The notes under the pieces: model-generated
Seen by the model: only the letters and a program-made list of their open reading frames with translations
Told to the model about the DNA's origin: nothing
The model's database searches: none
Assembly: GCF_001279725.1 (NCBI RefSeq)
Contig: NZ_LGDE01000159.1
Coordinates: 19,207 to 83,206 of the forward strand
Reading direction: 5' to 3'
DNA: 64,000 nt
Source: Streptomyces sp. WM4235
GTDB lineage: Bacteria > Actinomycetota > Actinomycetes > Streptomycetales > Streptomycetaceae
In this document: piece after piece, positions 1 to 64,000 of the stretch
How positions within the stretch are numbered: position 1 is the first letter of the stretch
How the letters are laid out: the number at the start of each line of letters is the position of its first letter
Translations under genes and position numbers: made by a program

Positions 1-557
1 TGCGGAGCCCGTCGCAGGACCCCCAGAACCGGCATCCCGGCCTCCTCCAGGGCCTCCCGGAGCATGACCTCGTGCCGATCGGAACCGACCTTGTTGAGGA
101 TCACGCCGCCGAGGCGCACCTGCGGGTCGAACGAGGCGAAGCCGTGCACCAGCGCCGCCACCGACCGCGACTGCGAGGAGGCGTCCACGACCAGCACCAC
201 CGGAGCCCGCAGCAGCTTGGCGACCTGCGCGGTCGAGGCCAGCTCACCGCGCCCCGCCGCCCCGTCGTACAGGCCCATCACGCCCTCGATCAGGGCGAGG
301 TCGCACCCGGCCGCCCCGTGCGCGAACAGCGGCGCGACCAGCTCCGGCCCGCACATGAAGGCGTCCAGGTTCCGCCCCGGCCGGCCGGTGGCCAGCGCGT
401 GGTAGCCCGGGTCGATGTAGTCGGGCCCGGCCTTGTGCGGGGACACGGCGAGGCCGCGTTCCGAGAAGGCCGCCATCAGACCCGTCGCGACGGTGGTCTT
501 GCCGCTGCCGGAGGACGGCGCGGCGATCACCAGGCGCGGTATGGGGAGCGACGTCAC
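1..557 (-). CDS. cobB: Cobyrinate a,c-diamide synthase, N-terminal part (runs off the left edge)
   Basis: Amidates the a and c side chains of cobyrinate with glutamine and ATP in corrin-ring synthesis. The GTG start at 557 overlaps the cobO stop (GTGA). About 185 codons are present. The N-terminus carries the dethiobiotin-synthase-like P-loop APSSGSGKTT, followed by SPHKAGPDYIDPGYH, a signature of the CobB/CbiA family, and a VMGLYDG segment. The C-terminal glutamine amidotransferase half lies outside the window. It is the last gene visible in a tightly overlapped operon. Family assignment is confident; only completeness is unknown. Confidence 0.95.
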   Translation of the reverse strand, partial: MTSLPIPRLVIAAPSSGSGKTTVATGLMAAFSERGLAVSPHKAGPDYIDPGYHALATGRPGRNLDAFMCGPELVAPLFAHGAAGCDLALIEGVMGLYDGAAGRGELASTAQVAKLLRAPVVLVVDASSQSRSVAALVHGFASFDPQVRLGGVILNKVGSDRHEVMLREALEEAGMPVLGVLRRAP

Positions 558-1153
558 CACTCGATGCCCTTCTGGCCCTTCTGGCCGGCGTCCATCGGGT
601 GCTTGACCTTGGTCATCTCGGTGACCAGGTCCGCGAACTCCACCAGCTTCTCCGGCGCGTTGCGACCCGTGATCACCACGTGCTGGGTGCCGGGCCGGTT
701 GCGCAACACCTCGATCACCTCGTCCACGTCGATCCAGCCCCAGTGCATCGGGTACGCGAACTCGTCGAGCACGTACAGCCGGTGCGTCTCGGCGGCCAGA
801 TCCCGCTTGACCTGCTCCCAACCTTCCTTGGCCGCCTGCTCGTTGTCGAGCTGCGCGTCACGCTGGACCCAGGACCAGCCCTCGCCCATCTTGTGCCAGA
901 CGACGGAACCGCCCTCGCCCGAGGCGCCGAGCACCTTCAGCGCGTTCTCCTCGCCGACCTTCCACTTCGCCGACTTGACGAACTGGAACACCCCGATCGG
1001 CCAGCCCTGGTTCCAGGCGCGCAGCGCCAACCCGAAGGCCGCCGTCGACTTGCCCTTGCCGGGGCCGGTGTGGACGAAGACGAGCGGGCGGTTGCGACGC
1101 TGGCGCGTCGTGAGTCCGTCGTCCGGAACGACGGACGGCTGTCCCTGCGGCAT
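554..1153 (-). CDS. cobO: Cob(I)yrinic acid a,c-diamide adenosyltransferase
   Basis: Transfers the 5'-deoxyadenosyl group from ATP to the cob(I)alt corrin, forming the upper ligand of coenzyme B12. The protein is 199 aa, typical of the CobA/CobO/BtuR family. The glycine-rich ATP site GPGKGKST is near residues 30-37 after a short polar N-terminus, and the family motif VLDEF follows in mid-protein. The ATG start overlaps the stop of the upstream chelatase gene (TAATG), and its own stop overlaps the cobB start, so translation is probably coupled along the operon. Confidence 0.96.
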   Translation of the reverse strand: MPQGQPSVVPDDGLTTRQRRNRPLVFVHTGPGKGKSTAAFGLALRAWNQGWPIGVFQFVKSAKWKVGEENALKVLGASGEGGSVVWHKMGEGWSWVQRDAQLDNEQAAKEGWEQVKRDLAAETHRLYVLDEFAYPMHWGWIDVDEVIEVLRNRPGTQHVVITGRNAPEKLVEFADLVTEMTKVKHPMDAGQKGQKGIEW

Positions 1154-3297
1154 TACGCGGCCCTCCTGTTGCCGGCGCCCTGGGGCGACCGGGCGGATTC
1201 CACCGATGTACGAACGTTCTTCACGAGCCCCGCCAGGCTGTCGGCCCGCAGCCCGTCGAGGCTGACCGCCGGGCCGCCCAGATCGGCGGCCAACACCCCG
1301 GCCAGGCCCAGCCGGACCGGCCCGCTCTCGCAGTCCACGACGACCGAGGTGACCCCCTCGGCGGCCAGCAGCCGCGCCCCGCGACCGGCCAACTCGCGCG
1401 GGTCCCCGCCCAGACCGCCGGCCGACGTGGCCCGCCCGTCGGTGACGACCACCAGCAGCGGCCGCCGCGAAGGGTCCCGCAGCCGCTCGATCCGCAGCAC
1501 CTCGCGCGCCTTCAACAGACCGGAGGCCAGCGGCGTGCGGCCACCGGTCGGCAACTGCTCCAGCCGCGCGGCGGCCGCGTCCACCGAGGACGTCGGCGGC
1601 AACGCCAGCTCGGCGCCCGCACCCCGGAAGGTGATCAGACCGACCTTGTCCCGGCGCTGGTAGGCGTCCAGCAGCAGCGACAACACGGCACCCTTGACCG
1701 CGCTCATGCGCTGCCGGGCCGCCATCGAACCGGACGCGTCCACGACGAAGAGCACCAGGTTGCCCTCGCGGCCCTCCCGGGTGGCCTGCCGCAGGTCGTC
1801 CTTGCGCACCACCAGTCCGCGCCCGCTGCGCCCGCGCGCCTTCTGGTGCGGGGCGGCGGCGTGCACGGTCGCGGCCAGGTGCAGCTTCGTCAGCTGACCC
1901 CGGGGGCGCTGGGAGCCGGTGGTCCGGCCGTGCGCCGTCCGGGCACGCGAGCGGCGGCCGGCCGCGCCCTCGCCGAGCCCGGGCACGCTCAACATCTTGG
2001 TGCGGAACGGTTCGGAGGCCCGTACGGCGGCCTGCTCCGGGGCGCCGCCCCGCGGATCCGGGGACTGCGGGCCCTCGCCGGCATCCGACGCGTCGGGGCC
2101 CTCCCCGGCGTCCGAGGTCTGTCCGGTGTCGGGGGTCTCCGGCGCCTCGGGGGAGTCGGGCGCCTCGGGGCCCTCGCCCTGTGGCGCGCCGCCGCCCCCG
2201 TCCGGCCCGCCGTCGTCCGGGCCCTCGTCCCCGGGGCCGCGGTCGTCCGGGCCCTCGGGCTCCGGTTCGGGTTCCGGTTCGTCGTCGGGGAACTCGTCCA
2301 GGATCCGGTCCAGCTTGTCCTCGTCGAGTCCGGGCGCGTCGAACGGGGCCCGCCGGCGGCGGTGGGGGAGCGCCAGCAGCGCGGCCTGCCGCACGTCCTC
2401 CTTGAGCACGTCGGTCCGGCCGGCCCAGGCCGCCAGGGCCGTCGCCGTACGGGCCATCACGATGTCGGCGCGCATGCCGTCGACCTCGAAACCGGCGCAG
2501 GTGGCGGCGATCCGCAACAGCGAGGTGTCACCGAGCACGACCTGCGGCAGCAGGGCCCGCGCGGCCACCACCCGGGCACGCACGTCGTGCTCGTCACCGG
2601 CCCAGCGGCTCGCGAAACCGGCGGGGTCGTCCTCGTAGGCCAGCCGGCGCCGCACCACCTCGACGCGCTGCGCCGGCTCGCGCGACGCGGCGACCTCGAC
2701 GGTCAGCCCGAACCGGTCCAGGAGCTGCGGGCGCAGCTCGCCCTCCTCCGGGTTCATCGTCCCGACGAGCAGGAACCGGGCCGCGTGCCGTACGGAGACG
2801 CCCTCGCGCTCGACGTACGAGGCGCCCATGGCGGCGGCGTCGAGCAGCACGTCCACCAGGTGGTCGTGGAGCAGGTTCACCTCGTCGACGTACAGGATTC
2901 CCCGGTGCGCGTCGGCCAACAGGCCGGGCTCGAAGGCCTTCACGCCCTCGGACAGGGCCCGTTCGATGTCGAGGGAGCCGACCAGACGGTCCTCGGAGGC
3001 GCCGACGGGCAACTCGACCATCCGGGCCGGGCGGTCCCCGCCGGGACCCGGCTCGTGGGGTCCGTCGGGGCAGTCCGGGTCGGGCGCGGCGGGCGCGCAC
3101 GAGAACCGGCAGCCGGGTACGACGTCCACCCGCGGCAGCAGCGCGGACAGCGCGCGCACGGCGGTGGACTTCGCGGTCCCCTTCTCGCCGCGCACGAGCA
3201 CGCCGCCGACCGCCGGGCTCACGGCGTTGAGGAGCAGGGCCAACCGCAGGTCGTCCTGCCCGACCACGGCCGAGAACGGAAAGTGGGCGCTGCTCAT
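1153..3297 (-). CDS. Fused ChlI/ChlD-type (cobalto)chelatase AAA-VWA subunit
   Basis: A 714-aa fusion of a MoxR/ChlI-like AAA+ motor and a von Willebrand A domain. Known relatives drive metal insertion together with a large CobN/ChlH subunit; here cobalt insertion into the corrin ring is inferred from context. Walker A GEKGTAKST is at about residues 37-45, Walker B ILYVDEVN near 134-141, and the VWA MIDAS motif DASGSM at about 520-525. Between them is a highly acidic Asp/Glu/Pro/Gly linker (about 335-425). A Cys cluster CRFSC...C lies at about 63-76. The ATG is preceded by GAAGGAG. No CobN subunit is in the window. Confidence 0.88.
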   Translation of the reverse strand: MSSAHFPFSAVVGQDDLRLALLLNAVSPAVGGVLVRGEKGTAKSTAVRALSALLPRVDVVPGCRFSCAPAAPDPDCPDGPHEPGPGGDRPARMVELPVGASEDRLVGSLDIERALSEGVKAFEPGLLADAHRGILYVDEVNLLHDHLVDVLLDAAAMGASYVEREGVSVRHAARFLLVGTMNPEEGELRPQLLDRFGLTVEVAASREPAQRVEVVRRRLAYEDDPAGFASRWAGDEHDVRARVVAARALLPQVVLGDTSLLRIAATCAGFEVDGMRADIVMARTATALAAWAGRTDVLKEDVRQAALLALPHRRRRAPFDAPGLDEDKLDRILDEFPDDEPEPEPEPEGPDDRGPGDEGPDDGGPDGGGGAPQGEGPEAPDSPEAPETPDTGQTSDAGEGPDASDAGEGPQSPDPRGGAPEQAAVRASEPFRTKMLSVPGLGEGAAGRRSRARTAHGRTTGSQRPRGQLTKLHLAATVHAAAPHQKARGRSGRGLVVRKDDLRQATREGREGNLVLFVVDASGSMAARQRMSAVKGAVLSLLLDAYQRRDKVGLITFRGAGAELALPPTSSVDAAAARLEQLPTGGRTPLASGLLKAREVLRIERLRDPSRRPLLVVVTDGRATSAGGLGGDPRELAGRGARLLAAEGVTSVVVDCESGPVRLGLAGVLAADLGGPAVSLDGLRADSLAGLVKNVRTSVESARSPQGAGNRRAA

Positions 3298-3391
3298 GAG
3301 ACGGTCACTCCTTCGAGTGGCTTGCGATGGACGTCGGTGCCGCCGTGCCGGCGGCCCGTCGGATGTGCGGCCCGACCGGAGCCCGCGCCCC

Positions 3392-4951
3392 TCACGGGGC
3401 GCCCGGCGGCAGGAAGGGAAGGCCCGCCGGGGCCCCGCCCTCGATCAGCCGCAGCAGCGCGTCGGTGTCGGCGTGTTCCTCGATCAGGTCGCCCAGCAGG
3501 TCGAGCTGTTCCTCGCGCAGCGCGCCGAACGAGGTGTCCGGCGCCGGGACGAAACGCCGCCCGGCCGCGGCCGCCACCTCCCGCAGGAACGCCCGGCGGA
3601 AGCCGTCCGACTCCAGCGAGCCGTGCCAGTGCGTTCCCCACACCTCGCCGACCCGGCAGCCGTCCAGGAACGGGGTCCCGCCCAGCACCTCGGCCACCCC
3701 GTGGTGGATCTCGTACCCCGAGACCTCCTCGCCCAGCGCCGAGCCCACGGGCCGCGCCAGGGTCTTCTCCCGCGCGAAGCGGACCCGCACCGGCAGCAGG
3801 CCGAGACCGTCGACGGCGCCCGCCCGGGACTCCACCTCGTCCTCGATGTGCTCGCCGAGCACCTGGAACCCGCCGCAGATCCCCAGGACCGGCCGGCCCT
3901 CGGCCGCCCGCGCGGCCAGCGCGTCGGCGAGACCGCGCTCCCGCAGCCACGCCAACGCCTTCACCGTGCCGCGGGTGCCCGGTACGACGACCAGGTCGGC
4001 GTCGACCAGCTCCTCGGCCCGGTCCACGAACCGGACCACCACCCCCGGCTCCGCCGCGAGCGCGTCGACGTCCGTGAAGTTCGACATCAGCGGGACCGCG
4101 CACACCGCGACGCGCAGCACGTCCGCGCCCACCGGAGGGGCCACCGCGGACTCGCGCACCGAGCCCCGCAGCGAGACCCGCAGGCCGTCCTCCTCGTCGA
4201 TGCCCAGCCCGTGCCGGAACGGCAGCACCCCGTACGTGGCCCGACCGGTCAGCCCGCGCAGCATCTCCATGCCCGGCTCCAGCAACGACACGTCGCCCCG
4301 GAACTTGTTCACCAGGTAGCCCGCGATCAGCGACTGGTCCTCGGGCGACAGCAGCGCCGTGGTCCCGAAGAACGACGCGAAGACCCCGCCCCGGTCGATG
4401 TCGCCGACCACGACCACGGGGAAGCGCGCGGCCCGCGCGATGCCCATGTTCACGATGTCGGTCCGGCGCAGGTTGATCTCGGCCGGACTGCCCGCCCCCT
4501 CGCAGATCACGGCGTCATACGTGCCCCGGAGCTGCTCCAGACAGTCCGTGACGACCCCGAGGAGCCGTTCCCGACCGCCCCCGTGCAGCCCCTTCCCGGT
4601 CGACGACCCCCCGGGCTCCCCGAAGAACCCGCGCGCGCTCATCTCGCCCACCGGCTTGCCCAGCAGCACCACCTGGCTGCTCTGGTCGCCGCCGGGCTTG
4701 AGCAGCACCGGGTTCATCAGCGCCGTCGGCTCCACGCGGGCGGCCTGGGCCTGCATGGCCTGGGCCCGCCCGATCTCGGCGCCCTCCCGCGTGACGAAGG
4801 AGTTCAACGACATGTTCTGGGCCTTGAACGGCGCGACCTTGACGCCCCGGCGGGTCAGCCAGCGACAGATGCCCGCCGTGACCACGCTCTTGCCCGCGTC
4901 CGAGGTCGTCCCGGCGACCAACAGACCGCCACCCCGCCTGGTGCCCGTCAC
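3392..4951 (-). CDS. cobQ: Cobyric acid synthase
   Basis: ATP- and glutamine-dependent amidation of the remaining corrin side chains (b, d, e, g) of adenosylcobyrinate diamide. The protein is 519 aa. It has an N-terminal P-loop domain (GTTSDAGKS, residues 14-21) followed by the KAQNMS motif (43-48), and a C-terminal class I amidotransferase with the nucleophile Cys359 in GICGGFQ. An open frame continues upstream, but the GTG at 4951 is chosen because it overlaps the cobD stop (GTGA) and begins directly at the family N-terminus. A gap of 94 nt separates it from the chelatase gene. Confidence 0.96.
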   Translation of the reverse strand: MTGTRRGGGLLVAGTTSDAGKSVVTAGICRWLTRRGVKVAPFKAQNMSLNSFVTREGAEIGRAQAMQAQAARVEPTALMNPVLLKPGGDQSSQVVLLGKPVGEMSARGFFGEPGGSSTGKGLHGGGRERLLGVVTDCLEQLRGTYDAVICEGAGSPAEINLRRTDIVNMGIARAARFPVVVVGDIDRGGVFASFFGTTALLSPEDQSLIAGYLVNKFRGDVSLLEPGMEMLRGLTGRATYGVLPFRHGLGIDEEDGLRVSLRGSVRESAVAPPVGADVLRVAVCAVPLMSNFTDVDALAAEPGVVVRFVDRAEELVDADLVVVPGTRGTVKALAWLRERGLADALAARAAEGRPVLGICGGFQVLGEHIEDEVESRAGAVDGLGLLPVRVRFAREKTLARPVGSALGEEVSGYEIHHGVAEVLGGTPFLDGCRVGEVWGTHWHGSLESDGFRRAFLREVAAAAGRRFVPAPDTSFGALREEQLDLLGDLIEEHADTDALLRLIEGGAPAGLPFLPPGAP

Positions 4952-5907
4952 GCGCTTCCCTTCCCGAACCGACGCGACACCGCACACCGCAGTGCCACAC
5001 ACGTGGCCAGCGCCACCCACGTCACCCGACGCGACAGTCGTACGGCACGTTCGATGTCCGCGACCTCCACCGGCCGGCCCGCGGCGCCGTTCAGCACGGC
5101 CCGGTGCTCGACCCGGCCCCCGTACGCGAGGCTGCCGCCCAGCCGTACGCCCAGCGCGCCGGCGAAGGAGGCCTCCACCGGGCCCGCGTTCGGGCTCGGG
5201 TGCGCGGCGGCGTCGGCGCGACAGGCCCGCACGGCTCCCCGCCGGTCGGGGCCGGCCAGTACCGCGGCCAGCGCCGTCAACCGGGCTCCCGGCCAGCCGG
5301 CCAGGTCGTCGAGCCGGGCGGAGGCCCAGCCGTAGCGCAGGTGGCGGGGCGATTTGTGGCCCACCATCGCGTCCAGGGTGTTCACGGCGCGGAAGGCCAG
5401 CAGTCCGGGCACGCCGGCGACGGCTCCCCAGACCAGGGCCCCGACCACCGCGTCGGAGGTGTTCTCGGCGACGGACTCCACGACCGCGCGGGCCATCTGC
5501 TGATCGTCCAGGGCCTGCGGATCGCGCCCGCACAGGTGCGGCAGTCGTTCACGGGCCACCTCGGTGTCCCCGGCGCGGAGCGCCCCGCCGATGGCACGGG
5601 CCTCCCGTCCGAGGGAGGTGCCGCCGACGACGGCCCAGGTGGCGACGGCGGTGAGGGCGACACGGGCGGCCGCGGGCCGGGAGCGCACGGCGCGTGAACC
5701 CAGCGCGCCGAGCACGGCAGCGCCCCCCACGCACACCAGGGCGTGCACGACGCCGCGGGCGCGGTCGTCGCGCCACAGGGCGCGTTCGACGGAGGCGGCG
5801 GCTCTTCCGAAGGCGGCCACGGGGTGCCCGCGGCGCGGATCCCCGAGGATCCGGTCGCCGATCAGGCCCGCCGTGACGCCGTACGCGAAAACGCGATCGG
5901 CACGCAT
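4948..5907 (-). CDS. cobD: Adenosylcobinamide-phosphate synthase (CbiB/CobD), membrane protein
   Basis: Attaches aminopropanol phosphate to adenosylcobyric acid; an integral membrane enzyme. The 319-aa length is usual for the family. The N-terminal GDPRRGHPV segment, ENTSDAVVGAL and the central NTLDAMVGH are hallmark CobD/CbiB motifs, and several hydrophobic segments are visible. It is the first gene of the cobalamin operon and lies directly downstream of the cobalamin riboswitch. The Shine-Dalgarno before the ATG is weak (GAGGA about 13 nt away), which would suit a riboswitch acting on translation. Confidence 0.95.
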   Translation of the reverse strand: MRADRVFAYGVTAGLIGDRILGDPRRGHPVAAFGRAAASVERALWRDDRARGVVHALVCVGGAAVLGALGSRAVRSRPAAARVALTAVATWAVVGGTSLGREARAIGGALRAGDTEVARERLPHLCGRDPQALDDQQMARAVVESVAENTSDAVVGALVWGAVAGVPGLLAFRAVNTLDAMVGHKSPRHLRYGWASARLDDLAGWPGARLTALAAVLAGPDRRGAVRACRADAAAHPSPNAGPVEASFAGALGVRLGGSLAYGGRVEHRAVLNGAAGRPVEVADIERAVRLSRRVTWVALATCVALRCAVSRRFGKGSA

Positions 5908-5944
5908 GGTGGCAGGTATGTCCTCACTCAGGGTCCGCGCCCTG

Positions 5945-6105
5945 GTTCGACGTGTCCGGCGGCGAGAGTTCCTGGCTCCCGGGGCGCACGGGCGGTGTGC
6001 GCTCCCCGGTGACAGTGGCGGGACCGCGCCGGATTCGCACCGGACTTCCTCTCCATGCCGCCGTATTGGCTCGGGCAGTCCACCACGGCCCAGGAACGCC
6101 CGTCA
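5945..6105 (-). promoter_or_regulatory. Cobalamin (B12) riboswitch
   Basis: Read on the minus strand, this leader contains GGAAGTCCGGTGCGAATCC, then GCGCGGTCCC, then GCCACTG (6013-6019), and finally AGCCAGGAACTCTC (about 5967-5980). These are the conserved core and B12-box blocks of the cobalamin riboswitch, in the right order. It lies 40-200 nt upstream of cobD. The exact 5' and 3' limits are estimated. It is expected to repress the cob operon when adenosylcobalamin is abundant. Confidence 0.93.
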
Positions 6106-6145
6106 ACTTGCTGTTGACCTGCGGTGAGTGTGGGGCGACGGCATG

Positions 6146-6184
6146 CGAAAGCTCCCCCCGGGACGGACCCGGAGGGAGCTTTCG
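6146..6184 (-). terminator. Hairpin terminator downstream of the phosphate-transport operon
   Basis: The stem CGAAAGCTCCC / GGGAGCTTTCG with a GC-rich interior lies just past the stop codon of the small membrane protein gene and before the cobalamin leader. There is no long T-run, as is usual in Streptomyces. Confidence 0.75.
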
Positions 6185-6195
6185 GACGTGCGACG

Positions 6196-6417
6196 TCAGC
6201 TGACGATCAGGTAGATCCCGAAGGTCACGGCCGCCGCGCAGAGCGCGAAACACGCGTAGGCGCCGCTGCGGGCCAGGGTCGCGGCCCCACCCTGCTCGGT
6301 GGCGGCCTCGTGCTTGGACAGGCCGACCAGACCCAGGGTGAAGAGGGCCACGAGGGCGACGGTGGCGGAGAGGCTGACCCCGAAGACGGAGCCGAGTGCT
6401 GCCCAGTCGATCTTCAT
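6196..6417 (-). CDS. Small two-helix membrane protein linked to the Pi transporter
   Basis: A 73-aa protein with two strongly hydrophobic segments (about residues 8-33 and 50-72) joined by a short polar loop. It has no catalytic motif. It follows the PiT gene after 29 nt on the same strand and ends before a hairpin terminator, so the two are probably cotranscribed. I recall small proteins of this kind next to pitH2 in Streptomyces. A role as an accessory to the transporter is inference from position only. Confidence 0.8.
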   Translation of the reverse strand: MKIDWAALGSVFGVSLSATVALVALFTLGLVGLSKHEAATEQGGAATLARSGAYACFALCAAAVTFGIYLIVS

Positions 6418-6446
6418 ACTGCGGAATCCTCTGTCGTTCTCGGGGG

Positions 6447-7736
<1,290 letters not shown>

Positions 7737-7783
7737 TTACCCAGGCTTCTGTTTGACGTCAGTGGTTCGGCGACCGTAGGCAA

Positions 7784-7805
7784 CCTGAGTGAACGGAAGA
7801 TGAAC
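7784..7805 (-). promoter_or_regulatory. PHO box (PhoP direct repeats) upstream of the Pi transporter
   Basis: On the minus strand two adjacent 11-nt units read GTTCATCTTCC and GTTCACTCAGG, matching the Streptomyces PhoP direct-repeat unit that begins GTTCACC. A degenerate third unit TTGCCTACGGT (7773-7783) follows and contains a possible -10, TACGGT (7773-7778). The distance to the ATG at 7736 suits a promoter overlapped by PhoP. Confidence 0.72.
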
Positions 7806-8054
7806 TGGATGGGGCCGGGTGGTGGATCAAGCCGAGGCTCGATCGGGCCGTATTTCCCGATTCCTTCGTAGATATATCGATTAATGCACGTCAGGGTGGG
7901 GTGAACACGCCGTCACGCGCGGGCGCTTCGGCCGGTCGGACACCCCCCGGGCGGACCCCGAAGTGACCTACATCACTCCCGCACCCGTCCCGCCGGCCAC
8001 GTTCCGGTCCCGGTTCCGGTTGCCCGGCCGACGAAGCGGGGGGCATCCCCTCCG
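7806..8054. other. Divergent intergenic region between pitH and the hydrolase gene
   Basis: About 250 nt with no supported gene. It contains a short AT-rich island near 7869-7885 (GATATATCGATTAATGC), unusual for this GC-rich background and a candidate promoter or regulator site. I see no complete promoter that I can assign with confidence. Confidence 0.5.
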
Positions 8055-8078
8055 GTGGCCCCTCCGCCCTCCCGCGCC

Positions 8079-8084
8079 GAGACT
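8079..8084 (+). promoter_or_regulatory. Possible leaderless -10 (GAGACT)
   Basis: GAGACT is followed by 6 nt and then the GTG at 8091. The same hexamer and spacing recur before the next gene (9327-9332). No clear -35 was found. Confidence 0.35.
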
Positions 8085-8090
8085 GGAGCG

Positions 8091-9221
8091 GTGCGAACCG
8101 CCACGACGACGGCAGCGGCCGTCACCACGACCCTGATCGGTGCCGGCGCTGCCGCCGTCGCCGCCGGTCGGTACGCCGCCGACGCGGCCCTGCGACCCGA
8201 ACCCGGCCGCCCGCTCCCCGGCGGCCCCCGCCTCAGCGTCCACTCCACCACCGCCGACCGGATCACGCTGACCCGCTCGCTCGCCTCCCTGCGCCCCGGC
8301 ACCTACGGACTGGACGCGCCCGGCGTGCACGCGGTGGTCGGCCCCGTCGTCGCCGACGTCGCGCACGCCCCGGACACCGTCGTCCGGCGGCTGGTCGCCG
8401 TCACCCACGGCAGCCTCGAACCCGGAACCCGGGTCACCCTCACCCCCCAGGTGCACCTGGGCAACCCGCGCACCGCCCTCGGGCTCGACCACGCGGACGT
8501 GGACGTCCCCGGCGAGCTCGGCCCGCTGCCCGCCTGGTTCGTCCCCGCGGCCCGGGACACCTGGGTGATCACCGTGCACGGCCTCGGCGCCACCCGGGAA
8601 CACCCGATGGTGGTCATGCCCTTCCTGCACCGCCACCACTTCCCCGTCCTCGACCTCGCCTACCGCGGCGACCTCGGCGCCCCCGCCTCCCCGGACGGCC
8701 TCGGCCACCTCGGCGAATCCGAATGGCGGGACCTGGACGCGGCCATCCGCTACGCCCTCCGCTACGGCGCCCGCCGCGTGATCCTGCACGGCTGGTCCAC
8801 CGGGGCCGCCATGGCCCTGCGCGTCGTCGAGCGGTCGGCGCTGGCCGGTCGGATCTCGGGGGTGGTGCTCGACTCCCCGGTGCTCGACTGGCACGCCACC
8901 CTGCGGGGCCTGGCCGCCGCCCGCCGCACCCCCGCGCCGCTGATCCCGCTCGCCGTCCGGGCCGCCGAGGGCCGCGCCGGACTGCGGGCCGACCGACGCG
9001 CCCCGGGAACGGACCCCGACGCGCTCCGCGTCCCCGTCCTGATCTTCCACGGCCCGGACGACAGGCTCGCCCCGTGGGAGCCGTCCCGCAGGCTCGCCGC
9101 CGCCCGACCCGACCTCGTCACCCTGCGCACCGTTCCCGACGCCCCGCACGGCGCGATGTGGAACGCCGACCCCGCCGGCTACGAGGAGGCGTTGCGCCGC
9201 TTCCTCACCCCGCTCATGTGA
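8091..9221 (+). CDS. Alpha/beta hydrolase with N-terminal membrane anchor
   Basis: A 376-aa serine-hydrolase-fold protein of unknown substrate. The N-terminus is an Ala/Thr-rich hydrophobic stretch (a signal anchor). The fold follows from the oxyanion segment VITVHGLGATREHP, the nucleophile elbow HGWSTGAAM (GxSxG), an acid strand with FHGPDDRLAPW, and the terminal His in DAPHGAMWN. The frame is open from a GTG at 8055, but the GTG at 8091 starts right at the anchor. It is divergent from pitH and followed after 117 nt by another plus-strand gene. An esterase, thioesterase or peptidase activity cannot be told apart. Confidence 0.85.
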   Translation: MRTATTTAAAVTTTLIGAGAAAVAAGRYAADAALRPEPGRPLPGGPRLSVHSTTADRITLTRSLASLRPGTYGLDAPGVHAVVGPVVADVAHAPDTVVRRLVAVTHGSLEPGTRVTLTPQVHLGNPRTALGLDHADVDVPGELGPLPAWFVPAARDTWVITVHGLGATREHPMVVMPFLHRHHFPVLDLAYRGDLGAPASPDGLGHLGESEWRDLDAAIRYALRYGARRVILHGWSTGAAMALRVVERSALAGRISGVVLDSPVLDWHATLRGLAAARRTPAPLIPLAVRAAEGRAGLRADRRAPGTDPDALRVPVLIFHGPDDRLAPWEPSRRLAAARPDLVTLRTVPDAPHGAMWNADPAGYEEALRRFLTPLM

Positions 9222-9326
9222 CGGGCGGGTGCCGGACGGGGCACGGAGGGCGGTTTGTTCCGTTCCATCCCCCCGGTGGCCGGCGGTAACGACCGCTTCC
9301 GTTTGGGCTTTCGGCCAGTGACGGGC

Positions 9327-9332
9327 GAGACT
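9327..9332 (+). promoter_or_regulatory. Possible leaderless -10 (GAGACT)
   Basis: GAGACT plus 6 nt then GTG at 9339, the same arrangement as at 8079. It supports the shorter start of the following gene. No convincing -35. Confidence 0.35.
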
Positions 9333-9338
9333 GCTTCC

Positions 9339-10799
9339 GTGACGTCCCGAAAGCCTGATGAGCAGTTGGCTCGCGACTCCAGACTCCGACTCGTCTCCCC
9401 GCGTTCCGTGGCCGCGGCCCGCAAGGCGGTGACCGACCGAAGGACCCGACCCGCCCCCCGGCCTCCGGCGGGCACACCCGCCACGGCCGACCTGGCGAAC
9501 AGGGCCCGGGCCTCCCTCGCCGACGCGGTGCGGTTGGCCCGCTGGGCCGAGCTGCACCTCGGGGCGGGCGACGGCGGCCGGCCCGCACCGGCGGCGGGGC
9601 TGTCGACCGCCGACGTCGAACGGGCCGCGGCGGAACTGAACCTGACCCACGGCCAGATCCGGGTCGGCTGGGACCGCTCCAGACTCTCCGGTCTCGTCGA
9701 GGTGCACGGCGGCGACGCCCGGCCGGGCTGGCGGCTGCGCGCCTGGGACCGCGACGACACGGCCGTACTGCGCGGTTGGGTCGCCCTCTTCGACGCCTGG
9801 TCCCTCGTGCACCCGGCCCCCGCCGACATCGCCCCCGCCGTCGTCGCGGAAGTGGTCGAGGCCATGCCCCAACTGCTCTCGCTGCTCCAGCTGTCCGCCG
9901 GCCCGGTGACCGTCCCGGACCTGTTGGACCTGCTCGGCCAACGCGTCACCGAACTGCGCGACGAGCGCTGCGAAGTGCCCTACGGGACCTGCGTGAACGG
10001 CGACCCGGACGCGGCGACGGCCGGCGCGGTCACCGCGCAGGCGGTCCTCCCCGCGCAGGGCGCCCCCGCGCAGCCCGTTCCGCTCGCCCGGCTGCTGCGC
10101 TGGGCGCTCGGCGGCCTCGCCGCCGTGGACGCCGTCACCCTCGGCCCCGCACAGGCCGCCCTCACGCCCCTGGGCAGCTGGGCCGTCTGGGTCAAGCTGG
10201 AACAGATCTGCGTCGCCGCGCAGAGCCCCGCCGGGAACATCGAGCAGTCCGCCGCCGCGATGCTGCACGGCTGCGCCCGCCTCACCCCCGGGCCCGCCCG
10301 CGCCGAGTACCGGGCCTGGCTCGCCGCCCGGCCCGTCGGCCACGCCGTCGGTGAACTCCTCCAGGCCGCCCGCGGCGAGGACGCCCTGACGCGCGGACTC
10401 GCCTTCGAGGCCCTGCGCGTGGTCGGCGCCCCCGCCGAGCCCGACGTGCGCGCCGCCGTACGGGAACCCGCGCTGCGCCCGTACGCCCTGCTCTGGCTCG
10501 CCGAGCACGACGGGGTGGACCCGGACGAGGCGCAGGACGTGCTCACGGCCGAGGAGTCGACCTGGCTCTGGGTGGACACGGCGGCGGCCATCGCCGACCA
10601 CGGCGAGGCCGAACTGCTGGCCCGCCACCTCGACTCGGCGGTCCGCACGACGGTCCCGCGGCTGCTGGACGAGGTCCGTGCCGTCGGCCACCCGCGCACC
10701 GTGCAGGTCCTGGTCGCGCTGGCCGCGGCCCACCCCGACCCCGCCCTGGCCAAGGCGGTCCGGCGGGCCGCCTTCCAGGTGCACACCGGCGGGGCGTAG
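9339..10799 (+). CDS. Conserved hypothetical protein, Ala/Leu-rich helical
   Basis: A 486-aa protein I do not recognise. It is rich in Ala, Leu, Arg and Asp, with no signal peptide, membrane span, cysteine cluster or nucleotide-binding loop. The N-terminal 80 residues are basic and proline-containing. Around residues 85-140 there is a possible DNA-binding-like segment (STADVERAAAELNLTHGQIR). The second half has repeated helical units of the type ALRVVGAPAEPDVRAAVREP, which suggests HEAT-like repeats (inference). An in-frame ATG-type extension begins at 9255, but the GTG at 9339 is preferred from the -10 spacing. Confidence 0.7.
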   Translation: MTSRKPDEQLARDSRLRLVSPRSVAAARKAVTDRRTRPAPRPPAGTPATADLANRARASLADAVRLARWAELHLGAGDGGRPAPAAGLSTADVERAAAELNLTHGQIRVGWDRSRLSGLVEVHGGDARPGWRLRAWDRDDTAVLRGWVALFDAWSLVHPAPADIAPAVVAEVVEAMPQLLSLLQLSAGPVTVPDLLDLLGQRVTELRDERCEVPYGTCVNGDPDAATAGAVTAQAVLPAQGAPAQPVPLARLLRWALGGLAAVDAVTLGPAQAALTPLGSWAVWVKLEQICVAAQSPAGNIEQSAAAMLHGCARLTPGPARAEYRAWLAARPVGHAVGELLQAARGEDALTRGLAFEALRVVGAPAEPDVRAAVREPALRPYALLWLAEHDGVDPDEAQDVLTAEESTWLWVDTAAAIADHGEAELLARHLDSAVRTTVPRLLDEVRAVGHPRTVQVLVALAAAHPDPALAKAVRRAAFQVHTGGA

Positions 10800-10840
10800 C
10801 CCGCGTACGACAAAGACGCGCCGAAGGACGCGCCGCAGGG

Positions 10841-11236
10841 TCAGATCTGCGGCGCGTACGTCCCGAAGCTCCAGACGTTGCCCTCGGCGTCGCGCGCCAT
10901 GTAGTCGCGCGATCCGTAGTCCTGGTCCGTGGGCTCCATCAGGATCTCCACCCCGTGCTCCACCGCTCTGCGGTGGTGGGCGTCCACGTCGTCGACGACC
11001 ACGTACACCCCGGTCGGCCCGGCTTCCGCCATGACCTTGTCGAACTGTCCGCCGCGGCCCTTGCTGCCGAGCATCACCGCGCCGTTGCCGTAGGACAGTT
11101 CCGCGTGCATCACGGCCCCGTCCTCTCCCTCGTACACCGCGACCCGCGTGAACCCGAACGCCTCCGTCAGCAGTTGGATCGCGGTCTTGGCGTCGCGGTA
11201 GAGCAGAGTCGGGTAGACGGACGGAACACCTGCCAT
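10841..11236 (-). CDS. VOC/glyoxalase-superfamily protein
   Basis: A 131-aa single-module vicinal-oxygen-chelate protein. The beta-alpha-beta-beta-beta pattern is visible: VYPTLLYRDAKTAIQLLTEAFGF at the start, then VMHAELSYGNGAVMLG, and a second half ending DPEGN-like as DAEGNVWSFGTY. This subgroup is usually annotated as bleomycin-resistance/glyoxalase-like without a known substrate. The ATG at 11236 is preferred over the GTG at 11245 because GGGAG lies at a proper distance. It converges with the gene before it. Confidence 0.85.
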   Translation of the reverse strand: MAGVPSVYPTLLYRDAKTAIQLLTEAFGFTRVAVYEGEDGAVMHAELSYGNGAVMLGSKGRGGQFDKVMAEAGPTGVYVVVDDVDAHHRRAVEHGVEILMEPTDQDYGSRDYMARDAEGNVWSFGTYAPQI

Positions 11237-11349
11237 GACGATCACTCCCTCTCGTGCAGTGCGCCTGCGTGCCTGGACGGGTCCGTGACCAACGGCCTGT
11301 CACCGACGGCATGTGACCCACGACACAGCATGGCAGGCGCCACCGACAG

Positions 11350-12240
11350 TCAGCGGAAGGTGTTGCACTGGGCCATGTCGCCCGTCCGGTAGCCCTGGTA
11401 GAACCACTGCCGGCGTTGCTCGGCGCTGCCGTGCGTCCACGACTCCGGGGTGACCCGCCCCTGGAACTTCTCCTGGATCCGGTCGTCGCCGACCGCCGCC
11501 GCCGCGTCCAGACCGTCCTTGATGTCCTCGTCGGTCAGCTTCGTGATCAGCGGGCGCCCGGTGGACTCGTCCGGGGTGCGCGTGGCGTTGTGCGCCCACA
11601 CCCCCGCGTAGCAGTCCGCCTGGAGCTCGACCTTGACCGCGTTGCTGTTCGCGCCCTGCCGGCCGTCCTGGGCCCGCTGGAGGGTGCCGGTCAGGTTCTG
11701 GATGTGGTGCCCGTACTCGTGGGCGACGACGTAGGCCTGGGCGAAGGGGCCGCCGCTCGCGCCGAACTTCGTCCGCAGCTCCTCGAAGAAGCCGAGGTCC
11801 AGGTAGACCTGCCGATCGGAGGGGCAGTAGAAGGGGCCGACCGCGGAGGTGGCCGCGCCGCACGCCGTGTTCACCCGGCCGGTGAAGAACACCGTCGAGG
11901 CCGGGCTGTACCGGCCCCCGCGCCTTTGGAACTCCTGCTTCCAGAAGTCCTGGGTGCTGTTGACCACCGCGACGAGCCGGCAGTCCTCACGGGTGTTCGC
12001 GTCCTGCCCCGTGCGGCAGGCCTGCTGTACCTGGCTCGCGGAAGAGGAGGTGGCCACCGGCTCGGGGTTGCCCTCGGTCAGCCCCAGCTGCTCGGGGCCC
12101 ACGCCGAAGAGCAACCCCATGATCAGTGCGATCAAACCGACGATGCCGCCGCCGACCGTGGCCTTCCCGCCGGGGATGCGGCTGCCCCGCACGTCCTTGA
12201 CCTCGGACGTGTCCAGATTGGCGTCGTCGTCGAACTGCAT
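11350..12240 (-). CDS. YpfJ-family putative neutral zinc metallopeptidase
   Basis: A 296-aa protein with a polar N-terminus (an RGSRIPGGK-type motif at about 19-27), one membrane span (about 30-48) and an extracytoplasmic catalytic domain. The zincin motif HEYGHH is at residues 174-179, and two Cys pairs (about 75/87 and 127/139) may form disulfides. The motif TPESWTHGSAEQRRQWF near the C-terminus is characteristic of the family. Substrates are unknown. The ATG is preceded by GAGGG. It is divergent from the ABC-F gene. Confidence 0.9.
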   Translation of the reverse strand: MQFDDDANLDTSEVKDVRGSRIPGGKATVGGGIVGLIALIMGLLFGVGPEQLGLTEGNPEPVATSSSASQVQQACRTGQDANTREDCRLVAVVNSTQDFWKQEFQRRGGRYSPASTVFFTGRVNTACGAATSAVGPFYCPSDRQVYLDLGFFEELRTKFGASGGPFAQAYVVAHEYGHHIQNLTGTLQRAQDGRQGANSNAVKVELQADCYAGVWAHNATRTPDESTGRPLITKLTDEDIKDGLDAAAAVGDDRIQEKFQGRVTPESWTHGSAEQRRQWFYQGYRTGDMAQCNTFR

Positions 12241-12514
12241 GCCGCACCGCCCTCGATTCCTCGTGTCCGCCCTGCGGCGAGTATCAACCCCTTCATCCTG
12301 ATACGCGCCCCGGCTGATCGGCGTGGGCCCTGCGCCGAACGGGGGACACGGGGGAGGGGTCGCCGCCGGGCGTGATCGATGCCGGGCGGCCCGAAAAGTG
12401 GTTGCGCGCCCCCGTTAGAATGTCTCCATGGCAAATCTCCTCGCGGATTAGCGGCGTCGGAGTCCCGCGCGTCCTGCCCCCCTTCCGCCGTCCCCACCGC
12501 CCTGGAGTATTTCC

Positions 12515-14111
<1,597 letters not shown>

Positions 14112-14113
<2 letters not shown>

Positions 14114-14463
14114 TCGCCTGACCTGATCGGCGCCTCGCAGGCCCGCCGAAGGGTTCCGGTTCGTTGATCCAGTTCCTTATGGATCATTCGGCCCACCTGT
14201 GATCCATCATCTGAGTGAGGCGGTCTCATCCCCTCGCACGGTGTTCGACGGCTCCGGCCCTACCCGCTCGGGTACGCGGCCGGAGCCGTCGCCTTTTCCG
14301 CAGCGACCTCCTGACCTGCTGATTCCCCTCAGAGGTGAAGGAATGTGACGGAGGTCATGCATCGGAAGAGAAGATTCCGTTCTGCTGCCGTGTCCACTCC
14401 TTGAGAAATGCCGTCGCACCGACCTTGCTGAATGGGTGGCCAGGAAGCGTGGGAGGGGTGATC
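14112..14463 (+). promoter_or_regulatory. Cluster of six GATC sites upstream of the Gbn-like gene
   Basis: GATC occurs at 14112, 14125, 14166, 14182, 14201 and 14460. In DNA this GC-rich about one would be expected in 350 nt. Gbn of S. coelicolor is reported to bind GATC, so these could serve autoregulation; that is inference. Confidence 0.45.
14246..14291 (+). terminator. Terminator after the ABC-F gene
   Basis: Perfect 14-bp stem CGACGGCTCCGGCC / GGCCGGAGCCGTCG (14246-14259, 14278-14291), followed by CCTTTTCC. It lies about 130 nt past the ABC-F stop. Confidence 0.8.
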
Positions 14464-14502
14464 ATGAGAAGTCCAGAGCGCACTTCCCATGAGGAGGCAC
14501 GG

Positions 14503-14724
14503 GTGGCCGAGACTCTGAAGAAGGGCAGCCGGGTAACCGGCGCCGCGCGCGACAAGCTCGCGGCAGACCTGAAGAAGAAATATGACTCCGGTGCGAGTAT
14601 CCGGGCGCTGGCCGAGGAAACCGGTCGGTCGTACGGATTCGTACATCGGATGCTCAGTGAGTCCGGAGTCGTGCTGCGTGGTCGCGGTGGCGCGACGCGC
14701 GGCAAGAAAGCGGCCTCGGCCTGA
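14503..14724 (+). CDS. gbn: Gbn-like small helix-turn-helix nucleoid-associated protein
   Basis: A 73-aa basic protein with one HTH: KLAADLKKKYDSGASIRALA leads into EETGRSYGFVHRMLSESG, a Hin/homeodomain-like fold, with a basic tail RGGATRGKKAASA. S. coelicolor SCO1839 (Gbn) sits between an ABC-F gene and an enoyl-CoA hydratase gene, as here, and was described as a nucleoid protein that recognises GATC (recalled literature). An ATG at 14464 is in frame, but the GTG at 14503 has a perfect GAGGAGG five nt upstream and gives the expected length. It is expected to act on chromosome structure and development. Confidence 0.85.
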   Translation: MAETLKKGSRVTGAARDKLAADLKKKYDSGASIRALAEETGRSYGFVHRMLSESGVVLRGRGGATRGKKAASA

Positions 14725-14900
14725 TCCGGCCGGAGACGCTCCACAGCTCCATGCGTGACGTTTGACGATCTGCTCAAACGGTTCCGAGGCTTTGACGGTT
14801 CCTTCGGTGACCCCCCGGTCGGTCATGTGGTCGGCTGGGTGGTTACTGTGCAGTCACTTAGGCCGGGCTCGCGGCCGACTACACACCGGAGGGCACCGAC

Positions 14901-15680
14901 ATGGCTCTGCTCGACAAGGACGGCGTACGGCTCACCGTCGACGACACGGTCGCCACGGTGACATTGACCAATCCGGCCAAGCGAAACGCTCAATCCCCCG
15001 CGCTCTGGCGGGCGTTGACGGAGGCCGGACGGTCGCTGCCGGGCACCGTTCGGGTCGTCGTGCTGCGCGGCGAGGGCAAGTCCTTCTCCGCAGGGCTCGA
15101 CCGTCAGGCGTTCACCCCTGAAGGCTTCGAGGGTGAGCCGTCCTTCCTCGATCTGGCGCGCGGTTCGGACGAACTGCTCGACAGCACCATCGCCGAGTAC
15201 CAGGAGGCATTCACCTGGTGGCGGCGCAACGACATCATCTCCGTCGCCGCCGTGCAGGGGCACGCGATCGGCGCCGGCTTCCAGCTCGCGCTCGCGTGCG
15301 ACCTGCGCGTGGTGGCGGACGACGTCCAGTTCGCCATGCGCGAGACCAGCCTGGGACTGGTGCCCGACCTGGCCGGCACCCAGCCGCTGACCTCGCTCGT
15401 CGGCTACGCCCGCGCGCTGGAGATCTGCGCGACGGGACGTTCCGTGCACGCCGAGGAGGCCGAGCGGGTGGGCCTCGCGAACCTGGTGGTCGCCGTCGAC
15501 GAGCTCGACGCGGCCGTCAAGGACCTGACCACCGCGCTCCTGGCCCCGCCGCGGGACGCGGTCATCGAGACCAAGGCCCTGCTCCGGGAGGCCACGGCCC
15601 GGCCGTACGACGCCCAGCGCACCGCGGAACGCGCTGCCCAGGCGCGTCGTCTGCGTGACCTGGCGGGGCTCTCCGACTGA
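14901..15680 (+). CDS. Enoyl-CoA hydratase/isomerase family protein
   Basis: A 259-aa crotonase-fold protein. The CoA/oxyanion segment GEGKSFSAGLDRQAF and the second oxyanion block VQGHAIGAGFQLALACDLRV are intact, and MRETSLGLVPDLAGT follows. In the position where hydratases have catalytic Glu residues the match is only partial, so a specific reaction is not assigned. The start is ATG with GGAGGG ten nt upstream. It is monocistronic, followed by a strong hairpin. It probably acts in acyl-CoA metabolism. Confidence 0.88.
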   Translation: MALLDKDGVRLTVDDTVATVTLTNPAKRNAQSPALWRALTEAGRSLPGTVRVVVLRGEGKSFSAGLDRQAFTPEGFEGEPSFLDLARGSDELLDSTIAEYQEAFTWWRRNDIISVAAVQGHAIGAGFQLALACDLRVVADDVQFAMRETSLGLVPDLAGTQPLTSLVGYARALEICATGRSVHAEEAERVGLANLVVAVDELDAAVKDLTTALLAPPRDAVIETKALLREATARPYDAQRTAERAAQARRLRDLAGLSD

Positions 15681-15699
15681 CCCCGAACCCTCCACGCCC

Positions 15700-15760
15700 C
15701 GACGGGGCCCGGACCCCCCGCGCACCGGCGCCGTGCGCGCGGGGGGACCGGGCCCCGTCG
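15700..15760 (+). terminator. Long GC-rich terminator hairpin
   Basis: CGACGGGGCCCGG... pairs with ...CCGGGCCCCGTCG over about 26 bp with small bulges and a GGCGCC loop. It lies 20 nt past the enoyl-CoA hydratase stop. Confidence 0.8.
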
Positions 15761-15928
15761 GCGTGTGCGGGATCGCCGCCGCACCCCGGCCCGGTCGGCG
15801 CCCAATGGTCGGCCCCGGGGGAGGCGGGCGGACGGCCGGGGGGTGGATCGATCGGCCCAGTCCACGGCGCGCCGGGGCCGCTTCGCGCTTACCGTGGTCG
15901 GGAGTCCGCAAGCGCGAAGGGACACACG

Positions 15929-16360
15929 ATGACCGAATCCACAGCAGGGGGTTCCCACCGGGACCCGGCCGAACGGGGCCGCACCAGCATCGCCGACGGG
16001 GTGGTCGAGAAGATCGCCGGACTGGCCGCCCGCGAGGTGGTCGGCGTCCACGCGATGGGCAGCGGCACCGGCCTCTCCCGCACCTTCGGAGCCGTCCGCG
16101 ACCGCGTTCCCGGCGGGGCGAAAGCCTCCGTGTCCCGGGGCGTCAAGGCGGAGGTCGGCGAGGTTCAGACGGCTCTCGATCTGGAGATCGTCGTCGACTA
16201 CGGCGTGTCGATCCGCGACGTGGCCCGGGCCGTACGCGAGAACGTCATCTCGGCGGTCGAGCGCATGACGGGCCTGGAGGTCGTCGAGGTCAACATCGCG
16301 GTCAGTGACGTCAAGCTGCCCGACGAGGAAGACGACGAGCCGGAATCCAGGCTCCACTAG
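15929..16360 (+). CDS. Asp23/Gls24 family envelope stress protein
   Basis: A 143-aa Asp23 (DUF322) protein. The family core is GRTSIADGVVEKIAGLAAREVVGVHAM, then a basic/Gly insert, VKAEVGEVQTALDLEIVVDYGVSI and RDVARAVRENVISAVERMTGLEVVEVNIAVSDV. In Staphylococcus, Asp23 is held at the membrane by AmaP; an AmaP-type gene closes this operon. First gene of five, with GAAGGGA before the ATG. A cell-envelope stress role is by family. Confidence 0.93.
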   Translation: MTESTAGGSHRDPAERGRTSIADGVVEKIAGLAAREVVGVHAMGSGTGLSRTFGAVRDRVPGGAKASVSRGVKAEVGEVQTALDLEIVVDYGVSIRDVARAVRENVISAVERMTGLEVVEVNIAVSDVKLPDEEDDEPESRLH

Positions 16361-16374
16361 CCGAGAGGACCCGC

Positions 16375-16560
16375 ATGAGCATGGCGGTTGCCGGCCTGCT
16401 GGCCGGCATGGGAATGGGGTTCGCCGGCTACTTCGGCGGCTTCGGTGCCTTTCTGCTGGTCGCCGCCCTCGGCGCCATCGGCTTCATCGTCGGCCGTTTC
16501 TTCGACGGCGACCTCGAACTCGGTGACCTGTTCCGCCCACGCGACGACCGGCGCAGGTGA
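16375..16560 (+). CDS. Small DUF2273-like membrane protein
   Basis: A 61-aa protein with a Gly/Ala-rich hairpin of two transmembrane helices (about 3-42) and an acidic-then-basic tail (FFDGDLELGDLFRPRDDRRR). Small DUF2273 proteins of this shape commonly accompany Asp23 genes. It starts 14 nt after the Asp23 stop with GAGAGG upstream. Confidence 0.85.
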   Translation: MSMAVAGLLAGMGMGFAGYFGGFGAFLLVAALGAIGFIVGRFFDGDLELGDLFRPRDDRRR

Positions 16561-16567
16561 GGCCCCG

Positions 16568-16945
16568 ATGAGCACCAGCACCCCGCGGGCCACACCGGCC
16601 CGGGTGTCCGCAGCCGAGCGGGGATCCACCCGGATCGCGGACCGGGTCGTCGCCAAGATCGCGGCGCAGGCCGCACGCGAGGCGCTCGTCGGCGAGGCGG
16701 ACGCGGCGGCGCCCCCACACGCCACCGTCACCGTCCACCACGACATCGCACGCGTCCGGGTGAGCCTGGAGCTGCCCTACCCGTCCGACGTCGCCGCCCA
16801 GAGCGCGGCCGTCCGCCGCCGGGTGGCCGAACGCATCGAACAGTGCGCGTCGATGACGGTGCCCGAGGTGGCCGTCGAGGTCGAGCACCTGCACCCCGCG
16901 CACCTCCGCCCGGCAACCGCCGGGCGGGACCGGCGGCTGCGGTGA
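16568..16945 (+). CDS. Second, short Asp23-like protein
   Basis: A 125-aa protein. The core RGSTRIADRVVAKIAAQAAREALVG parallels the N-terminus of the first Asp23 protein, and VTVHHDIARVRVSLELPYP with RRVAERIEQCASMTVPEVAVEVEHL corresponds to its second half; the Gly-rich insert is missing. It starts 7 nt after the previous stop and its own stop overlaps the next start (GTGA). It is probably a partner of the longer Asp23 protein, not a decayed copy, because the frame and core are intact. Confidence 0.85.
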   Translation: MSTSTPRATPARVSAAERGSTRIADRVVAKIAAQAAREALVGEADAAAPPHATVTVHHDIARVRVSLELPYPSDVAAQSAAVRRRVAERIEQCASMTVPEVAVEVEHLHPAHLRPATAGRDRRLR

Positions 16946-17484
16946 CGGCGGGTGCCCGCCGGTTCCGTTCCGAGCGCCGGATCCCGGCCGCGCTGACCGC
17001 GCTGGCCGTGCTCGGCGCGGCCGGAGTGCTCCTGTACGACCTGGCGGCCGTACGCGCCCACCGGCCCGGCATGGGCTGGCGCCGGGAACTCGCCCTCCAA
17101 CTGGAGCGCTACACCCCCGCCGACCCGGAGGTCCTGATCGGCGCCGGGGTCCTGGCGCTGATCGGGGCGGTCCTGCTGGTGCTGGCGATCACCCCGGGGC
17201 TGCGCGGAATCCTGCAGATGCGCACCTCGGAGTCGGGGATGCGGGCCGGACTGGGGCGCAAGGCGGCCGGGCTGGTCCTGCGGGACCGGGCCATGGAGGT
17301 GTCCGGGGTGAACTCGGTGCGGGTCAAGGTGGGCCGGTCCCGCATCGGGGTACGGGCCACCTCGCACTTCCGCGAACTGGACGAGGTACGAGCCGACCTG
17401 GACGCGGTGCTCGCCGTCGGCATCGAGGAACTGGGCCTCGTGCACGAGCCGGGGCCCCGCGTACGGGTCAACCGGAAAGGGTGA
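16942..17484 (+). CDS. DUF6286-type membrane protein of the Asp23 operon
   Basis: A 180-aa protein with two membrane helices (about 14-35 and 71-92), flanked by basic residues, and a soluble C-terminal domain (about 110-175) with VRVKVGRSRIGVRATSHF. Such proteins are annotated DUF6286 in Streptomyces and occur only in these operons as far as I recall. An open frame extends to 16843, but the GTG at 16942 overlaps the previous stop. It may add a second membrane anchor to the complex. Confidence 0.85.
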   Translation: MTAGARRFRSERRIPAALTALAVLGAAGVLLYDLAAVRAHRPGMGWRRELALQLERYTPADPEVLIGAGVLALIGAVLLVLAITPGLRGILQMRTSESGMRAGLGRKAAGLVLRDRAMEVSGVNSVRVKVGRSRIGVRATSHFRELDEVRADLDAVLAVGIEELGLVHEPGPRVRVNRKG

Positions 17485-17488
17485 CGCG

Positions 17489-18043
17489 ATGCTCGGCTCG
17501 GTCAACCGGGTACTGCTGGCCATCGTCGGAGCCGTGCTGCTGGCTGTCGGGATCACGGCGCTGACCGGATCCTGGCCGTTCGGCGGCCGGCACGCGCCGT
17601 TGCTGGCGGCGGAGGTCCGGCGACGGTACGGGGACGCGGACGGCTGGTGGTGGGCGCTGGTCGCCGGCCTGGGCCTGTGCGTGCTGCTCGCACTGTGGTG
17701 GCTGCTGGCACAACTGCGCAGGTCACGACTGGACGCCGTACTCGTGGACACCGGGGACGGGGCGTACGCGCTGCTGCGCGGGCGGGCGCTGGAGTCGGCG
17801 GTCGCCGCCGAGGCGGGGGCGCTCGACGGGGTCGCCCGCTGCCGGGTCGCGCTGCGCGGGCGCCGGGAGACACCGAGCCTGCGGGTCGCGCTGGAACTGG
17901 AGCCGCACGCGGTCCCCGCCGACGCCCTGGCCGGGCTCGCCGGCCCGGTCCTCGCCCACGCCCGTGCCTCGGCCGGCCTGCCCGAACTCCCCGCGGAGGC
18001 CCGGCTCAAGGTCGGCTCGCACCGGGCGGCCCGGGTCACCTGA
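17489..18043 (+). CDS. amaP: Alkaline shock response membrane anchor protein AmaP-like
   Basis: A 184-aa protein with two N-terminal transmembrane helices (about 5-26 and 54-77) and a cytoplasmic domain with an Asp23-like beta-alpha fold (AVAAEAGALDGVARCRVALRG). AmaP of Staphylococcus ties Asp23 to the membrane. Last gene of the operon, starting 4 nt after the DUF6286 gene with GGAAAGGG upstream. The symbol is by family resemblance; actinobacterial function is not shown. Confidence 0.82.
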   Translation: MLGSVNRVLLAIVGAVLLAVGITALTGSWPFGGRHAPLLAAEVRRRYGDADGWWWALVAGLGLCVLLALWWLLAQLRRSRLDAVLVDTGDGAYALLRGRALESAVAAEAGALDGVARCRVALRGRRETPSLRVALELEPHAVPADALAGLAGPVLAHARASAGLPELPAEARLKVGSHRAARVT

Positions 18044-18044
18044 G

Positions 18045-18090
18045 ACCCGAGCCGCACGCCCGAGCCGCACGACCCGAGCCGCACGCCGAG
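18045..18090. repeat. Three copies of a 12-nt direct repeat (CCGAGCCGCACG)
   Basis: CCGAGCCGCACG recurs three times with spacers of 2-3 nt immediately after the amaP stop. It lies between convergent genes and may be simple slippage-made DNA; no hairpin is obvious. Confidence 0.6.
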
Positions 18091-18118
18091 GGGCGCGAGC
18101 CGTCGTCGGAAGCGGGCG

Positions 18119-18874
18119 TCAGAAGCCGTGGCGGAAGCCTCCGTCGATCGGCAGCATGACGCCCGTCAGGTACGAGGCCGCCGGGGACAGCAGGAAGGCC
18201 GCCGTGCGACCGAACTCCTCCGGGGTGCCGTAACGCCGCAGCGGGATGCGCGACTCGTTCGCCACCCTGGCGGCGTCCGCGTCGCCGGCCAGGGCGTCCA
18301 GCTCCCGTACCCGGTCCGTGTCGATCCGGGCCGGCAGCAGCCCGATCACCCGGATCCCGCGCGGGCCCAACTCCACCGACAGGGACTTCGCGAAGCCGGC
18401 CAGTCCCGGCCGCAGTCCGTTCGAGATCGTCAGCCCGGGGATCGGCTCGTGCACCGAGCCCGACAGCACGAACCCGATGACGCCGCCCTCGCCCAGCTCG
18501 GCCGCCGCGGCGCGCGCGAGCCGGACCGCGCCCAGGAAGACCGACTCGAAGGCGGCGGCCCACTGTTCGTCGGTGTTGTCCGCGGCCGTGCCCGGGGCCG
18601 GGCCGCCGACGCTGATCAGGATGCCGTCGAGGCGCCCGAAGCGTTCCCGGGCCTCGGCGACGAGGCGGGCGGCCGCCGCGGGATCGGCGTTGTCCGCCGC
18701 CACTCCCACCGCGTTCGGGCCCAGGGAGGCGGCGGCGTCCGCCGCGCGCCCGGCGTCGCGGCCGGTCAGTACGACTTTCGCGCCGTCGGCCGTCAGCTCG
18801 CGCGCGGAGGCGAAGCCCAGCCCGCGGGTGGCTCCGGTGACGACGTAGACACGGTCCTTCAGTCCAAGATCCAT
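18119..18874 (-). CDS. SDR family oxidoreductase
   Basis: A 251-aa short-chain dehydrogenase/reductase. Cofactor motif TGATRGLG is near residues 13-20, and the usual Asn region shows as VAADNADP. The active site is atypical: the strand VIGFVLSGSVHEPIPGLTISNGLRPGLAGFAKSL has a Ser, but the usual Tyr-x3-Lys is replaced, so a classical dehydrogenase reaction is doubtful. A C-terminal YLTGVMLPIDGGF is normal. The ATG at 18874 is preferred over the GTG at 18883 because of the -10 spacing (TAGCGT, 7 nt). It lies 10 nt after the SURF1 stop. Confidence 0.85.
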   Translation of the reverse strand: MDLGLKDRVYVVTGATRGLGFASARELTADGAKVVLTGRDAGRAADAAASLGPNAVGVAADNADPAAAARLVAEARERFGRLDGILISVGGPAPGTAADNTDEQWAAAFESVFLGAVRLARAAAAELGEGGVIGFVLSGSVHEPIPGLTISNGLRPGLAGFAKSLSVELGPRGIRVIGLLPARIDTDRVRELDALAGDADAARVANESRIPLRRYGTPEEFGRTAAFLLSPAASYLTGVMLPIDGGFRHGF

Positions 18875-18881
18875 GCCCGAC

Positions 18882-18887
18882 ACGCTA
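18882..18887 (-). promoter_or_regulatory. Possible leaderless -10 (TAGCGT) for the SDR gene
   Basis: On the minus strand TAGCGT is followed by 7 nt and ATG at 18874, with no Shine-Dalgarno. It overlaps the stop codon region of the SURF1 gene. Confidence 0.4.
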
Positions 18888-19673
18888 CGCCGAAGCGGGC
18901 ACCGATTCCGAGGAGGCCTTGGCCGCCGCCTCCGCGCGGTCCCGCTTCTCCCGGCGTACCAGGATCACCCACCCCACCGGCACTCCGGCCGTGAACATCC
19001 ACCACTGGATCGCGTACGCCATGTGCGCGCCGATCGAGTCGTGGTCGGGGTCGCCCACCGGCTCCGGGCTGTCGTTCGCCGGGACCGGTGCGGTGAGTTC
19101 CAGGTAGCCGCCGAGGACGGTCCGGCCCACGGATTCCGCCTGCTGCGTGCTGTTGATCAGCATCACCTGGCGGTCCGGCAGCCCCTTGCGGTCCCTGATC
19201 CCGCTGTCGCCGCTCGTCTCGTCGGCCTTCAGCCGACCGGTGACCGTGATCTCGCCCTTGGGCGCGGCCGGCACCGGCGGGTAGGCGCGCGCGTCGTCGC
19301 CGCCCGCCACCCAGCCGCGGTTGACCAGGACGACCCGGCCGTCGCGCAGCACCAGCGGGGTGATGACGTGGAAGCCGACCTTGTCGTCGTTGTTGGTCCG
19401 GCGGCGGACCACGACCTCGTGCTCCGCGTCGTACGTACCCGTCGCGGTGACCGCGCGCCAGTAGTCGGCCCGGGGGACGGTGTGACCGGGGGAGGTGAGC
19501 TCGGTGACGGGCACCGGCTTCCCGTACAGGTTCCTCGCGATCAGCTCGTTCTGCGCCACCCGGTGCTCGTGGCGGTGGAACTGCCAGAAGCCCAACTTGA
19601 TCATCGCCGGGATGAGGGCGAGGGCGATGAGGGTCAGGCACACCCACTGCCGGGTCAGTACAAAGCGGTACAC
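18885..19673 (-). CDS. SURF1-family protein (cytochrome oxidase assembly)
   Basis: A 262-aa membrane protein with one helix at the N-terminus (about 9-28) and one at the C-terminus (about 210-232), enclosing an extracytoplasmic domain. SURF1 signatures LGFWQFHRHEHR, VGFHVITPLVLRDGRVVLVNRGWV and HMAYAIQWWMFT are clear. Relatives help assemble haem a3 in cytochrome c oxidase. The frame opens upstream to 19886, but that stretch is basic/proline-rich with no homology, and the GTG at 19673 carries the natural N-terminus. Confidence 0.92.
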   Translation of the reverse strand: MYRFVLTRQWVCLTLIALALIPAMIKLGFWQFHRHEHRVAQNELIARNLYGKPVPVTELTSPGHTVPRADYWRAVTATGTYDAEHEVVVRRRTNNDDKVGFHVITPLVLRDGRVVLVNRGWVAGGDDARAYPPVPAAPKGEITVTGRLKADETSGDSGIRDRKGLPDRQVMLINSTQQAESVGRTVLGGYLELTAPVPANDSPEPVGDPDHDSIGAHMAYAIQWWMFTAGVPVGWVILVRREKRDRAEAAAKASSESVPASA

Positions 19674-19680
19674 GCCCTCG

Positions 19681-19686
19681 ACGTTA
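19681..19686 (-). promoter_or_regulatory. Possible leaderless -10 (TAACGT) for the SURF1 gene
   Basis: TAACGT on the minus strand, then 7 nt, then GTG at 19673. Confidence 0.4.
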
Positions 19687-19822
19687 CCCCCAGCCGAGAA
19701 GACCCCGGCGGCCGGGTGGCCGTCCGGGGCCCGGATGGAGGGTTCGGGTGACGACGGGTTCGGCGGCCGACGGGTTCGGTAGCCGATGGGTTCCAGGACG
19801 ACCGGTCGGGAGCGACGCGGAG

Positions 19823-20056
19823 TCAGACGTGATCGACGATGCCCGCCTTTCCGGCAGCGCGGGCGCAGTGCGCCCCGCAGTACCACTGGCCCTCGACGTC
19901 GACGCCCTGCCCGATGATCTGGACCCGGCAGTGCTCGCAGATGGGCGCCATGCGGTGAATGGCGCAGGAGAAGCAGTCGAAGACGTGCACCGCGCCCTGC
20001 GCGTGCACCTCGAAGGACATCCCGTAATCGTTTCCGCAGACCTCACAACGTGCCAT
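19823..20056 (-). CDS. Small Cys-rich, probably zinc-binding protein
   Basis: A 77-aa protein with four CxxC-type pairs: C4/C7, C28/C31, C40/C43 and C60/C64 (CGAHC), plus His18, 24, 34 and 42. The order resembles two treble-clef or LIM-like zinc knuckles. Function is unknown; it is a conserved Streptomyces hypothetical as far as I recall. The ATG at 20056 follows an open frame whose upstream part is unrelated. It lies between the SURF1 and exonuclease genes on the same strand, with 64 nt to the exonuclease stop. Confidence 0.82.
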   Translation of the reverse strand: MARCEVCGNDYGMSFEVHAQGAVHVFDCFSCAIHRMAPICEHCRVQIIGQGVDVEGQWYCGAHCARAAGKAGIVDHV

Positions 20057-20120
20057 GCGCCACAGGGTGGAACCGGACGGGCGGACCGGGAAGGAGGGCG
20101 CCGGGCGAGTCGCGTGACGC

Positions 20121-21098
20121 TCACCCGTCTGCCGCAGCCACGTCCCGCAGCAGGTGGGTGAAGGCGGCCTCGTCGAGGACCGGGGTGCCGAAGGACTTCG
20201 CCTTGACGGTCTTCGAGGTCGAGGAGTCGGGGTCGTTGGTGACGAGCAGGCTCGTGAGCCGCGACACACTCGTCGCGACGTGCAGGCCGGCCTCGATCGC
20301 CCGGTCCTCCAGCAGCTCCCGGTCCACGGAGGTGTCCCCGGAGAACGCGATCCGCATGCCCTGCTTGAGGGGTTTGCCGTCCTCGAACCGACCCGGGTTG
20401 GGGTAGGGGCACGCGGGCCGCTTGCGGGAGGCCCGCCAACTGGTCGCGCCGAACGGCCCCTGGTAGCCGACCCGGGGGGCGGCCGGCGTGTCCGACCACT
20501 CCGTCAACGGCCGGCACTCCAGCAGGGGCAGCCGTACGTTGTCCCGCGCGGCGGCGTGCAGCGACGGACGGAAGGCCTCCGCGAGCACCCGGGCGTCGTC
20601 GAGCGCGTGGTGGGCGCGTTGCTGGACCACGCCGAAGTGCGCGGCGAGGGACTCCAGCTTGTGGTTGGGCAGCGGCAGTTTCAGTTCCTTCGACAGGGCG
20701 ATGGTGCACAGCCGCTGGCGGACGGGCGCCGTCGTGGCGGCCCGCGCGTACTCCCGGGAGATCATCTGCCAGTCGAAGATGGCGTTGTGGGCGACGAGCA
20801 CACGGTCCGCGAGGCGACCCGCGAACTCCTCGGCGATGTCCTCGAAGAGCGGCGCGTCCTGGAGCATGGCGCTGGTGAGGCCGTGGATCCAGACCGGGCC
20901 CGGATCCCTGCGCGGGTTGACCAGCGTGTACCAGTGGTCCTCCACGTTGCCCTGCGCGTCGAGCCGGTAGACGGCCGCGGACACTATCCGGTCGTCGCGA
21001 GCGAGCCCGGTGGTCTCCACGTCGACGACCGCGTACCCCTGTGGGTACGCGGTCGGCCACATCGTCTCTGCGGTCGTACGGTCGTCGAGCATGGTCAC
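20121..21098 (-). CDS. DEDDh 3'-5' exonuclease with C-terminal BRCT domain
   Basis: A 325-aa protein. The DnaQ-like exonuclease fills residues about 22-190: VVDVETTGL (first D-E pair), VLVAHNAIFDWQM (second Asp) and HHALDDARVL (HxxxxD). After a linker a BRCT domain begins at about 235 (MRIAFSGDTSVDRELLEDRAIEAG). This pairing suggests DNA repair or proofreading on damaged or nicked DNA, not the replicase epsilon subunit. A GTG at 21098 and an ATG at 21092 are both possible starts. Confidence 0.9.
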   Translation of the reverse strand: MTMLDDRTTAETMWPTAYPQGYAVVDVETTGLARDDRIVSAAVYRLDAQGNVEDHWYTLVNPRRDPGPVWIHGLTSAMLQDAPLFEDIAEEFAGRLADRVLVAHNAIFDWQMISREYARAATTAPVRQRLCTIALSKELKLPLPNHKLESLAAHFGVVQQRAHHALDDARVLAEAFRPSLHAAARDNVRLPLLECRPLTEWSDTPAAPRVGYQGPFGATSWRASRKRPACPYPNPGRFEDGKPLKQGMRIAFSGDTSVDRELLEDRAIEAGLHVATSVSRLTSLLVTNDPDSSTSKTVKAKSFGTPVLDEAAFTHLLRDVAAADG

Positions 21099-21195
21099 AG
21101 AGGATATCGGCCCCGACTGACACCCGTGGCCCCGCCGGGGTACCCGGGCCGTCGACCGGGGGCGGCGACGAGGTCACCCGAGGGCCGCGACGAGG

Positions 21196-21876
21196 TCAGC
21201 CGCCGCGAGCCGTTCGAGCCGGCGCGGGTCGCGGCGGCGGGGACAGGAGGGCGCTCACGAGTGCCCGTACCGAGAGCAGGAACAGCCGTTCCGGGTCGGC
21301 CGGGCGGGCCAGGGCCCGGGCGAGCGCCCGGTCGTCGGGGGCCGCGGCGGGGTCCCAGAGCTCGCTCTCGGCGGGGGATTGGACGGGCGAGCGCTCGCGG
21401 TTGCGTTCGACCAGCAGGAAGCCGACGATCTGGAACTGGATCGCGCGGACCGCGTCGGCGGCCCGTGCCCCGCGCAGTCCGGCGGCGTGTACCTCGTGGA
21501 CCAGGGCCTGTTGGGCGGGCAGGAACATCCGCTCGGTGAGACCTCGTTCGTGGACCATCGCGATCAGGTGGGGGCGTTCGCGCAGTTCCCGGCGCAGGGT
21601 CCGGGCCACGGAGAGGATCCGGTCGGCCGGGGTGCGGCCCGCGCCGGGCCCGCCGGACGGGGTGCGGGGCAGGATCGCGCCCATGTCCCGGACGGTCCGC
21701 TCCACGAGGGCGTCGAGCAGCGATTCGCGGTTGCCGACGTGCCAGTAGATGGAGGTGACCGCCGTGCCCAGTTCGGCGGCGAGTTTGCGCATGGTGAGTG
21801 CCGCCGGGCCGTGCTGCTTGACCAGCGACGAGGCCGCCTCCAACACCTCCTCGCGGGTCAGCGCGTTTCGGGCCAT
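21196..21876 (-). CDS. TetR family transcriptional regulator
   Basis: A 226-aa one-component repressor. The N-terminal HTH is clear (TREEVLEAASSLVKQHGPAALTMRKLAAELGTAVTSIYWHVGNRESLLDAL), and the C-terminal ligand domain is helical and variable. The ATG at 21876 is the family-typical start; a TTG at 21891 is possible. It is divergent from the decarboxylase/amidohydrolase operon, and a palindrome in the shared promoter region (21949-21963) is its likely operator. The inducer is unknown. Confidence 0.9.
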   Translation of the reverse strand: MARNALTREEVLEAASSLVKQHGPAALTMRKLAAELGTAVTSIYWHVGNRESLLDALVERTVRDMGAILPRTPSGGPGAGRTPADRILSVARTLRRELRERPHLIAMVHERGLTERMFLPAQQALVHEVHAAGLRGARAADAVRAIQFQIVGFLLVERNRERSPVQSPAESELWDPAAAPDDRALARALARPADPERLFLLSVRALVSALLSPPPRPAPARTARGG

Positions 21877-21948
21877 GAGGGAGGCCGCCAATCTGTCGGA
21901 CCGTCACTTCCGGTGTGTGCGTGGGTCTTTACCCTTCATCGTCGACGG

Positions 21949-21963
21949 TGTAACTGTGTTACA
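21949..21963. promoter_or_regulatory. Candidate TetR operator
   Basis: Perfect inverted repeat TGTAAC-TGT-GTTACA, in the 124-nt gap between the divergent TetR gene and the decarboxylase operon. Size and position suit a TetR-family binding site. Confidence 0.6.
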
Positions 21964-21999
21964 GAACCCCCGGGAAACCCAGCGAAGGGTGGTACACCC

Positions 22000-22797
22000 A
22001 TGGCACGCGTACGGTACGGAGCGCGCACCGAGGCGGAGATCGCGGCGTCGCGCGAGAAGAGCTCGAAGCTCCCGGACATCTGGTCCACCGGGGTGGTGGC
22101 GGTCTGGGAGAGCGACCCGGACGTGGTCGCGGCCGTCCTGCCGCCACCGCTCAAGCCCGCCGAGCGGCCCCTCGTACGAGCCAACATCAGCAAGGTCGAC
22201 CTGCCCGGCTACCCGCTCGGCGCGGGCTCCGTGGCCGTGGCCGCCCGGCACGGCGGCGTCGAGGGCTGGTACCCGCTCGTCATGCCGATGACGCACGAGC
22301 GGGCCCTGGTCGGCGGCCGTGAGGTGTTCGGGGAGCCCAAGAAGCTGGGCGAGGTCACCGTCGAGCGGGACGGGCTCGTCGTACGGGCCGCCCTCGCCCG
22401 GCACGGGATCGCCTTCGTCGAGGTGCGCGGGGCGGTGGACCGCGCGCTGCCCCTGCCCGCACCCGCCACCAAGACCGACTTCTACTTCAAGTTCCTGCCC
22501 GCCGTGGACGGTTCGGGCTTCGACGTCGAGCCCGTCCTCGTGCACTGCACCCGCAACGAGAAGGTCCGCAAACTGGAGCACGTCACCGGTGACGTGGTGT
22601 TGCGCGAATCGATGTTCGACCCGGTCGCGGATCTTCCCGTACGCCGTCTCGTGGAGATCACCATCGGGGAGAAGACCACCGACCAGCGGGGCAGGGTCGT
22701 CGAGCGGGTCAGCGCCCAAGCCCTGCTCCCGTACGTCCACCAGCGCTACGACGACCCGATGCAGATCCTCGACGGCCCCCCGGAAGGCAGCGTCTGA
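22000..22797 (+). CDS. Acetoacetate decarboxylase (ADC) family protein
   Basis: A 265-aa ADC-fold protein. Its catalytic loop GREVFGEPKKLGEV puts a Lys pair at 114-115, matching the Schiff-base Lys115/116 region of acetoacetate decarboxylase; PLVMPMTHE and FYFKFLPAVDG fit the fold. The active site is therefore plausibly a working beta-keto-acid decarboxylase, but ADC-like proteins also do aldol/dehydration chemistry. First gene of the operon; the ATG at 22000 is preceded by GAAGGG. The next gene starts 1 nt after the stop. Confidence 0.88.
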   Translation: MARVRYGARTEAEIAASREKSSKLPDIWSTGVVAVWESDPDVVAAVLPPPLKPAERPLVRANISKVDLPGYPLGAGSVAVAARHGGVEGWYPLVMPMTHERALVGGREVFGEPKKLGEVTVERDGLVVRAALARHGIAFVEVRGAVDRALPLPAPATKTDFYFKFLPAVDGSGFDVEPVLVHCTRNEKVRKLEHVTGDVVLRESMFDPVADLPVRRLVEITIGEKTTDQRGRVVERVSAQALLPYVHQRYDDPMQILDGPPEGSV

Positions 22798-22798
22798 G

Positions 22799-23683
22799 AT
22801 GCGACTCGAACCGGGACAGGTGGCCGTCGTCACCGGCGCCGCGAGCGGCATCGGCCTCGCCATGGCCCGCCGCTTCGCCGCCGAGGGGCTGAAGGTGGTC
22901 CTCGCCGACGTGGAGGAGGGCGCCCTGCGCAAGGCCGCCGACGAACTGACGGCCGACGGCGCGGAGGTCCTCGCCCGGCCCGTCGACGTCAGCGACCGGG
23001 ATTCCGTCATCGCCCTCGCCGACGCCGCGTACGAGGCCTTCGGCGCCGTCCACGTCCTGTGCAACAACGCGGGCGTCGGCTCCGGCGCCGAGGGCCGCAT
23101 GTGGGAGCACGAACCCAACGACTGGAAGTGGGCCTTCTCCGTCAACGTCTGGGGCGTCTTCCACGGGATCCAGGCCTTCGTCCCGCGCATGCTCGCCGGC
23201 GGCGCACCCGGCCACGTCGTCAACACCTCCTCCGGCGACGGCGGCATCGCCCCGCTGCCCACCGCCTCCGTGTACGCCGTCACCAAGGCGGCGGTGGTCA
23301 CCATGACCGAGTCGCTCTACGCCCACCTCAAGGCGGAGGGCGCCCGGGTCGGGGCCTCCGTCCTCTTCCCCGGGCCGCACATGCTGCGCACCGGACTGTG
23401 GGAGTCGCACCGCAACCGGCCCGACCGCTACGCGAAGGAACGGCCGCGCAAGTCCCCGTACCGCAGCCTCGACCAGTACGAGACGGCGATGCGCGAGGCC
23501 GGCCACGCGGTGGAGTTCACCCCGGTCGAGGAGGTCGCCGAGCACGTCGTCGAGGGCATCCTCGCCGACCGGTTCTGGATGCTCCCGGCCAGTGAGCACA
23601 GCGACCGGCAGATCCGCGCCCGGTCACGGTCGATGCTCGACCGCGCCAACCCCGCCTACCTGGAAAGTTTCATCCTCGACTGA
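22799..23683 (+). CDS. SDR family oxidoreductase of the catabolic operon
   Basis: A 294-aa classical-type SDR. Motifs: TGAASGIG (12-19), NNAGVG, and active-site Tyr/Lys in YAVTKAAVVTM with the upstream Ser in NTSSGDGG. The C-terminal region has an extra segment SHRNRPDRYAKERPRKSPYR, seen in SDRs annotated for larger substrates. The substrate is unknown; probably oxidation or reduction of a hydroxy/keto group in the operon's pathway. It lies just after the ADC gene and 12 nt before the amidohydrolase. Confidence 0.9.
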   Translation: MRLEPGQVAVVTGAASGIGLAMARRFAAEGLKVVLADVEEGALRKAADELTADGAEVLARPVDVSDRDSVIALADAAYEAFGAVHVLCNNAGVGSGAEGRMWEHEPNDWKWAFSVNVWGVFHGIQAFVPRMLAGGAPGHVVNTSSGDGGIAPLPTASVYAVTKAAVVTMTESLYAHLKAEGARVGASVLFPGPHMLRTGLWESHRNRPDRYAKERPRKSPYRSLDQYETAMREAGHAVEFTPVEEVAEHVVEGILADRFWMLPASEHSDRQIRARSRSMLDRANPAYLESFILD

Positions 23684-23695
23684 GGAGCGTCCGTC

Positions 23696-24985
23696 GTGAG
23701 CGACACCCCGTACGAAGACCCGTACCTGATCATCTCCTCCGACTGCCACGCGGGCCTGCCCACCGAGCAGTACCGCCCCTACCTCGACAGCGCCTTCCAC
23801 CGCGAGTTCGACGAGTTCCTCGGTCAACGCGACGCGCGCCGCGAGGAGGCCACCCGCCTCGGCGTGCGCAACGAGGCCTTCGCCGAGAAGTGGTTCCACG
23901 ACCACGAGGAAGGCCTCAAGGGCGGCTGGGACGTGGGCCGACGCCTCAAGGAACTCGACGGCGACGGCGTGGCCGCCGAGGTCGTCTTCCCCGACGCGGA
24001 CGCCGTCGACAGCCAGACCGCCGCCCCCTTCGGCGTGGGCCTGGGCCTGTCCGGCGACCAGGACCCCGCACTGGGCATGGCGGGTGCGCGGGCGCACAAC
24101 CGCTGGCTCGCCGAGTTCGTGTCCCGGAACCCCGAACGACACTGCGGCGTCGCCCTGCTGCCCATCACGGGCGAACCCGCCGAGGTGGTCGCGGAGATCC
24201 ACCGGGCCAAGGAGTCCGGGCTCGGCGCGTTGATGATCCCCTCGATGTGGGTGGACAAGGCGCCCTACCACGACCGCCGCTACGACCCCGTGTGGGCGGC
24301 GGCGGCCGAGACCGCGATGCCCGTCGTCACGCACTCGGGGGCCGCGCCCCGCCACGAGTACGGCGACCACCTCGGCATCTACGTCTCCGAGGTCACCTGG
24401 TGGCCCTCGCGGCCCCTGTGGTTCCTCCTGTGGTCCGGGGTCTTCGAACGCCACCCCGGCCTGAGGTTCGGCATCGCCGAGTCCGGCTGCTGGTGGCTGC
24501 CCAACCAACTGTGGTTCATGGACCGCCTCTACCTCGGCGCGCACGGCGGCAAGAAGCTCTCGCCCTTCGCCGAGCTGACGCGCCCGCCGAGCGAGTACCT
24601 GGACCGCCAGGTGTTCATCTGCGCCACGAACACCAAGCGCCGCGAACTCGCCCAGCGTTACGAGATCGGCGTCGACAACATCCTGTGGGGCTCGGACTTC
24701 CCGCACCCCGAGGGGACCTGGCCGCACACCCGCACCTGGCTGAAGAACACCTTCCACGACATCCCCGTCGACGAGACCCGCCGCATGCTGGGCCTGGCCG
24801 CCGCCGACGTCTTCGGCTTCGACACGGCGCGGCTCGCCCCCATCGCCCACCGGATCGGGCCGACCCCGGCGGAGCTCGGCCAGCCCACCGACCAGGCGGC
24901 CGTACGTGCCTCCTGGGCCCGCTCGCGGGAGGTGGGCCGGCACTGGCTCACCGGACACGACTTCCCGACGCTGGGGGTCTCGTGA
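23696..24985 (+). CDS. Amidohydrolase_2 family protein (ACMSD-like), copy 1
   Basis: A 429-aa TIM-barrel metal enzyme. The N-terminal metal motif is SSDCHAG (in place of HxH), the central His is in PVVTHSGAAPRHEY and the C-terminal Asp in LWGSDFPHPEG. Characterised relatives of this superfamily include non-oxidative aryl or enol-acid decarboxylases (ACMSD, gamma-resorcylate decarboxylase), so decarboxylation or hydrolysis is possible. GTG start; translation of the next paralogue overlaps its stop (GTGA). Confidence 0.88.
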   Translation: MSDTPYEDPYLIISSDCHAGLPTEQYRPYLDSAFHREFDEFLGQRDARREEATRLGVRNEAFAEKWFHDHEEGLKGGWDVGRRLKELDGDGVAAEVVFPDADAVDSQTAAPFGVGLGLSGDQDPALGMAGARAHNRWLAEFVSRNPERHCGVALLPITGEPAEVVAEIHRAKESGLGALMIPSMWVDKAPYHDRRYDPVWAAAAETAMPVVTHSGAAPRHEYGDHLGIYVSEVTWWPSRPLWFLLWSGVFERHPGLRFGIAESGCWWLPNQLWFMDRLYLGAHGGKKLSPFAELTRPPSEYLDRQVFICATNTKRRELAQRYEIGVDNILWGSDFPHPEGTWPHTRTWLKNTFHDIPVDETRRMLGLAAADVFGFDTARLAPIAHRIGPTPAELGQPTDQAAVRASWARSREVGRHWLTGHDFPTLGVS

Positions 24986-26211
24986 CGACGCCGGCCGAGG
25001 ACCGCTACACCGTCGTCTCGGCGGACTGCCACGCGGGCGCCGACCTGCTGGACTACAAGCCGTACCTGGAGAAGCGCCACCACGACGAGTTCGACGCCTG
25101 GGCGGCCTCGTACGTGAACCCGTACGAGGACCTCCTCGCGGACACCGCCGACCGGAACTGGAACTCCCGGCGCCGACTGGCGGAACTCGAAGCCGACGGC
25201 ATCGTCGCGGAAGTCCTCTTCCCGAACACGATCCCGCCCTTCTTCCCGTCCGCCGCCCTGATGGCCCCGGCGCCCACCCGCGAGGAGTTCACCCTGCGCT
25301 GGGCGGGCCTGCGGGCCCACAACCGGTGGCTGGCCGACTTCTGCGACGACGCCCCGGGACGCCGCGCCGGTGTCACCCAGATCCTGCTGAACGACGTCGA
25401 CGAGGCGGTGAAGGAGATCCGCCGCACCCGCGACGCCGGCCTGACCGGCGGGATCCTCCTGCCGGGCGCGCCCCCGGGCAGCGGCGTCCCCGAGCTGTAC
25501 TCCGCCGCCTACGACCCCATCTGGGCGGTGTGCGACGAGCTGGAGGTCCCGGTCAACCACCACGGCGGCTCGGCCTCGCCCCCGCTGGGGGACGAGCCGG
25601 CGGCCCGGGCGGTCTTCATGGTGGAGACCACCTGGTTCTCCCACCGCGCCCTGTGGCACCTGATCTTCGGCGGCGCCTTCCGCCGGCACCCAGGCCTCCG
25701 GCTCGTCCTGACGGAACAGGGCTCCGGCTGGATCCCCGGCGTGATGGAGATGCTCGACTACTACCACGGCCGTCTGGTCGCCGCCTCGGCCACCGCGGAG
25801 GCCAAGTTCGGCGCGGGTCTGGCCCGGTCCATGGGCAAGGGGCCGAGCGAGGTGTGGCGGGACAACTGCTTCGTGGGGGCCAGCTTCATGCGCCCCCACG
25901 AGGTCCCGCTGCGCCACCGGATCGGCCTCGACAAGATCATGTGGGGTTCCGACTACCCCCACGACGAGGGCACCACGCCGTTCTCCCGCGAAGGCCTCCG
26001 CATCGCCTACGCGGGCCTGCCCCGCGAGGAGGTGGCCGCCATGGTCGGCGGGAACGCGGCCCGCGTCTACGGCTTCGACCTCGCCCGGCTGGACACGGTC
26101 GCGGCCACGTGCGGCCCGCTGGTCTCGGAGATCGCCGAGCCGCTGACGGAGATCCCCCCGGCCGCCACCAGCCCGGCCTTCGCCCGAGGGGGCTCGGTGC
26201 GGGTCTGGTAG
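24982..26211 (+). CDS. Amidohydrolase_2 family protein, copy 2
   Basis: A 409-aa paralogue of the preceding gene: SADCHAGADLLDYKPYLE matches SSDCHAGLPTEQYRPYLD of copy 1. Central His in VPVNHHGGSASPP and metal Asp in MWGSDYPHDEG are conserved. The two copies differ widely in the middle, so they may act on successive intermediates or form a hetero-oligomer (inference). The GTG start overlaps the preceding stop. Last gene of the operon. Confidence 0.88.
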   Translation: MTTPAEDRYTVVSADCHAGADLLDYKPYLEKRHHDEFDAWAASYVNPYEDLLADTADRNWNSRRRLAELEADGIVAEVLFPNTIPPFFPSAALMAPAPTREEFTLRWAGLRAHNRWLADFCDDAPGRRAGVTQILLNDVDEAVKEIRRTRDAGLTGGILLPGAPPGSGVPELYSAAYDPIWAVCDELEVPVNHHGGSASPPLGDEPAARAVFMVETTWFSHRALWHLIFGGAFRRHPGLRLVLTEQGSGWIPGVMEMLDYYHGRLVAASATAEAKFGAGLARSMGKGPSEVWRDNCFVGASFMRPHEVPLRHRIGLDKIMWGSDYPHDEGTTPFSREGLRIAYAGLPREEVAAMVGGNAARVYGFDLARLDTVAATCGPLVSEIAEPLTEIPPAATSPAFARGGSVRVW

Positions 26212-26298
26212 ATCCCGCCTATCCCGCCTATCCCGCCGGACCGGCCTGGTCCGGTGAATCGGCCCGGTCCGGCGAACCGGCGGTCCCGCCGGAGCGGC
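26212..26298. repeat. Short tandem repeats between convergent genes
   Basis: ATCCCGCCT is repeated with period 9 about three times at 26213-26239, then CCGGTCCGG-type repeats (26240-26275). It lies between the amidohydrolase and NACHT gene stops. It looks like slippage-made DNA with local hairpin potential. Confidence 0.6.
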
Positions 26299-29200
26299 TC
26301 AGTCCCTGCGGACGAGCCACTCCGGCGCGATCCGTTCCGCCCCGCTCACGTTCGTGCCCCGGTGCACCTCGACGACCAGGCCCTCCAGATCCGCGAGCGG
26401 CGACAGGTCCACCGTGCCCAGGCACTCGCTCAGCACCAGCCGCCGCAACCCCCGGAACGCGCGCAACGGCTCCAACGTCCCCTCCAGCGCACACCTGATC
26501 AGGGTCAGCCGGGTCAGCCGCTCGTAGGGCAGGAGCGCCTCGATCGCCACCGGCGCGGCATGCCGGATCTGCAACCCGTCCAGGTCCGGCAGCGGCAGCT
26601 CCCGCGTCAACTGCCGGTACTGGCCGCTCCCGGCGATCGTCAGCGTCCGCACCCCGGGCCACCGGTCGATCCCGTCCAGCGTCATCCGGCGGGCGCCCTG
26701 CCAGATGTGCAGCGCGGCCAGGGTCTCCGCCGCCGGGACGTCCCCGATCCGCCGCTGCTCCGGCTCGAACCCGATGACCAGGGAGCGCAACCCCGCGGCC
26801 CCGGCCAGCGGGGCCAGCGAGAGTCCGTCCCGCAGGTAGCCGAAGGCGAGGCTGTCCGCCGCCAGCTCGGTCACCACCTCGACCCCGGTCACCTGCGGGC
26901 AGTCCAACACCCCCAGATGGCGCAGCGTCGGATGCCCGGCCAGCGGGGACAGGTCGGTCAGCCCCGGATTGCGGTGCATGACCAGCCACTCCAGGTCCCG
27001 CCGGCCCGAGATCGCCGGCGGGATCGGGCCGTCCCAGGTCAGGTGGACCCGGTGGATGTGCCGCAACCGCTCGTAGGTCGCCAACTGCTCGGCCGTGCGC
27101 AGGTGCAGGTGGCCCTCGCGTACGGGCGCCCCGGACAGCACCGCGTCCGCGTACGCCTCGTTGGGGAAGCGCCCCCACGAGTCCGACAGCTCGTGCACCA
27201 CCTCGTACCGGTCGTCCGACCGGAACCCCGCGATGACCTGGAGTGCCCGGTCCCCGCCGACCAGCGCGGCCGTCCGGATCGTCGCGGCTGCCTCGTCCTC
27301 GGTGAGGTCGGCCGGTTCCGGCAGAAGTTCCAGGACCAGTTCCCCCGCCTTGGCCAGCTCCTCGGCCTGCGCGGCCGAACGCGGCGGCAGCAGGTGCGCC
27401 GTACGGGTCTCCACCTCGTGCCACACCTCCGGGTCCAGCTCGGGGGCGTGCTCCAGACAGGCCGCCGCCAGCAGCACCAGCCGGCTGCGGTCCCGTTCGT
27501 TCTCGTCGGCCCGCCGCAGCAACTCCCGCAGCAGGTGGGCCCGTTCGTCGGGTCTGGCGTGTCCGACCGCCATCCGGATCACGTCGTCCCAGGTGTCCTC
27601 GTGCGCGTTGCGCACCAGCACGCCGAAGTCCCGCGCCTCCACGGCCGCCTTCGCCCCCAGGTAGTCCTGGAAGACGCGGTGGACGAACTGCACGGAATCC
27701 GGCACCGGTTCCCGGAGCAGGCCGGAGCGGATCAGCAGATGCCGGAACACCCTGCGCGCACTGCCCTGCGCCCGGACCTGCGGCATCGCGTCGAGCCACT
27801 CGCCGACCATCTCGATCGCCTCCTCGAAGGAGGCCACCAACTGCCCGTTGCGGATGAGCCAGTACGCCAGCCGCTGGAGCAGCACCGTCTGCTCGTCCCG
27901 GCTGAGGTAGACGCCCTCGACCCCCGCTATGTCCCGCTCGGTGTCCCGGCGGACCAGGAGCATGTCCAGCGCGGCGTCGTACAGCTCCTTGCGGGCCCGG
28001 GGCAGATGCATCCGCCGGTCCCGGTTCAGGGCGCACAGCAGGGCGCACATCAGCGGGTTGGTGGCCAGTCGGCCGAGGTCCCGGCGCGTGCTCACCGCCT
28101 GGATGAGCGACTTCTCGTACGTGTCGAGCTGCTCCCGCTCCTGCCCGGAGACGCCCTCCGCCCGGGCGGAGTCGTGCCAGTGCGTGATGAAGGCCCCGAC
28201 GCCGTCCCGCTCCATGGGCAGCAGCGACAGGGGGGAGAAGCCGTGCCCGGTCAGCCAGTCCTCCGGGACGGCCGAGGGGCGGGTGGTGATCACGAACCGG
28301 GCCGTGGGATAGGCGATGAGCAGGGCCCGGAGCCAGGTCTCCGTCCGGTCGCGCAGGCGGGGCGGGACCTCGTCCACCCCGTCGACCAGGACCAGCGCCC
28401 GCCCGGCGGAGAGGAGGGACTCCACCCAGCCGTCCGGTGCCCGCAGCGGCACCCCGGTCGCGCTCAGCCAGTCCTGCGGCATCGGCAGCCCCGCGGGGGA
28501 GTTGAAGGACCGCAGCGGCAGCACGAAGGGGACGAGGAGGTTCCAGTCCCGCAGTCCGGGGCCGAAGGTGCGGCGGGCGGAGTTCAGGGCCAGCCACTGC
28601 ACGAGGGTGCTCTTGCCCGAGCCCGCCGGACCGCGCAGCAGCACCCGCTCGGAGGCGCCGAGGGCCAGTTCGGTGCTCATAGGGGTGGTCCGGCCCGGTT
28701 CCTCCAGGAGTCGCTCGCCGCTGACCGCCAGGCTGATGTACGCCCGGTCCAGCGGCCACTCCCGGCGGGCCTGACTGAAGGTGAGCCCGAACAGTTGGAG
28801 TCGCCCGTGCGCCTCGGCGATGTACCGGCCGTACCGCTCCTCGAAGGCGAGCGCCGCGCGGTCGCCGGTGTGCGAGAGCCGGTCCACCGCCCGGGCCAAC
28901 TCGGCCATCCGGCGGACCAGTTCCACGTCCGCCCGGGCGGAGAAGCCCGGCAGGGTGGTCGCGTACTCCACCACGTGCGTGCAGCACAGTTCGACGAGCC
29001 GGCGGTGGACGGACTCCGCGGCCTCGCTCAGGCCCGCCGCGCGGGGCGGCGGGATCGCCGCCGCCAGGGCCGCCGGTCGCAGGTCCGCGGCGAAGAGGGC
29101 GTCGGCGTCCAGCCGGCCCACCATGGCGAAGGTGTCGGCCACCGAGTCCACCACGGCCGACCGCTCGTGGTCCGGCAGCCGGGCCGCCTCCTCGCCCAGG

Positions 29201-29391
29201 CGGGAGGCCAGGGTGCGGGTGAGTCGGCGGATCTCGGGGTCGCCCAGTTCCGTCGGTCGGCGCAGGCGGCCGGCGGGACGGGCGGGGTGGGCGGTCAGGC
29301 CGGCGCCGGGGGCCCGGGCGAGGAGGGATTTCAGCAGGGTGGTCGCCGCCGTGCCCGCGACCCGTAAGAGAACCGTCTCGAAACCTGTCAT
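26299..29391 (-). CDS. NACHT-LRR STAND ATPase (NLR-like protein)
   Basis: A 1030-aa protein. Residues 1 to about 230 are a helical N-terminal domain (NACHT-associated, possibly the effector), beginning MTGFETVLLRVAGTAATTLLK. Walker A GPAGSGKST is at 254-262, Walker B ALVLVDGVDEVPP at about 332-344, then a sensor FVITTRPSAVP. A winged-helix/helical arm region follows (to about 700). The C-terminal third carries degenerate leucine-rich repeats (LSPLAGHPTLRHLGVLDC, LEPLRAFRGLRRLVLSEC). This is the architecture of animal NLRs and bacterial bNACHT antiphage proteins. No transmembrane helix or nuclease motif is seen. GGGAAGG precedes the ATG. Confidence 0.87.
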   Translation of the reverse strand: MTGFETVLLRVAGTAATTLLKSLLARAPGAGLTAHPARPAGRLRRPTELGDPEIRRLTRTLASRLGEEAARLPDHERSAVVDSVADTFAMVGRLDADALFAADLRPAALAAAIPPPRAAGLSEAAESVHRRLVELCCTHVVEYATTLPGFSARADVELVRRMAELARAVDRLSHTGDRAALAFEERYGRYIAEAHGRLQLFGLTFSQARREWPLDRAYISLAVSGERLLEEPGRTTPMSTELALGASERVLLRGPAGSGKSTLVQWLALNSARRTFGPGLRDWNLLVPFVLPLRSFNSPAGLPMPQDWLSATGVPLRAPDGWVESLLSAGRALVLVDGVDEVPPRLRDRTETWLRALLIAYPTARFVITTRPSAVPEDWLTGHGFSPLSLLPMERDGVGAFITHWHDSARAEGVSGQEREQLDTYEKSLIQAVSTRRDLGRLATNPLMCALLCALNRDRRMHLPRARKELYDAALDMLLVRRDTERDIAGVEGVYLSRDEQTVLLQRLAYWLIRNGQLVASFEEAIEMVGEWLDAMPQVRAQGSARRVFRHLLIRSGLLREPVPDSVQFVHRVFQDYLGAKAAVEARDFGVLVRNAHEDTWDDVIRMAVGHARPDERAHLLRELLRRADENERDRSRLVLLAAACLEHAPELDPEVWHEVETRTAHLLPPRSAAQAEELAKAGELVLELLPEPADLTEDEAAATIRTAALVGGDRALQVIAGFRSDDRYEVVHELSDSWGRFPNEAYADAVLSGAPVREGHLHLRTAEQLATYERLRHIHRVHLTWDGPIPPAISGRRDLEWLVMHRNPGLTDLSPLAGHPTLRHLGVLDCPQVTGVEVVTELAADSLAFGYLRDGLSLAPLAGAAGLRSLVIGFEPEQRRIGDVPAAETLAALHIWQGARRMTLDGIDRWPGVRTLTIAGSGQYRQLTRELPLPDLDGLQIRHAAPVAIEALLPYERLTRLTLIRCALEGTLEPLRAFRGLRRLVLSECLGTVDLSPLADLEGLVVEVHRGTNVSGAERIAPEWLVRRD

Positions 29392-29434
29392 GCCCTGGCC
29401 TTCCCCTCGACCTCGCCATCATCGCTCGAACCGC

Positions 29435-29465
29435 CGGTAACACCGATGGATACCGATCGGTAACA
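29435..29465. promoter_or_regulatory. Palindromic operator candidate between the NACHT and AGMO-like genes
   Basis: TACCGATCGGTA (29451-29462) is a perfect 12-bp palindrome. CGGTAACA occurs at 29435-29442 and again at 29458-29465. So three GGTA/TACC half-sites sit within 31 nt, in the gap between divergent genes. Confidence 0.55.
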
Positions 29466-29494
29466 ACCTCTAGCGGCAGCCCCGAGCCCCGCTC

Positions 29495-29500
29495 TATGGT
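29495..29500 (+). promoter_or_regulatory. Leaderless -10 (TATGGT) for the AGMO-like gene
   Basis: TATGGT plus 6 nt then ATG at 29507, with no Shine-Dalgarno. No good -35 hexamer was found, so an activator may be needed. Confidence 0.5.
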
Positions 29501-29506
29501 GCGGAC

Positions 29507-30490
29507 ATGCCGAACCTGCCCGATGTCGTGCTGTGGTCCATACCAGCCTTCGTGCTGCTCACCGTCATCGAGGTGGTCAGTTACCGGCTCCATCCCGACG
29601 AGGATGCCGCCGGCTACGACACCAAGGACGCCGCCACGAGCATCACCATGGGGCTGGGCAGCATCGGCTTCGACCTGCTCTGGAAGATCCCGGTCGTCGC
29701 GGTCTTCACCGCCGTCTACGAACTCACCCCGCTGCGCGTGCCGTTCCTGTGGTGGACCGCCCTGCTGATGCTCCTCGTCCAGGACTTCCTGTACTACTGG
29801 CAGCACCGCCTCCACCACGTGATCCGCATCCTGTGGGCCTGCCACGTGGTCCACCACAGCAGCAAGCGGTTCAACCTCACCACCGCCCTGCGCCAGCCCT
29901 GGACCAGTGCCACCACCTGGTGGTTCTACCTGCCCATGGTGGCGCTCGGCGTCCACCCGGCGGCGATCCCGTTCTGCTACGGAATCAACCTGCTCTACCA
30001 GTTCTGGGTCCACACCGAGCGCATCGGGAAGCTGCCGCGGCCCTACGAGTACGTCTTCAACACCCCCTCCCACCACCGCGTCCACCACGCCTCGCAGGGC
30101 GGCTACCTGGACCGCAACTTCGGCGGCATCCTGATCATCTGGGACCGTCTGTTCGGGTCCTGGGTCGGGGAGACCGACCGGCCCGTCTACGGGCTCACCA
30201 AGAACATCGCCACCCACAACCCGCTGCGCGTGGCCACCCACGAATACGCCGCCATCGCCCGCGACGTACGCGCCGCCGGAAGTTGGAGCGAGCGCGCCGG
30301 CCGGGTCTTCCGCGGCCCCGGCTGGCAGCCCGCCGCGGCCACCGCCCCGGGCTCCCCGCCCACCGCCCCCGTTCCCGCCCCGGGCTCCCCGGGCGGCGAA
30401 CCGGCACCGGCATCGGCGCCGCAGCCCCCACAGCCCTCGTCTGCCTCGCCTGCCTCGTCGAAGGCCCCCGCCTCCGAGCACGCCGCGTGA
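29507..30490 (+). CDS. Fatty-acid-hydroxylase superfamily membrane protein, AGMO/TMEM195-like
   Basis: A 327-aa membrane di-iron protein usually labelled sterol desaturase. The His boxes are HRLHH (about 101-105), HVVHHSS (about 114-120) and SHHRVHH (about 190-196). The stretch from FNLTTALRQ through INLLYQFWVHTE, NTPSHHRVHH and FGGILIIWDRLFG closely follows human alkylglycerol monooxygenase as I remember it, closer than C-5 sterol desaturase. AGMO cleaves alkyl ether lipids using tetrahydrobiopterin. Four to five hydrophobic spans; the last 45 residues are a Pro/Ala/Ser tail. It overlaps the lysoplasmalogenase-like gene by GTGA. Confidence 0.88.
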   Translation: MPNLPDVVLWSIPAFVLLTVIEVVSYRLHPDEDAAGYDTKDAATSITMGLGSIGFDLLWKIPVVAVFTAVYELTPLRVPFLWWTALLMLLVQDFLYYWQHRLHHVIRILWACHVVHHSSKRFNLTTALRQPWTSATTWWFYLPMVALGVHPAAIPFCYGINLLYQFWVHTERIGKLPRPYEYVFNTPSHHRVHHASQGGYLDRNFGGILIIWDRLFGSWVGETDRPVYGLTKNIATHNPLRVATHEYAAIARDVRAAGSWSERAGRVFRGPGWQPAAATAPGSPPTAPVPAPGSPGGEPAPASAPQPPQPSSASPASSKAPASEHAA

Positions 30491-31170
30491 GCGCCACCGA
30501 GTCCCGCACGCCGTCCTGGGCGCGGGACACCGCGTCCGGCGGCGGACGACGGGCCCTCGCCGGCCGGATCGCCCTCGCCGGGTTCGCCGTGGCCGCGGCC
30601 GTCGACCTCGGCTCGCTCCTCGCCGACTGGCACCTCGGGCACGTCATCGCCAAACCGCTGCTGATGCCGCTGCTCGTCGCCCACGTGATCGCGCTCGGCG
30701 CCCCCCGACTGCTGGTCGCCGCCCTGCTGTTCGGCTGGGGCGGGGACCTGGCGCTCCTCTTCGACGCCGATGCCGCGTTCCTGGTCGGCATGGGCTCCTT
30801 CGCCCTCGGTCACGTCTGCTACCTCGTGCTCTTCGGCCGGCGCGCGACCAACCCGCTCCTCGGCGGCGCGTACGCCCTCGCCCTCGTCGCCACCGTCGCG
30901 CTGCTCTGGAGCGACCTGCCGGCCGAGCTGCGCGTCCCCGTCGCCGGATACAGCCTGCTGCTCACCGCCATGGCCTACCGCTCCAGTGCCCTCGGAGTGC
31001 GTGCCGGGATCGGCGGCGCGCTGTTCCTGCTGTCCGACACCCTCATCGCGACCGGGGTCGCCGAGTGGCCCCAGTTGCCCCGGCCCGACTTCTGGATCAT
31101 GGCCACCTACCTGGCGGCCCAGTACCTGCTGGCCACCGGCGTGCGCCCCCGGGAGGCAGGCGTACGGTAG
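30487..31170 (+). CDS. Lysoplasmalogenase-like (YhhN/TMEM86 family) membrane protein
   Basis: A 227-aa protein with about eight hydrophobic segments and family blocks KPLLMPLL, LLFGWGGDLALLF, FALGHVCYLVLF, GALFLLSDTLIA and WIMATYLAAQYLLATG. Conserved acidic residues lie inside membrane segments (GGDLAL, SDTL), as in TMEM86, which hydrolyses the vinyl-ether bond of lysoplasmalogens. The GTG start overlaps the stop of the AGMO-like gene, so the two are translationally coupled. Together they suggest ether-lipid cleavage (inference). Confidence 0.88.
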   Translation: MSATESRTPSWARDTASGGGRRALAGRIALAGFAVAAAVDLGSLLADWHLGHVIAKPLLMPLLVAHVIALGAPRLLVAALLFGWGGDLALLFDADAAFLVGMGSFALGHVCYLVLFGRRATNPLLGGAYALALVATVALLWSDLPAELRVPVAGYSLLLTAMAYRSSALGVRAGIGGALFLLSDTLIATGVAEWPQLPRPDFWIMATYLAAQYLLATGVRPREAGVR

Positions 31171-31229
31171 GGGAGCCCACAAGGCGGGTCCTGCCCACAC
31201 CACCCCCCGATCCGGAGGACTGCACCACC

Positions 31230-32273
31230 ATGCGCGCCACCGTCATCCACGCCCCGCACGACATCCGCGTGGAGGAGGTGCCCGACGCCGCGATCCGGCG
31301 TCCCGAGGACGCCGTCGTCCGCGTACTGCGCGCCTGCATCTGCGGCAGCGACCTCTGGGCCTACCGCGGCGAGGCCGCGCGAGAGCCCGGACAGCGGATC
31401 GGCCACGAGTTCCTCGGCATCGTCGAGGAGACCGGCTCCGCCGTCACCGACCTGCGCGCCGGCGACCTCGTCGTCGCCCCCTTCATGTGGTCCGACGGCA
31501 CCTGCCGGCACTGCGTCGAAGGCCTCCACACGTCCTGCGTGGACGGCGGCTTCTGGGGCTCGGTCGGTCACGACGGCGGCCAGGGCGAGGCCGTCCGCGT
31601 TCCGCACGCCGACGGCACCCTGGTCAAGCTGCCCGCCGACGCCGCCTCCGACGACCACCTGCTGACCGCCCTGCTGGCGCTGTCCGACGTCATGGGCACC
31701 GGCCACCACGCGGCGCTCGGCGCCGGCGTCCGCAAGGGCTCCACGGTCGCCGTCGTCGGTGACGGCGCGGTCGGCCTGTGCGGCGTCCTCGCCGCGAAGC
31801 GCCTCGGCGCCGACCGGATCATCGCGCTGGGCCGCCACACCGCCCGTACGGACATCGCCACGCTCTTCGGCGCCACCGACATCGTCGCCGAACGCGGCGA
31901 GGCCGCCGAGGCGGCCGTCCGCGAACTGACCGCCGGCGAGGGCGCGCACGCGGTCATCGAGGCCGTCGGCACCGAACAGTCCATGCGCACGGCCGTCAAC
32001 ATCACCCGCGACGGCGGATCCATCGGCTACGTCGGCGTCCCGCACGGCAGCGGCACCGGCCTGGACCTCGACGTGATGTTCGACCGCAACCTGACCCTGC
32101 GCGGCGGCGTCGCGCCGGTGCGCGCGTACATCCCGGAGCTGCTCGCGGACGTGCTCAGCGGCGCGATCGACCCCTCCCCGGTCTTCGACCGGGCGGTCTC
32201 CCTGGACGAGGTCCCGGACGGCTACCGCGCGATGGACGACCGCAGCGCGCTCAAGGTGCTCATCAAGCCGTAG
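31230..32273 (+). CDS. Zinc-dependent medium-chain alcohol dehydrogenase
   Basis: A 347-aa MDR enzyme. Catalytic-zinc ligands are Cys in CICGSDLW (about 36-38) and GHEF; the Rossmann motif is VAVVGDGAVGLCGVL. The structural-zinc loop reads SDGTCRHCVEGLHTSC, with only three of the usual four Cys, the first being replaced. The substrate is not known. The gene begins 60 nt after the lysoplasmalogenase-like gene with GGAGGA upstream, and a terminator follows, so all three may form one transcript. Processing the fatty aldehydes released by the first two enzymes would fit (inference). Confidence 0.88.
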   Translation: MRATVIHAPHDIRVEEVPDAAIRRPEDAVVRVLRACICGSDLWAYRGEAAREPGQRIGHEFLGIVEETGSAVTDLRAGDLVVAPFMWSDGTCRHCVEGLHTSCVDGGFWGSVGHDGGQGEAVRVPHADGTLVKLPADAASDDHLLTALLALSDVMGTGHHAALGAGVRKGSTVAVVGDGAVGLCGVLAAKRLGADRIIALGRHTARTDIATLFGATDIVAERGEAAEAAVRELTAGEGAHAVIEAVGTEQSMRTAVNITRDGGSIGYVGVPHGSGTGLDLDVMFDRNLTLRGGVAPVRAYIPELLADVLSGAIDPSPVFDRAVSLDEVPDGYRAMDDRSALKVLIKP

Positions 32274-32297
32274 GCATCACCGGGCGGTACGGAACGC

Positions 32298-32333
32298 AAG
32301 GGGCCGGTCGGGGAGTACCCCGACCGGCCCCTT
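32298..32333 (+). terminator. Terminator after the alcohol dehydrogenase gene
   Basis: 16-bp perfect stem AAGGGGCCGGTCGGGG / CCCCGACCGGCCCCTT with a 4-nt loop, between convergent genes. It may work in both directions. Confidence 0.85.
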
Positions 32334-32394
32334 CACGTGTCCGGCCCGCCCCACGCGTCACCTCACGCGCGCGTGGGCCACGCCTACGCCATGC

Positions 32395-33942
32395 CTACTT
32401 CACGGCGCGGAGCGCGTTCACCACGCCGGAGCCGTAGTAGCCGGTCTGGCCCCACTTGCTCTTGCAGGTGGTGGCGTCGATCAGCGCGCCGGCGCCGTCG
32501 TAGATCTTGTCCGGGCAGGCCTGCTTCGTGGCCTGGGCCTTCAGCAGCGCCTGGAGCTGCGACGGCGTGGCGGAGGGGTGCTTGCTCTTCAGCAGCGCCA
32601 CGACGCCCGCGACGTGCGGGGCGGCCATCGAGGTGCCCTGCTTGTAGCCGTAGCCGCCGCCCGGAAGGGTCGACAGCACCCGGCCGTTGGCGTCCGGCGT
32701 GGCCGGCACCTGCCACTTGTCGCCACCGGGGCCCGCGACGTCGGCGACGCCCAGCCCGTAGCTGGAGTAGTACGACCGAAGGCCCTGGTCGCCGGTGGCG
32801 GTCACGGTGACCACGCCGGGGAGCTGGGTGGGAAGGTCGAGGCAGACCTTCGGGTCGATGGTGCGCGGCACGGCGGTGGTGTCGTTCGGGCTGGTGGTGT
32901 CCTCGATCGAGGGACCGGCCAGGTCGTGGTCGGAGTTGCCGGCCGAGGCCACGCTCAGGACACCCTTGCGCTCCGCGTACTTCGTCGCCCGCGCGATGGC
33001 CTCCACCAGCGCCTTCTGGTCGTCGTCCGACTTGCAGGTGTAGTTCCACGGGTCGACGTAGTAGCTGTTGTTGGTCACCTCGATCCCCTTCTCGGCGGCG
33101 AACATGAAGCCGCAGACGACGGCCTCGGTGTAGAAGAGGCTGGTCCCGGGCTCGCTCACCTTGATGGCGGCGACCTTCACGCCGGGCGCGACACCGCTGA
33201 TGCCGATGTCGTTGCGCGCGGCGGCGATGGTGCCCGCGACGTGGGTGCCGTGGTCGCTGCCGTCGGCGTACGGACGCCAGGCGCCCTCGGTGGTGTCGGG
33301 GACACCGCCCACGCAGTTCGCGGACTGGCCCTTGGAGAAGTTCGGGGCGAGGTCCGGGTGGGTGTCGTCCACACCCGTGTCGATGACGCCGACCGTCACG
33401 TTGCGGCTGCCGTCGTTGATCTTGTGGGCCTCGTCGGCCTTGATCGCCCGCAGGTCCCACTGGTTCGACTCCAGGGGCTCCTGGCCCGCCGTGGCCTTCG
33501 CCGCCGCCTTCGCGGCGTCCGCCGCGCTCAGCCGCTGGGTGGCGCCCTCCTCGGTGGTCTGCACCGGGGACAGCGGGGCCGTCCGGGTGGCGCCGACCGA
33601 CACGAACAGGCTGCGCTGGGCGCGCAGTTGCTTGGCGAAGTCGGGGTTCTGGGAGTGCGCGACGACGACCCCGATCTGCTCGTGCGAGGTCACCACCGTT
33701 CCGCCGGCCTTCTCGATGGCCTTCTTCGCCTGCTTCACCGTCCCGTACGCGGTCAGGTTCGCCACGTACGACAGCTTGGGGCCGGAGGTGTCGGGCTTGG
33801 CCGTCGCCACCGCGTCCGCCGTGTTGCCCAGCGGGGCGGCGGACGCCGCGACGGAGGGAAGGAGGGCGAGCGAGGCGGTGAGTGCCAGTCCGACCGGAAC
33901 GGCGAGTGCGCGCCGCCGGTGACCGGTTCCCAGGTGAGCCAT
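32395..33942 (-). CDS. Secreted subtilisin-like serine protease (S8)
   Basis: A 515-aa secreted protease. Signal peptide about 1-38 (basic RRRALAVPVG then a hydrophobic run ending near ASA). An inhibitor_I9-type propeptide lies at about 45-120. The catalytic triad is Asp in GVIDTGVDDTHPDL, His in DHGTHVAGT and Ser in GTSMAAPHVAG. There are several Cys in the catalytic domain. The ATG is at the end of a 258-nt region that also serves the DUF485 gene. An S. coelicolor orthologue (SCO1824, recalled) is under developmental control. Confidence 0.95.
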   Translation of the reverse strand: MAHLGTGHRRRALAVPVGLALTASLALLPSVAASAAPLGNTADAVATAKPDTSGPKLSYVANLTAYGTVKQAKKAIEKAGGTVVTSHEQIGVVVAHSQNPDFAKQLRAQRSLFVSVGATRTAPLSPVQTTEEGATQRLSAADAAKAAAKATAGQEPLESNQWDLRAIKADEAHKINDGSRNVTVGVIDTGVDDTHPDLAPNFSKGQSANCVGGVPDTTEGAWRPYADGSDHGTHVAGTIAAARNDIGISGVAPGVKVAAIKVSEPGTSLFYTEAVVCGFMFAAEKGIEVTNNSYYVDPWNYTCKSDDDQKALVEAIARATKYAERKGVLSVASAGNSDHDLAGPSIEDTTSPNDTTAVPRTIDPKVCLDLPTQLPGVVTVTATGDQGLRSYYSSYGLGVADVAGPGGDKWQVPATPDANGRVLSTLPGGGYGYKQGTSMAAPHVAGVVALLKSKHPSATPSQLQALLKAQATKQACPDKIYDGAGALIDATTCKSKWGQTGYYGSGVVNALRAVK

Positions 33943-34200
33943 GGGTTCTCCACATCATCCTGAAAAAGGCCGTGCGGGCACGGTTGCGCCCGACGGGTTC
34001 ATGACACAGGAACCTAGTGCTGTCGTTCGGTCTTGCGCCATCAGTTCGAGGAATCAGTTTCCAATGAATCAACTGGGGTTGAACCGTCTCGACACGCCGT
34101 CCGTGCCGTTGACAGGGGGGATCAGCGTCACCATCCCCCTCGCACGGATGTTGTTTCATCCGTCGTCCCCCCTGCACCCGCGTCACAAGGAGAGCCCCCC

Positions 34201-34578
34201 GTGACCCTCGAAGCAGCAGCCCCACCACCACCGCCCGGCGGCGCGGGGCCGCACCACCCGACCGGCCCCACCGCCGAAGAGTTCACGAGCGTCCAGAACA
34301 GCCCCGAGTTCGCCGAACTGCGCGGCTCCTACCGCTCGTTCGCCTTCCCGCTCACCGTGGCGTTCCTCGCCTGGTACCTGCTCTACGTGCTGCTGTCCAA
34401 CTACGCGGGCGGCTTCATGGGGACCAGGCTCTTCGGGAACATCAACGTCGCCCTCGTCCTCGGCCTCGGCCAGTTCGCGACCACCTTCCTGATCGCCTGG
34501 CTGTACTCGCGGCACGCCGCCGCGAAGCTCGACCCCAAGGCCTCGGCCATCAAGGCGCGGATGGAGGCCGGGGAATGA
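34201..34578 (+). CDS. DUF485 membrane protein
   Basis: A 125-aa protein: a Pro-rich N-terminus, a DUF485 core beginning SPEFAELRGSYRSFAFPLTVAFLAWYLLY with two transmembrane helices, and a charged C-terminus ending KARMEAGE. DUF485 proteins accompany ActP acetate permeases. The GTG at 34201 has AAGGAG upstream; the longer open frame to 34033 is unsupported. It overlaps actP by ATGA. Confidence 0.92.
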   Translation: MTLEAAAPPPPPGGAGPHHPTGPTAEEFTSVQNSPEFAELRGSYRSFAFPLTVAFLAWYLLYVLLSNYAGGFMGTRLFGNINVALVLGLGQFATTFLIAWLYSRHAAAKLDPKASAIKARMEAGE

Positions 34579-36212
34579 CCACGCCGTTCGACCCGGCGAC
34601 GGCCCCGGCCCTCGCCGCCGGAGCCACCGAGCACCGGCCGCTGATCATCACCCTGTTCGGGCTGTTCGTCGTCGCCACCCTGATCATCACCGTCTGGGCC
34701 GGCCGTCAGACCAAGGACGCCGCCGACTTCTACGCGGGCGGACGCCAGTTCACCGGCTTCCAGAACGGCCTCGCGATCTCCGGCGACTACATGTCCGCCG
34801 CCTCCTTCCTCGGCATCGCCGGGGCCATCGCGCTCTTCGGCTACGACGGTTTCCTCTACTCCATCGGCTTCCTCGTCGCCTGGCTCGTGGCGCTGCTGCT
34901 CGTCGCCGAACCGCTGCGCAACTCCGGCCGCTACACGATGGGCGACGTCCTGGCCTTCCGCATGCGCCAGCGGCCCGTGCGCACCGCCGCGGGCACCTCC
35001 ACCATCGTGGTCTCGATCTTCTACCTGCTCGCCCAGATGGCCGGCGCGGGCGTCCTCGTCTCCCTGCTCCTGGGCATCACCAGCGACGGCGGCAAGGTGG
35101 CCGTGGTCGCGCTGGTCGGCGTACTGATGATCGTCTACGTGACCATCGGCGGGATGAAGGGCACCACCTGGGTCCAGATGGTCAAGGCGGTGCTCCTCAT
35201 CGCGGGCGCCCTGCTGATCACCCTCATGGTGCTGATCGAGTTCAACTTCAACGTCTCGGAGCTGCTGGGCAAGGCCGCCGAGAACAGCGGGCAGGGTGCC
35301 AAGTTCCTTGAGCCGGGGCTCAAGTACGGCAAGGACGCGACGACCAAGCTGGACTTCATCTCCCTCGGCCTCGCCCTCGTCCTGGGCACCGCCGGCCTGC
35401 CGCACATCCTGATCCGCTTCTACACCGTCCCCACGGCGCAGGCCGCCCGCAAGTCCGTGAACTGGGCCATCGGCATCATCGGCGCCTTCTACCTGATGAC
35501 CATCGCCCTCGGCTTCGGCGCCGCCGCCCTGCTCAAGCGGGCCGACATCCTGGCCTCCAACAAGGCCGGCAACACCGCCGCCCCGCTGCTCGCCCAGGAG
35601 ATCGGCGGCGGCGCCGACTCCACCGGCGGCGCGATCCTGCTCGCCGTGATCTCCGCGGTCGCCTTCGCCACCATCCTCGCCGTCGTCGCGGGCCTGACCC
35701 TGGCCTCCTCCTCGTCCTTCGCCCACGACATCTACGTGAACGTCATCCGCAAGGGCAAGGCCACCGAGAAGGAGGAGGTCCGCGCGGCCCGCTGGTCCAC
35801 CGTGGTCATCGGAGCCGTCGCCATCGGCCTCGGCGCCCTCGCCCGCGACCTGAACGTCGCCGGCCTGGTCGCCCTCGCCTTCGCGGTCGCCGCCTCCGCC
35901 AACCTGCCGACGATCCTGTACAGCCTCTTCTGGAAGCGGTTCACCACCCAGGGCGCGCTGTGGTCCATCTACGGAGGCCTGGTCTCGGCCGTCGGCCTGG
36001 TGCTCTTCTCCCCGGTGGTCTCCGGCAAGCCCACCTCGATGTTCAAGGACGCCGACTTCTACTGGTTCCCGCTGGAGAATCCGGGGCTCATCTCCATCCC
36101 GCTCGGCTTCTTCCTGGGATGGCTGGGAACCGTCCTGTCCAAGGAGAAGGCCGACCCCGCCAAGTTCGCCGAGTTGGAAGTCCGCTCCCTGACCGGAACG
36201 GGCGCTGTCTGA
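34575..36212 (+). CDS. actP: Cation:acetate symporter, SSS family
   Basis: A 545-aa transporter with about 13 membrane helices. The N-terminus TKDAADFYAGGRQFTGFQNGLAISGDYMSAASFLG is the typical SSF sodium-solute symporter segment; GLPHILIRFYTVPTAQAARKSVNWA is typical of ActP/MctC. It probably takes up acetate or other short monocarboxylates. Coupled by ATGA overlap to the DUF485 protein. Confidence 0.93.
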   Translation: MTTPFDPATAPALAAGATEHRPLIITLFGLFVVATLIITVWAGRQTKDAADFYAGGRQFTGFQNGLAISGDYMSAASFLGIAGAIALFGYDGFLYSIGFLVAWLVALLLVAEPLRNSGRYTMGDVLAFRMRQRPVRTAAGTSTIVVSIFYLLAQMAGAGVLVSLLLGITSDGGKVAVVALVGVLMIVYVTIGGMKGTTWVQMVKAVLLIAGALLITLMVLIEFNFNVSELLGKAAENSGQGAKFLEPGLKYGKDATTKLDFISLGLALVLGTAGLPHILIRFYTVPTAQAARKSVNWAIGIIGAFYLMTIALGFGAAALLKRADILASNKAGNTAAPLLAQEIGGGADSTGGAILLAVISAVAFATILAVVAGLTLASSSSFAHDIYVNVIRKGKATEKEEVRAARWSTVVIGAVAIGLGALARDLNVAGLVALAFAVAASANLPTILYSLFWKRFTTQGALWSIYGGLVSAVGLVLFSPVVSGKPTSMFKDADFYWFPLENPGLISIPLGFFLGWLGTVLSKEKADPAKFAELEVRSLTGTGAV

Positions 36213-36231
36213 GATCCACCGAACACTCAGC

Positions 36232-36265
36232 GTGGCCGCGTCGTACTTCCCTACGACGCGGCCGC
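36232..36265 (+). terminator. Terminator after actP
   Basis: Stem GTGGCCGCGTCGTA / TACGACGCGGCCGC with a 6-nt loop (one G-T pair), 20 nt past the stop. Confidence 0.75.
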
Positions 36266-36388
36266 GCCGTGTCTCGTTCATTCGGGCATCCCTGTACGGG
36301 AGGGCCGTCGCGTAGGCTCGAATACGGCGCATGCGCTCTCGTTCACCGCAGCGCGACCTCTACGACCGGACAGGGGAGGGGGCCCACA

Positions 36389-37378
36389 GTGCTTCTCGAC
36401 ACCTATGGCCGCGTGGCCACTGACCTGCGCGTCTCGCTCACCGACCGGTGCAATCTGCGCTGTACGTACTGCATGCCCGAGGAAGGCCTGCAGTGGCTCG
36501 GCAAGTCCGACCTGCTCAGCGACGAGGAGATCGTCCGGCTGATTCGGATCGCGGTGACCCGGCTCGGCATCACCGAGGTGCGTTTCACCGGAGGGGAACC
36601 GTTGCTGCGCCCCGGCCTGGTCGGGATCGTCGAACAGTGCGCGGCCCTGGAGCCCCGCCCCAGGATGTCCCTCACCACCAACGGCATCGGCCTCAAGCGG
36701 ACCGCACAGGCGCTCAAGGCCGCCGGCCTCGACCGAGTGAACGTTTCGCTGGACACCCTGCGGCCCGAGGTCTTCAAGACCCTCACCCGCCGCGACCGGC
36801 ACAAGGACGTCATCGAGGGCATGGCCGCCGCCCGCGCCGCCGGCCTGACCCCCGTCAAGGTCAACGCCGTGCTGATGCCCGGACTCAACGACGACGAGGC
36901 CCCCGACCTCCTCGCCTGGGCCGTGGAGAACGAGTACGAGCTCCGCTTCATCGAGCAGATGCCGCTCGACGCCCAGCACGGCTGGAAGCGCGACGGCATG
37001 ATCACCGCGGGCGACATCCTCCAGTCCCTGCGCACCCGCTTCACCCTCACCGAGGAAGGCGCGGACGAACGCGGCTCCGCCCCGGCCGAACGCTGGGTCG
37101 TCGACGGCGGCCCGGCCACCGTCGGCGTCATCGCCTCGGTCACCCGACCCTTCTGCGGCGCCTGCGACCGCACCCGACTGACGGCCGACGGCCAGATCCG
37201 CACCTGCCTGTTCGCCACCGAGGAGTCCGACCTGCGGGCCGCGCTGCGCTCGGGCGCCCCGGACGAGGAGATCGCCCGCCTGTGGAAGGTGGCGATGTGG
37301 GGCAAGAAGGCCGGGTCCGGCCTCGACGACCCGACCTTCCTCCAGCCCGACCGCCCGATGTCCGCCATCGGCGGCTAG
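36389..37378 (+). CDS. moaA: GTP 3',8-cyclase (molybdenum cofactor synthesis)
   Basis: A 329-aa radical SAM enzyme that starts molybdopterin synthesis from GTP. The SAM cluster is C21/C25/C28 (CNLRCTYC), and the C-terminal GTP-binding cluster is CGACDRTRL...TCLF. It ends in the conserved C-terminal Gly-Gly. The GTG at 36389 has GGGAGGGG upstream, while the longer frame to 35960 is inside actP and unsupported. Confidence 0.96.
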   Translation: MLLDTYGRVATDLRVSLTDRCNLRCTYCMPEEGLQWLGKSDLLSDEEIVRLIRIAVTRLGITEVRFTGGEPLLRPGLVGIVEQCAALEPRPRMSLTTNGIGLKRTAQALKAAGLDRVNVSLDTLRPEVFKTLTRRDRHKDVIEGMAAARAAGLTPVKVNAVLMPGLNDDEAPDLLAWAVENEYELRFIEQMPLDAQHGWKRDGMITAGDILQSLRTRFTLTEEGADERGSAPAERWVVDGGPATVGVIASVTRPFCGACDRTRLTADGQIRTCLFATEESDLRAALRSGAPDEEIARLWKVAMWGKKAGSGLDDPTFLQPDRPMSAIGG

Positions 37379-37433
37379 CACGCCCCTCCCGGCACGAAGA
37401 ACCTCACCGCGGCCCCTCGAAGGCTCGGACCGG

Positions 37434-37688
37434 CTACCGCCGCTCCGAGCCTTCCGGCTGTACCCACTCGTCGAGCCTCACGACGTCCTTGAGGAAACCG
37501 CGGACCCCCAGGAACTGTGAGAGGTGCTCGCGGTGTTCCTCGCACGCCAGCCAGGTCTTCAGCCGCTCGGGCGTGTGGAGGGTCGGGTTGTTCCACGCCA
37601 GGACCCAGACCGCCGCGTCACGGCAGCCCTTGGCGGAGCAGGTGGGAGCGACGGCGGGTGTGTTGGTGTCCGTATCAGGGGAGTTCAC
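37434..37688 (-). CDS. Conserved small protein with CSAKGC and CEEH motifs
   Basis: An 84-aa soluble protein with CSAKGCRDAAVWVLAWNN near residues 17-34 and WLACEEHREHLSQFL at about 46-60. The Cys/Cys and Cys/His spacing suggests a zinc-binding knuckle. Similar Streptomyces proteins are sometimes mislabelled acetone carboxylase; I do not accept that. GTG start with a -10-like TAGGGT 6 nt upstream and no Shine-Dalgarno. Confidence 0.8.
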   Translation of the reverse strand: MNSPDTDTNTPAVAPTCSAKGCRDAAVWVLAWNNPTLHTPERLKTWLACEEHREHLSQFLGVRGFLKDVVRLDEWVQPEGSERR

Positions 37689-37694
37689 GCCTCA

Positions 37695-37700
37695 ACCCTA
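37695..37700 (-). promoter_or_regulatory. Leaderless -10 (TAGGGT)
   Basis: TAGGGT on the minus strand plus 6 nt then GTG at 37688. Confidence 0.45.
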
Positions 37701-37825
37701 CAAACGGAAGGGCGACGCCGAGCAGCCACGGGGGGAGCTGCCCGGCGTCGGTCCGTCGCTCCGACGGGGGATGCGGAGCGCGTAGGCAGTATGTCACGCA
37801 AGACCCGATGTGGTGCACTGGAACT

Positions 37826-38158
37826 TCATGATTGATCTGAGGTTTTCTTGAGGTTTCCGGGCTCCAGTGCGGGGAGCACAGGAGCCGGCATGAAGTGTGA
37901 GGGGAGGGACGGAGTCGACTCGCGGCCCGCGTTCGCGATGACCACCGCGACGTACGGCAGCAGCGCGCCCGCGACGAGCGTCACGATCGCCACGTGACGC
38001 TCCACGTTCCACAGGACCACCGTGGCGATGACCGACAGGGTCCTGATCACCATCGAGATGACGTACCTGCGTTGCCGGCCCCGCACGTCCTCGGCGAGAC
38101 CCATCCGCGCCCCGGTGATCCGGAAGACCTCGGCCCCGTTCCGCTTCGTCCGCTGCAC
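37826..38158 (-). CDS. DUF3099 membrane protein
   Basis: A 110-aa protein with the DUF3099 hallmark EVFRITGARMGLAEDVRGRQRRY followed by two membrane helices (about 35-55 and 60-80) and a Pro-rich tail. The start is the GTG at 38158 with GGAG just upstream; the open frame continues to 38596 but has no support. Function is unknown. It is divergent from the GlsB/YeaQ gene, separated by about 200 nt. Confidence 0.85.
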   Translation of the reverse strand: MQRTKRNGAEVFRITGARMGLAEDVRGRQRRYVISMVIRTLSVIATVVLWNVERHVAIVTLVAGALLPYVAVVIANAGRESTPSLPSHFMPAPVLPALEPGNLKKTSDQS

Positions 38159-38360
38159 GTCTCCACCATCCGATCCACCCGCCGGACACGCCCGGGCCCG
38201 GAGGCTTCCACCGTACGCCGGTCCTCCGTCTGGGTGGAGAGCGGGTGCGCCTCGACGTCCCCTTGAGTGGCCCCCGAATGGCGTTGTCCGAAATGCGCTG
38301 TAGGCCGGTCGGGCCGAGACTGGGCGCACATGCGCACAACGCGCCAGGAGGAGGCTCGAC

Positions 38361-38639
38361 ATGGAATGGGTTTGGGCGATCATCGTCGGTTTTGTGCTGG
38401 GCCTGATTGCCCGGGCCATCCTGCCGGGCAAGCAGCACCAGCCACTCTGGCTGACCACCATCTTCGGCATCCTCGGAGCGCTCCTCGGCAACGCCGTCTC
38501 CCGGTGGATCGGCGTCGAGGACACCAAGGGCATCGACTGGATCCGCCATCTGCTGCAGCTCGCCGGAGCGGTCCTGATCGTCGGCCTGGGCGACATGCTC
38601 TACCTGGCCATCCGGGGCAACAAGCGGCAGACGACCTGA
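38361..38639 (+). CDS. GlsB/YeaQ/YmgE-like stress-response membrane protein
   Basis: A 92-aa protein with three hydrophobic segments (about 3-20, 29-45, 66-84). The N-terminus WVWAIIVGFVLGLIARAILPGK is typical of the transglycosylase-associated/GlsB family. It has AGGAGG before the ATG. Probably a general stress membrane protein. Confidence 0.85.
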   Translation: MEWVWAIIVGFVLGLIARAILPGKQHQPLWLTTIFGILGALLGNAVSRWIGVEDTKGIDWIRHLLQLAGAVLIVGLGDMLYLAIRGNKRQTT

Positions 38640-38644
38640 ACCCC

Positions 38645-38711
38645 GTCGACCCGGTCCACCGGGTCGACGCGAAGGGGCCGGCCCGGACCACGCGTCCGAA
38701 CCGGCCCCTTC
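38645..38711 (+). terminator. Tandem hairpins (terminator) between GlsB and tyrS
   Basis: GTCGACCCGGT-CC-ACCGGGTCGAC (38645-38668) and GAAGGGGCCGG / CCGGCCCCTTC (38671-38681, 38701-38711) follow each other. They lie between convergent genes and may work in both directions. Confidence 0.8.
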
Positions 38712-38746
38712 GTCATGCCGTCACCGGGTCACCCCGCGCGAACGGC

Positions 38747-40012
38747 TCAGCCCGTGACCTCGACCGCGGCCAGGTTCTTCTTGCCGCGGCGCAGCACCAG
38801 CCAGCGCCCGTGCAGGAGGTCGGCCGCGGCGGGGACCGCGTCCTCGGCGGTGACCTTCACGTTGTTCACGTAGGCACCGCCCTCCTTCACGGTCCGGCGC
38901 GCGGCCGACTTGCTGGCGACCAGGCCCGTCTCGGCGAGGAGGTCCACGACCAGCCCCGCCTCGGCGACCCGCGCCCGCGGCAGCTCCGACAGGGCCGCGG
39001 CCAGCGTGGCCTCGTCCAGCTCCGTCAGCTCACCCTGACCGAACAGCGCCTTCGACGCGGCGATCACGGCCGCGCACTGGTCGGCGCCGTGCACCAGCGT
39101 GGTCAGCTCCTCCGCGAGCGCCCGCTGCGCGGCGCGCGCCTGCGGCCGCTCGGCGGTCTGCGCCTCCAGCTCCTCCAGTTCCTCGCGGGACCGGAAGGAC
39201 AGGATGCGCATGTAGGTCGAGATGTCCCGGTCGTCCACGTTCAGCCAGAACTGGTAGAACGCGTACGGCGTGGTCATCTCCGGGTCGAGCCAGACGGCGC
39301 CGCTCTCGGACTTGCCGAACTTGGTGCCGTCCGCCTTGACCATCAGCGGGGTCGCCATGGCGTGGACGTGCGCGTCCGGCTCCAGGCGGTGGATCAGGTC
39401 GAGACCGGCCGTCAGGTTGCCCCACTGGTCCGAGCCGCCCTGCTGGAGCGTGCAGCCGTAACGGCGGTACAGCTCCAGGAAGTCCATGCCCTGGAGCAGC
39501 TGGTAGCTGAACTCCGTGTAGCTGATGCCCTGGTCGGACTCCAGCCGGCGGGCCACCGAGTCCTTCGTCAGCATCTTGTTGACGCGGAAGTGCTTGCCGA
39601 TGTCCCGCAGGAACTCGATGGCGGACAGGCCCGCCGTCCAGTCCAGGTTGTTCACCATGACCGCGGCGTTCTCGCCCTCGAAGGACAGGAACGGCTCGAT
39701 CTGCGCACGCAGCCGGCTCACCCAGTTCGCGACCGTGTCCGGGTCGTTCAGGGTGCGCTCGGCCGTCGGGCGCGGGTCGCCGATCTGGCCCGTGGCCCCG
39801 CCGACCAGAGCCAGCGGACGGTGCCCGGCCTGCTGGAGCCGACGCACGGTGAGCACCTGCACCAGGTGTCCCACGTGCAGCGAGGCCGCGGTCGGGTCGA
39901 AACCGCAATAGAACGTGACGGGACCGTCCGCGAAGGCCTTGCGCAGCGCTTCTTCATCGGTGGACAGCGAGAACAGCCCGCGCCACTTCAGTTCGTCGAC
40001 GATGTCCGTCAC
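38747..40012 (-). CDS. tyrS: Tyrosyl-tRNA synthetase
   Basis: A 421-aa class I aminoacyl-tRNA synthetase. HIGH-type motif HVGHL (46-50), tyrosine-binding [12 protein letters not shown], and KMSKS-type KFGKS in mid-protein. C-terminal S4 RNA-binding domain ([19 protein letters not shown]). Orthologue of SCO1818 (recalled). The leader (40013-40121) is short; I found no clear T-box element. Confidence 0.97.
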
Positions 40013-40121
40013 GGTTGTGACTCTCCTTGAGCGAGATGAAACAGCGAGATGAAACAGGGTGCTGAGAGGTTCCCCGCCAGTCTAGGCGGGCAGGGAACCT
40101 CCCCCCGACTCCCCGACCGGC

Positions 40122-41510
40122 TCAGACGCCCTTGCTGACCGAGCTCATGTTGAAGTCCGGGATCCGCAGCGCCGGCATCGCGGCCCGGGTGAACCAGTCG
40201 CTCCACTCGCGCGGCAGGGTCTGCTCGGTCCGGCCCGCCTCGGAGGCCCGCGACAGCAGGTCCACCGGGGACTCGTTGAAGCGGAAGTTGTTGACCTCCC
40301 CGACGACCTGACCGTTCTCCACCAGGTACACGCCGTCCCGGGTCAGGCCCGTGAGCAGCAGAGTCGCCGGGTCCACCTCGCGGATGTACCAGAGGCAGGT
40401 CAGCAGCAGACCGCGCTCGGTCGCGGCGACCATCTCCTCCAGCGAGCGGTCGCCGCCGCCGTCGAGGATCAGGTTCCCGAAGCCGGGCGAGACCGGCTGC
40501 CCGGTCAGCTCCGCGCTGTGCCGGGTCGTCGTCAGCCGGGCCAGCTCGCCCCCGCTGATCCACTCCGTCGCCGGGACGGCCAGGCCGTTGTCGAAGACGG
40601 AGGCGTCGTCGCCCGAGCTGTGCGCGATCACGAACGGCGCCGACTCCAGACCCGGCGCGTTCGGGTCACTGCGCAGGGTCAGCGGCAGCTCGGACAGCTT
40701 CTCGCCGAGCCTGGTCCCGCCGCCGGGCTTGGAGAAGACCGTCCGGCCCTCCACCGCGTCCCGCGCCGACGCCGACCACATCTGGTAGATCATCAGGTCG
40801 GCGACCGCCGTCGGCGGCAGCAGCGTCTCGTACCGCCCGGCGGGCAGCTCGATCTTCCGCTCCGCCCAACCGAGGCGCACCGCGAGCTCCGCGTCCAGGA
40901 CGGTGGGGTCCACGTCCGTGAAGTCCCGGGTGGAGCGGCCCGCCCACGCCGACCGCAGCCGGTCGGGGGACTTCGCGTTGAGCTCCAGGGTGCCGTTGGG
41001 CTGGTCGTGCCGCAGCCGCAGCCCCGCGGACGTGCCGATGTACGTGGAGACCAGCTCGTGGTTGGCGAAACCGTACAGCTCGCGCCCGCCCGCACGGGCC
41101 CGGGCGAAGGCCTCGCCGAGCGCCGGGGCGAACCGCTCGAACACCGCCGAGGAGGTCTCGGCGGGGCCCTCGGTGAAGTCCGTCGAGGCCGGGACCCCGG
41201 TCACCAGGGGCTGCGCGTCCTCGGCCGAGGCGCCGGCCCGAGCGGCCTCCTCGGCGGCCCGGACCAGCGGCTCCAGATCGGCGGCGGTGACGGCGGAGCG
41301 CGACACGACCCCCGAGGCCGTGCCCTCCTTGCCGTCGACCGTCGCGATGACCGTCAGGGTGCGGCCCCGGGTGACGCCGTTCGTGGTGAGCGCGTTGCCC
41401 GCCCAGCGCAGGTTGGCGCTCGACTCCTCGTCCGCGATGACGACGCAGCCGTCCGCCGTGGACAGCTCCAGCGCGCGCTCGACGATCTCGTGCGGCTTCG
41501 TGCGGCTCAT
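40122..41510 (-). CDS. pmbA: TldE/PmbA-like subunit of the TldD/E metalloprotease
   Basis: A 462-aa PmbA/TldE protein, the non-catalytic partner of TldD. It lacks HExxxH but has the family C-terminal half with GGGDRSLEEMVAATERGLLLTCLWYIREVDP and GEVNNFRFNESPVDLL. TldD/E clips unstructured peptides such as antitoxins and microcin precursors in E. coli. Unusually, the start ATG overlaps the stop of a 31-codon mini-ORF, not that of tldD; see 41507-41628. Confidence 0.92.
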   Translation of the reverse strand: MSRTKPHEIVERALELSTADGCVVIADEESSANLRWAGNALTTNGVTRGRTLTVIATVDGKEGTASGVVSRSAVTAADLEPLVRAAEEAARAGASAEDAQPLVTGVPASTDFTEGPAETSSAVFERFAPALGEAFARARAGGRELYGFANHELVSTYIGTSAGLRLRHDQPNGTLELNAKSPDRLRSAWAGRSTRDFTDVDPTVLDAELAVRLGWAERKIELPAGRYETLLPPTAVADLMIYQMWSASARDAVEGRTVFSKPGGGTRLGEKLSELPLTLRSDPNAPGLESAPFVIAHSSGDDASVFDNGLAVPATEWISGGELARLTTTRHSAELTGQPVSPGFGNLILDGGGDRSLEEMVAATERGLLLTCLWYIREVDPATLLLTGLTRDGVYLVENGQVVGEVNNFRFNESPVDLLSRASEAGRTEQTLPREWSDWFTRAAMPALRIPDFNMSSVSKGV

Positions 41511-41602
41511 CGGCCGGCCTCCTGCGTGGTGTTCAGACGGTGCCGTCCCGGGGGGCGACCCCCGGACCCCCGGCGGATCGCGTGGTGATCGTGCGCGGTC
41601 AT
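41507..41602 (-). CDS. 31-codon mini-ORF between tldD and pmbA
   Basis: ATG at 41602 overlaps the tldD stop (ATGA) and the mini-ORF's TGA overlaps the pmbA ATG. The predicted peptide starts MTAHDHHAIRRG and ends LNTTQEAGR, the same last 9 residues as TldD, because the ends come from a 30-bp direct repeat. Translation would carry ribosomes from tldD to pmbA. It may be a spacer only, not a working peptide. Confidence 0.5.
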   Translation of the reverse strand: MTAHDHHAIRRGSGGRPPGRHRLNTTQEAGR

Positions 41603-41628
41603 CGGCCGGCCTCCTGCGTGGTGTTCAG
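41507..41628. repeat. 30-bp perfect direct repeat, 92-nt period
   Basis: The same 30-bp sequence occurs at 41507-41536 and 41599-41628. On the coding strand it reads CTGAACACCACGCAGGAGG... and includes a Shine-Dalgarno and the ATGA overlap. It looks like a tandem duplication of the tldD 3' end/pmbA start. Confidence 0.9.
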
Positions 41629-43122
41629 GATGTTCACGTCGCGGAACAGCGCGGACGGGCAGCCGTGCGAGACCGCGGCGACCTGGCCCGGCTGGGCCTT
41701 GCCGCAGTTGAAGGCGCCGCCCAGGACGTAGGTCTGCGGGCCGCCGACCTTCTCCATCGAGCCCCAGAAGTCGGTGGTCGTCGCCTGGTACGCGACGTCG
41801 CGCAACTGCCCCGCCAGCCGGCCGTTCTCGATCCGGAAGAAGCGCTGCCCGGTGAACTGGAAGTTGTGGCGCTGCATGTCGATCGACCAGGAACGGTCGC
41901 CGACCACGTAGATCCCGCGCTCCACCCCGCCGATCAGGTCCTCGGTCGACAGACCGCCCGGGTCCGGCCGGAGCGAGACGTTCGCCATCCGCTGCACCGG
42001 GACGTGCCCGGGGGAGTCGGCGTACGCGCAACCGTTGGAGCGGCCGAGGCCCGTCAGCTTCGCGATCCGCCGGTCGAGCTGGTATCCGGCCAGGGTGCCG
42101 TCCTTGACCAGGTCCCAGCTCTGCGCCTCGACGCCCTCGTCGTCGTAGCCGATGGTGGCCAGTCCGTGCTCGGCGGTGCGGTCACCGGTCACGTTCATGA
42201 TCGAGGAGCCGTACTTGAGCGTGCCGAGCTGGTCGAAGGTGGCGAAGGAGGTCCCCGCGTACGCGGCCTCGTATCCCAGCGCCCGGTCCAACTCGGTGGC
42301 GTGCCCGATGGACTCGTGGATGGTCAGCCACAGGTTGGACGGGTCCACGACCAGGTCGTAGCGCCCGGCGCGCACGCTCGGTGCCCGCATCTTCTCGGCG
42401 AGCAGGTCGGGGATCCCCTCCAGCTCCGCGTTCCAGTCCCAGCCGGTACCGGTCAGGTACTCCCAGCCGCGGCCGGCGGGCGGGGCGATGGTGCGCATCG
42501 AGTCGAACCCGCCGGTGGCCGCGTCGACGGCGACCGCGGTGAGCTGCGGGTGGATCCGTACGCGCTGCTGGGTGGTGACGGTGCCCGCCGTGTCCGCGTA
42601 GAACTTGTTCTCGTGGACGGCGAGCAGCGAGGCGTCCACGTGGGCCACCCCGTCCGCCGCGAGCAGGCGCGCGCTCCAGTCGGCGAGCAGCGCCGACTTC
42701 TCCGCGTCCGGCACCTCGAACGGGTTCACGTCGTAGGCGGAGATCCACGTCTTGTCGGCGTGGACCGGCTCGTCGGCGAGCTCGACGCGCTCGTCCGAAC
42801 CGGCGGCCTTGATCACCCGCGCCGACAGCTTCGCCATGGCCACGGCCTGCGAGGCCACCTTGGCGGCGCCGTCCATGGTCAGGTCCACACCGGAGGCGAA
42901 CCCCCAGCTGCCCCCGTGCACCACCCGGACCGCGTAGCCGAGGTCCGTGGAGTCGGATCCGCCCGATGGTTTGGCGTCCCGCAGCCGCCAGGAGGCGCTG
43001 CGCACGCGCTCCAGCCGGAAGTCGGCATGGTCGGAGCCCAGCGCGCGGGCCCGGGCGAGCGCCGCGTCGGCGAGCGCCCGCAAGGGCAGCGCGGTGAAGG
43101 CCGCGTCGATGGAATGGGGCAC
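41599..43122 (-). CDS. tldD: TldD catalytic metalloprotease subunit
   Basis: A 507-aa protein with the zinc motif HESIGHATELD (HExxxH at 269-274). N-terminal domain from about 20, and the conserved C-terminal DVSLRP-like NVSLRPDPGGLSTEDLIGGVERGIYV. The GTG at 43122 has GGGAGGA upstream and gives the family N-terminus; the frame extends 13 codons further without support. It is upstream of pmbA and presumably forms the TldD/E complex with it. Confidence 0.94.
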   Translation of the reverse strand: MPHSIDAAFTALPLRALADAALARARALGSDHADFRLERVRSASWRLRDAKPSGGSDSTDLGYAVRVVHGGSWGFASGVDLTMDGAAKVASQAVAMAKLSARVIKAAGSDERVELADEPVHADKTWISAYDVNPFEVPDAEKSALLADWSARLLAADGVAHVDASLLAVHENKFYADTAGTVTTQQRVRIHPQLTAVAVDAATGGFDSMRTIAPPAGRGWEYLTGTGWDWNAELEGIPDLLAEKMRAPSVRAGRYDLVVDPSNLWLTIHESIGHATELDRALGYEAAYAGTSFATFDQLGTLKYGSSIMNVTGDRTAEHGLATIGYDDEGVEAQSWDLVKDGTLAGYQLDRRIAKLTGLGRSNGCAYADSPGHVPVQRMANVSLRPDPGGLSTEDLIGGVERGIYVVGDRSWSIDMQRHNFQFTGQRFFRIENGRLAGQLRDVAYQATTTDFWGSMEKVGGPQTYVLGGAFNCGKAQPGQVAAVSHGCPSALFRDVNILNTTQEAGR

Positions 43123-43182
43123 GGAATTCCTCCCGGGGTCGGGGCCGGTCGCCCCGATCATGTCGCGCTCGGGGCTCGTGTG

Positions 43183-43270
43183 CCTACATCTTTCTGTAGG
43201 GACTCGACAGAGCCCGCCGCAAGGCCCTGTCGGGGCCCGATTCTCCGTAAGGACGATGCGACCTATAGGT
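43183..43270. promoter_or_regulatory. Inverted repeats in the tldD/fabG divergent region
   Basis: CCTACA (43183-43188) pairs with TGTAGG (43195-43200), and ACCTATAGGT (43261-43270) is a perfect 10-bp palindrome overlapping a possible -10, TATAGG, for fabG. These are candidate regulator sites for lipid-synthesis control or tldD; unproven. Confidence 0.45.
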
Positions 43271-43306
43271 TTTTGGTACTCAGACAGCTAGCGAAAGGGT
43301 GATCCG

Positions 43307-44026
43307 TTGAGCCGCTCGGTTCTCGTCACCGGAGGTAACCGGGGCATCGGCCTCGCCATCGCCCGAGCCTTCGCGGAGGCCGGCGACAAGGTCGCGATCA
43401 CATACCGCTCCGGCGAGCCGCCGGAGGCGCTCACCTCGCTCGGCGTCCTGGCGGTCCGGTGCGACATCACGGACTCCGAGCAGGTGGAGCAGGCCTACAA
43501 GGCGATCGAGGACAAGCACGGCGCCGTCGAGGTGCTGGTGGCCAACGCCGGCATCACCAAGGACACGTTGCTGATGCGGATGTCCGAGGAGGACTTCGCG
43601 TCGGTCGTCGACACCAACCTCATCGGTACCTTCCGGGTGGTCAAGCGCGCGAACCGGGGCATGCTGCGGGCCAAGAAGGGCCGCGTCGTCCTGATCTCCT
43701 CGGTCGTCGGCCTCATGGGCTCGCCCGGCCAGGCCAACTACGCCGCCTCCAAGGCCGCGCTGGTCGGCTTCGCCCGCTCGCTCGCCCGTGAGCTGGGCTC
43801 CCGCAACATCACCTTCAACGTCGTCGCCCCCGGCTTCGTGGACACCGACATGACGAAGGTGCTCACCGACGAGCAGCGCGCCGGCATCGTCGGGCAGGTG
43901 CCCCTCGGCCGCTACGCGCAGCCCGAGGAGATCGCGGCGGCCGTGAGCTTCCTGGCGTCCGACGACGCCGCGTACATCACTGGAGCCGTCATTCCCGTTG
44001 ACGGCGGATTGGGCATGGGTCACTGA
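43307..44026 (+). CDS. fabG: 3-oxoacyl-[ACP] reductase
   Basis: A 239-aa SDR. TGGNRGIG cofactor motif (about 8-15), NAGITKDTLLMRMSEEDFASVVDTNLIGTF typical of FabG, and Tyr/Lys in YAASKAALVGF. It starts with a rare TTG, supported by GAAAGGG 7 nt upstream and the exact family N-terminus. It is followed directly by fabI; together they form the fatty-acid-synthesis reductase pair (SCO1815/SCO1814 by recollection). Confidence 0.93.
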   Translation: MSRSVLVTGGNRGIGLAIARAFAEAGDKVAITYRSGEPPEALTSLGVLAVRCDITDSEQVEQAYKAIEDKHGAVEVLVANAGITKDTLLMRMSEEDFASVVDTNLIGTFRVVKRANRGMLRAKKGRVVLISSVVGLMGSPGQANYAASKAALVGFARSLARELGSRNITFNVVAPGFVDTDMTKVLTDEQRAGIVGQVPLGRYAQPEEIAAAVSFLASDDAAYITGAVIPVDGGLGMGH

Positions 44027-44030
44027 TCAC

Positions 44031-44801
44031 ATGAGCGGAATTCTCGACGGCAAGCGCATCCTCATCACCGGGGTGCTGATGGAGTCCTCCATCGCCTTCC
44101 ACGCCGCCAAGCTGGCCCAGGAGCAGGGCGCCGAGGTCATCCTGACCGCGTGGCCCCGCCCGTCGCTGACCGAGCGCATCGCCAAGAAGCTGCCGAAGCC
44201 GGTCAAGGTGATCGAGCTCGACGTCACCAACCAGGAGCACCTGGACCGCCTCGAGGGTCTCGTCCGCGACGAGCTGGGCGGCCTCGACGGCGTCCTCCAC
44301 TCGATCGGATTCGCCCCGCAGGACGCCCTCGGCGGCAACTTCCTGAACACGCCGTTCGAGTCGGTCGCCACCGCCATGCACGTGTCGGCGTTCTCGCTGA
44401 AGTCCCTCGCCATGGCCTGCAAGCCGCTGTTCCCGGCGGAGGGCGCGGCCATCGTCGGCCTCACCTTCGACGCGCAGTTCGCCTGGCCGCAGTACGACTG
44501 GATGGGCCCGGCCAAGGCCGCCCTGGAGGCCACCAGCCGCTACCTCGCCCGTGACCTGGGCAAGGAGAACATCCGCTGCAACCTGGTCTCGGCCGGTCCG
44601 CTCGGCTCGATGGCCGCGAAGTCCATCCCGGGCTTCTCGGACCTGGCGGACGTCTGGAACTCCCGCTCCATGCTGGAGTGGGACATGAGCGACCCGGAGC
44701 CGACCGGCAAGGCCATCGTCGCCCTGCTGTCCGACTGGTTCCCGAAGACCACGGGCGAGATCGTCCACGTGGACGGCGGCCTGCACGCGATGGGCGCCTG
44801 A
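44031..44801 (+). CDS. fabI: Enoyl-[ACP] reductase
   Basis: A 256-aa divergent SDR. N-terminal GKRILITGVLMESSIAFHAAKLAQ is the InhA/FabI cofactor motif, with the catalytic pair Tyr-x6-Lys in YDWMGPAKAALEA and GPLGSMAAKSIPGF after it. It reduces the enoyl-ACP double bond with NADH in the last step of each elongation cycle. It is coupled to fabG (4 nt after its stop). The family is the target of isoniazid and triclosan. Confidence 0.95.
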   Translation: MSGILDGKRILITGVLMESSIAFHAAKLAQEQGAEVILTAWPRPSLTERIAKKLPKPVKVIELDVTNQEHLDRLEGLVRDELGGLDGVLHSIGFAPQDALGGNFLNTPFESVATAMHVSAFSLKSLAMACKPLFPAEGAAIVGLTFDAQFAWPQYDWMGPAKAALEATSRYLARDLGKENIRCNLVSAGPLGSMAAKSIPGFSDLADVWNSRSMLEWDMSDPEPTGKAIVALLSDWFPKTTGEIVHVDGGLHAMGA

Positions 44802-44831
44802 CCCTCGGGTCCGTGCTCCGCTACGTCCGTA

Positions 44832-44875
44832 CGGCGGTGGCCGCGCCTCCCTTCCGGGAGGCGCGGCCACCGCCG
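44832..44875 (+). terminator. Terminator after fabI
   Basis: Perfect 20-bp stem CGGCGGTGGCCGCGCCTCCC / GGGAGGCGCGGCCACCGCCG with a 4-nt loop, then TTTCG. Confidence 0.9.
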
Positions 44876-45024
44876 TTTCGGCCTGTGGGGGCGGGGGTTC
44901 ACCCGGTCCGTTCGATCGGATGTGCGTGCTCCGGCCGGATCTTCCCGAGTCGTAAACAGGGACAAATACCTGCAAACTGACCGAGCCGGGATCTTCCCGG
45001 CTTCCTCGGGGAGGAGGTACGGGC

Positions 45025-45483
45025 GTGTACGCGAGGCCGAGCCGAGCGGTATCGCTCCTGGTCACCTCGGTTGCCCTGGCCGGCCTCCTGATCCCGGGAG
45101 CCGTCGCGCAGCCCGGGGACGGCGAACCGGCGCCCGGCCCGGAGGCCATGGCCCCGGTCGTGGTCGACCCGGCCGAGATCCCCGCCGAGCCACCCGTACA
45201 GCCCGCCCGGCCCACCTCCGGAGACCTCTTCGGCGCCGACTGCGACATCGAGATCGACGGCTCGTTGGTGACGGCGCACTGCCACAACGGCTACCCCGAG
45301 ACCGACCTGATCCGCCTGCACGTGGAGTGCGACCGCTGGTGGGACGTGGACGGGGACGGCTCCGCCGTCGCCGTGGGCCCGGCCGGCCGCGTCGAACTCA
45401 CCAGCCGCTGCTGGAAAGAGGTCCGTACGGCATGGGTCAGCCACGAGCGGCCCGGCCGACGGGACGCCGACCGGCTCCGCTGA
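45025..45483 (+). CDS. Secreted hypothetical protein
   Basis: A 152-aa protein with a signal peptide (MYARPSRAVSLLVTSVALAGLLIPGAVAQ, cleavage near residue 28-29), a Pro/Ala-rich spacer (30-65) and a small domain with four Cys (about 73, 86, 102, 128) and an acidic WWDVDGDGS loop. The Cys may form two disulfides. GGGGAGGAGG precedes the GTG. Function is unknown. Confidence 0.78.
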   Translation: MYARPSRAVSLLVTSVALAGLLIPGAVAQPGDGEPAPGPEAMAPVVVDPAEIPAEPPVQPARPTSGDLFGADCDIEIDGSLVTAHCHNGYPETDLIRLHVECDRWWDVDGDGSAVAVGPAGRVELTSRCWKEVRTAWVSHERPGRRDADRLR

Positions 45484-45557
45484 GCAGCCCGACCCGGCCG
45501 GGCCCGCCACCCCTTCGGACTCAGGCGGCGCCCCGGTGAATCCGGGAGGGACGGCCC

Positions 45558-46229
45558 TCAGGCCCCGCCGAGGCAGACGAACGGGTACCCCGCCGCCTCC
45601 GACGCGGCCGTGTCACCGTCCCCGCGCCGGATCGCCTCGATCAGCCGGGCGTGGTCCAGGTGCGCCGAGGGGCGCAGTTCCGTTCCCACGTCCGCGCGCA
45701 GCCAGTCCGCCACCAGGTCCCCGAGGTCGGCGTACAGCTCGATCAGCACCTCGTTGTGCGAGGCCGTCACCACCGCCATGTGCAGGCTCACGTCCGCCGC
45801 GACGAACAGCTCCGCGTCCCCGCTCGCCCAGGCCTCCTCGCGTCGCGCCAGCAGCGCGTCCAGTTGGGTCAGGTCCCGCTCGGTCCGGCGCTCCGCCGCC
45901 AGTCGTGCGGCGGAGGACTCCAGGGTCGAGCGCAACTCGGCGATGTGCCGCGGGTCGGCGCCGGCGAAGCGCCGGTGCATCACCCCGGCGAGTTCGCTGG
46001 TCGCCAGGACGTAGGTGCCCGAGCCCTGGCGGATGTCGAGCAGCCCGTTGTGCGCGAGGGCCCGGACGGCCTCGCGCACCGTGTTGCGGGCGACGCCCAA
46101 CAGCTCCACCAGCTCGGGCTCGGTGGGGATGCGGGAGCCCACGGGCCATTCACCTGAGGTGATCTGGTTCCTGAGCTGGGCGATCACCTGGTCGACGAGC
46201 GCGGATCGCCGGGGCGATGTCAGCGGCAT
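45558..46229 (-). CDS. GntR/FadR-family transcriptional regulator
   Basis: A 223-aa regulator with an N-terminal winged HTH (ALVDQVIAQLRNQITSGEWPVGSRIPTEPELVELLGVARNTVREAVRALAHNGLLDIRQGSGTYVL) and a C-terminal FCD ligand domain with His/Asp (DVSLHMAVVTASHN). The ATG at 46229 has GGAGAGGA upstream and is preferred over a further start at 46277. It is divergent from the MFS exporter and its probable regulator. Confidence 0.92.
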   Translation of the reverse strand: MPLTSPRRSALVDQVIAQLRNQITSGEWPVGSRIPTEPELVELLGVARNTVREAVRALAHNGLLDIRQGSGTYVLATSELAGVMHRRFAGADPRHIAELRSTLESSAARLAAERRTERDLTQLDALLARREEAWASGDAELFVAADVSLHMAVVTASHNEVLIELYADLGDLVADWLRADVGTELRPSAHLDHARLIEAIRRGDGDTAASEAAGYPFVCLGGA

Positions 46230-46270
46230 GCGGGCGGTGTCCTCTCCGGGTGTGAACGCGGAACGGGGGG

Positions 46271-46301
46271 TGGACAACCAATCATCCCATGATTCTATGA
46301 T
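46271..46301 (+). promoter_or_regulatory. Promoter of the MFS gene (leaderless)
   Basis: -35-like TGGACA (46271-46276), 19-nt spacer, -10 TATGAT (46296-46301). The ATG at 46308 lies 6 nt after the -10, so the predicted transcript begins at or next to the ATG. Confidence 0.65.
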
Positions 46302-46305
46302 GGTT
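46276..46305. promoter_or_regulatory. Operator-like inverted repeat overlapping the MFS promoter
   Basis: AACCAATCAT (46276-46285) and ATGATGGTT (46297-46305) form an imperfect inverted repeat in the 78-nt gap between the divergent genes. It overlaps the -10 hexamer (46296-46301), so binding by the FadR-type regulator should repress. Confidence 0.6.
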
Positions 46306-46307
46306 CA

Positions 46308-47594
46308 ATGTCCGACGATGAAATCCAGACCATGAACCGGCCCCAGGCCGCACGCACGGCACCCCCGCAGCCCCTCGCCGTCCCCGTCACCCCGCAGCCG
46401 GTATGGCTCGGCCCCGTGCTCATCGTCGGAATCGTGCTGGCCGCCCTCAACCTGCGACCCGCCATCACCAGCCTCGGAGCCCTCTTCGAGGAGACCCGCA
46501 CGGGCCTCGGCATGAGCGGCACCGTCGCCGGACTCGTCACCTCCGTCCCCGCCCTCTGCTTCGCAGTCTTCGGCGTCACCGCCCCCCGGCTCTCCCGCCG
46601 CTTCGGCCCCGCCGCCGTGGTCTGCGCCGGCATGGTCGCCGTCGCCGCCGGACTGCTGATCCGGCCCTTCGCGACCAACGCCGCCGGATTCCTCGCCGCC
46701 AGCGCCCTGTCCCTGGCCGGCATAGCCCTGACGAACGTGCTGCTCCCGGTGATCGTCAAGCGCTGGTTCCCGGACCGGGTCGGCACAATGACCGGCCTCT
46801 ACTCCATGGCCCTGGCCGCCGGCACCTCCCTCGCCGCCGCCGCGACCGTCCCGCTGACCTCCGCCCTCGGCGGCAGCTGGCGCGCCGGCCTGCTGATCTG
46901 GGCCGCCCTCGCGGTGGCCGCCGTGCTGCCCTGGCTGCCCATCGCCGTCGCCGGCCGCCGCGACGAGGCCGCCGCACCCGCCGGCGCGAGCCGCGACGCC
47001 GGCCCGCGCGTGGCCCGCAGCCGCACCGCCTGGGCCCTGGGCTGCTACTTCGGCCTCCAGGCCACCGGGGCGTACGTCACCATGGGCTGGCTCCCGCAGA
47101 TCTTCCGCGACGCGGGGGTCTCCGCCGGGACCGCCGGCGTCCTGCTCGCCGTCACCATGGTCATGGGCGTCCCGCTGGCCTTCGTCATCCCGAACCTCGC
47201 CGGCCGGATGAGGAACCAGGGCGCCATCGCCGTGGTCCTCGGCCTCTTCGGTTTCCTCGGCTACGCCGGTCTCTGGCTGGCGCCCGCCGCCGGAGCCTGG
47301 GCCTGGGCCCTCCTGCTCGGCGTCTCCAACTGCGCCTTCCCGCTCGTCATCACCATGATCGGACTGCGCGCCAAGTCCCCCGCGGGCGTCGTCAAGCTGT
47401 CCGCCTTCGCGCAGAGCACCGGCTACCTCATCTCCATCCCCGGCCCGCTCCTCATCGGCACCCTCTACCAGCACAGCGGCGGCTGGAACCTGCCCCTCGC
47501 CCTCATGGCCGCGCTGCTCGTCCCGCAGATCGCGCTCGGCGTCCTCGCCGGCCGGGACCGCACGATCGAGGACGAATGCGGCATGCGAGACTGA
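46308..47594 (+). CDS. MFS transporter, CynX/NimT family
   Basis: A 428-aa 12-helix permease with short Pro-rich N-terminus. The CynX-type motif LAALNLRPAITSLGALFEETRTGLGMSG appears at the first helix. Other members export or import cyanate, nitroimidazole or small organic ions. The start ATG has no Shine-Dalgarno but lies 6 nt from a -10 (TATGAT), consistent with a leaderless mRNA. A second ATG 13 codons on is possible. Confidence 0.9.
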   Translation: MSDDEIQTMNRPQAARTAPPQPLAVPVTPQPVWLGPVLIVGIVLAALNLRPAITSLGALFEETRTGLGMSGTVAGLVTSVPALCFAVFGVTAPRLSRRFGPAAVVCAGMVAVAAGLLIRPFATNAAGFLAASALSLAGIALTNVLLPVIVKRWFPDRVGTMTGLYSMALAAGTSLAAAATVPLTSALGGSWRAGLLIWAALAVAAVLPWLPIAVAGRRDEAAAPAGASRDAGPRVARSRTAWALGCYFGLQATGAYVTMGWLPQIFRDAGVSAGTAGVLLAVTMVMGVPLAFVIPNLAGRMRNQGAIAVVLGLFGFLGYAGLWLAPAAGAWAWALLLGVSNCAFPLVITMIGLRAKSPAGVVKLSAFAQSTGYLISIPGPLLIGTLYQHSGGWNLPLALMAALLVPQIALGVLAGRDRTIEDECGMRD

Positions 47595-47599
47595 ACGAC

Positions 47600-47722
47600 A
47601 TGTCGCCCGTACTCGAACCGAACCCGCAGAACGGCCACAAGAAGCTCGGCATCGTGCTGGGCGCGATGCTGCTCGTGACCGTCGTCATCGCCGTCATCGC
47701 GACGATCGCCTCCCCCTCCTGA
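47600..47722 (+). CDS. SGM_5486-family transporter-associated peptide
   Basis: A 40-residue peptide, too short for most ORF callers. It has a hydrophilic start MSPVLEPNPQNGHKKLG then a single membrane helix GIVLGAMLLVTVVIAVIATI. Such peptides next to this MFS gene are named SGM_5486 family transporter-associated proteins in NCBI (recalled). It starts 6 nt after the MFS stop. A role as a small accessory subunit is inferred from context. Confidence 0.8.
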   Translation: MSPVLEPNPQNGHKKLGIVLGAMLLVTVVIAVIATIASPS

Positions 47723-47745
47723 CGACGCGCCCCCGAGGGTCGGTG

Positions 47746-47843
47746 GGGATAACCCCACCAACCCCTAGGGGGCCAGGCTCAGGGATAACCGGGGTGTGCC
47801 CCCGATGGGAACCGCTGCCTCGAATCCATAGATTCGAAGCAGC
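47746..47843. promoter_or_regulatory. Repeat GGGATAACC (x2) and 13-bp inverted repeat
   Basis: GGGATAACC occurs at 47746-47754 and 47782-47790. At 47814-47826 and 47831-47843, GCTGCCTCGAATC and GATTCGAAGCAGC form a 13-bp inverted repeat (one mismatch) around CATA. These lie 35-135 nt upstream of the next gene and are candidate regulator sites or a hairpin. Confidence 0.6.
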
Positions 47844-47878
47844 GAGCCAGTCCCACCCGCACACCACCGGAGGCGGCC

Positions 47879-48124
47879 ATGTCGGCCCCCACGCACGCCC
47901 CGCCCCTCGCCGTACCGTCCGGCCGCCGACGCACCGCCGGCAGCGGAGCCGACGCCCGCCTGCACTGGTGGGCGCTGGCCCTGCCCGCGCTCGCCTTCGG
48001 CCTCCTGCTGCTCCTCCTTGCCGGAGCCGGAGCCGGGGCCGGAGCCGGCGAGGCCCACGCCGCCCCGGACGAGAACTCCTCGCTGGTCCAGGTCACCGAA
48101 CAGCTGCTGCGCGCCGTCGGCTGA
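47879..48124 (+). CDS. Small hypothetical membrane-anchored or secreted protein
   Basis: An 81-aa protein with a basic N-terminus (SGRRRTAG), one very hydrophobic helix (about 29-50: WWALALPALAFGLLLLLLAG) followed by an Ala/Gly-rich run ending AGEAHAA, like a signal peptide or a lipid-spanning anchor. The remaining 22 residues are polar. No known family recognised. It has an unusual inverted repeat upstream. Confidence 0.65.
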   Translation: MSAPTHAPPLAVPSGRRRTAGSGADARLHWWALALPALAFGLLLLLLAGAGAGAGAGEAHAAPDENSSLVQVTEQLLRAVG

Positions 48125-48212
48125 CCCGCGTACGCCGGAGCACGCTCCACCCCGAACCCGGGCCCTTCAACACCCTGCGCCCCGTGGCTCGTTTCATGCG
48201 AAGCTGGGAGTC

Positions 48213-48731
48213 ATGAGCGCCGACACATCCCGCAGGATCGTCCTCCTCCGGCACGCCAAGGCCGAATGGTCGGACGGATCGGACCACGAGCGGCCCCTGG
48301 CCGAACGCGGTCGTCACGACGCCCCGGCCGCCGGCCGGAAGCTGGCCCAGACCGGCATCGCCTTCGACCTGGCCCTCTGCTCCACCGCGGCCCGGACCCG
48401 CGAGACGTGGAAGCTGGCCGTCCAGGAACTGCCGCACCGGCCGAAGACCACGTACGAGGAGCGCCTCTACGAGGCCTCCCCGGGCGAGCTCATCGCCCTG
48501 CTGAACGAGACCGCCGACGACGTGGCCGACCTCCTCGTCATCGGCCACAACCCGGGCATGCACGCCCTCGCGGACGCCCTCTCCGGCAGTGCCGAGGGAG
48601 ACGCGCTCTCCCGCATGCACCGCAGCGCCTTCCCGACCTCCGCCCTCGCCGTGGTCTCCTTCACCGGCTCCTGGAAGTCCGTGGAGCACGGCGTCGGCAC
48701 GCTGCTGGACTACTGGACCCCCCACAGCTGA
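48213..48731 (+). CDS. SixA-like histidine phosphatase
   Basis: A 172-aa RHG-superfamily phosphatase. The catalytic motif is VLLRHAKAEW (RHAK at about 13-16), with STAARTRETW after it and the second His in VIGHNPGMHALA. Members act on phosphohistidine of HPt or metabolic phosphotransfer proteins; the partner here is unknown. ATG with GGGAG upstream; the frame open to 48018 is not supported. Confidence 0.9.
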   Translation: MSADTSRRIVLLRHAKAEWSDGSDHERPLAERGRHDAPAAGRKLAQTGIAFDLALCSTAARTRETWKLAVQELPHRPKTTYEERLYEASPGELIALLNETADDVADLLVIGHNPGMHALADALSGSAEGDALSRMHRSAFPTSALAVVSFTGSWKSVEHGVGTLLDYWTPHS

Positions 48732-48777
48732 CCCCCACAGCTGACCCCCGCGGCCGCCTGCCGGTCAGGGCGGCTCA

Positions 48778-48842
48778 CCTCCTTACGTGCGAACGGGACC
48801 CGGCGCCATCGAGGCGCCGGGTCCCGTTCGCACGTAAGGAGG
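48778..48842. terminator. Perfect 30-bp stem terminator (bidirectional)
   Basis: Left arm 48778-48807 and right arm 48813-48842 are exact reverse complements (30 bp) with a 5-nt loop ATCGA. It lies between the convergent SixA and serB genes; the right arm ends against the serB stop. Confidence 0.95.
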
Positions 48843-48843
48843 G

Positions 48844-50043
48844 CTAGGCGAGGTCGGCGGCCTCGACCTCTTCCCGGGTGATGCCCAGCAGGTACAGCAC
48901 CGCGTCCAGGAACGGCACGTTCACCGCGGTGTGCGCGGCCTCGCGGACCACCGGCTTGGCGTTGAAGGCCACGCCCAGCCCGGCCGCGTTCAACATGTCC
49001 AGGTCGTTGGCGCCGTCGCCGATCGCGACGGTCTGGGCCAGCGGCACGCCGGCCTCCGCGGCGAAGCGGCGCAGCAGCCGGGCCTTGCCCGCCCGGTCCA
49101 CGATCTCGCCGACGACCCGGCCCGTCAGCTTCCCGTCGACGATCTCCAGCGTGTTGGCGGCCGCGAAGTCCAGCCCGAGCCGCTCCCGCAGGTCGTCCGT
49201 GACCTGGGTGAACCCACCGGACACCACACCCACCTGGTAGCCCAGCCGCTTCAGGGTGCGGATCAGGGTCCGGGCGCCGGACGTCAGCCGCACCTCCGCG
49301 CGCACCTTGTCCACCACGGAGGCGTCCAGCCCCGCCAGCAACGCGACGCGCGCGTGCAACGACTGCTCGAAGTCCAGCTCGCCGCGCATGGCCTGCTCGG
49401 TCACCGCCGCCACCTCGGCCTCGCAGCCCGCGTGCGCGGCGAAGAGCTCGATGACCTCGTCCTGGATCAGGGTCGAGTCCACGTCCATGACCACCAGGCG
49501 CTGGGCCCGGCGGTGCAGTCCGGCCGAGACCACGGCCACGTCGACGCCGATCCGGGCGGCGGCCGTGGCCAGCGCAGTGCGCAGCGGCTCCGTCTCGACA
49601 CCGGACACGGCGAACTCCACCGCCGTCACCGGGTACTTGGCGAGCCGGAAGATGCGGTCGATGTTGCCGCCGGTCGCGGTGATCCTGGCCGCTATGGTCG
49701 CCGTGGACTCGGCGGTGAGCGGGTGCCCGAGCACCGTGACGTGGGAACGACCACTGCCGCGCGGCCGGTTGTCGCCGGTGCCCGAGAGGATCTCGGCCTG
49801 CATCCTCAGCGACTCGGCCCAACTGTGGACGGTGGCCCGCAGCTCGCCCTCGGCGGCGCCGGACGGCTGGGTGACGAGGGCGCACAGGACGATGCGGCCA
49901 CGGGTGACGACCTGCTCGATGTCGACGACGTCGACGGAGTAGGCGGCGAGGGTGTCGAACAGCCCGGCGGTGATCCCGGGACGGTCCTTGCCGAAGATCT
50001 TGACGAGGAGGGTGGGGACGTCGGAGGTCTGCGATGCGCTCAT
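48844..50043 (-). CDS. serB: Phosphoserine phosphatase
   Basis: A 399-aa protein: two ACT-like domains (about 12-85 and 100-172) and a C-terminal HAD phosphatase with DVDST (187-191) and IGDGANDLDM as the magnesium-binding motif. It forms L-serine from phosphoserine; the ACT domains probably sense serine or another amino acid. The ATG at 50043 is preceded by GAGGT. An open frame to 50772 overlaps the upstream region without homology. S. coelicolor SCO1808 is serB by recollection. Confidence 0.95.
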   Translation of the reverse strand: MSASQTSDVPTLLVKIFGKDRPGITAGLFDTLAAYSVDVVDIEQVVTRGRIVLCALVTQPSGAAEGELRATVHSWAESLRMQAEILSGTGDNRPRGSGRSHVTVLGHPLTAESTATIAARITATGGNIDRIFRLAKYPVTAVEFAVSGVETEPLRTALATAAARIGVDVAVVSAGLHRRAQRLVVMDVDSTLIQDEVIELFAAHAGCEAEVAAVTEQAMRGELDFEQSLHARVALLAGLDASVVDKVRAEVRLTSGARTLIRTLKRLGYQVGVVSGGFTQVTDDLRERLGLDFAAANTLEIVDGKLTGRVVGEIVDRAGKARLLRRFAAEAGVPLAQTVAIGDGANDLDMLNAAGLGVAFNAKPVVREAAHTAVNVPFLDAVLYLLGITREEVEAADLA

Positions 50044-50512
50044 GGTGACCTCACCGTATCTTCCCCGCCCCGGGAGCAGGACCCCCGTCCCACCCTGCGG
50101 GCGCCCGAAACCCCGGTACGGCGCTCCCGTGGGGCGGCGCGGGGGTGAAAGGTGCCGGTCCGGGGGGTGGCGGGCGAGTGAAGGCCACCTCCTGACCGCC
50201 CCGCCCACGCTCCCGTGGCCCCGCCCACCCGGCGCGGCGCCCACGCCGGACGCAGGCGACCCGGACGCGCGCGACCCGAACCCACTCGGCCCGGACGCGC
50301 GTGCGAACCGCGGGGCGAGAAGTCCCGTATCGCACTCTCCGGGTGCCTTTCCACCCCGCCGACGGGCGCTCGCGGGCACCCCGGGACGGCCCCGATTCCA
50401 CATGTGGGCGCAGGCCTGAAATAGTTCCCACGGATGTTCGCCATCCCTAGACTCCCTGACGTCGGACTCCCTGACGCCAGGGGGATTCTCGGGGGACTTA
50501 AGTGGGGCTGGA
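50044..50512. other. 469-nt intergenic region upstream of serB and the FHA-ABC gene
   Basis: No supported gene. It is GC-rich, with short GC-rich inverted repeats at 50130-50290. An ACTCCCTGACG direct repeat (period 15) lies at about 50452-50477 before the FHA-ABC gene. Promoters for the two divergent genes must be here, but I could not place them. Confidence 0.6.
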
Positions 50513-53041
50513 GTGCCGGAACTCGTACTGGAATTGAATGGAAGGACCTGGACGCTCGATCCGTCCAGGTCGTACTCGCTGGGGCGCGATCCCCAGGGAG
50601 ACGTCGTGATCGATGACGCCCGCGTGTCGTGGCGGCACGCCACCATCAGCTGGAACGGCCGTGGTTGGGGGATCGAGGACCACGGCAGCACCAACGGCAC
50701 GTACGTGCACGGGGCCAGGGTCCAGCAGGCCGAACTCGTGCCCGGTACGCCGGTGCACCTCGGCAACGCCACCGACGGACCGCGGCTGAATCCGAGCGCC
50801 GCCGCCGCGCCGCAGCCCGTCGCCCACCAGGCCCCGGCCCACCAGGCCCCGGCCTACCAGGGCCAGGCCGCCGGGTACGAGGCGCCGGCCCGGCAGCAGC
50901 CGCAGCAGGAGGCCTGGCAGCAGCAGCCGGCGCAGCAGCAGGCCCAGCCGCAGTTCCCGCAGCAGCACATCCCCCCGCAGCAGGGCGACGTGAGCCCCGC
51001 GCAGGGGGCGGGTGCCGGCCACGGCGACCGCAGCCCGACGACGTTCCACCAGCTCTCGCTGGGTCACGTCATGCGGATCGGTCGCGCGCTGGAGAACGAA
51101 CTGGTCGTCTCCGACCTCCAGGTCTCCCGCAACCACGCCGAGTTCCGCTCCATGCCCGGCGGCCGGTTCGAGATCCGCGACCTCGGCAGCCACAACGGCA
51201 CCTACGTCAACGGTCAGCCCCTCGCCAAGTCCGGCACGGCGGTGCTCGGCCCGAACGACATCGTGGGCGTCGGCCACTCGACGTTCCGGATCATCGGCGA
51301 CCGGCTCGAAGAGTTCGTCGACACCGGTGAGGTCTCCTTCTCCGCCCGCCACCTCACGGTGACCGTCGACGGAGGCAAGCAGATCCTCAAGGACGTCACC
51401 TTCGGCGTCCCGGAGAAGTCGCTGATCGGCGTCATCGGCCCGTCCGGCTCCGGCAAGTCCACCCTCCTCAAGGCGCTGACCGGCTACCGGCCCGCCAACG
51501 AGGGCGACGTCCTCTACGACAACCGCAACCTGTACAAGCAGTTCGCGGAACTCCGCCAGCGCATCGGCCTGGTCCCGCAGGACGACATCCTGCACAAGGA
51601 GCTGCGCGTCCGCACGGCTCTGAAGTACGCGGCCAAGCTCCGCTTCCCCGGCGACACCGCCGAGTCCGAGCGCGCCGCCCGCGTCGACGAGGTGCTGCGC
51701 GAGCTCAAGCTCGACATCCACAAGGACAAGAAGATCACCGCGCTCTCGGGCGGCCAGCGCAAGCGCGTGTCCGTGGCCCTGGAGCTGCTCACCAAGCCGT
51801 CGCTGATCTTCCTGGACGAGCCGACCTCCGGCCTCGACCCGGGCATGGACCGCGACGTCATGCAGCTGCTGCGCGGCCTCGCCGACGACGGCCGCACGGT
51901 CCTCGTCGTCACCCACTCGGTCGCCGAGCTGGCCATCTGCGACAAGCTGCTGGTCATGGCCCCCGGTGGCTCGGTCGCGTACTTCGGCCCGCCGGACGAG
52001 GCGCTGAACTTCTTCGGCTACACCACGTGGGCGGACGTCTTCTCGGCCTTCGAGAACTACCGCGAGTACGACTGGGCCGGCCGCTGGAAGGGCTCGCAGC
52101 ACTACCAGCTGTACGCCGCCGACATCGACGCGGTCGCCCCGCAGTCGGTCGCGATGCCGCCCGCGCAGCAGATGCGCCCGCCGAAGCCGCAGGGCTGGGG
52201 CTCCCAGCTGTGGACGCTGATCCGCCGCTACGTCTCGGTGATCGCCTCCGACAAGGGCTTCATCGGCCTGATGCTGATCCTGCCCGCGGTCCTGGGCGTG
52301 GTCTCCACGGTCATCCCCGCGAAGTTCGGCCTGGCGCCCCCCGTGGCCCCGTCCCGCTTCAACGGCGACGCCGGCACGATCATGCTGATCCTGGCGGTCG
52401 GCATGTGCTTCTCCGGCGCGGCAAACTCGGTCCGCGAGCTGATCAAGGAACGCGTCATCTACGAGCGTGAGCGCGCGACCGGGCTGTCCCGGTCGGCGTA
52501 CCTCATGTCGAAGGTGATCGTCCTCGGCGTCATCACGGCCATCCAGGGCGTGATCATCTGCGGGATCGGCTTCTACCCGCGCGACCTGCCCACCGAGGGC
52601 CTGCTCATGCCGCCGGCCGTCGAGATCTGCCTGTCGGTCATCGCGCTCGGCTTCACCTCGATGATGTTCGGCCTGGTGATCTCCTCGCTGGTGAAGACCG
52701 CCGAGAAGACCATGCCGCTGCTGGTGATGTTCGCGATCGTCCAGGTCGTCTTCACCGGCATCCTCTTCCAGGTGTACGACTCCCCGGGCCTGGAGCAGTT
52801 CGCCTGGCTGATGCCGTCCCGCTGGGCCATCGCCGCCGCCGGCACCACGCTGAACCTCGGCGTGCTCATGCCTCCGTGGGACGCCGACAACCCGACCAAC
52901 ACCGACCCGCTCTGGGACGCCACGGTCGGCCAGTGGAGCCTGAACATCACGGTGCTGCTGCTCCTCGGCATCGCCTGCGGCTTCGCGGTCCAGCGCCTGC
53001 TGCGCCGCCACGAGCCGGAGGTCATGCGCGCCGGCAAGTGA
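50513..53041 (+). CDS. ABC transporter with two N-terminal FHA domains (Rv1747-like)
   Basis: An 842-aa protein. FHA 1 at about 22-90 (GRDPQGDVVI, VSWRHATI, DHGSTNGTYVHG), a Gln/Pro/Ala linker (about 96-175), FHA 2 at about 185-260 (VSRNHAEF, DLGSHNGTYVNG), ABC ATPase with Walker A GPSGSGKST (309-317), LSGGQRKRV and LDEPTSGLDPG, and an ABC-2 permease with about six helices (570-830). In Mycobacterium, Rv1747 has this layout and its FHA domains bind a threonine kinase (PknF). The substrate is unknown (Rv1747 exports lipo-oligosaccharides by recollection). GTG start. Confidence 0.93.
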   Translation: MPELVLELNGRTWTLDPSRSYSLGRDPQGDVVIDDARVSWRHATISWNGRGWGIEDHGSTNGTYVHGARVQQAELVPGTPVHLGNATDGPRLNPSAAAAPQPVAHQAPAHQAPAYQGQAAGYEAPARQQPQQEAWQQQPAQQQAQPQFPQQHIPPQQGDVSPAQGAGAGHGDRSPTTFHQLSLGHVMRIGRALENELVVSDLQVSRNHAEFRSMPGGRFEIRDLGSHNGTYVNGQPLAKSGTAVLGPNDIVGVGHSTFRIIGDRLEEFVDTGEVSFSARHLTVTVDGGKQILKDVTFGVPEKSLIGVIGPSGSGKSTLLKALTGYRPANEGDVLYDNRNLYKQFAELRQRIGLVPQDDILHKELRVRTALKYAAKLRFPGDTAESERAARVDEVLRELKLDIHKDKKITALSGGQRKRVSVALELLTKPSLIFLDEPTSGLDPGMDRDVMQLLRGLADDGRTVLVVTHSVAELAICDKLLVMAPGGSVAYFGPPDEALNFFGYTTWADVFSAFENYREYDWAGRWKGSQHYQLYAADIDAVAPQSVAMPPAQQMRPPKPQGWGSQLWTLIRRYVSVIASDKGFIGLMLILPAVLGVVSTVIPAKFGLAPPVAPSRFNGDAGTIMLILAVGMCFSGAANSVRELIKERVIYERERATGLSRSAYLMSKVIVLGVITAIQGVIICGIGFYPRDLPTEGLLMPPAVEICLSVIALGFTSMMFGLVISSLVKTAEKTMPLLVMFAIVQVVFTGILFQVYDSPGLEQFAWLMPSRWAIAAAGTTLNLGVLMPPWDADNPTNTDPLWDATVGQWSLNITVLLLLGIACGFAVQRLLRRHEPEVMRAGK

Positions 53042-53067
53042 CCGGTCCGCGCGGCCGTACGCACGAA

Positions 53068-53111
53068 CGCCTCAGGGCGGCACCCGGAAGTCCGGGGGCC
53101 GCCCTGAGGCG
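53068..53111. terminator. Terminator between convergent genes
   Basis: 14-bp stem CGCCTCAGGGCGGC / GCCGCCCTGAGGCG, followed by short runs; 27 nt past the ABC stop. Confidence 0.85.
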
Positions 53112-53137
53112 CATGGGGGTGCGGTGCGTCGAAGGGC

Positions 53138-53851
53138 CTAGTAGGCGCTGTTGACGTTGTCCATGGAGCCGTAACGGTCGGCCGCGTAGTTGCAGGCGGC
53201 GACGATGTTGGCGACCGGGTCGTACTGGTCGAACTTTGTGCCCTTGACGTGGTACGCCTTGAAGGTCGGGGCGATGACCTGGAGCAGGCCCTTGCTGGGA
53301 ATGCCGTTCTGGGCGTTGATGTCCCAGTTGTTGATCGCCAGCGGGTTGCCGCTGGACTCGCGCATCACGTTCTTGTGGATGCCGGCGTAGGTGCCCGGGA
53401 TCCCCTCGCGCTTCATGATGTGCAGCGCTTCCTTGATCCAACCGTCCAGGTTGTTCGCGAAGACGGGGGTGCGGGTCGCGGAACGGCTCGCCGCCGTCTT
53501 CGCGGCGCGCGCCTTCGCCTGCGCGGCGGCCTTGGCCTTGTTGTCGGCGTCGGCCTTGGCCTTGGCCTTGGCGACCGCGGCCTGGGTGGCCGCGTTGATG
53601 GCCTTCTGGTCGGCGATGGCCTTCTGCGTGCCGAGGTGCGCCTGCACGGTCTTCGTCTGGGCGCCGTTCACGGCCTTCGTCCACGCCACGGGGGCGGCGG
53701 AGATGGTCGTCGTCTCGCTCGACTCGGCGCCGTTGGCCGGGACGAGGGAGAAGACGAGGGCGGCGGCGCCGAATCCGGCGATGCCTGCGAAGGAGAGCTT
53801 CTGGGCCTTGGTCAGACGACGACTGTGGCCGGGGGTGCTGGTCTCGGTCAT
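53138..53851 (-). CDS. Secreted lytic-transglycosylase-like (SLT/lysozyme-fold) protein
   Basis: A 237-aa protein. Basic N-terminus (HSRRLTKAQKLS), signal anchor about 17-35 (FAGIAGFGAAALVFSLVPA), a Lys/Ala-rich coiled region (about 70-125, AVAKAKAKADADNKAKAAAQ), and a C-terminal SLT-type domain: HKNVMRESSGNPLAINNWD and GIPSKGLLQVIAPTF, where RES supplies the catalytic Glu. It should act on peptidoglycan, perhaps in growth or germination. The ATG at 53851 gives the shortest good signal; a longer frame to 53950 is unsupported. Confidence 0.88.
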   Translation of the reverse strand: MTETSTPGHSRRLTKAQKLSFAGIAGFGAAALVFSLVPANGAESSETTTISAAPVAWTKAVNGAQTKTVQAHLGTQKAIADQKAINAATQAAVAKAKAKADADNKAKAAAQAKARAAKTAASRSATRTPVFANNLDGWIKEALHIMKREGIPGTYAGIHKNVMRESSGNPLAINNWDINAQNGIPSKGLLQVIAPTFKAYHVKGTKFDQYDPVANIVAACNYAADRYGSMDNVNSAY

Positions 53852-54321
53852 GCGTGTGCAACCTCTTCGAATAGCGGGAGCCGCAGGAAAGCGCCGGGTG
53901 GATCCGAGATCCTCGGCGCTGTGCGACGTCGACATTCTTAGCGGTGGCAAAAACGCCTGGCAAAGGTGTGACGTACGAAGCCGCTTAGTGGATCAGGACC
54001 CCCGGTTGCGGCCCGCATTCGGGCATCGACTCTACGCGCAGCAGTGCTGACAGGGTCTTTATGTGTCCACTAGGCTTCTTCGTAAGTGACGTGGGTCCTA
54101 TGCCCGGGCTCACATCGACCCCGTGGCGTTCTCACCCAGAGTTGCAGCAGCAATGCAATCGGTGAGGTTTATCCGCCTGAAGGCAGAGAAGAGCCCCCCG
54201 GCCGTCATCCCCAAGGCGGAGAGACCCTCCGCCCTCTCCTCCCTCGGCCGTGTGCCCGAGGCCCCCGGACCTACGCCCGAGGTCCGATCCCGCAGGTCAG
54301 GCCCGCCGGTACGGTGAGGCC
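53852..54321. other. 470-nt divergent region upstream of the SLT and histidine kinase genes
   Basis: No supported gene. The minus-strand leader contains a GCGCCGAG...CGGCGC hairpin (about 53895-53925) and may be a long 5' UTR of the SLT gene. I looked for a ydaO (c-di-AMP) element, common upstream of such genes, but could not recognise one. Confidence 0.5.
54310..54315 (+). promoter_or_regulatory. Leaderless -10 (TACGGT) for the histidine kinase gene
   Basis: TACGGT plus 6 nt then ATG at 54322. GAGG is too near the ATG to be a normal Shine-Dalgarno. Confidence 0.5.
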
Positions 54322-55476
54322 ATGCACAAGGGACCCCGCACCGGGCTGGCCGCCGTCAGTACGGCCCTGCTGGCCATGAGCCGCCGACTGGAGGTCCAGG
54401 ACGTCCTGCGCACGATCGTCGTCTCGGCCCGCGAACTCCTCGGCGCCGAGTACGCCGCCCTGGGCGTCCCGGACGACCACGGCGGCTTCGCACAGTTCGT
54501 CGTGGACGGCATCACCGAGGAACAGTGGCGCCGCATCGGCCCCCTGCCCCGCCAGCACGGCATCCTCGCCGCGATGCTCCACCAGGACGGCCCCGAGCGA
54601 CTGGCCGACGTACGCGAGGACCCGCGCTTCGGCGGCTGGCCCGCCGCCCACCCCGAGATGTCGGACTTCCTCGGCATGCCGGTCCGCGACGGCGAGGAGA
54701 CCCTCGGCGCCCTCTTCCTCGCGAACAAGCACGGCACCCCCTCGGACGCCCCCGGCGACGGCCGCGGCTTCACCGACGAGGACGAGGAACTCCTCTCCCT
54801 CCTGGCCCAGCACGCCGCGATAGCCCTCACCAACGCACGCCTCTACGAGCGCAGCCGCGAGCTCACCATCGCCGAGGAGCGCTCCCGCCTCGCCCACGAA
54901 CTGCACGACGCCGTGAGCCAGAAGCTGTTCTCCCTGCGACTCACCGCCCAGGCCGCCTCCGCCCTCGTCGACCGCGACCCCGCCCGCGCCAAGGGCGAAC
55001 TCCAGCAGGTGGCCCTCCTCGCCGCCGAGGCCGCCGACGAACTGCGGGCCGCCGTGACCGAGCTGCGCCCCGCCGCCCTGGACGAGGACGGACTCGTCGC
55101 GACCCTGCGCGACCACGTCCGCGTCCTGGACCGGGCCCACACCGCACACGTCACGTTCACCTGTGACGGCGTACGGGCCCTCCCCGCGACCCAGGAGGAA
55201 GCCGTCCTGCGCGTCGCCCAGGAGGCCCTCCACAACGCCCTGCGCCACTCCGGAGCCGAAACCGTCGAGGTCACCCTGCACCGCCGGGGCGCCGGAGCAC
55301 TCCTGTCCGTACGGGACGACGGCCGCGGCTTCTCCCCTCCCACGGTCCGCAAGGCGGGCCGCCACCTCGGCCTCGTCTCCATGCGCGACCGCGCGAGCGG
55401 CGTCGGAGGCCGGCTGGAGGTGCACTCGGAGCCCGCACGGGGCACCACGATCGAGATGGAGGTCCCCGGTGGCTGA
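54322..55476 (+). CDS. GAF-domain sensor histidine kinase (HisKA_3 type)
   Basis: A 384-aa cytoplasmic kinase. GAF domain at about 25-172 (ELLGAEYAALGVPD, GMPVRDGEETLGALFLANK), then the HisKA_3 phosphoacceptor block EERSRLAHELHDAVSQKL with His195 likely phosphorylated, and HATPase_c with EALHNALRHS (N box) and DDGRGF (G1). It resembles DevS/NarX-type kinases. The signal is unknown: no haem-binding region beyond the GAF is evident. It is coupled to the response regulator gene by an 8-nt overlap. Confidence 0.93.
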   Translation: MHKGPRTGLAAVSTALLAMSRRLEVQDVLRTIVVSARELLGAEYAALGVPDDHGGFAQFVVDGITEEQWRRIGPLPRQHGILAAMLHQDGPERLADVREDPRFGGWPAAHPEMSDFLGMPVRDGEETLGALFLANKHGTPSDAPGDGRGFTDEDEELLSLLAQHAAIALTNARLYERSRELTIAEERSRLAHELHDAVSQKLFSLRLTAQAASALVDRDPARAKGELQQVALLAAEAADELRAAVTELRPAALDEDGLVATLRDHVRVLDRAHTAHVTFTCDGVRALPATQEEAVLRVAQEALHNALRHSGAETVEVTLHRRGAGALLSVRDDGRGFSPPTVRKAGRHLGLVSMRDRASGVGGRLEVHSEPARGTTIEMEVPGG

Positions 55477-56122
55477 CACCCGGATCCGCGTCCTGCTGGT
55501 GGACGACCACCAGGTGGTCCGGCGCGGACTGCGCACCTTCCTGGAGGTCCAGGAGGACATCGAGGTGGTCGGCGAGGCCGCCGACGGCGAGGAGGGCATC
55601 GCCCGCGCCGAGGAACTGCGCCCCGACGTGATCCTGATGGACGTCAAGATGCCCGTCACCGACGGCATCGAGGCCCTGCGACGACTGCGCGAGGCGGCGA
55701 ACCCGGCCCGCGTGCTGATCGTCACCAGCTTCACCGAGCAGCGCACCGTGGTCCCCGCCCTGCGCGCGGGCGCGGCCGGCTACGTCTACAAGGACATCGA
55801 CCCCGAAGCCCTCGCCGGCGCCATCCGCTCCGTCCACGCGGGCCACGTCCTCCTCCAGCCGGAGGTGGCGCAGGCCCTGCTCGCCCAGGAGGGCCAGGGA
55901 GCCGCGTCGAGCCGCCCCGGCTCGCTGACCGACCGGGAACGGGAAGTGCTCTCCCTCATCGCGGACGGCAGATCCAATCGGGAGATCGCCCGCGCGCTGG
56001 TCCTGTCGGAGAAGACGGTCAAGACCCACGTCTCGAACATCCTGATGAAACTGGACCTGTCCGATCGGACCCAGGCGGCGTTGTGGGCGGTCAGGCACGG
56101 AATCGTGGACGTCCGGCATTGA
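55469..56122 (+). CDS. NarL/LuxR-family response regulator
   Basis: A 217-aa regulator. Receiver domain: VLLVDDHQVVRRG, phospho-acceptor Asp58 in DVILMDVKMP, Lys in YKDIDPEALAGAI. C-terminal LuxR HTH: LTDREREVLSLIADGRSNREIARALVLSEKTVKTHVSNIL. It is the partner of the overlapping histidine kinase gene. The neighbouring chaplin may be a target, but no direct evidence exists. Confidence 0.95.
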   Translation: MADTRIRVLLVDDHQVVRRGLRTFLEVQEDIEVVGEAADGEEGIARAEELRPDVILMDVKMPVTDGIEALRRLREAANPARVLIVTSFTEQRTVVPALRAGAAGYVYKDIDPEALAGAIRSVHAGHVLLQPEVAQALLAQEGQGAASSRPGSLTDREREVLSLIADGRSNREIARALVLSEKTVKTHVSNILMKLDLSDRTQAALWAVRHGIVDVRH

Positions 56123-56241
56123 TGTGAGATTCATACGGTCGGGTGTATGTAGCCCACATGGCGTATCCCGGGCACGGGACGACCGTTCTCCTCCACGTGT
56201 CGGGGCGGCAGGCCGCGGCAGACGTACTGGAGGACGAGAAC

Positions 56242-56487
56242 GTGAAGAACATCAAGAAGGCCGCAGCCGTCACCATGATCGCGGGCGGCCTGATCGCCGC
56301 CGGCGCCGGTGTCTCCTCGGCGCACGGCGGTGCGTCCGCGGAGGGCGAGGCCCTGAACTCGCCCGGCGTGGCCTCGGGGAACCAGCTCCAGGTCCCCGTG
56401 CACGTCCCCGTCAACCTCGTCGGCAACTCGGTCACCGTGATCGGCCTGCTGAACGGCGCCTTCGGCAACACGGGCCTCAACCACTGA
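56242..56487 (+). CDS. chpE: Short chaplin, ChpE-like
   Basis: An 81-aa secreted protein: signal peptide (about 1-27, KNIKKAAAVTMIAGGLIAAGAGVSSA) and a chaplin domain GNQLQVPVHVPVNLVGNSVTVIGLLNGAFGN. The two Cys found in most chaplins are missing, as in ChpE. Chaplins assemble as amyloid fibres coating aerial hyphae. GGAGGA lies 7 nt before the GTG at 56242. In S. coelicolor chpE is SCO1800 (recalled), which fits the local order. Confidence 0.9.
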   Translation: MKNIKKAAAVTMIAGGLIAAGAGVSSAHGGASAEGEALNSPGVASGNQLQVPVHVPVNLVGNSVTVIGLLNGAFGNTGLNH

Positions 56488-56500
56488 AGCCCTCCCCACC

Positions 56501-56538
56501 GGCCCCGCTTCCCCCACCTCTCCCCGGGAAGCGGGGCC
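56501..56538 (+). terminator. Terminator after chpE
   Basis: 13-bp perfect stem GGCCCCGCTTCCC / GGGAAGCGGGGCC. A second GC-rich hairpin lies at about 56550-56590. Confidence 0.8.
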
Positions 56539-56589
56539 GTGCCATGTCCACCCCGCCGAGCCAGAGCCCTGCGGGGTGGCCCCGGGGGG

Positions 56590-57372
56590 TCAGCCCCGCT
56601 CCCGCTCCTCCACGGCCGCGTTGTACGCCGCGACCAGCGCCCGCCGTGCCACCCGCTCCACCGGCCGCAGGGCCTCGGCCCGCGCCGCCATCTCCGAGGC
56701 GGCCACCGCACCCCCGTGCCCGTTCTCGTACGCCAGCGACACCATCAGGTCCACCCGCTGGGCCATCGACAGCACCCGCACCGCCCGCGGCGGATACCCC
56801 GGCGCCAGCACCTCCCGCCCGGCCTCGGCCCGCGCCCGGTACGCCGACAGGGCCGCGTCCGCCACCGGCCCCGACCCCGCCACGTCCAACCGGGTCAGCA
56901 CCACCGTGGCCTCGCGCAACGCCTCGGCCAGTTCCCGTTCCGCCTCGCCGAGCGACGGCACGTCCGCCGGCGGGGCCTCCCGCACCGGCAGCACGTGCCA
57001 CACCACCTCCACGTGCACGTCCCCGGCCGGCCCGGCCTCGATCACCTCCGGCACCAGCCCCAATGCCGCGCCGACGGCGACGACGGCCTCCTCCGCGTCC
57101 AACGCCCGCGCGTTGAACTCGGGCGGACCGCTCAACCCCAACGGATGGCCCGGAGCCGGCAGCGCGACCCGCAACCCGGACACCCCCAGCTTCCGCATCC
57201 GGCCCAGCGCCAGCGTGAGCCCGACCGGCCCCGATTCCCCCGGCAGCCCCGCCACCCGGTGCACGGCGTCCTCGCCCACGATCGACAACACGGCCTCGTC
57301 GGGCGAGACCAGACCGGCCAGCAACGCGTTCCCCCAGGCGGCCAACCGCCCTGAACGTGGTTCGAAAAGCAT
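56590..57372 (-). CDS. Conserved hypothetical protein
   Basis: A 260-aa soluble actinobacterial protein, rich in Ala, Val and Glu, without a signal, Cys pair or P-loop. The N-terminal half has LAAWGNALLAGLVSPDEAVLSIVGEDAVHRVAG, and the second half is helical. I do not recognise the family, but an orthologue is expected at this place in S. coelicolor (SCO1799, recalled). ATG with a TAAAGT hexamer 6 nt upstream and no Shine-Dalgarno other than a G-run. Confidence 0.8.
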   Translation of the reverse strand: MLFEPRSGRLAAWGNALLAGLVSPDEAVLSIVGEDAVHRVAGLPGESGPVGLTLALGRMRKLGVSGLRVALPAPGHPLGLSGPPEFNARALDAEEAVVAVGAALGLVPEVIEAGPAGDVHVEVVWHVLPVREAPPADVPSLGEAERELAEALREATVVLTRLDVAGSGPVADAALSAYRARAEAGREVLAPGYPPRAVRVLSMAQRVDLMVSLAYENGHGGAVAASEMAARAEALRPVERVARRALVAAYNAAVEERERG

Positions 57373-57378
57373 CCCCCC

Positions 57379-57384
57379 ACTTTA
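57379..57384 (-). promoter_or_regulatory. Leaderless -10 (TAAAGT)
   Basis: TAAAGT on the minus strand plus a 6-nt G-run, then ATG at 57372. Confidence 0.45.
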
Positions 57385-57507
57385 CGGATCGGTGCGGGGA
57401 ACCGGCCTGGCGCCCGGAGGCCTCGTCGAGTGGCGTAGGTTTTCCCCTGGGGCTGCGCCTACCGGTGCACTGACGATCCGAAGACTGCAAGGGGTGACAA
57501 CACGCTC

Positions 57508-58302
57508 ATGAGCGATGTTCTGGAGCTGGTGGACGTATCCGTGGTCCGCGAGGGCCGGGCGCTGGTGGACCAGGTCTCCTGGTCGGTGAAGGAGGGGGAG
57601 CGCTGGGTGATCCTCGGCCCCAACGGCGCCGGGAAGACCACCCTGCTCAACGTCGCCTCCAGCTACCTCTTCCCCACCAAGGGCGAGGCCACCATCCTCG
57701 GCAGCACCCTCGGCAAGGTGAACGTCTTCGACCTGCGCCCCCGCATCGGTGTCGCCGGTATTGCGATGGCCGACAAGCTCCCCAAGCGGCAGACCGTCCT
57801 GGAGACCGTCCTCACCGCCGCCTACGGGATGACGGCGACATGGCAGGAGGAGTACGAGGACATCGACGAGCAGCGCGCCCGCGCGTTCCTCGACCGCCTC
57901 GGCATGACGGACTACCTCGACCGGAAGTTCGGCACCCTCTCCGAGGGCGAGCGCAAGCGCACCCTGATCGCCCGCGCCCTGATGACCGACCCCGAGCTGC
58001 TGCTCCTCGACGAGCCCGCCGCGGGCCTGGACCTCGGCGGCCGAGAGGACCTCGTACGCCGCCTCGGCCGGCTCGCCCGCGACCCGCTCGCACCCTCCAT
58101 GATCATGGTCACGCACCATGTCGAGGAGATCGCCCCCGGCTTCACGCACGTCCTGATGATCCGTCAGGGCAAGGTCGTCACCGCCGGTCCCATCGACCTG
58201 GAGCTGACCTCCCGCAACCTCTCGCTCTGCTTCGGCCTCCCGCTGATCGTCGAGCGCAACGAGGACGACCGCTGGGCCGCCCGCGGTCTGCCCCTGCGCT
58301 AG
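57508..58302 (+). CDS. ABC transporter ATP-binding protein
   Basis: A 264-aa single-domain ATPase: Walker A GPNGAGKTT (about 38-46), LSEGERKRTLIARALM (signature, LSEGE variant), Walker B LLLLDEPAAGLDL and the switch His in VTHHVEEI. No permease gene is adjacent in the window, so it may be an orphan that works with a distant permease or in a non-transport role. The ATG is preceded by AAGGGG. Confidence 0.92.
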   Translation: MSDVLELVDVSVVREGRALVDQVSWSVKEGERWVILGPNGAGKTTLLNVASSYLFPTKGEATILGSTLGKVNVFDLRPRIGVAGIAMADKLPKRQTVLETVLTAAYGMTATWQEEYEDIDEQRARAFLDRLGMTDYLDRKFGTLSEGERKRTLIARALMTDPELLLLDEPAAGLDLGGREDLVRRLGRLARDPLAPSMIMVTHHVEEIAPGFTHVLMIRQGKVVTAGPIDLELTSRNLSLCFGLPLIVERNEDDRWAARGLPLR

Positions 58303-58312
58303 TCCCTGTCGT

Positions 58313-58339
58313 CAAAGCCCCGCCCCGTGCGGGGCTTTG
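58313..58339 (+). terminator. Terminator after the ABC ATPase gene
   Basis: Stem CAAAGCCCCGC / GCGGGGCTTTG with a short loop, 11 nt after the stop. Confidence 0.85.
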
Positions 58340-58412
58340 ACCGCACGGACCCGGCGTCGGACCGGATCGGCGGGCACGGCCCGCACCCTGTCCCGACCGT
58401 GCCCCGCGGACC

Positions 58413-58418
58413 TACCAT
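58413..58418 (+). promoter_or_regulatory. Leaderless -10 (TACCAT) for the NfeD gene
   Basis: TACCAT plus 6 nt then GTG at 58425. Confidence 0.5.
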
Positions 58419-58424
58419 GACCAT

Positions 58425-58850
58425 GTGACCGACATCGACGCATGGGTGTGGTGGCTGATCGGCGCGGTCGGACTGGGCATCCCCCTCGTCCTGACCGCGA
58501 TGCCCGAGTTCGGCATGTTCGCGGTCGGCGCCGTGGCCGCCGCCGTCACGGCGGCGCTCGGCGGGGGAGTGGTGGCCCAGGTCCTGGTCTTCGTGATCGT
58601 CTCGGTGGCCCTGATCGCCGTCGTCCGCCCCCTCGCCAACCGCCACCAGCGACCCCAACACCGCACGGGCATCGACGCGTTGAAGGGCAGAAGTGCCGTC
58701 GTCCTCGAACGCGTCGACGGCGCCGGCGGCCGGATCAAGCTCGCCGGCGAGATCTGGTCCGCCCGCGCCCTCGACACGGACGTCAGCTACGAACCCGGCC
58801 AGTCCGTGGACGTCGTGGACATCGACGGGGCAACAGCGGTCGTCATGTGA
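58425..58850 (+). CDS. NfeD-family membrane protein
   Basis: A 141-aa protein: three hydrophobic segments (about 5-75) and a C-terminal OB-fold domain (LKGRSAVVLERVDGAGGRIKLAGEIWSARAL). NfeD proteins partner SPFH proteins, and the next gene is one. The complex is thought to act in membrane microdomains or protein quality control. The gap to the SPFH gene is 107 nt. Confidence 0.92.
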   Translation: MTDIDAWVWWLIGAVGLGIPLVLTAMPEFGMFAVGAVAAAVTAALGGGVVAQVLVFVIVSVALIAVVRPLANRHQRPQHRTGIDALKGRSAVVLERVDGAGGRIKLAGEIWSARALDTDVSYEPGQSVDVVDIDGATAVVM

Positions 58851-58957
58851 CGTGATGTGACCTGATGTGAGCCAAGCAGCCGACTCGCGGCCCCGAGGTC
58901 TGCGAGACTCGCGATCAACGGGGCAGCACAGACAGCCGGAAGGGCACGGGGAACCGC

Positions 58958-59935
58958 ATGCAACCGATCATCATCGTCCTGATCATTCTCGTGGTTCTGG
59001 TCTTCATCGCACTGGTCAAGACGATCCAGGTGATCCCGCAGGCCAGCGCCGCCATCGTCGAGCGATTCGGCCGCTACACCCGCACCCTCAACGCGGGCCT
59101 GAACATCGTCGTCCCGTTCATCGACTCGATCCGCAACCGGATCGACCTGCGTGAACAGGTCGTCCCCTTCCCGCCGCAGCCGGTCATCACCCAGGACAAC
59201 CTGGTCGTCAACATCGACACCGTCATCTACTACCAGGTGACCGACGCCCGCGCCGCCACGTACGAAGTGGCCAGCTACATCCAGGCCATCGAGCAACTCA
59301 CCGTCACCACGCTGCGCAACATCATCGGCGGCATGGACCTCGAACGCACCCTCACCTCCCGCGAGGAGATCAACGCCGCCCTGCGCGGAGTCCTCGACGA
59401 GGCCACCGGCAAGTGGGGCATCCGCGTCAACCGCGTCGAGCTGAAGGCCATCGAGCCGCCGACCTCCATCCAGGACTCGATGGAGAAGCAGATGCGCGCC
59501 GACCGCGACAAGCGCGCCGCGATCCTCCAGGCCGAAGGTGTCCGACAGTCCGAGATCCTGCGCGCCGAGGGCGAGAAGCAGTCCTCGATCCTGCGCGCCG
59601 AAGGTGACGCCAAGGCCGCCGCCCTGCGCGCCGAGGGCGAGGCCCAGGCCATCCGCACGGTCTTCGAGTCCATCCACGCCGGCGACGCCGACCAGAAGCT
59701 CCTCGCCTACCAGTACCTCCAGATGCTCCCGAAGATCGCCGAAGGCGACGCCAACAAGCTCTGGATCGTGCCGAGCGAGATCGGCGACGCCCTCAAGGGC
59801 CTCTCCGGCGCCATGGGCAACTTCGGCCCCATGGGCGGAGGTTCCGGCTTCAACCCGCAGAACTCCGGCAAGGAAGGCGCCGGCACCGGCGACACCGTCC
59901 CGCCCTCCCGCCGCGAACAGCCCCCCATCGACTGA
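58958..59935 (+). CDS. SPFH/Band 7 (stomatin/QmcA-like) protein
   Basis: A 325-aa protein: an N-terminal membrane segment (about 2-20), SPFH domain (VIPQASAAIVERFGRYTRTLNAGLNIVVPFIDSI), coiled-coil region with repeated RAEG units (about 190-240: AEGVRQSEILRAEGEKQSSILRAEG) and a Gly/Ser-rich tail. Coupled in function to the NfeD gene upstream. AAGGGG-type sequence precedes the ATG. Confidence 0.93.
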   Translation: MQPIIIVLIILVVLVFIALVKTIQVIPQASAAIVERFGRYTRTLNAGLNIVVPFIDSIRNRIDLREQVVPFPPQPVITQDNLVVNIDTVIYYQVTDARAATYEVASYIQAIEQLTVTTLRNIIGGMDLERTLTSREEINAALRGVLDEATGKWGIRVNRVELKAIEPPTSIQDSMEKQMRADRDKRAAILQAEGVRQSEILRAEGEKQSSILRAEGDAKAAALRAEGEAQAIRTVFESIHAGDADQKLLAYQYLQMLPKIAEGDANKLWIVPSEIGDALKGLSGAMGNFGPMGGGSGFNPQNSGKEGAGTGDTVPPSRREQPPID

Positions 59936-60025
59936 CGCTCCCTTCCCCTCCTGCATGATCGGACCGGCCCCTCGACCTTCATGGCGGGGAGGCGACCCAC
60001 TCATGCAAAGGGGATGGCGCGGTCC

Positions 60026-60796
60026 ATGTCCATCTGGGAATCACTCGCGGTCTTCGCCGCCGGCATCGGCGCCGGCACGATCAACACCATCGTCGGCTCC
60101 GGCACCCTCATCACCTTCCCGGTGCTGCTCGCCACCGGCCTGTCCCCGGTCACCGCCAACGTGTCCAACACGCTCGGCCTGGTGCCCGGGTCCATCAGCG
60201 GAGCCATCGGCTACCGCAAGGAACTCCAGGGCCAACGCGCCCGCATCATGCGGCTCGGCGCCGTCTCCCTCGTCGGCGGGTTCGCGGGCGCCGTCCTGCT
60301 CCTCACCCTGCCGTCGGACTCCTTCGACACGATCGTGCCCGTCCTGATCGGGATCGCCCTCGTGCTCGTCGTGCTCCAGCCCCGGCTCGCGGCGGCCCTG
60401 CGCAAGCGCCAGGAGGCCTCGGGCGCCGACGCCGGGCATCCCGACGGAGGCCCGGCCCTGCTCTCGGGGATGCTGCTCGCCAGCGCGTACGGAGGCTACT
60501 TCGGCGCCGCCCAGGGAGTGCTGTACCTCGGACTCATGGGCCTGCTCCTCCACGAGGACCTGCAACGGATCAACGCCGTCAAGAACGTCCTCGCCGCCCT
60601 CGTCAACGGCATCGCGGCCGTCGTCTTCCTCTTCGTCGCCGAGTTCGACTGGACGGCCGTGGTCCTCATCGCCGTCGGCTCCACCATCGGCGGCCAGATC
60701 GGCGCCAAGGTCGGCCGCCGACTCCCGCCGACCGCCCTGCGAGCGATCATCGTCGTGGTCGGCATCCTCGCGATCGTCCAGCTGCTGATCCGCTGA
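60026..60796 (+). CDS. TSUP-family permease (TauE/SafE)
   Basis: A 256-aa protein with about eight helices. The repeat motif GAGTINTIVGSGTLITFPVLLATGLSPVTANVSNTLGL is in the N-terminal half and SAYGGYFGAAQGVLYLGLMGLLLHEDLQRINAVKNVLA in the second. Known members move sulfite or organosulfonates; the substrate here is unknown. The ATG at 60026 gives the family start, though AAAGGGG before an in-frame ATG at 60014 is also possible. Confidence 0.88.
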   Translation: MSIWESLAVFAAGIGAGTINTIVGSGTLITFPVLLATGLSPVTANVSNTLGLVPGSISGAIGYRKELQGQRARIMRLGAVSLVGGFAGAVLLLTLPSDSFDTIVPVLIGIALVLVVLQPRLAAALRKRQEASGADAGHPDGGPALLSGMLLASAYGGYFGAAQGVLYLGLMGLLLHEDLQRINAVKNVLAALVNGIAAVVFLFVAEFDWTAVVLIAVGSTIGGQIGAKVGRRLPPTALRAIIVVVGILAIVQLLIR

Positions 60797-60819
60797 GCGA
60801 CGTATCCCGCATACGTCGC
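60797..60819. terminator. Short hairpin after the TSUP gene
   Basis: GCGACGTAT-CCCGC-ATACGTCGC, starting just after the stop codon. Confidence 0.65.
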
Positions 60820-60845
60820 CCAGCGCAGCCGAACAGTCAGCGGTA

Positions 60846-61349
60846 CTAGGCGGAACGCTCAAGCCACTCGGGGAGGGCATTGCGACCGCCCGCCCCCAGC
60901 GCCAACAACATCGCGTCCGCCGGCGACGGCACGAACGGCTTCCGGAGGAGCGGCATCCCCGCCTCCTCCGGAGTCCGGGCCGCTTTGCGGTGGTTGTCCT
61001 CGGCGCACGAGGCCACCGTGTTCAACCACGTGTCCCCGCCGCCCTGAGCCCGCGGCAGTACGTGGTCCACGGTCGTCGCGCGCCTCCCGCAGTACGCGCA
61101 CCGGTGCTGGTCCCGGGCCAACACACCCCTCCGTGACCAGGGAGCATGTCTTCGGAAGGGCACCCGGACGTACCTGCACAACCTGATCACCCGGGGCATC
61201 GGAAGCTCCATGGTGGCCGCCCGCACACGCAGCTCGGGATGGGACTGTTCGACCACGGCCTTGTCCTGGAGCACCAGGACCACGGCCCTGTTCAACGTCA
61301 CCGTCGACAGCGGCTCGAAGCTCGCATTCAGCACCAGCGTGTCCCGCAT
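60846..61349 (-). CDS. HNH endonuclease-domain protein
   Basis: A 167-aa protein. N-terminal part (TLVLNASFEPLSTVTLNRAVVLVLQDKAVVEQ) is the typical actinobacterial lead of this family, and the HNH core is RCAYCGRRATTVDHVLPRAQGGGDTWLNTVASCAEDNHRKAA (CxxC, DH, N, H). The function is unknown; conserved in many actinobacteria. ATG at 61349 with GGAGG 8 nt upstream; the longer frame to 61487 crosses the terminator of the neighbouring gene and is unsupported. Confidence 0.9.
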   Translation of the reverse strand: MRDTLVLNASFEPLSTVTLNRAVVLVLQDKAVVEQSHPELRVRAATMELPMPRVIRLCRYVRVPFRRHAPWSRRGVLARDQHRCAYCGRRATTVDHVLPRAQGGGDTWLNTVASCAEDNHRKAARTPEEAGMPLLRKPFVPSPADAMLLALGAGGRNALPEWLERSA

Positions 61350-61446
61350 CTCGCCCACCTCCCGTGTGCAGGCCCGCGACCACACCGGCAGCAGAGCCCG
61401 CAACCACTCTGGCCGCGCGCGCCACGCGGGACAACGCAATAAAAAT

Positions 61447-61481
61447 GCCCGGTCCTGGCCGTCTTTAGACCAGGACCGGGC
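61447..61481 (-). terminator. Rho-independent terminator of the YbhB gene
   Basis: On the minus strand the 12-bp stem GCCCGGTCCTGG / CCAGGACCGGGC is followed by ATTTTTATTG, one of the few classical T-run terminators in the window. Confidence 0.9.
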
Positions 61482-61498
61482 AAACAACGGGACAACGA

Positions 61499-62032
61499 TC
61501 AGCCGGCGGGCGCCTCGTACTCACCGATCAGCTGCGCGCGACCCAGCGTGTGGAACCGCAGATTGAAGCCGACGACCGCCGGCGAGACGTCCGCGTCCGG
61601 CCCGAGCTTCTCCTGATCCACCGCGTACACGGTGAACACGTACCGGTGCCGCTCCCCGGCCGGAGGCTGCGCCCCGCCGAAATCCCGGGTGCCGTAGTCG
61701 TTCCGTACGTGCACGGCCCCGTCCGGCAGCCCCTCGAACTTCCCGCTGCCCGCACCCGCCGGCAGCTCGGTGACCGACACCGGAAGATCGAACAGCACCC
61801 AGTGCCAGAACCCGCTGCCCGTCGGCGCGTCCGGGTCGAAACACGTCACGGCGAAGCTCTTCGTCCCCTCCGGGAAACCCTCCCACCGCAGGTGCGGCGA
61901 GACGTTCCCACCCGTCAGGACCTGCGCGTCACCCAGATCCGCCCCGGGCTCCACATCCCCGCTCACCACGGAGAAGGCGTGCACCTCCGGGTGGAAGGCG
62001 TGGGGAAGAGGTGCCCTGCTCTGCTCGACCAC
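61499..62032 (-). CDS. YbhB/YbcL-family (PEBP-like) protein
   Basis: A 177-aa protein of the phosphatidylethanolamine-binding/RKIP family. Motifs: GGNVSPHLRWEGFPEGTKSFAVTCFDPDAPTGSGFWHWVLFDLP and DYGTRDFGGAQPPAGERHRYVFTVYAVD. Bacterial members have unknown roles. GTG start with AGGAGG upstream. It is downstream of Spo0M on the same strand (gap 51 nt). Confidence 0.92.
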   Translation of the reverse strand: MVEQSRAPLPHAFHPEVHAFSVVSGDVEPGADLGDAQVLTGGNVSPHLRWEGFPEGTKSFAVTCFDPDAPTGSGFWHWVLFDLPVSVTELPAGAGSGKFEGLPDGAVHVRNDYGTRDFGGAQPPAGERHRYVFTVYAVDQEKLGPDADVSPAVVGFNLRFHTLGRAQLIGEYEAPAG

Positions 62033-62083
62033 TGCTGAACCTCCTGCATCGCGTACGCGTACGTCCCCGAGCCTAGGGGGACC

Positions 62084-62866
62084 CTAGAGCCAGTTGCGCT
62101 GCGAACCGACCGAGGCGATCCACTGGTTCAGGTAGGCCGCCCAGTCGGTGTCCTGGTAGGACTGCAGCCCCACCTGGAAGCAGCGGTACGTGTCACTGCC
62201 CTCGGAGAACAGACCCGGCTTCTTGTCCATCTCCAGTACGACGTCCATCTCGCGGCCGTCCGAGACGAAGGTCAGCTCGACCTGGTTCAGCCCCCGGTAC
62301 TGCGACGGCGGCAGGAACTCGATCTCCTGGTAGAAGGGCAGCGTCTGACGCGTCCCCCGGATGTGCCCGCGCTCCATGTCCGCCGAACGGAAGGAGAAGC
62401 CGAGCTGCCGGAAGGCGTCCAGGATCGCCTGCTGCGCCGGCACCGGGTGCACGTTGATCGCGTCCAGGTCACCCGCGTCCACCGCGCGCGCGATCTCCAG
62501 CTCGGTGCTGACCCCGATGTTCATCCCGTGCAGGTGCTGACCGCCGAAGTGGGTGATCGGCGTCTCCGCGGGGATCTCCAGCCCGAACGGCACCACGTGC
62601 AGCGCGCCGGCCTGCACCTGGACGGCACCCCCGAGGCGCTGCTTGGTGAAGACGATGTCCTGCTTGTACTCCTGGTCACCGCCCTCCACCTCCACCCGCG
62701 CCTGGAGACCGACGGACAGACCCTCGATCTGCTGCTCCACGGATCCACCCTGGATCCGGACCTCACCCTGGACGATGCCGCCCGGAACGACGTTCGGCTC
62801 GGTGATGATCGTGTCCACCGAGGCACCACCGGCACCCAGGCTCGCGAACAGCTTCCTGAACCCCAT
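62084..62866 (-). CDS. spo0M: Spo0M-like sporulation control protein
   Basis: A 260-aa arrestin-fold protein: FRKLFASLGAGGASVDTIITEPNVVPGGIVQGEVRIQGG at the N-terminus, and a second beta-sandwich half with FQLGFSFRS-like FRQLGFSFRSADMERGHI and EIEFLPPSQYRGLNQVELTFVS. In Bacillus Spo0M affects sporulation and cell shape; in Streptomyces the role is unclear. AAGGGGAG precedes the ATG. It is the first gene of a minus-strand pair with YbhB. Confidence 0.92.
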   Translation of the reverse strand: MGFRKLFASLGAGGASVDTIITEPNVVPGGIVQGEVRIQGGSVEQQIEGLSVGLQARVEVEGGDQEYKQDIVFTKQRLGGAVQVQAGALHVVPFGLEIPAETPITHFGGQHLHGMNIGVSTELEIARAVDAGDLDAINVHPVPAQQAILDAFRQLGFSFRSADMERGHIRGTRQTLPFYQEIEFLPPSQYRGLNQVELTFVSDGREMDVVLEMDKKPGLFSEGSDTYRCFQVGLQSYQDTDWAAYLNQWIASVGSQRNWL

Positions 62867-62966
62867 GCTCTGACTCCCCTTGACGGCTCTATCGATGTAA
62901 AAGCTCTGGTGACTACCTCTACAAACGCGGAACCTTAGGCCCCGGTTGCAGCCGCGCGCGTTCCAC

Positions 62967-62972
62967 TACGCT
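62967..62972 (+). promoter_or_regulatory. Leaderless -10 (TACGCT)
   Basis: TACGCT plus 7 nt then ATG at 62980. A -35-like TTGCAG lies at 62946-62951 (15-nt spacer). Confidence 0.5.
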
Positions 62973-62979
62973 CGATTGG

Positions 62980-63621
62980 ATGAGCGCGCGCCCCGACCGT
63001 ACGCCCCTGGCCCGGTCCTTCTTCGACCGCCCGGTCCTCACGGTGGCCCCCGACCTCCTCGGCCGGACCCTCGTCCGCCTGACCCCGGACGGCCCGCTGG
63101 AACTACGCATCACGGAAGTCGAGGCGTACGAGGGGGAGGCGGACCCCGGCTCGCACGCCTACCGAGGACGTACGGCCCGCAACGCGTCGATGTTCGGACC
63201 GCCCGGACACGCGTACGTCTACTTCATCTACGGAATGTGGTTCAGCCTCAACCTGGTGTGCGGCCCCCCGGGCCACGCGAGCGGGGTCCTGCTGCGGGCA
63301 GGCGAGGTGACGGTCGGCGCCGAGCTCGCCCGCACACGTCGACTCTCCGCGAGGAGGGACGGAGAACTGGCCAAGGGCCCGGCTCGCCTGGCCACCGCCC
63401 TGGACGTGGACCGTTCCCTGGACGGCACCGACCTCTGCGCCGGCCCCGACTCCCCGTTGTCCCTGCTCACGGGCACCCCCGCCACACCCGACCTGGTGAG
63501 CAGCGGCCCCCGCACGGGCGTCGGCGGAGCCGGCGCCGACCATCCCTACCGCTTCTGGGTCACCCACGACCCGACGGTCAGCCCGTACCGCGCCCACGTG
63601 CCCCGCCGGCGCTCGACTTGA
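62980..63621 (+). CDS. 3-methyladenine (alkyladenine) DNA glycosylase, AAG/MPG family
   Basis: A 213-aa protein of the MPG family (not HhH). [25 protein letters not shown], the catalytic-site block [43 protein letters not shown] (with the Glu and Tyr expected) and LLRAGEV are conserved. It removes alkylated purines from DNA. Single gene; leaderless start likely. The next feature is the rRNA leader. Confidence 0.93.
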
Positions 63622-63769
63622 CTCGCCCCCCGGGGACGCCTAACGTAGCCCGAGCCGCTTGAACGGGGTACTGCCTTCGCAGACCCCCAGAGCGGCCAAA
63701 CCACTCACACGACGACTACCCCTGGCGGGGACGATTTCGGCATGTCCGAATTCGAATCCGACGGCCCGA

Positions 63770-63799
63770 TTATGAGCCCCAAGGGAAAAGCGCTAACGT
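63770..63799 (+). promoter_or_regulatory. Possible rrn promoter 1
   Basis: -35-like TTATGA (63770-63775), 18-nt spacer, -10 TAACGT (63794-63799), in the region upstream of the rRNA leader. Tandem promoters are usual for Streptomyces rrn operons. Confidence 0.45.
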
Positions 63800-63894
63800 G
63801 GTGGAGCGCCGAAAGGCACAGGCCCCCAACGGCCACCGAATTCAAATCCAAACCGACTGCGACTTTCGAGAAGCAGGGCGCGGAAATGATCTGG

Positions 63895-63900
63895 TAGAGT
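63895..63900 (+). promoter_or_regulatory. Possible rrn promoter 2 (-10 TAGAGT)
   Basis: TAGAGT, about 55 nt before the anti-termination/processing leader. The -35 is not clear, as reported for some Streptomyces rrn promoters. Confidence 0.5.
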
Positions 63901-63905
63901 TGGAA

Positions 63906-64000
63906 ACGAAGGAAGCGCCCGGAGGGCCTGGAAACAGGAACGAAGGAAGCGTCCGTTCCTTGAGAACTCAACAGCGTGCCAAAAATCAACGCCAAAAGTT
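63906..64000 (+). ncRNA. rRNA operon leader (5' end of an rrn transcript)
   Basis: It contains ACGAAGGAAGCG twice (63906-63917, 63940-63951) and then CTTGAGAACTCAACAG followed by CGTGCCAAAAATCAACGCC, the boxA/processing leader found before 16S rRNA in actinobacteria. The 16S gene itself must begin after position 64000. The genome thus probably has an rrn operon directly right of this window. Confidence 0.8.

What the first reader, a model, noticed from the sequence alone, without database searches (positions are those of the whole stretch)
29507..32273. Putative bacterial ether-lipid cleavage cluster: AGMO-like, lysoplasmalogenase-like and alcohol dehydrogenase
The first gene is usually called sterol desaturase, but its blocks around the His boxes (ALRQ, INLLYQFWVHTE, NTPSHHRVHH, IIWDRLFG) follow animal alkylglycerol monooxygenase (TMEM195) as I remember it. 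The second gene overlaps it by GTGA and is of the TMEM86/YhhN lysoplasmalogenase family. In animals these enzymes break the alkyl- and vinyl-ether bonds of ether lysolipids, both releasing a fatty aldehyde; a zinc alcohol dehydrogenase 60 nt downstream could process it. Ether lipids are not a known regular part of Streptomyces membranes, and the pterin cofactor of AGMO would have to be supplied. The coupled pair is seen directly; the pathway is inference.
Basis: partly seen in the sequence, partly recalled or inferred. Interest (0 to 1): 0.75.

Follow-up and report, generated by a model that had tools for sequence, protein, structure and literature searches.

The report
Bacterial ether-lipid cleavage gene pair
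A Streptomyces genome carries a tightly coupled pair of membrane-enzyme genes that resemble the two animal enzymes that cut ether lipids; the same pair appears to have come together separately in a distant bacterial phylum, which suggests a real but untested bacterial route for breaking down ether lipids.

Summary
Confirmed: 29507-30490 (PF04116) overlaps a YhhN/TMEM86-family gene (GTG 30487 to 31170) by GTGA; a zinc alcohol dehydrogenase follows after 59 nt (31230-32273), then a strong hairpin. The first protein lies on the AGMO side of its superfamily: 35-40% identical to vertebrate AGMO, 100/100 branch, all catalytic histidines plus AGMO-typical Q162; yeast ERG3 falls outside. It lacks two features of animal AGMO: the BH4-contacting glutamate (valine here) and the C-terminal domain; its genome shows no PTPS for BH4 synthesis. 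The YhhN protein keeps all eight proposed catalytic residues. The pairing is not chance: in 121 genomes of the genus, 70 of 78 with both families have them adjacent in this order; of 80 AGMO-like loci from other groups, 15 (all Bacteroidota) hold YhhN, 14 directly downstream. The paired YhhNs do not form one clade (p-AU 0.001). An aldehyde dehydrogenase adjoins three of the 15 and none of the other 65. Best reading: an ether-lysolipid cleavage module whose fatty aldehyde goes to a dehydrogenase; cofactor probably not BH4. Against: most AGMO-like loci lack YhhN, the ADH follows only 19 of 29 Streptomyces pairs, and no activity is shown.

The parts
29507..30490 (+). AGMO-like membrane di-iron oxygenase gene (327 aa; usual annotation: sterol desaturase family)
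29804..29821 (+). First histidine box H100-H104 and V105, the position of human AGMO E137 (BH4-contacting glutamate, here valine)
   Evidence: alignment columns; role of E137 from PMC3617469 (passages)
29894..29896 (+). Q130 codon = human AGMO Q162 (in ALRQ), found in 82 of 82 bacterial AGMO-like proteins and in none of 11 other FA_hydroxylases; one row on the AGMO side, plasmid locus L089, has L
30329..30487 (+). Ala/Pro/Ser-rich C-terminal tail, mostly low confidence, in place of the AGMP_C domain of animal AGMO
   Evidence: 75% A/P/S over 53 residues; falling pLDDT; no PF24858 match
30487..30490 (+). GTGA overlap of stop and start (translational coupling likely, inferred)
   Evidence: sequence
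30487..31170 (+). YhhN/TMEM86-family gene, predicted lysoplasmalogenase (227 aa, eight long predicted helices)
   Evidence: PF07947 121 bits; residues K56 G86 D87 H109 G176 S183 D184 Y208; AF2 pLDDT 91.6
31230..32273 (+). Zinc-dependent medium-chain alcohol dehydrogenase (347 aa), possible aldehyde-handling step
   Evidence: PF08240, PF00107; best PDB match 4cpd; follows 19 of 29 Streptomyces pairs examined, the window included
32298..32333 (.). Perfect 16-bp inverted repeat between the convergent dehydrogenase and subtilase genes, terminator-like hairpin without a T run
   Evidence: 32293-32345 folds at -40.3 kcal/mol, z -5.75; the pattern scan, which asks for a T run, found none

Best explanation
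The two overlapping genes encode a membrane module that removes ether-linked chains from lysolipids. The AGMO-like di-iron oxygenase hydroxylates the carbon next to a saturated alkyl-ether bond; the YhhN protein adds water to the vinyl-ether bond of lysoplasmalogens. Both routes give the same kind of unstable hemiacetal, which falls apart into a fatty aldehyde and a glycerol or glycerophospho compound; the aldehyde is then reduced or oxidised by a dehydrogenase (zinc ADH in many Streptomyces, an ALDH in some Bacteroidota). The likely substrates are ether lysolipids from other organisms, used as carbon or removed as membrane-lytic detergents. In this actinobacterial branch the oxygenase probably takes its electrons from something other than BH4. 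Shown here: family placement, residue conservation, recurrent pairing, some neighbouring dehydrogenases. Inferred: substrates, chemistry, donor, physiological role.
For: AGMO placement: 181 bits to coelacanth AGMO against 29 bits over 35 residues to yeast ERG3; 85 AGMO-like rows split 100/100 from 11 other FA_hydroxylases; nine histidines, Q162, D233, N235, W243, D244 kept. YhhN: residues proposed as catalytic and tested in TMEM86A/B (PMC11994398, passages) are all present, and an actinobacterial YhhN, M. tuberculosis Rv1401, is a proven lysoplasmalogenase although that bacterium has no plasmalogens of its own (PMC9052158, abstract and sections 15, 25). Coupling: adjacent in 70 of 78 genomes of the genus with both; 14 of 80 AGMO-like loci of other groups have YhhN directly downstream, gaps -80 to +65 nt by longest frames, plus one 2.1 kb away; paired YhhNs as one clade rejected, p-AU 0.001. 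Aldehyde handling: an aldehyde dehydrogenase lies beside the genes in L050, L052 and L006, all 3 of 3 among the 15 loci with YhhN, 0 of the other 65; the L050 one has 378 bits to 'Fatty aldehyde dehydrogenase' 4qgk. In L012 (Pedobacter) a zinc-binding dehydrogenase of another MDR branch ends 63 nt upstream of the AGMO-like gene. A glycerol kinase GlpK, above its curated cut-off, starts 6 nt after the AGMO-like gene in L037.
Against: BH4 glutamate replaced by valine and AGMP_C domain absent; no PTPS in the genome. In the class sample only 8 of 22 genomes with both have them adjacent, 7 of these 8 being of the window's genus (counted by hand). 65 of 80 AGMO-like loci have no YhhN in their flanks, some flanks being short; of five plasmid AGMO-like loci searched only L082 has one. 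The ADH is missing after 10 of 29 pairs, and no relative of it is near the 80 loci of other groups. ALDH neighbours are few (3 loci, two lineages) and were noticed after the fact. The animal AGMO branch joins the mostly actinobacterial branch only at 90/79.
Confidence: 0.5

Rival explanations
1. The AGMO-like protein keeps the di-iron hydroxylase chemistry but acts on another bacterial lipid (for example the alpha carbon of an acyl chain, an ornithine lipid or an isoprenoid), with the YhhN protein acting on the product or on an unrelated lysolipid.
For: E137 and the AGMP_C domain are missing and no PTPS is found; the only NCBIfam model that responds is ornithine-lipid hydroxylase OlsE, at 42 bits; the window lies in a separate 47-row, mostly actinobacterial branch.
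Against: OlsE is far below its cut-off of 475; AGMO-typical Q162 is kept where 11 other FA_hydroxylases lack it; recurrent pairing with a lysoplasmalogenase family and the fatty-aldehyde-type ALDH point to aldehyde-releasing ether chemistry.
Confidence: 0.27
2. The module turns over ether lipids that Streptomyces makes itself but that have been missed, as a housekeeping or light/oxidation response.
For: The module is frequent in the genus (78 of 121 genomes hold both families), as an endogenous role would predict. Plasmalogen genes plsA/plsR are reported for several actinobacterial orders, Actinomycetales among them (PMC9702350, passages); from memory that order name once took in Streptomyces. 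I did not search for these genes here.
Against: M. tuberculosis keeps a working lysoplasmalogenase without plasmalogens of its own (PMC9052158, abstract). Streptomyces is not mentioned in PMC9702350. No CarF-type desaturase match in the genome, but no control rang either, so this says nothing.
Confidence: 0.12
3. The genes are neighbours without a shared function; the order is simply inherited within Streptomyces.
For: Gene order of close relatives is conserved for many genes; the subtilase gene also stays nearby in some loci. Counts here are not corrected for phylogeny except on the trees.
Against: The pairing also occurs in Bacteroidota with YhhNs of a separate lineage, on a transposase-flanked plasmid stretch, and needs at least 9 changes of state among 73 rows of the AGMO tree; in the genus the two families mostly come and go together (76 both, 34 neither, 11 one only, strict score cut).
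Confidence: 0.06

Closest known systems
Animal alkylglycerol monooxygenase (AGMO/TMEM195)
   Same: Same superfamily branch; 35-40% identity to five vertebrate AGMOs; all catalytic histidines and Q162, D233, N235, W243, D244
   Different: Valine for the BH4-contacting E137; no AGMP_C domain (PF24858); overlaps a YhhN gene; activity untested
YhhN/TMEM86 lysoplasmalogenase; an enzyme-tested actinobacterial example is M. tuberculosis Rv1401
   Same: PF07947, eight predicted helices, same proposed active-site residues (PMC9052158)
   Different: Overlaps an AGMO-like gene; substrate untested
Yeast C-5 sterol desaturase ERG3 / bacterial 'C-5 sterol desaturase' annotation
   Same: Histidine boxes of the FA_hydroxylase superfamily
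Ornithine lipid hydroxylase OlsE (NF052566)
   Same: FA_hydroxylase superfamily; 42 bits over residues 61-223
   Different: Far below the curated cut-off of 475
Lysoplasmalogen-specific phospholipase D of Thermocrispum (PMC5095149, search listing with start of abstract only)
   Same: Another enzyme aimed at lysoplasmalogens, from an actinobacterium (genus placed from memory)
   Different: Cleaves the phosphoester bond, not the vinyl ether (listing)

Membership tests
AGMO | Catalytic histidines (human H132-H225) | tested here: met
   all nine present
AGMO | Q162, D233, N235, W243, D244 essential for activity | tested here: met
   Q162 absent from all 11 non-AGMO rows
AGMO | Y236 essential in the human enzyme | tested here: inconclusive
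   F in the window; coelacanth AGMO also has F, 36 of 82 bacterial relatives have H
AGMO | E137, BH4-contacting glutamate | tested here: not met
   V105 in the window; E in 70 of 82 relatives; E in 7 of 30 sampled actinobacterial rows, and also in 3 of 11 non-AGMO rows
AGMO | C-terminal AGMP_C domain (PF24858) | tested here: not met
   absent; present in vertebrate P0242
AGMO | Phylogenetic placement with animal AGMO rather than other FA_hydroxylases | tested here: met
   100/100 split of 85 and 11 rows
AGMO | BH4-dependent alkyl-ether cleavage | not testable with these tools
   needs an enzyme assay
C-5 sterol desaturase | Groups with ERG3 | tested here: not met
OlsE (NF052566) | Curated NCBIfam cut-off 475 bits | tested here: not met
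   42.3 bits
YhhN/TMEM86 lysoplasmalogenase | PF07947 above curated cut-off | tested here: met
   120.7 against 25.6
YhhN/TMEM86 lysoplasmalogenase | Conserved active-site residues K, G, D, H, G, S, D, Y | tested here: met
   matched by motif order and spacing, TMEM86A itself was not aligned
YhhN/TMEM86 lysoplasmalogenase | Eight membrane helices | tested here: met
   eight long helices in the AF2 model
YhhN/TMEM86 lysoplasmalogenase | Cleavage of lysoplasmalogen | not testable with these tools
   needs an enzyme assay

The most novel reading that the evidence does not exclude
Bacteria own a repeatedly assembled ether-lysolipid catabolic module (AGMO-like oxygenase plus YhhN lysoplasmalogenase, at times with an aldehyde-handling dehydrogenase), and in Actinomycetes the oxygenase works without tetrahydrobiopterin, making a second, pterin-free or folate-type class of enzymes that cleave alkyl-ether bonds.
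Probability: 0.27. Interest if true: 0.75.

Novelty: new variant of a known kind. Interest (0 to 1): 0.58.

Why it matters
The 2021 review of AGMO calls it the only known enzyme that breaks down alkylglycerols and lyso-alkylglycerophospholipids (start of abstract), and the 2013 review says that it could not be purified so far (start of abstract; passages). A bacterial relative in an operon with the matching lysoplasmalogenase could give an expressible model, would show how bacteria dispose of ether lipids, and would help to explain why bacteria without plasmalogens keep lysoplasmalogenases. The replaced BH4 glutamate makes the electron-donor question directly testable. In the open-licence PMC library I found no paper that joins the two families in bacteria: searches (23 and 86 listed 20 of 372 and 20 of 55 papers; 112 was too broad to say anything). 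One search ('sterol desaturase' with 'lysoplasmalogenase') returned none. One search gave three papers that name both enzymes and bacteria; the one seen in passages (PMC9131029) describes them as mammalian enzymes, the other two were seen in the listing only. Most subscription papers were not covered.
Full report
What is there. The window is from a Streptomyces-type genome (the named close relatives of the protein are Streptomyces; the genome holds one FA_hydroxylase gene). Three genes lie on the + strand between a divergent NACHT-domain gene and a convergent subtilase gene: 29507-30490 (PF04116), 30487-31170 (PF07947) and 31230-32273 (zinc alcohol dehydrogenase). Genes 1 and 2 overlap by GTGA. 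After gene 3 lies a perfect 16-bp inverted repeat (32298-32333); the stretch 32293-32345 folds at -40.3 kcal/mol, z -5.75. It lacks a T run, so the pattern scan does not list it.

Gene 1 and AGMO. The window protein is 40% identical to coelacanth AGMO over 283 residues and 37% to gibbon AGMO over 308; five vertebrate AGMOs range from 35 to 40%. Residues that abolish human AGMO when mutated are given in PMC7911779 and PMC3617469 (passages). All nine histidines, Q162, D233, N235, W243 and D244 are kept; Y236 is F, as in coelacanth AGMO. Among 82 bacterial AGMO-like proteins from 80 loci Q162, D233, N235 and D244 are invariant. In 11 other FA_hydroxylases the Q162 position holds E, G, K, F, H or Y, never Q; one AGMO-side row, plasmid locus L089, has L. 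A 96-row maximum-likelihood tree separates 85 AGMO-like rows from those 11 with 100/100 support; the window lies in a 47-row branch, 42 of whose rows are actinobacterial, joined to animal AGMO only at 90/79. A forced ERG3 plus Streptomyces clade costs 10 lnL units, p-AU 0.059.

What is missing. The glutamate next to the second histidine, E137 in human AGMO, raises the Km for BH4 18-fold when mutated (PMC3617469, passages). It is V105 here. It is E in 70 of 82 bacterial relatives, but in 30 sampled actinobacterial rows of the tree it is R 12, V 10, E 7, L 1, so 23 of 30 lack it. That review says that no other FA_hydroxylase has a glutamate there; three of my 11 non-AGMO rows do, so the marker is weaker than stated. 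The AGMP_C domain (PF24858) is absent. Vertebrate P0242 has it; of two Bacteroidota relatives scanned, L003 passes the cut-off and L014 does not. In its place is an Ala/Pro/Ser-rich tail. The genome has a pterin-4a-carbinolamine dehydratase but no PTPS match, while 9 of 14 control genomes have one. Animal AGMO accepts some other tetrahydropterins, and tetrahydrofolate less well (PMC3617469), so a folate-type donor remains open. By the rule of the task I therefore do not file the protein as AGMO; I call it AGMO-like and hold that it probably works like AGMO.

Gene 2. The protein has the YhhN domain and K56, G86, D87, H109, G176, S183, D184, Y208, which match by order and spacing the eight residues tested in TMEM86A/B (PMC11994398, passages) and the five of M. 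tuberculosis Rv1401 (PMC9052158, section 15). In 56 aligned YhhNs G86, D87, S183, D184 and Y208 are invariant. The AF2 model has eight long helices at mean pLDDT 91.6. The 200-aa models P0126 and P0131 begin where the window has an ATC codon, inside helix 1. In M. tuberculosis a 200-aa form that lacks helix 1 was inactive (PMC9052158, section 15), so the GTG start at 30487 is the better one.

Pairing. In 121 genomes of the window's genus 81 have YhhN, 89 a PF04116 gene, 78 both, 29 neither; in 70 of the 78 the YhhN domain follows on the same strand 266-573 nt after the PF04116 domain. Some of the other 8 are split over contigs. With a strict cut of 99 bits, 76 have both, 6 only PF04116, 5 only YhhN, 34 neither (not corrected for phylogeny). 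In 148 genomes of the class, 29 have a PF04116 match over 90 bits after removing three that the tree rejects (two of the 29 were not placed; lower-scoring genomes were not assessed); 22 of the 29 have YhhN, against 14 of 119 others. Only 8 of those 22 are adjacent: 7 of the window's genus and one of another family. A linear plasmid of Streptomyces sp. 3211 carries the pair between transposase genes; four other plasmid AGMO-like loci searched have no YhhN. In the YhhN tree these and the Streptomyces ones lie apart; one clade of all paired YhhNs is rejected, p-AU 0.001. Caveats: nine Bacteroidota rows have odd letter make-up, the Bacteroidota branch itself has 88/96, and no unpaired Bacteroidota YhhN was in the set. 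On the AGMO tree pairing needs at least 9 changes among 73 rows. The pair has thus probably come together more than once, which argues for a shared task.

Aldehyde and glycerol. The zinc ADH follows 19 of the 29 Streptomyces pairs that I could examine (loci of up to 3.5 kb, the window included), and in G226 it follows the AGMO-like gene although YhhN is absent. No relative of it is in the 80 loci of other groups. In Bacteroidota L050 and L052 (one lineage) an aldehyde dehydrogenase follows YhhN; in L006 (another lineage) one precedes the AGMO-like gene. For L050 the PDB matches include 4qgk, 'Fatty aldehyde dehydrogenase', 378 bits, second to a plain 'Aldehyde dehydrogenase' (6k0z, 404 bits); from memory, ALDH3A2 is the enzyme that clears AGMO's product in animals. 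All three ALDH loci are among the 15 with YhhN; by chance 0.0055, noticed after the fact and only two lineages. In L012 (Pedobacter) a zinc-binding dehydrogenase of another MDR branch ends 63 nt upstream of the AGMO-like gene. In L037 a glycerol kinase GlpK, above its curated cut-off, starts 6 nt after the AGMO-like gene. The other neighbours that I scanned (among them homocysteine S-methyltransferase, PGA_cap, carboxyltransferase, cation efflux, penicillin-binding protein, asparaginase, lactone oxidase, queuosine synthesis, ALAD, peptidases) show no theme.

Mechanism. From established chemistry of the two animal enzymes, AGMO hydroxylates C1 of the alkyl chain and lysoplasmalogenase hydrates the vinyl ether; both give a hemiacetal that releases a fatty aldehyde. 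One organism with both enzymes can therefore clear both kinds of ether lysolipid, and needs one aldehyde outlet. I judge this reading at 0.5, with another lipid substrate for the oxygenase as the main rival.

Noticed in passing
window 26299-29391 (-): NNH1-NACHT gene (1030 aa) divergent from the AGMO-like gene over a 115-nt gap; a relative is upstream in 9 of 29 paired Streptomyces loci, the window included. No PADLOC hit.
   Followed up: partly
L082 (plasmid of Streptomyces sp. 3211): AGMO-like plus lysoplasmalogenase pair between transposase genes, perhaps a mobile copy of the module.
   Followed up: no
L037:5992-8709: Glycerol kinase GlpK starts 6 nt downstream of an AGMO-like gene in a Bacteroidetes MAG.
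   Followed up: partly
L046 and L048: Two AGMO-like genes in tandem, a long one and a short one that groups with the mostly actinobacterial branch.
   Followed up: no
L015, L021, L029, L049, L074, L078, L079, L081, directly downstream of the AGMO-like gene: A small secreted or lipoprotein-like ORF of about 120-130 aa with a shared pattern recurs beside the AGMO-like gene in these eight loci, mostly Cytophagales-type by title.
   Followed up: no
window 32395-33942 (-) and L006:5975-7906: A subtilase gene lies next to the module in Streptomyces (convergent) and between the AGMO-like and YhhN genes in L006; perhaps coincidence.
   Followed up: no
window 30487-30568: 200-aa models of this YhhN (P0126, P0131) start where the window has an ATC codon and would lack the start of membrane helix 1: a likely annotation error.
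   Followed up: yes
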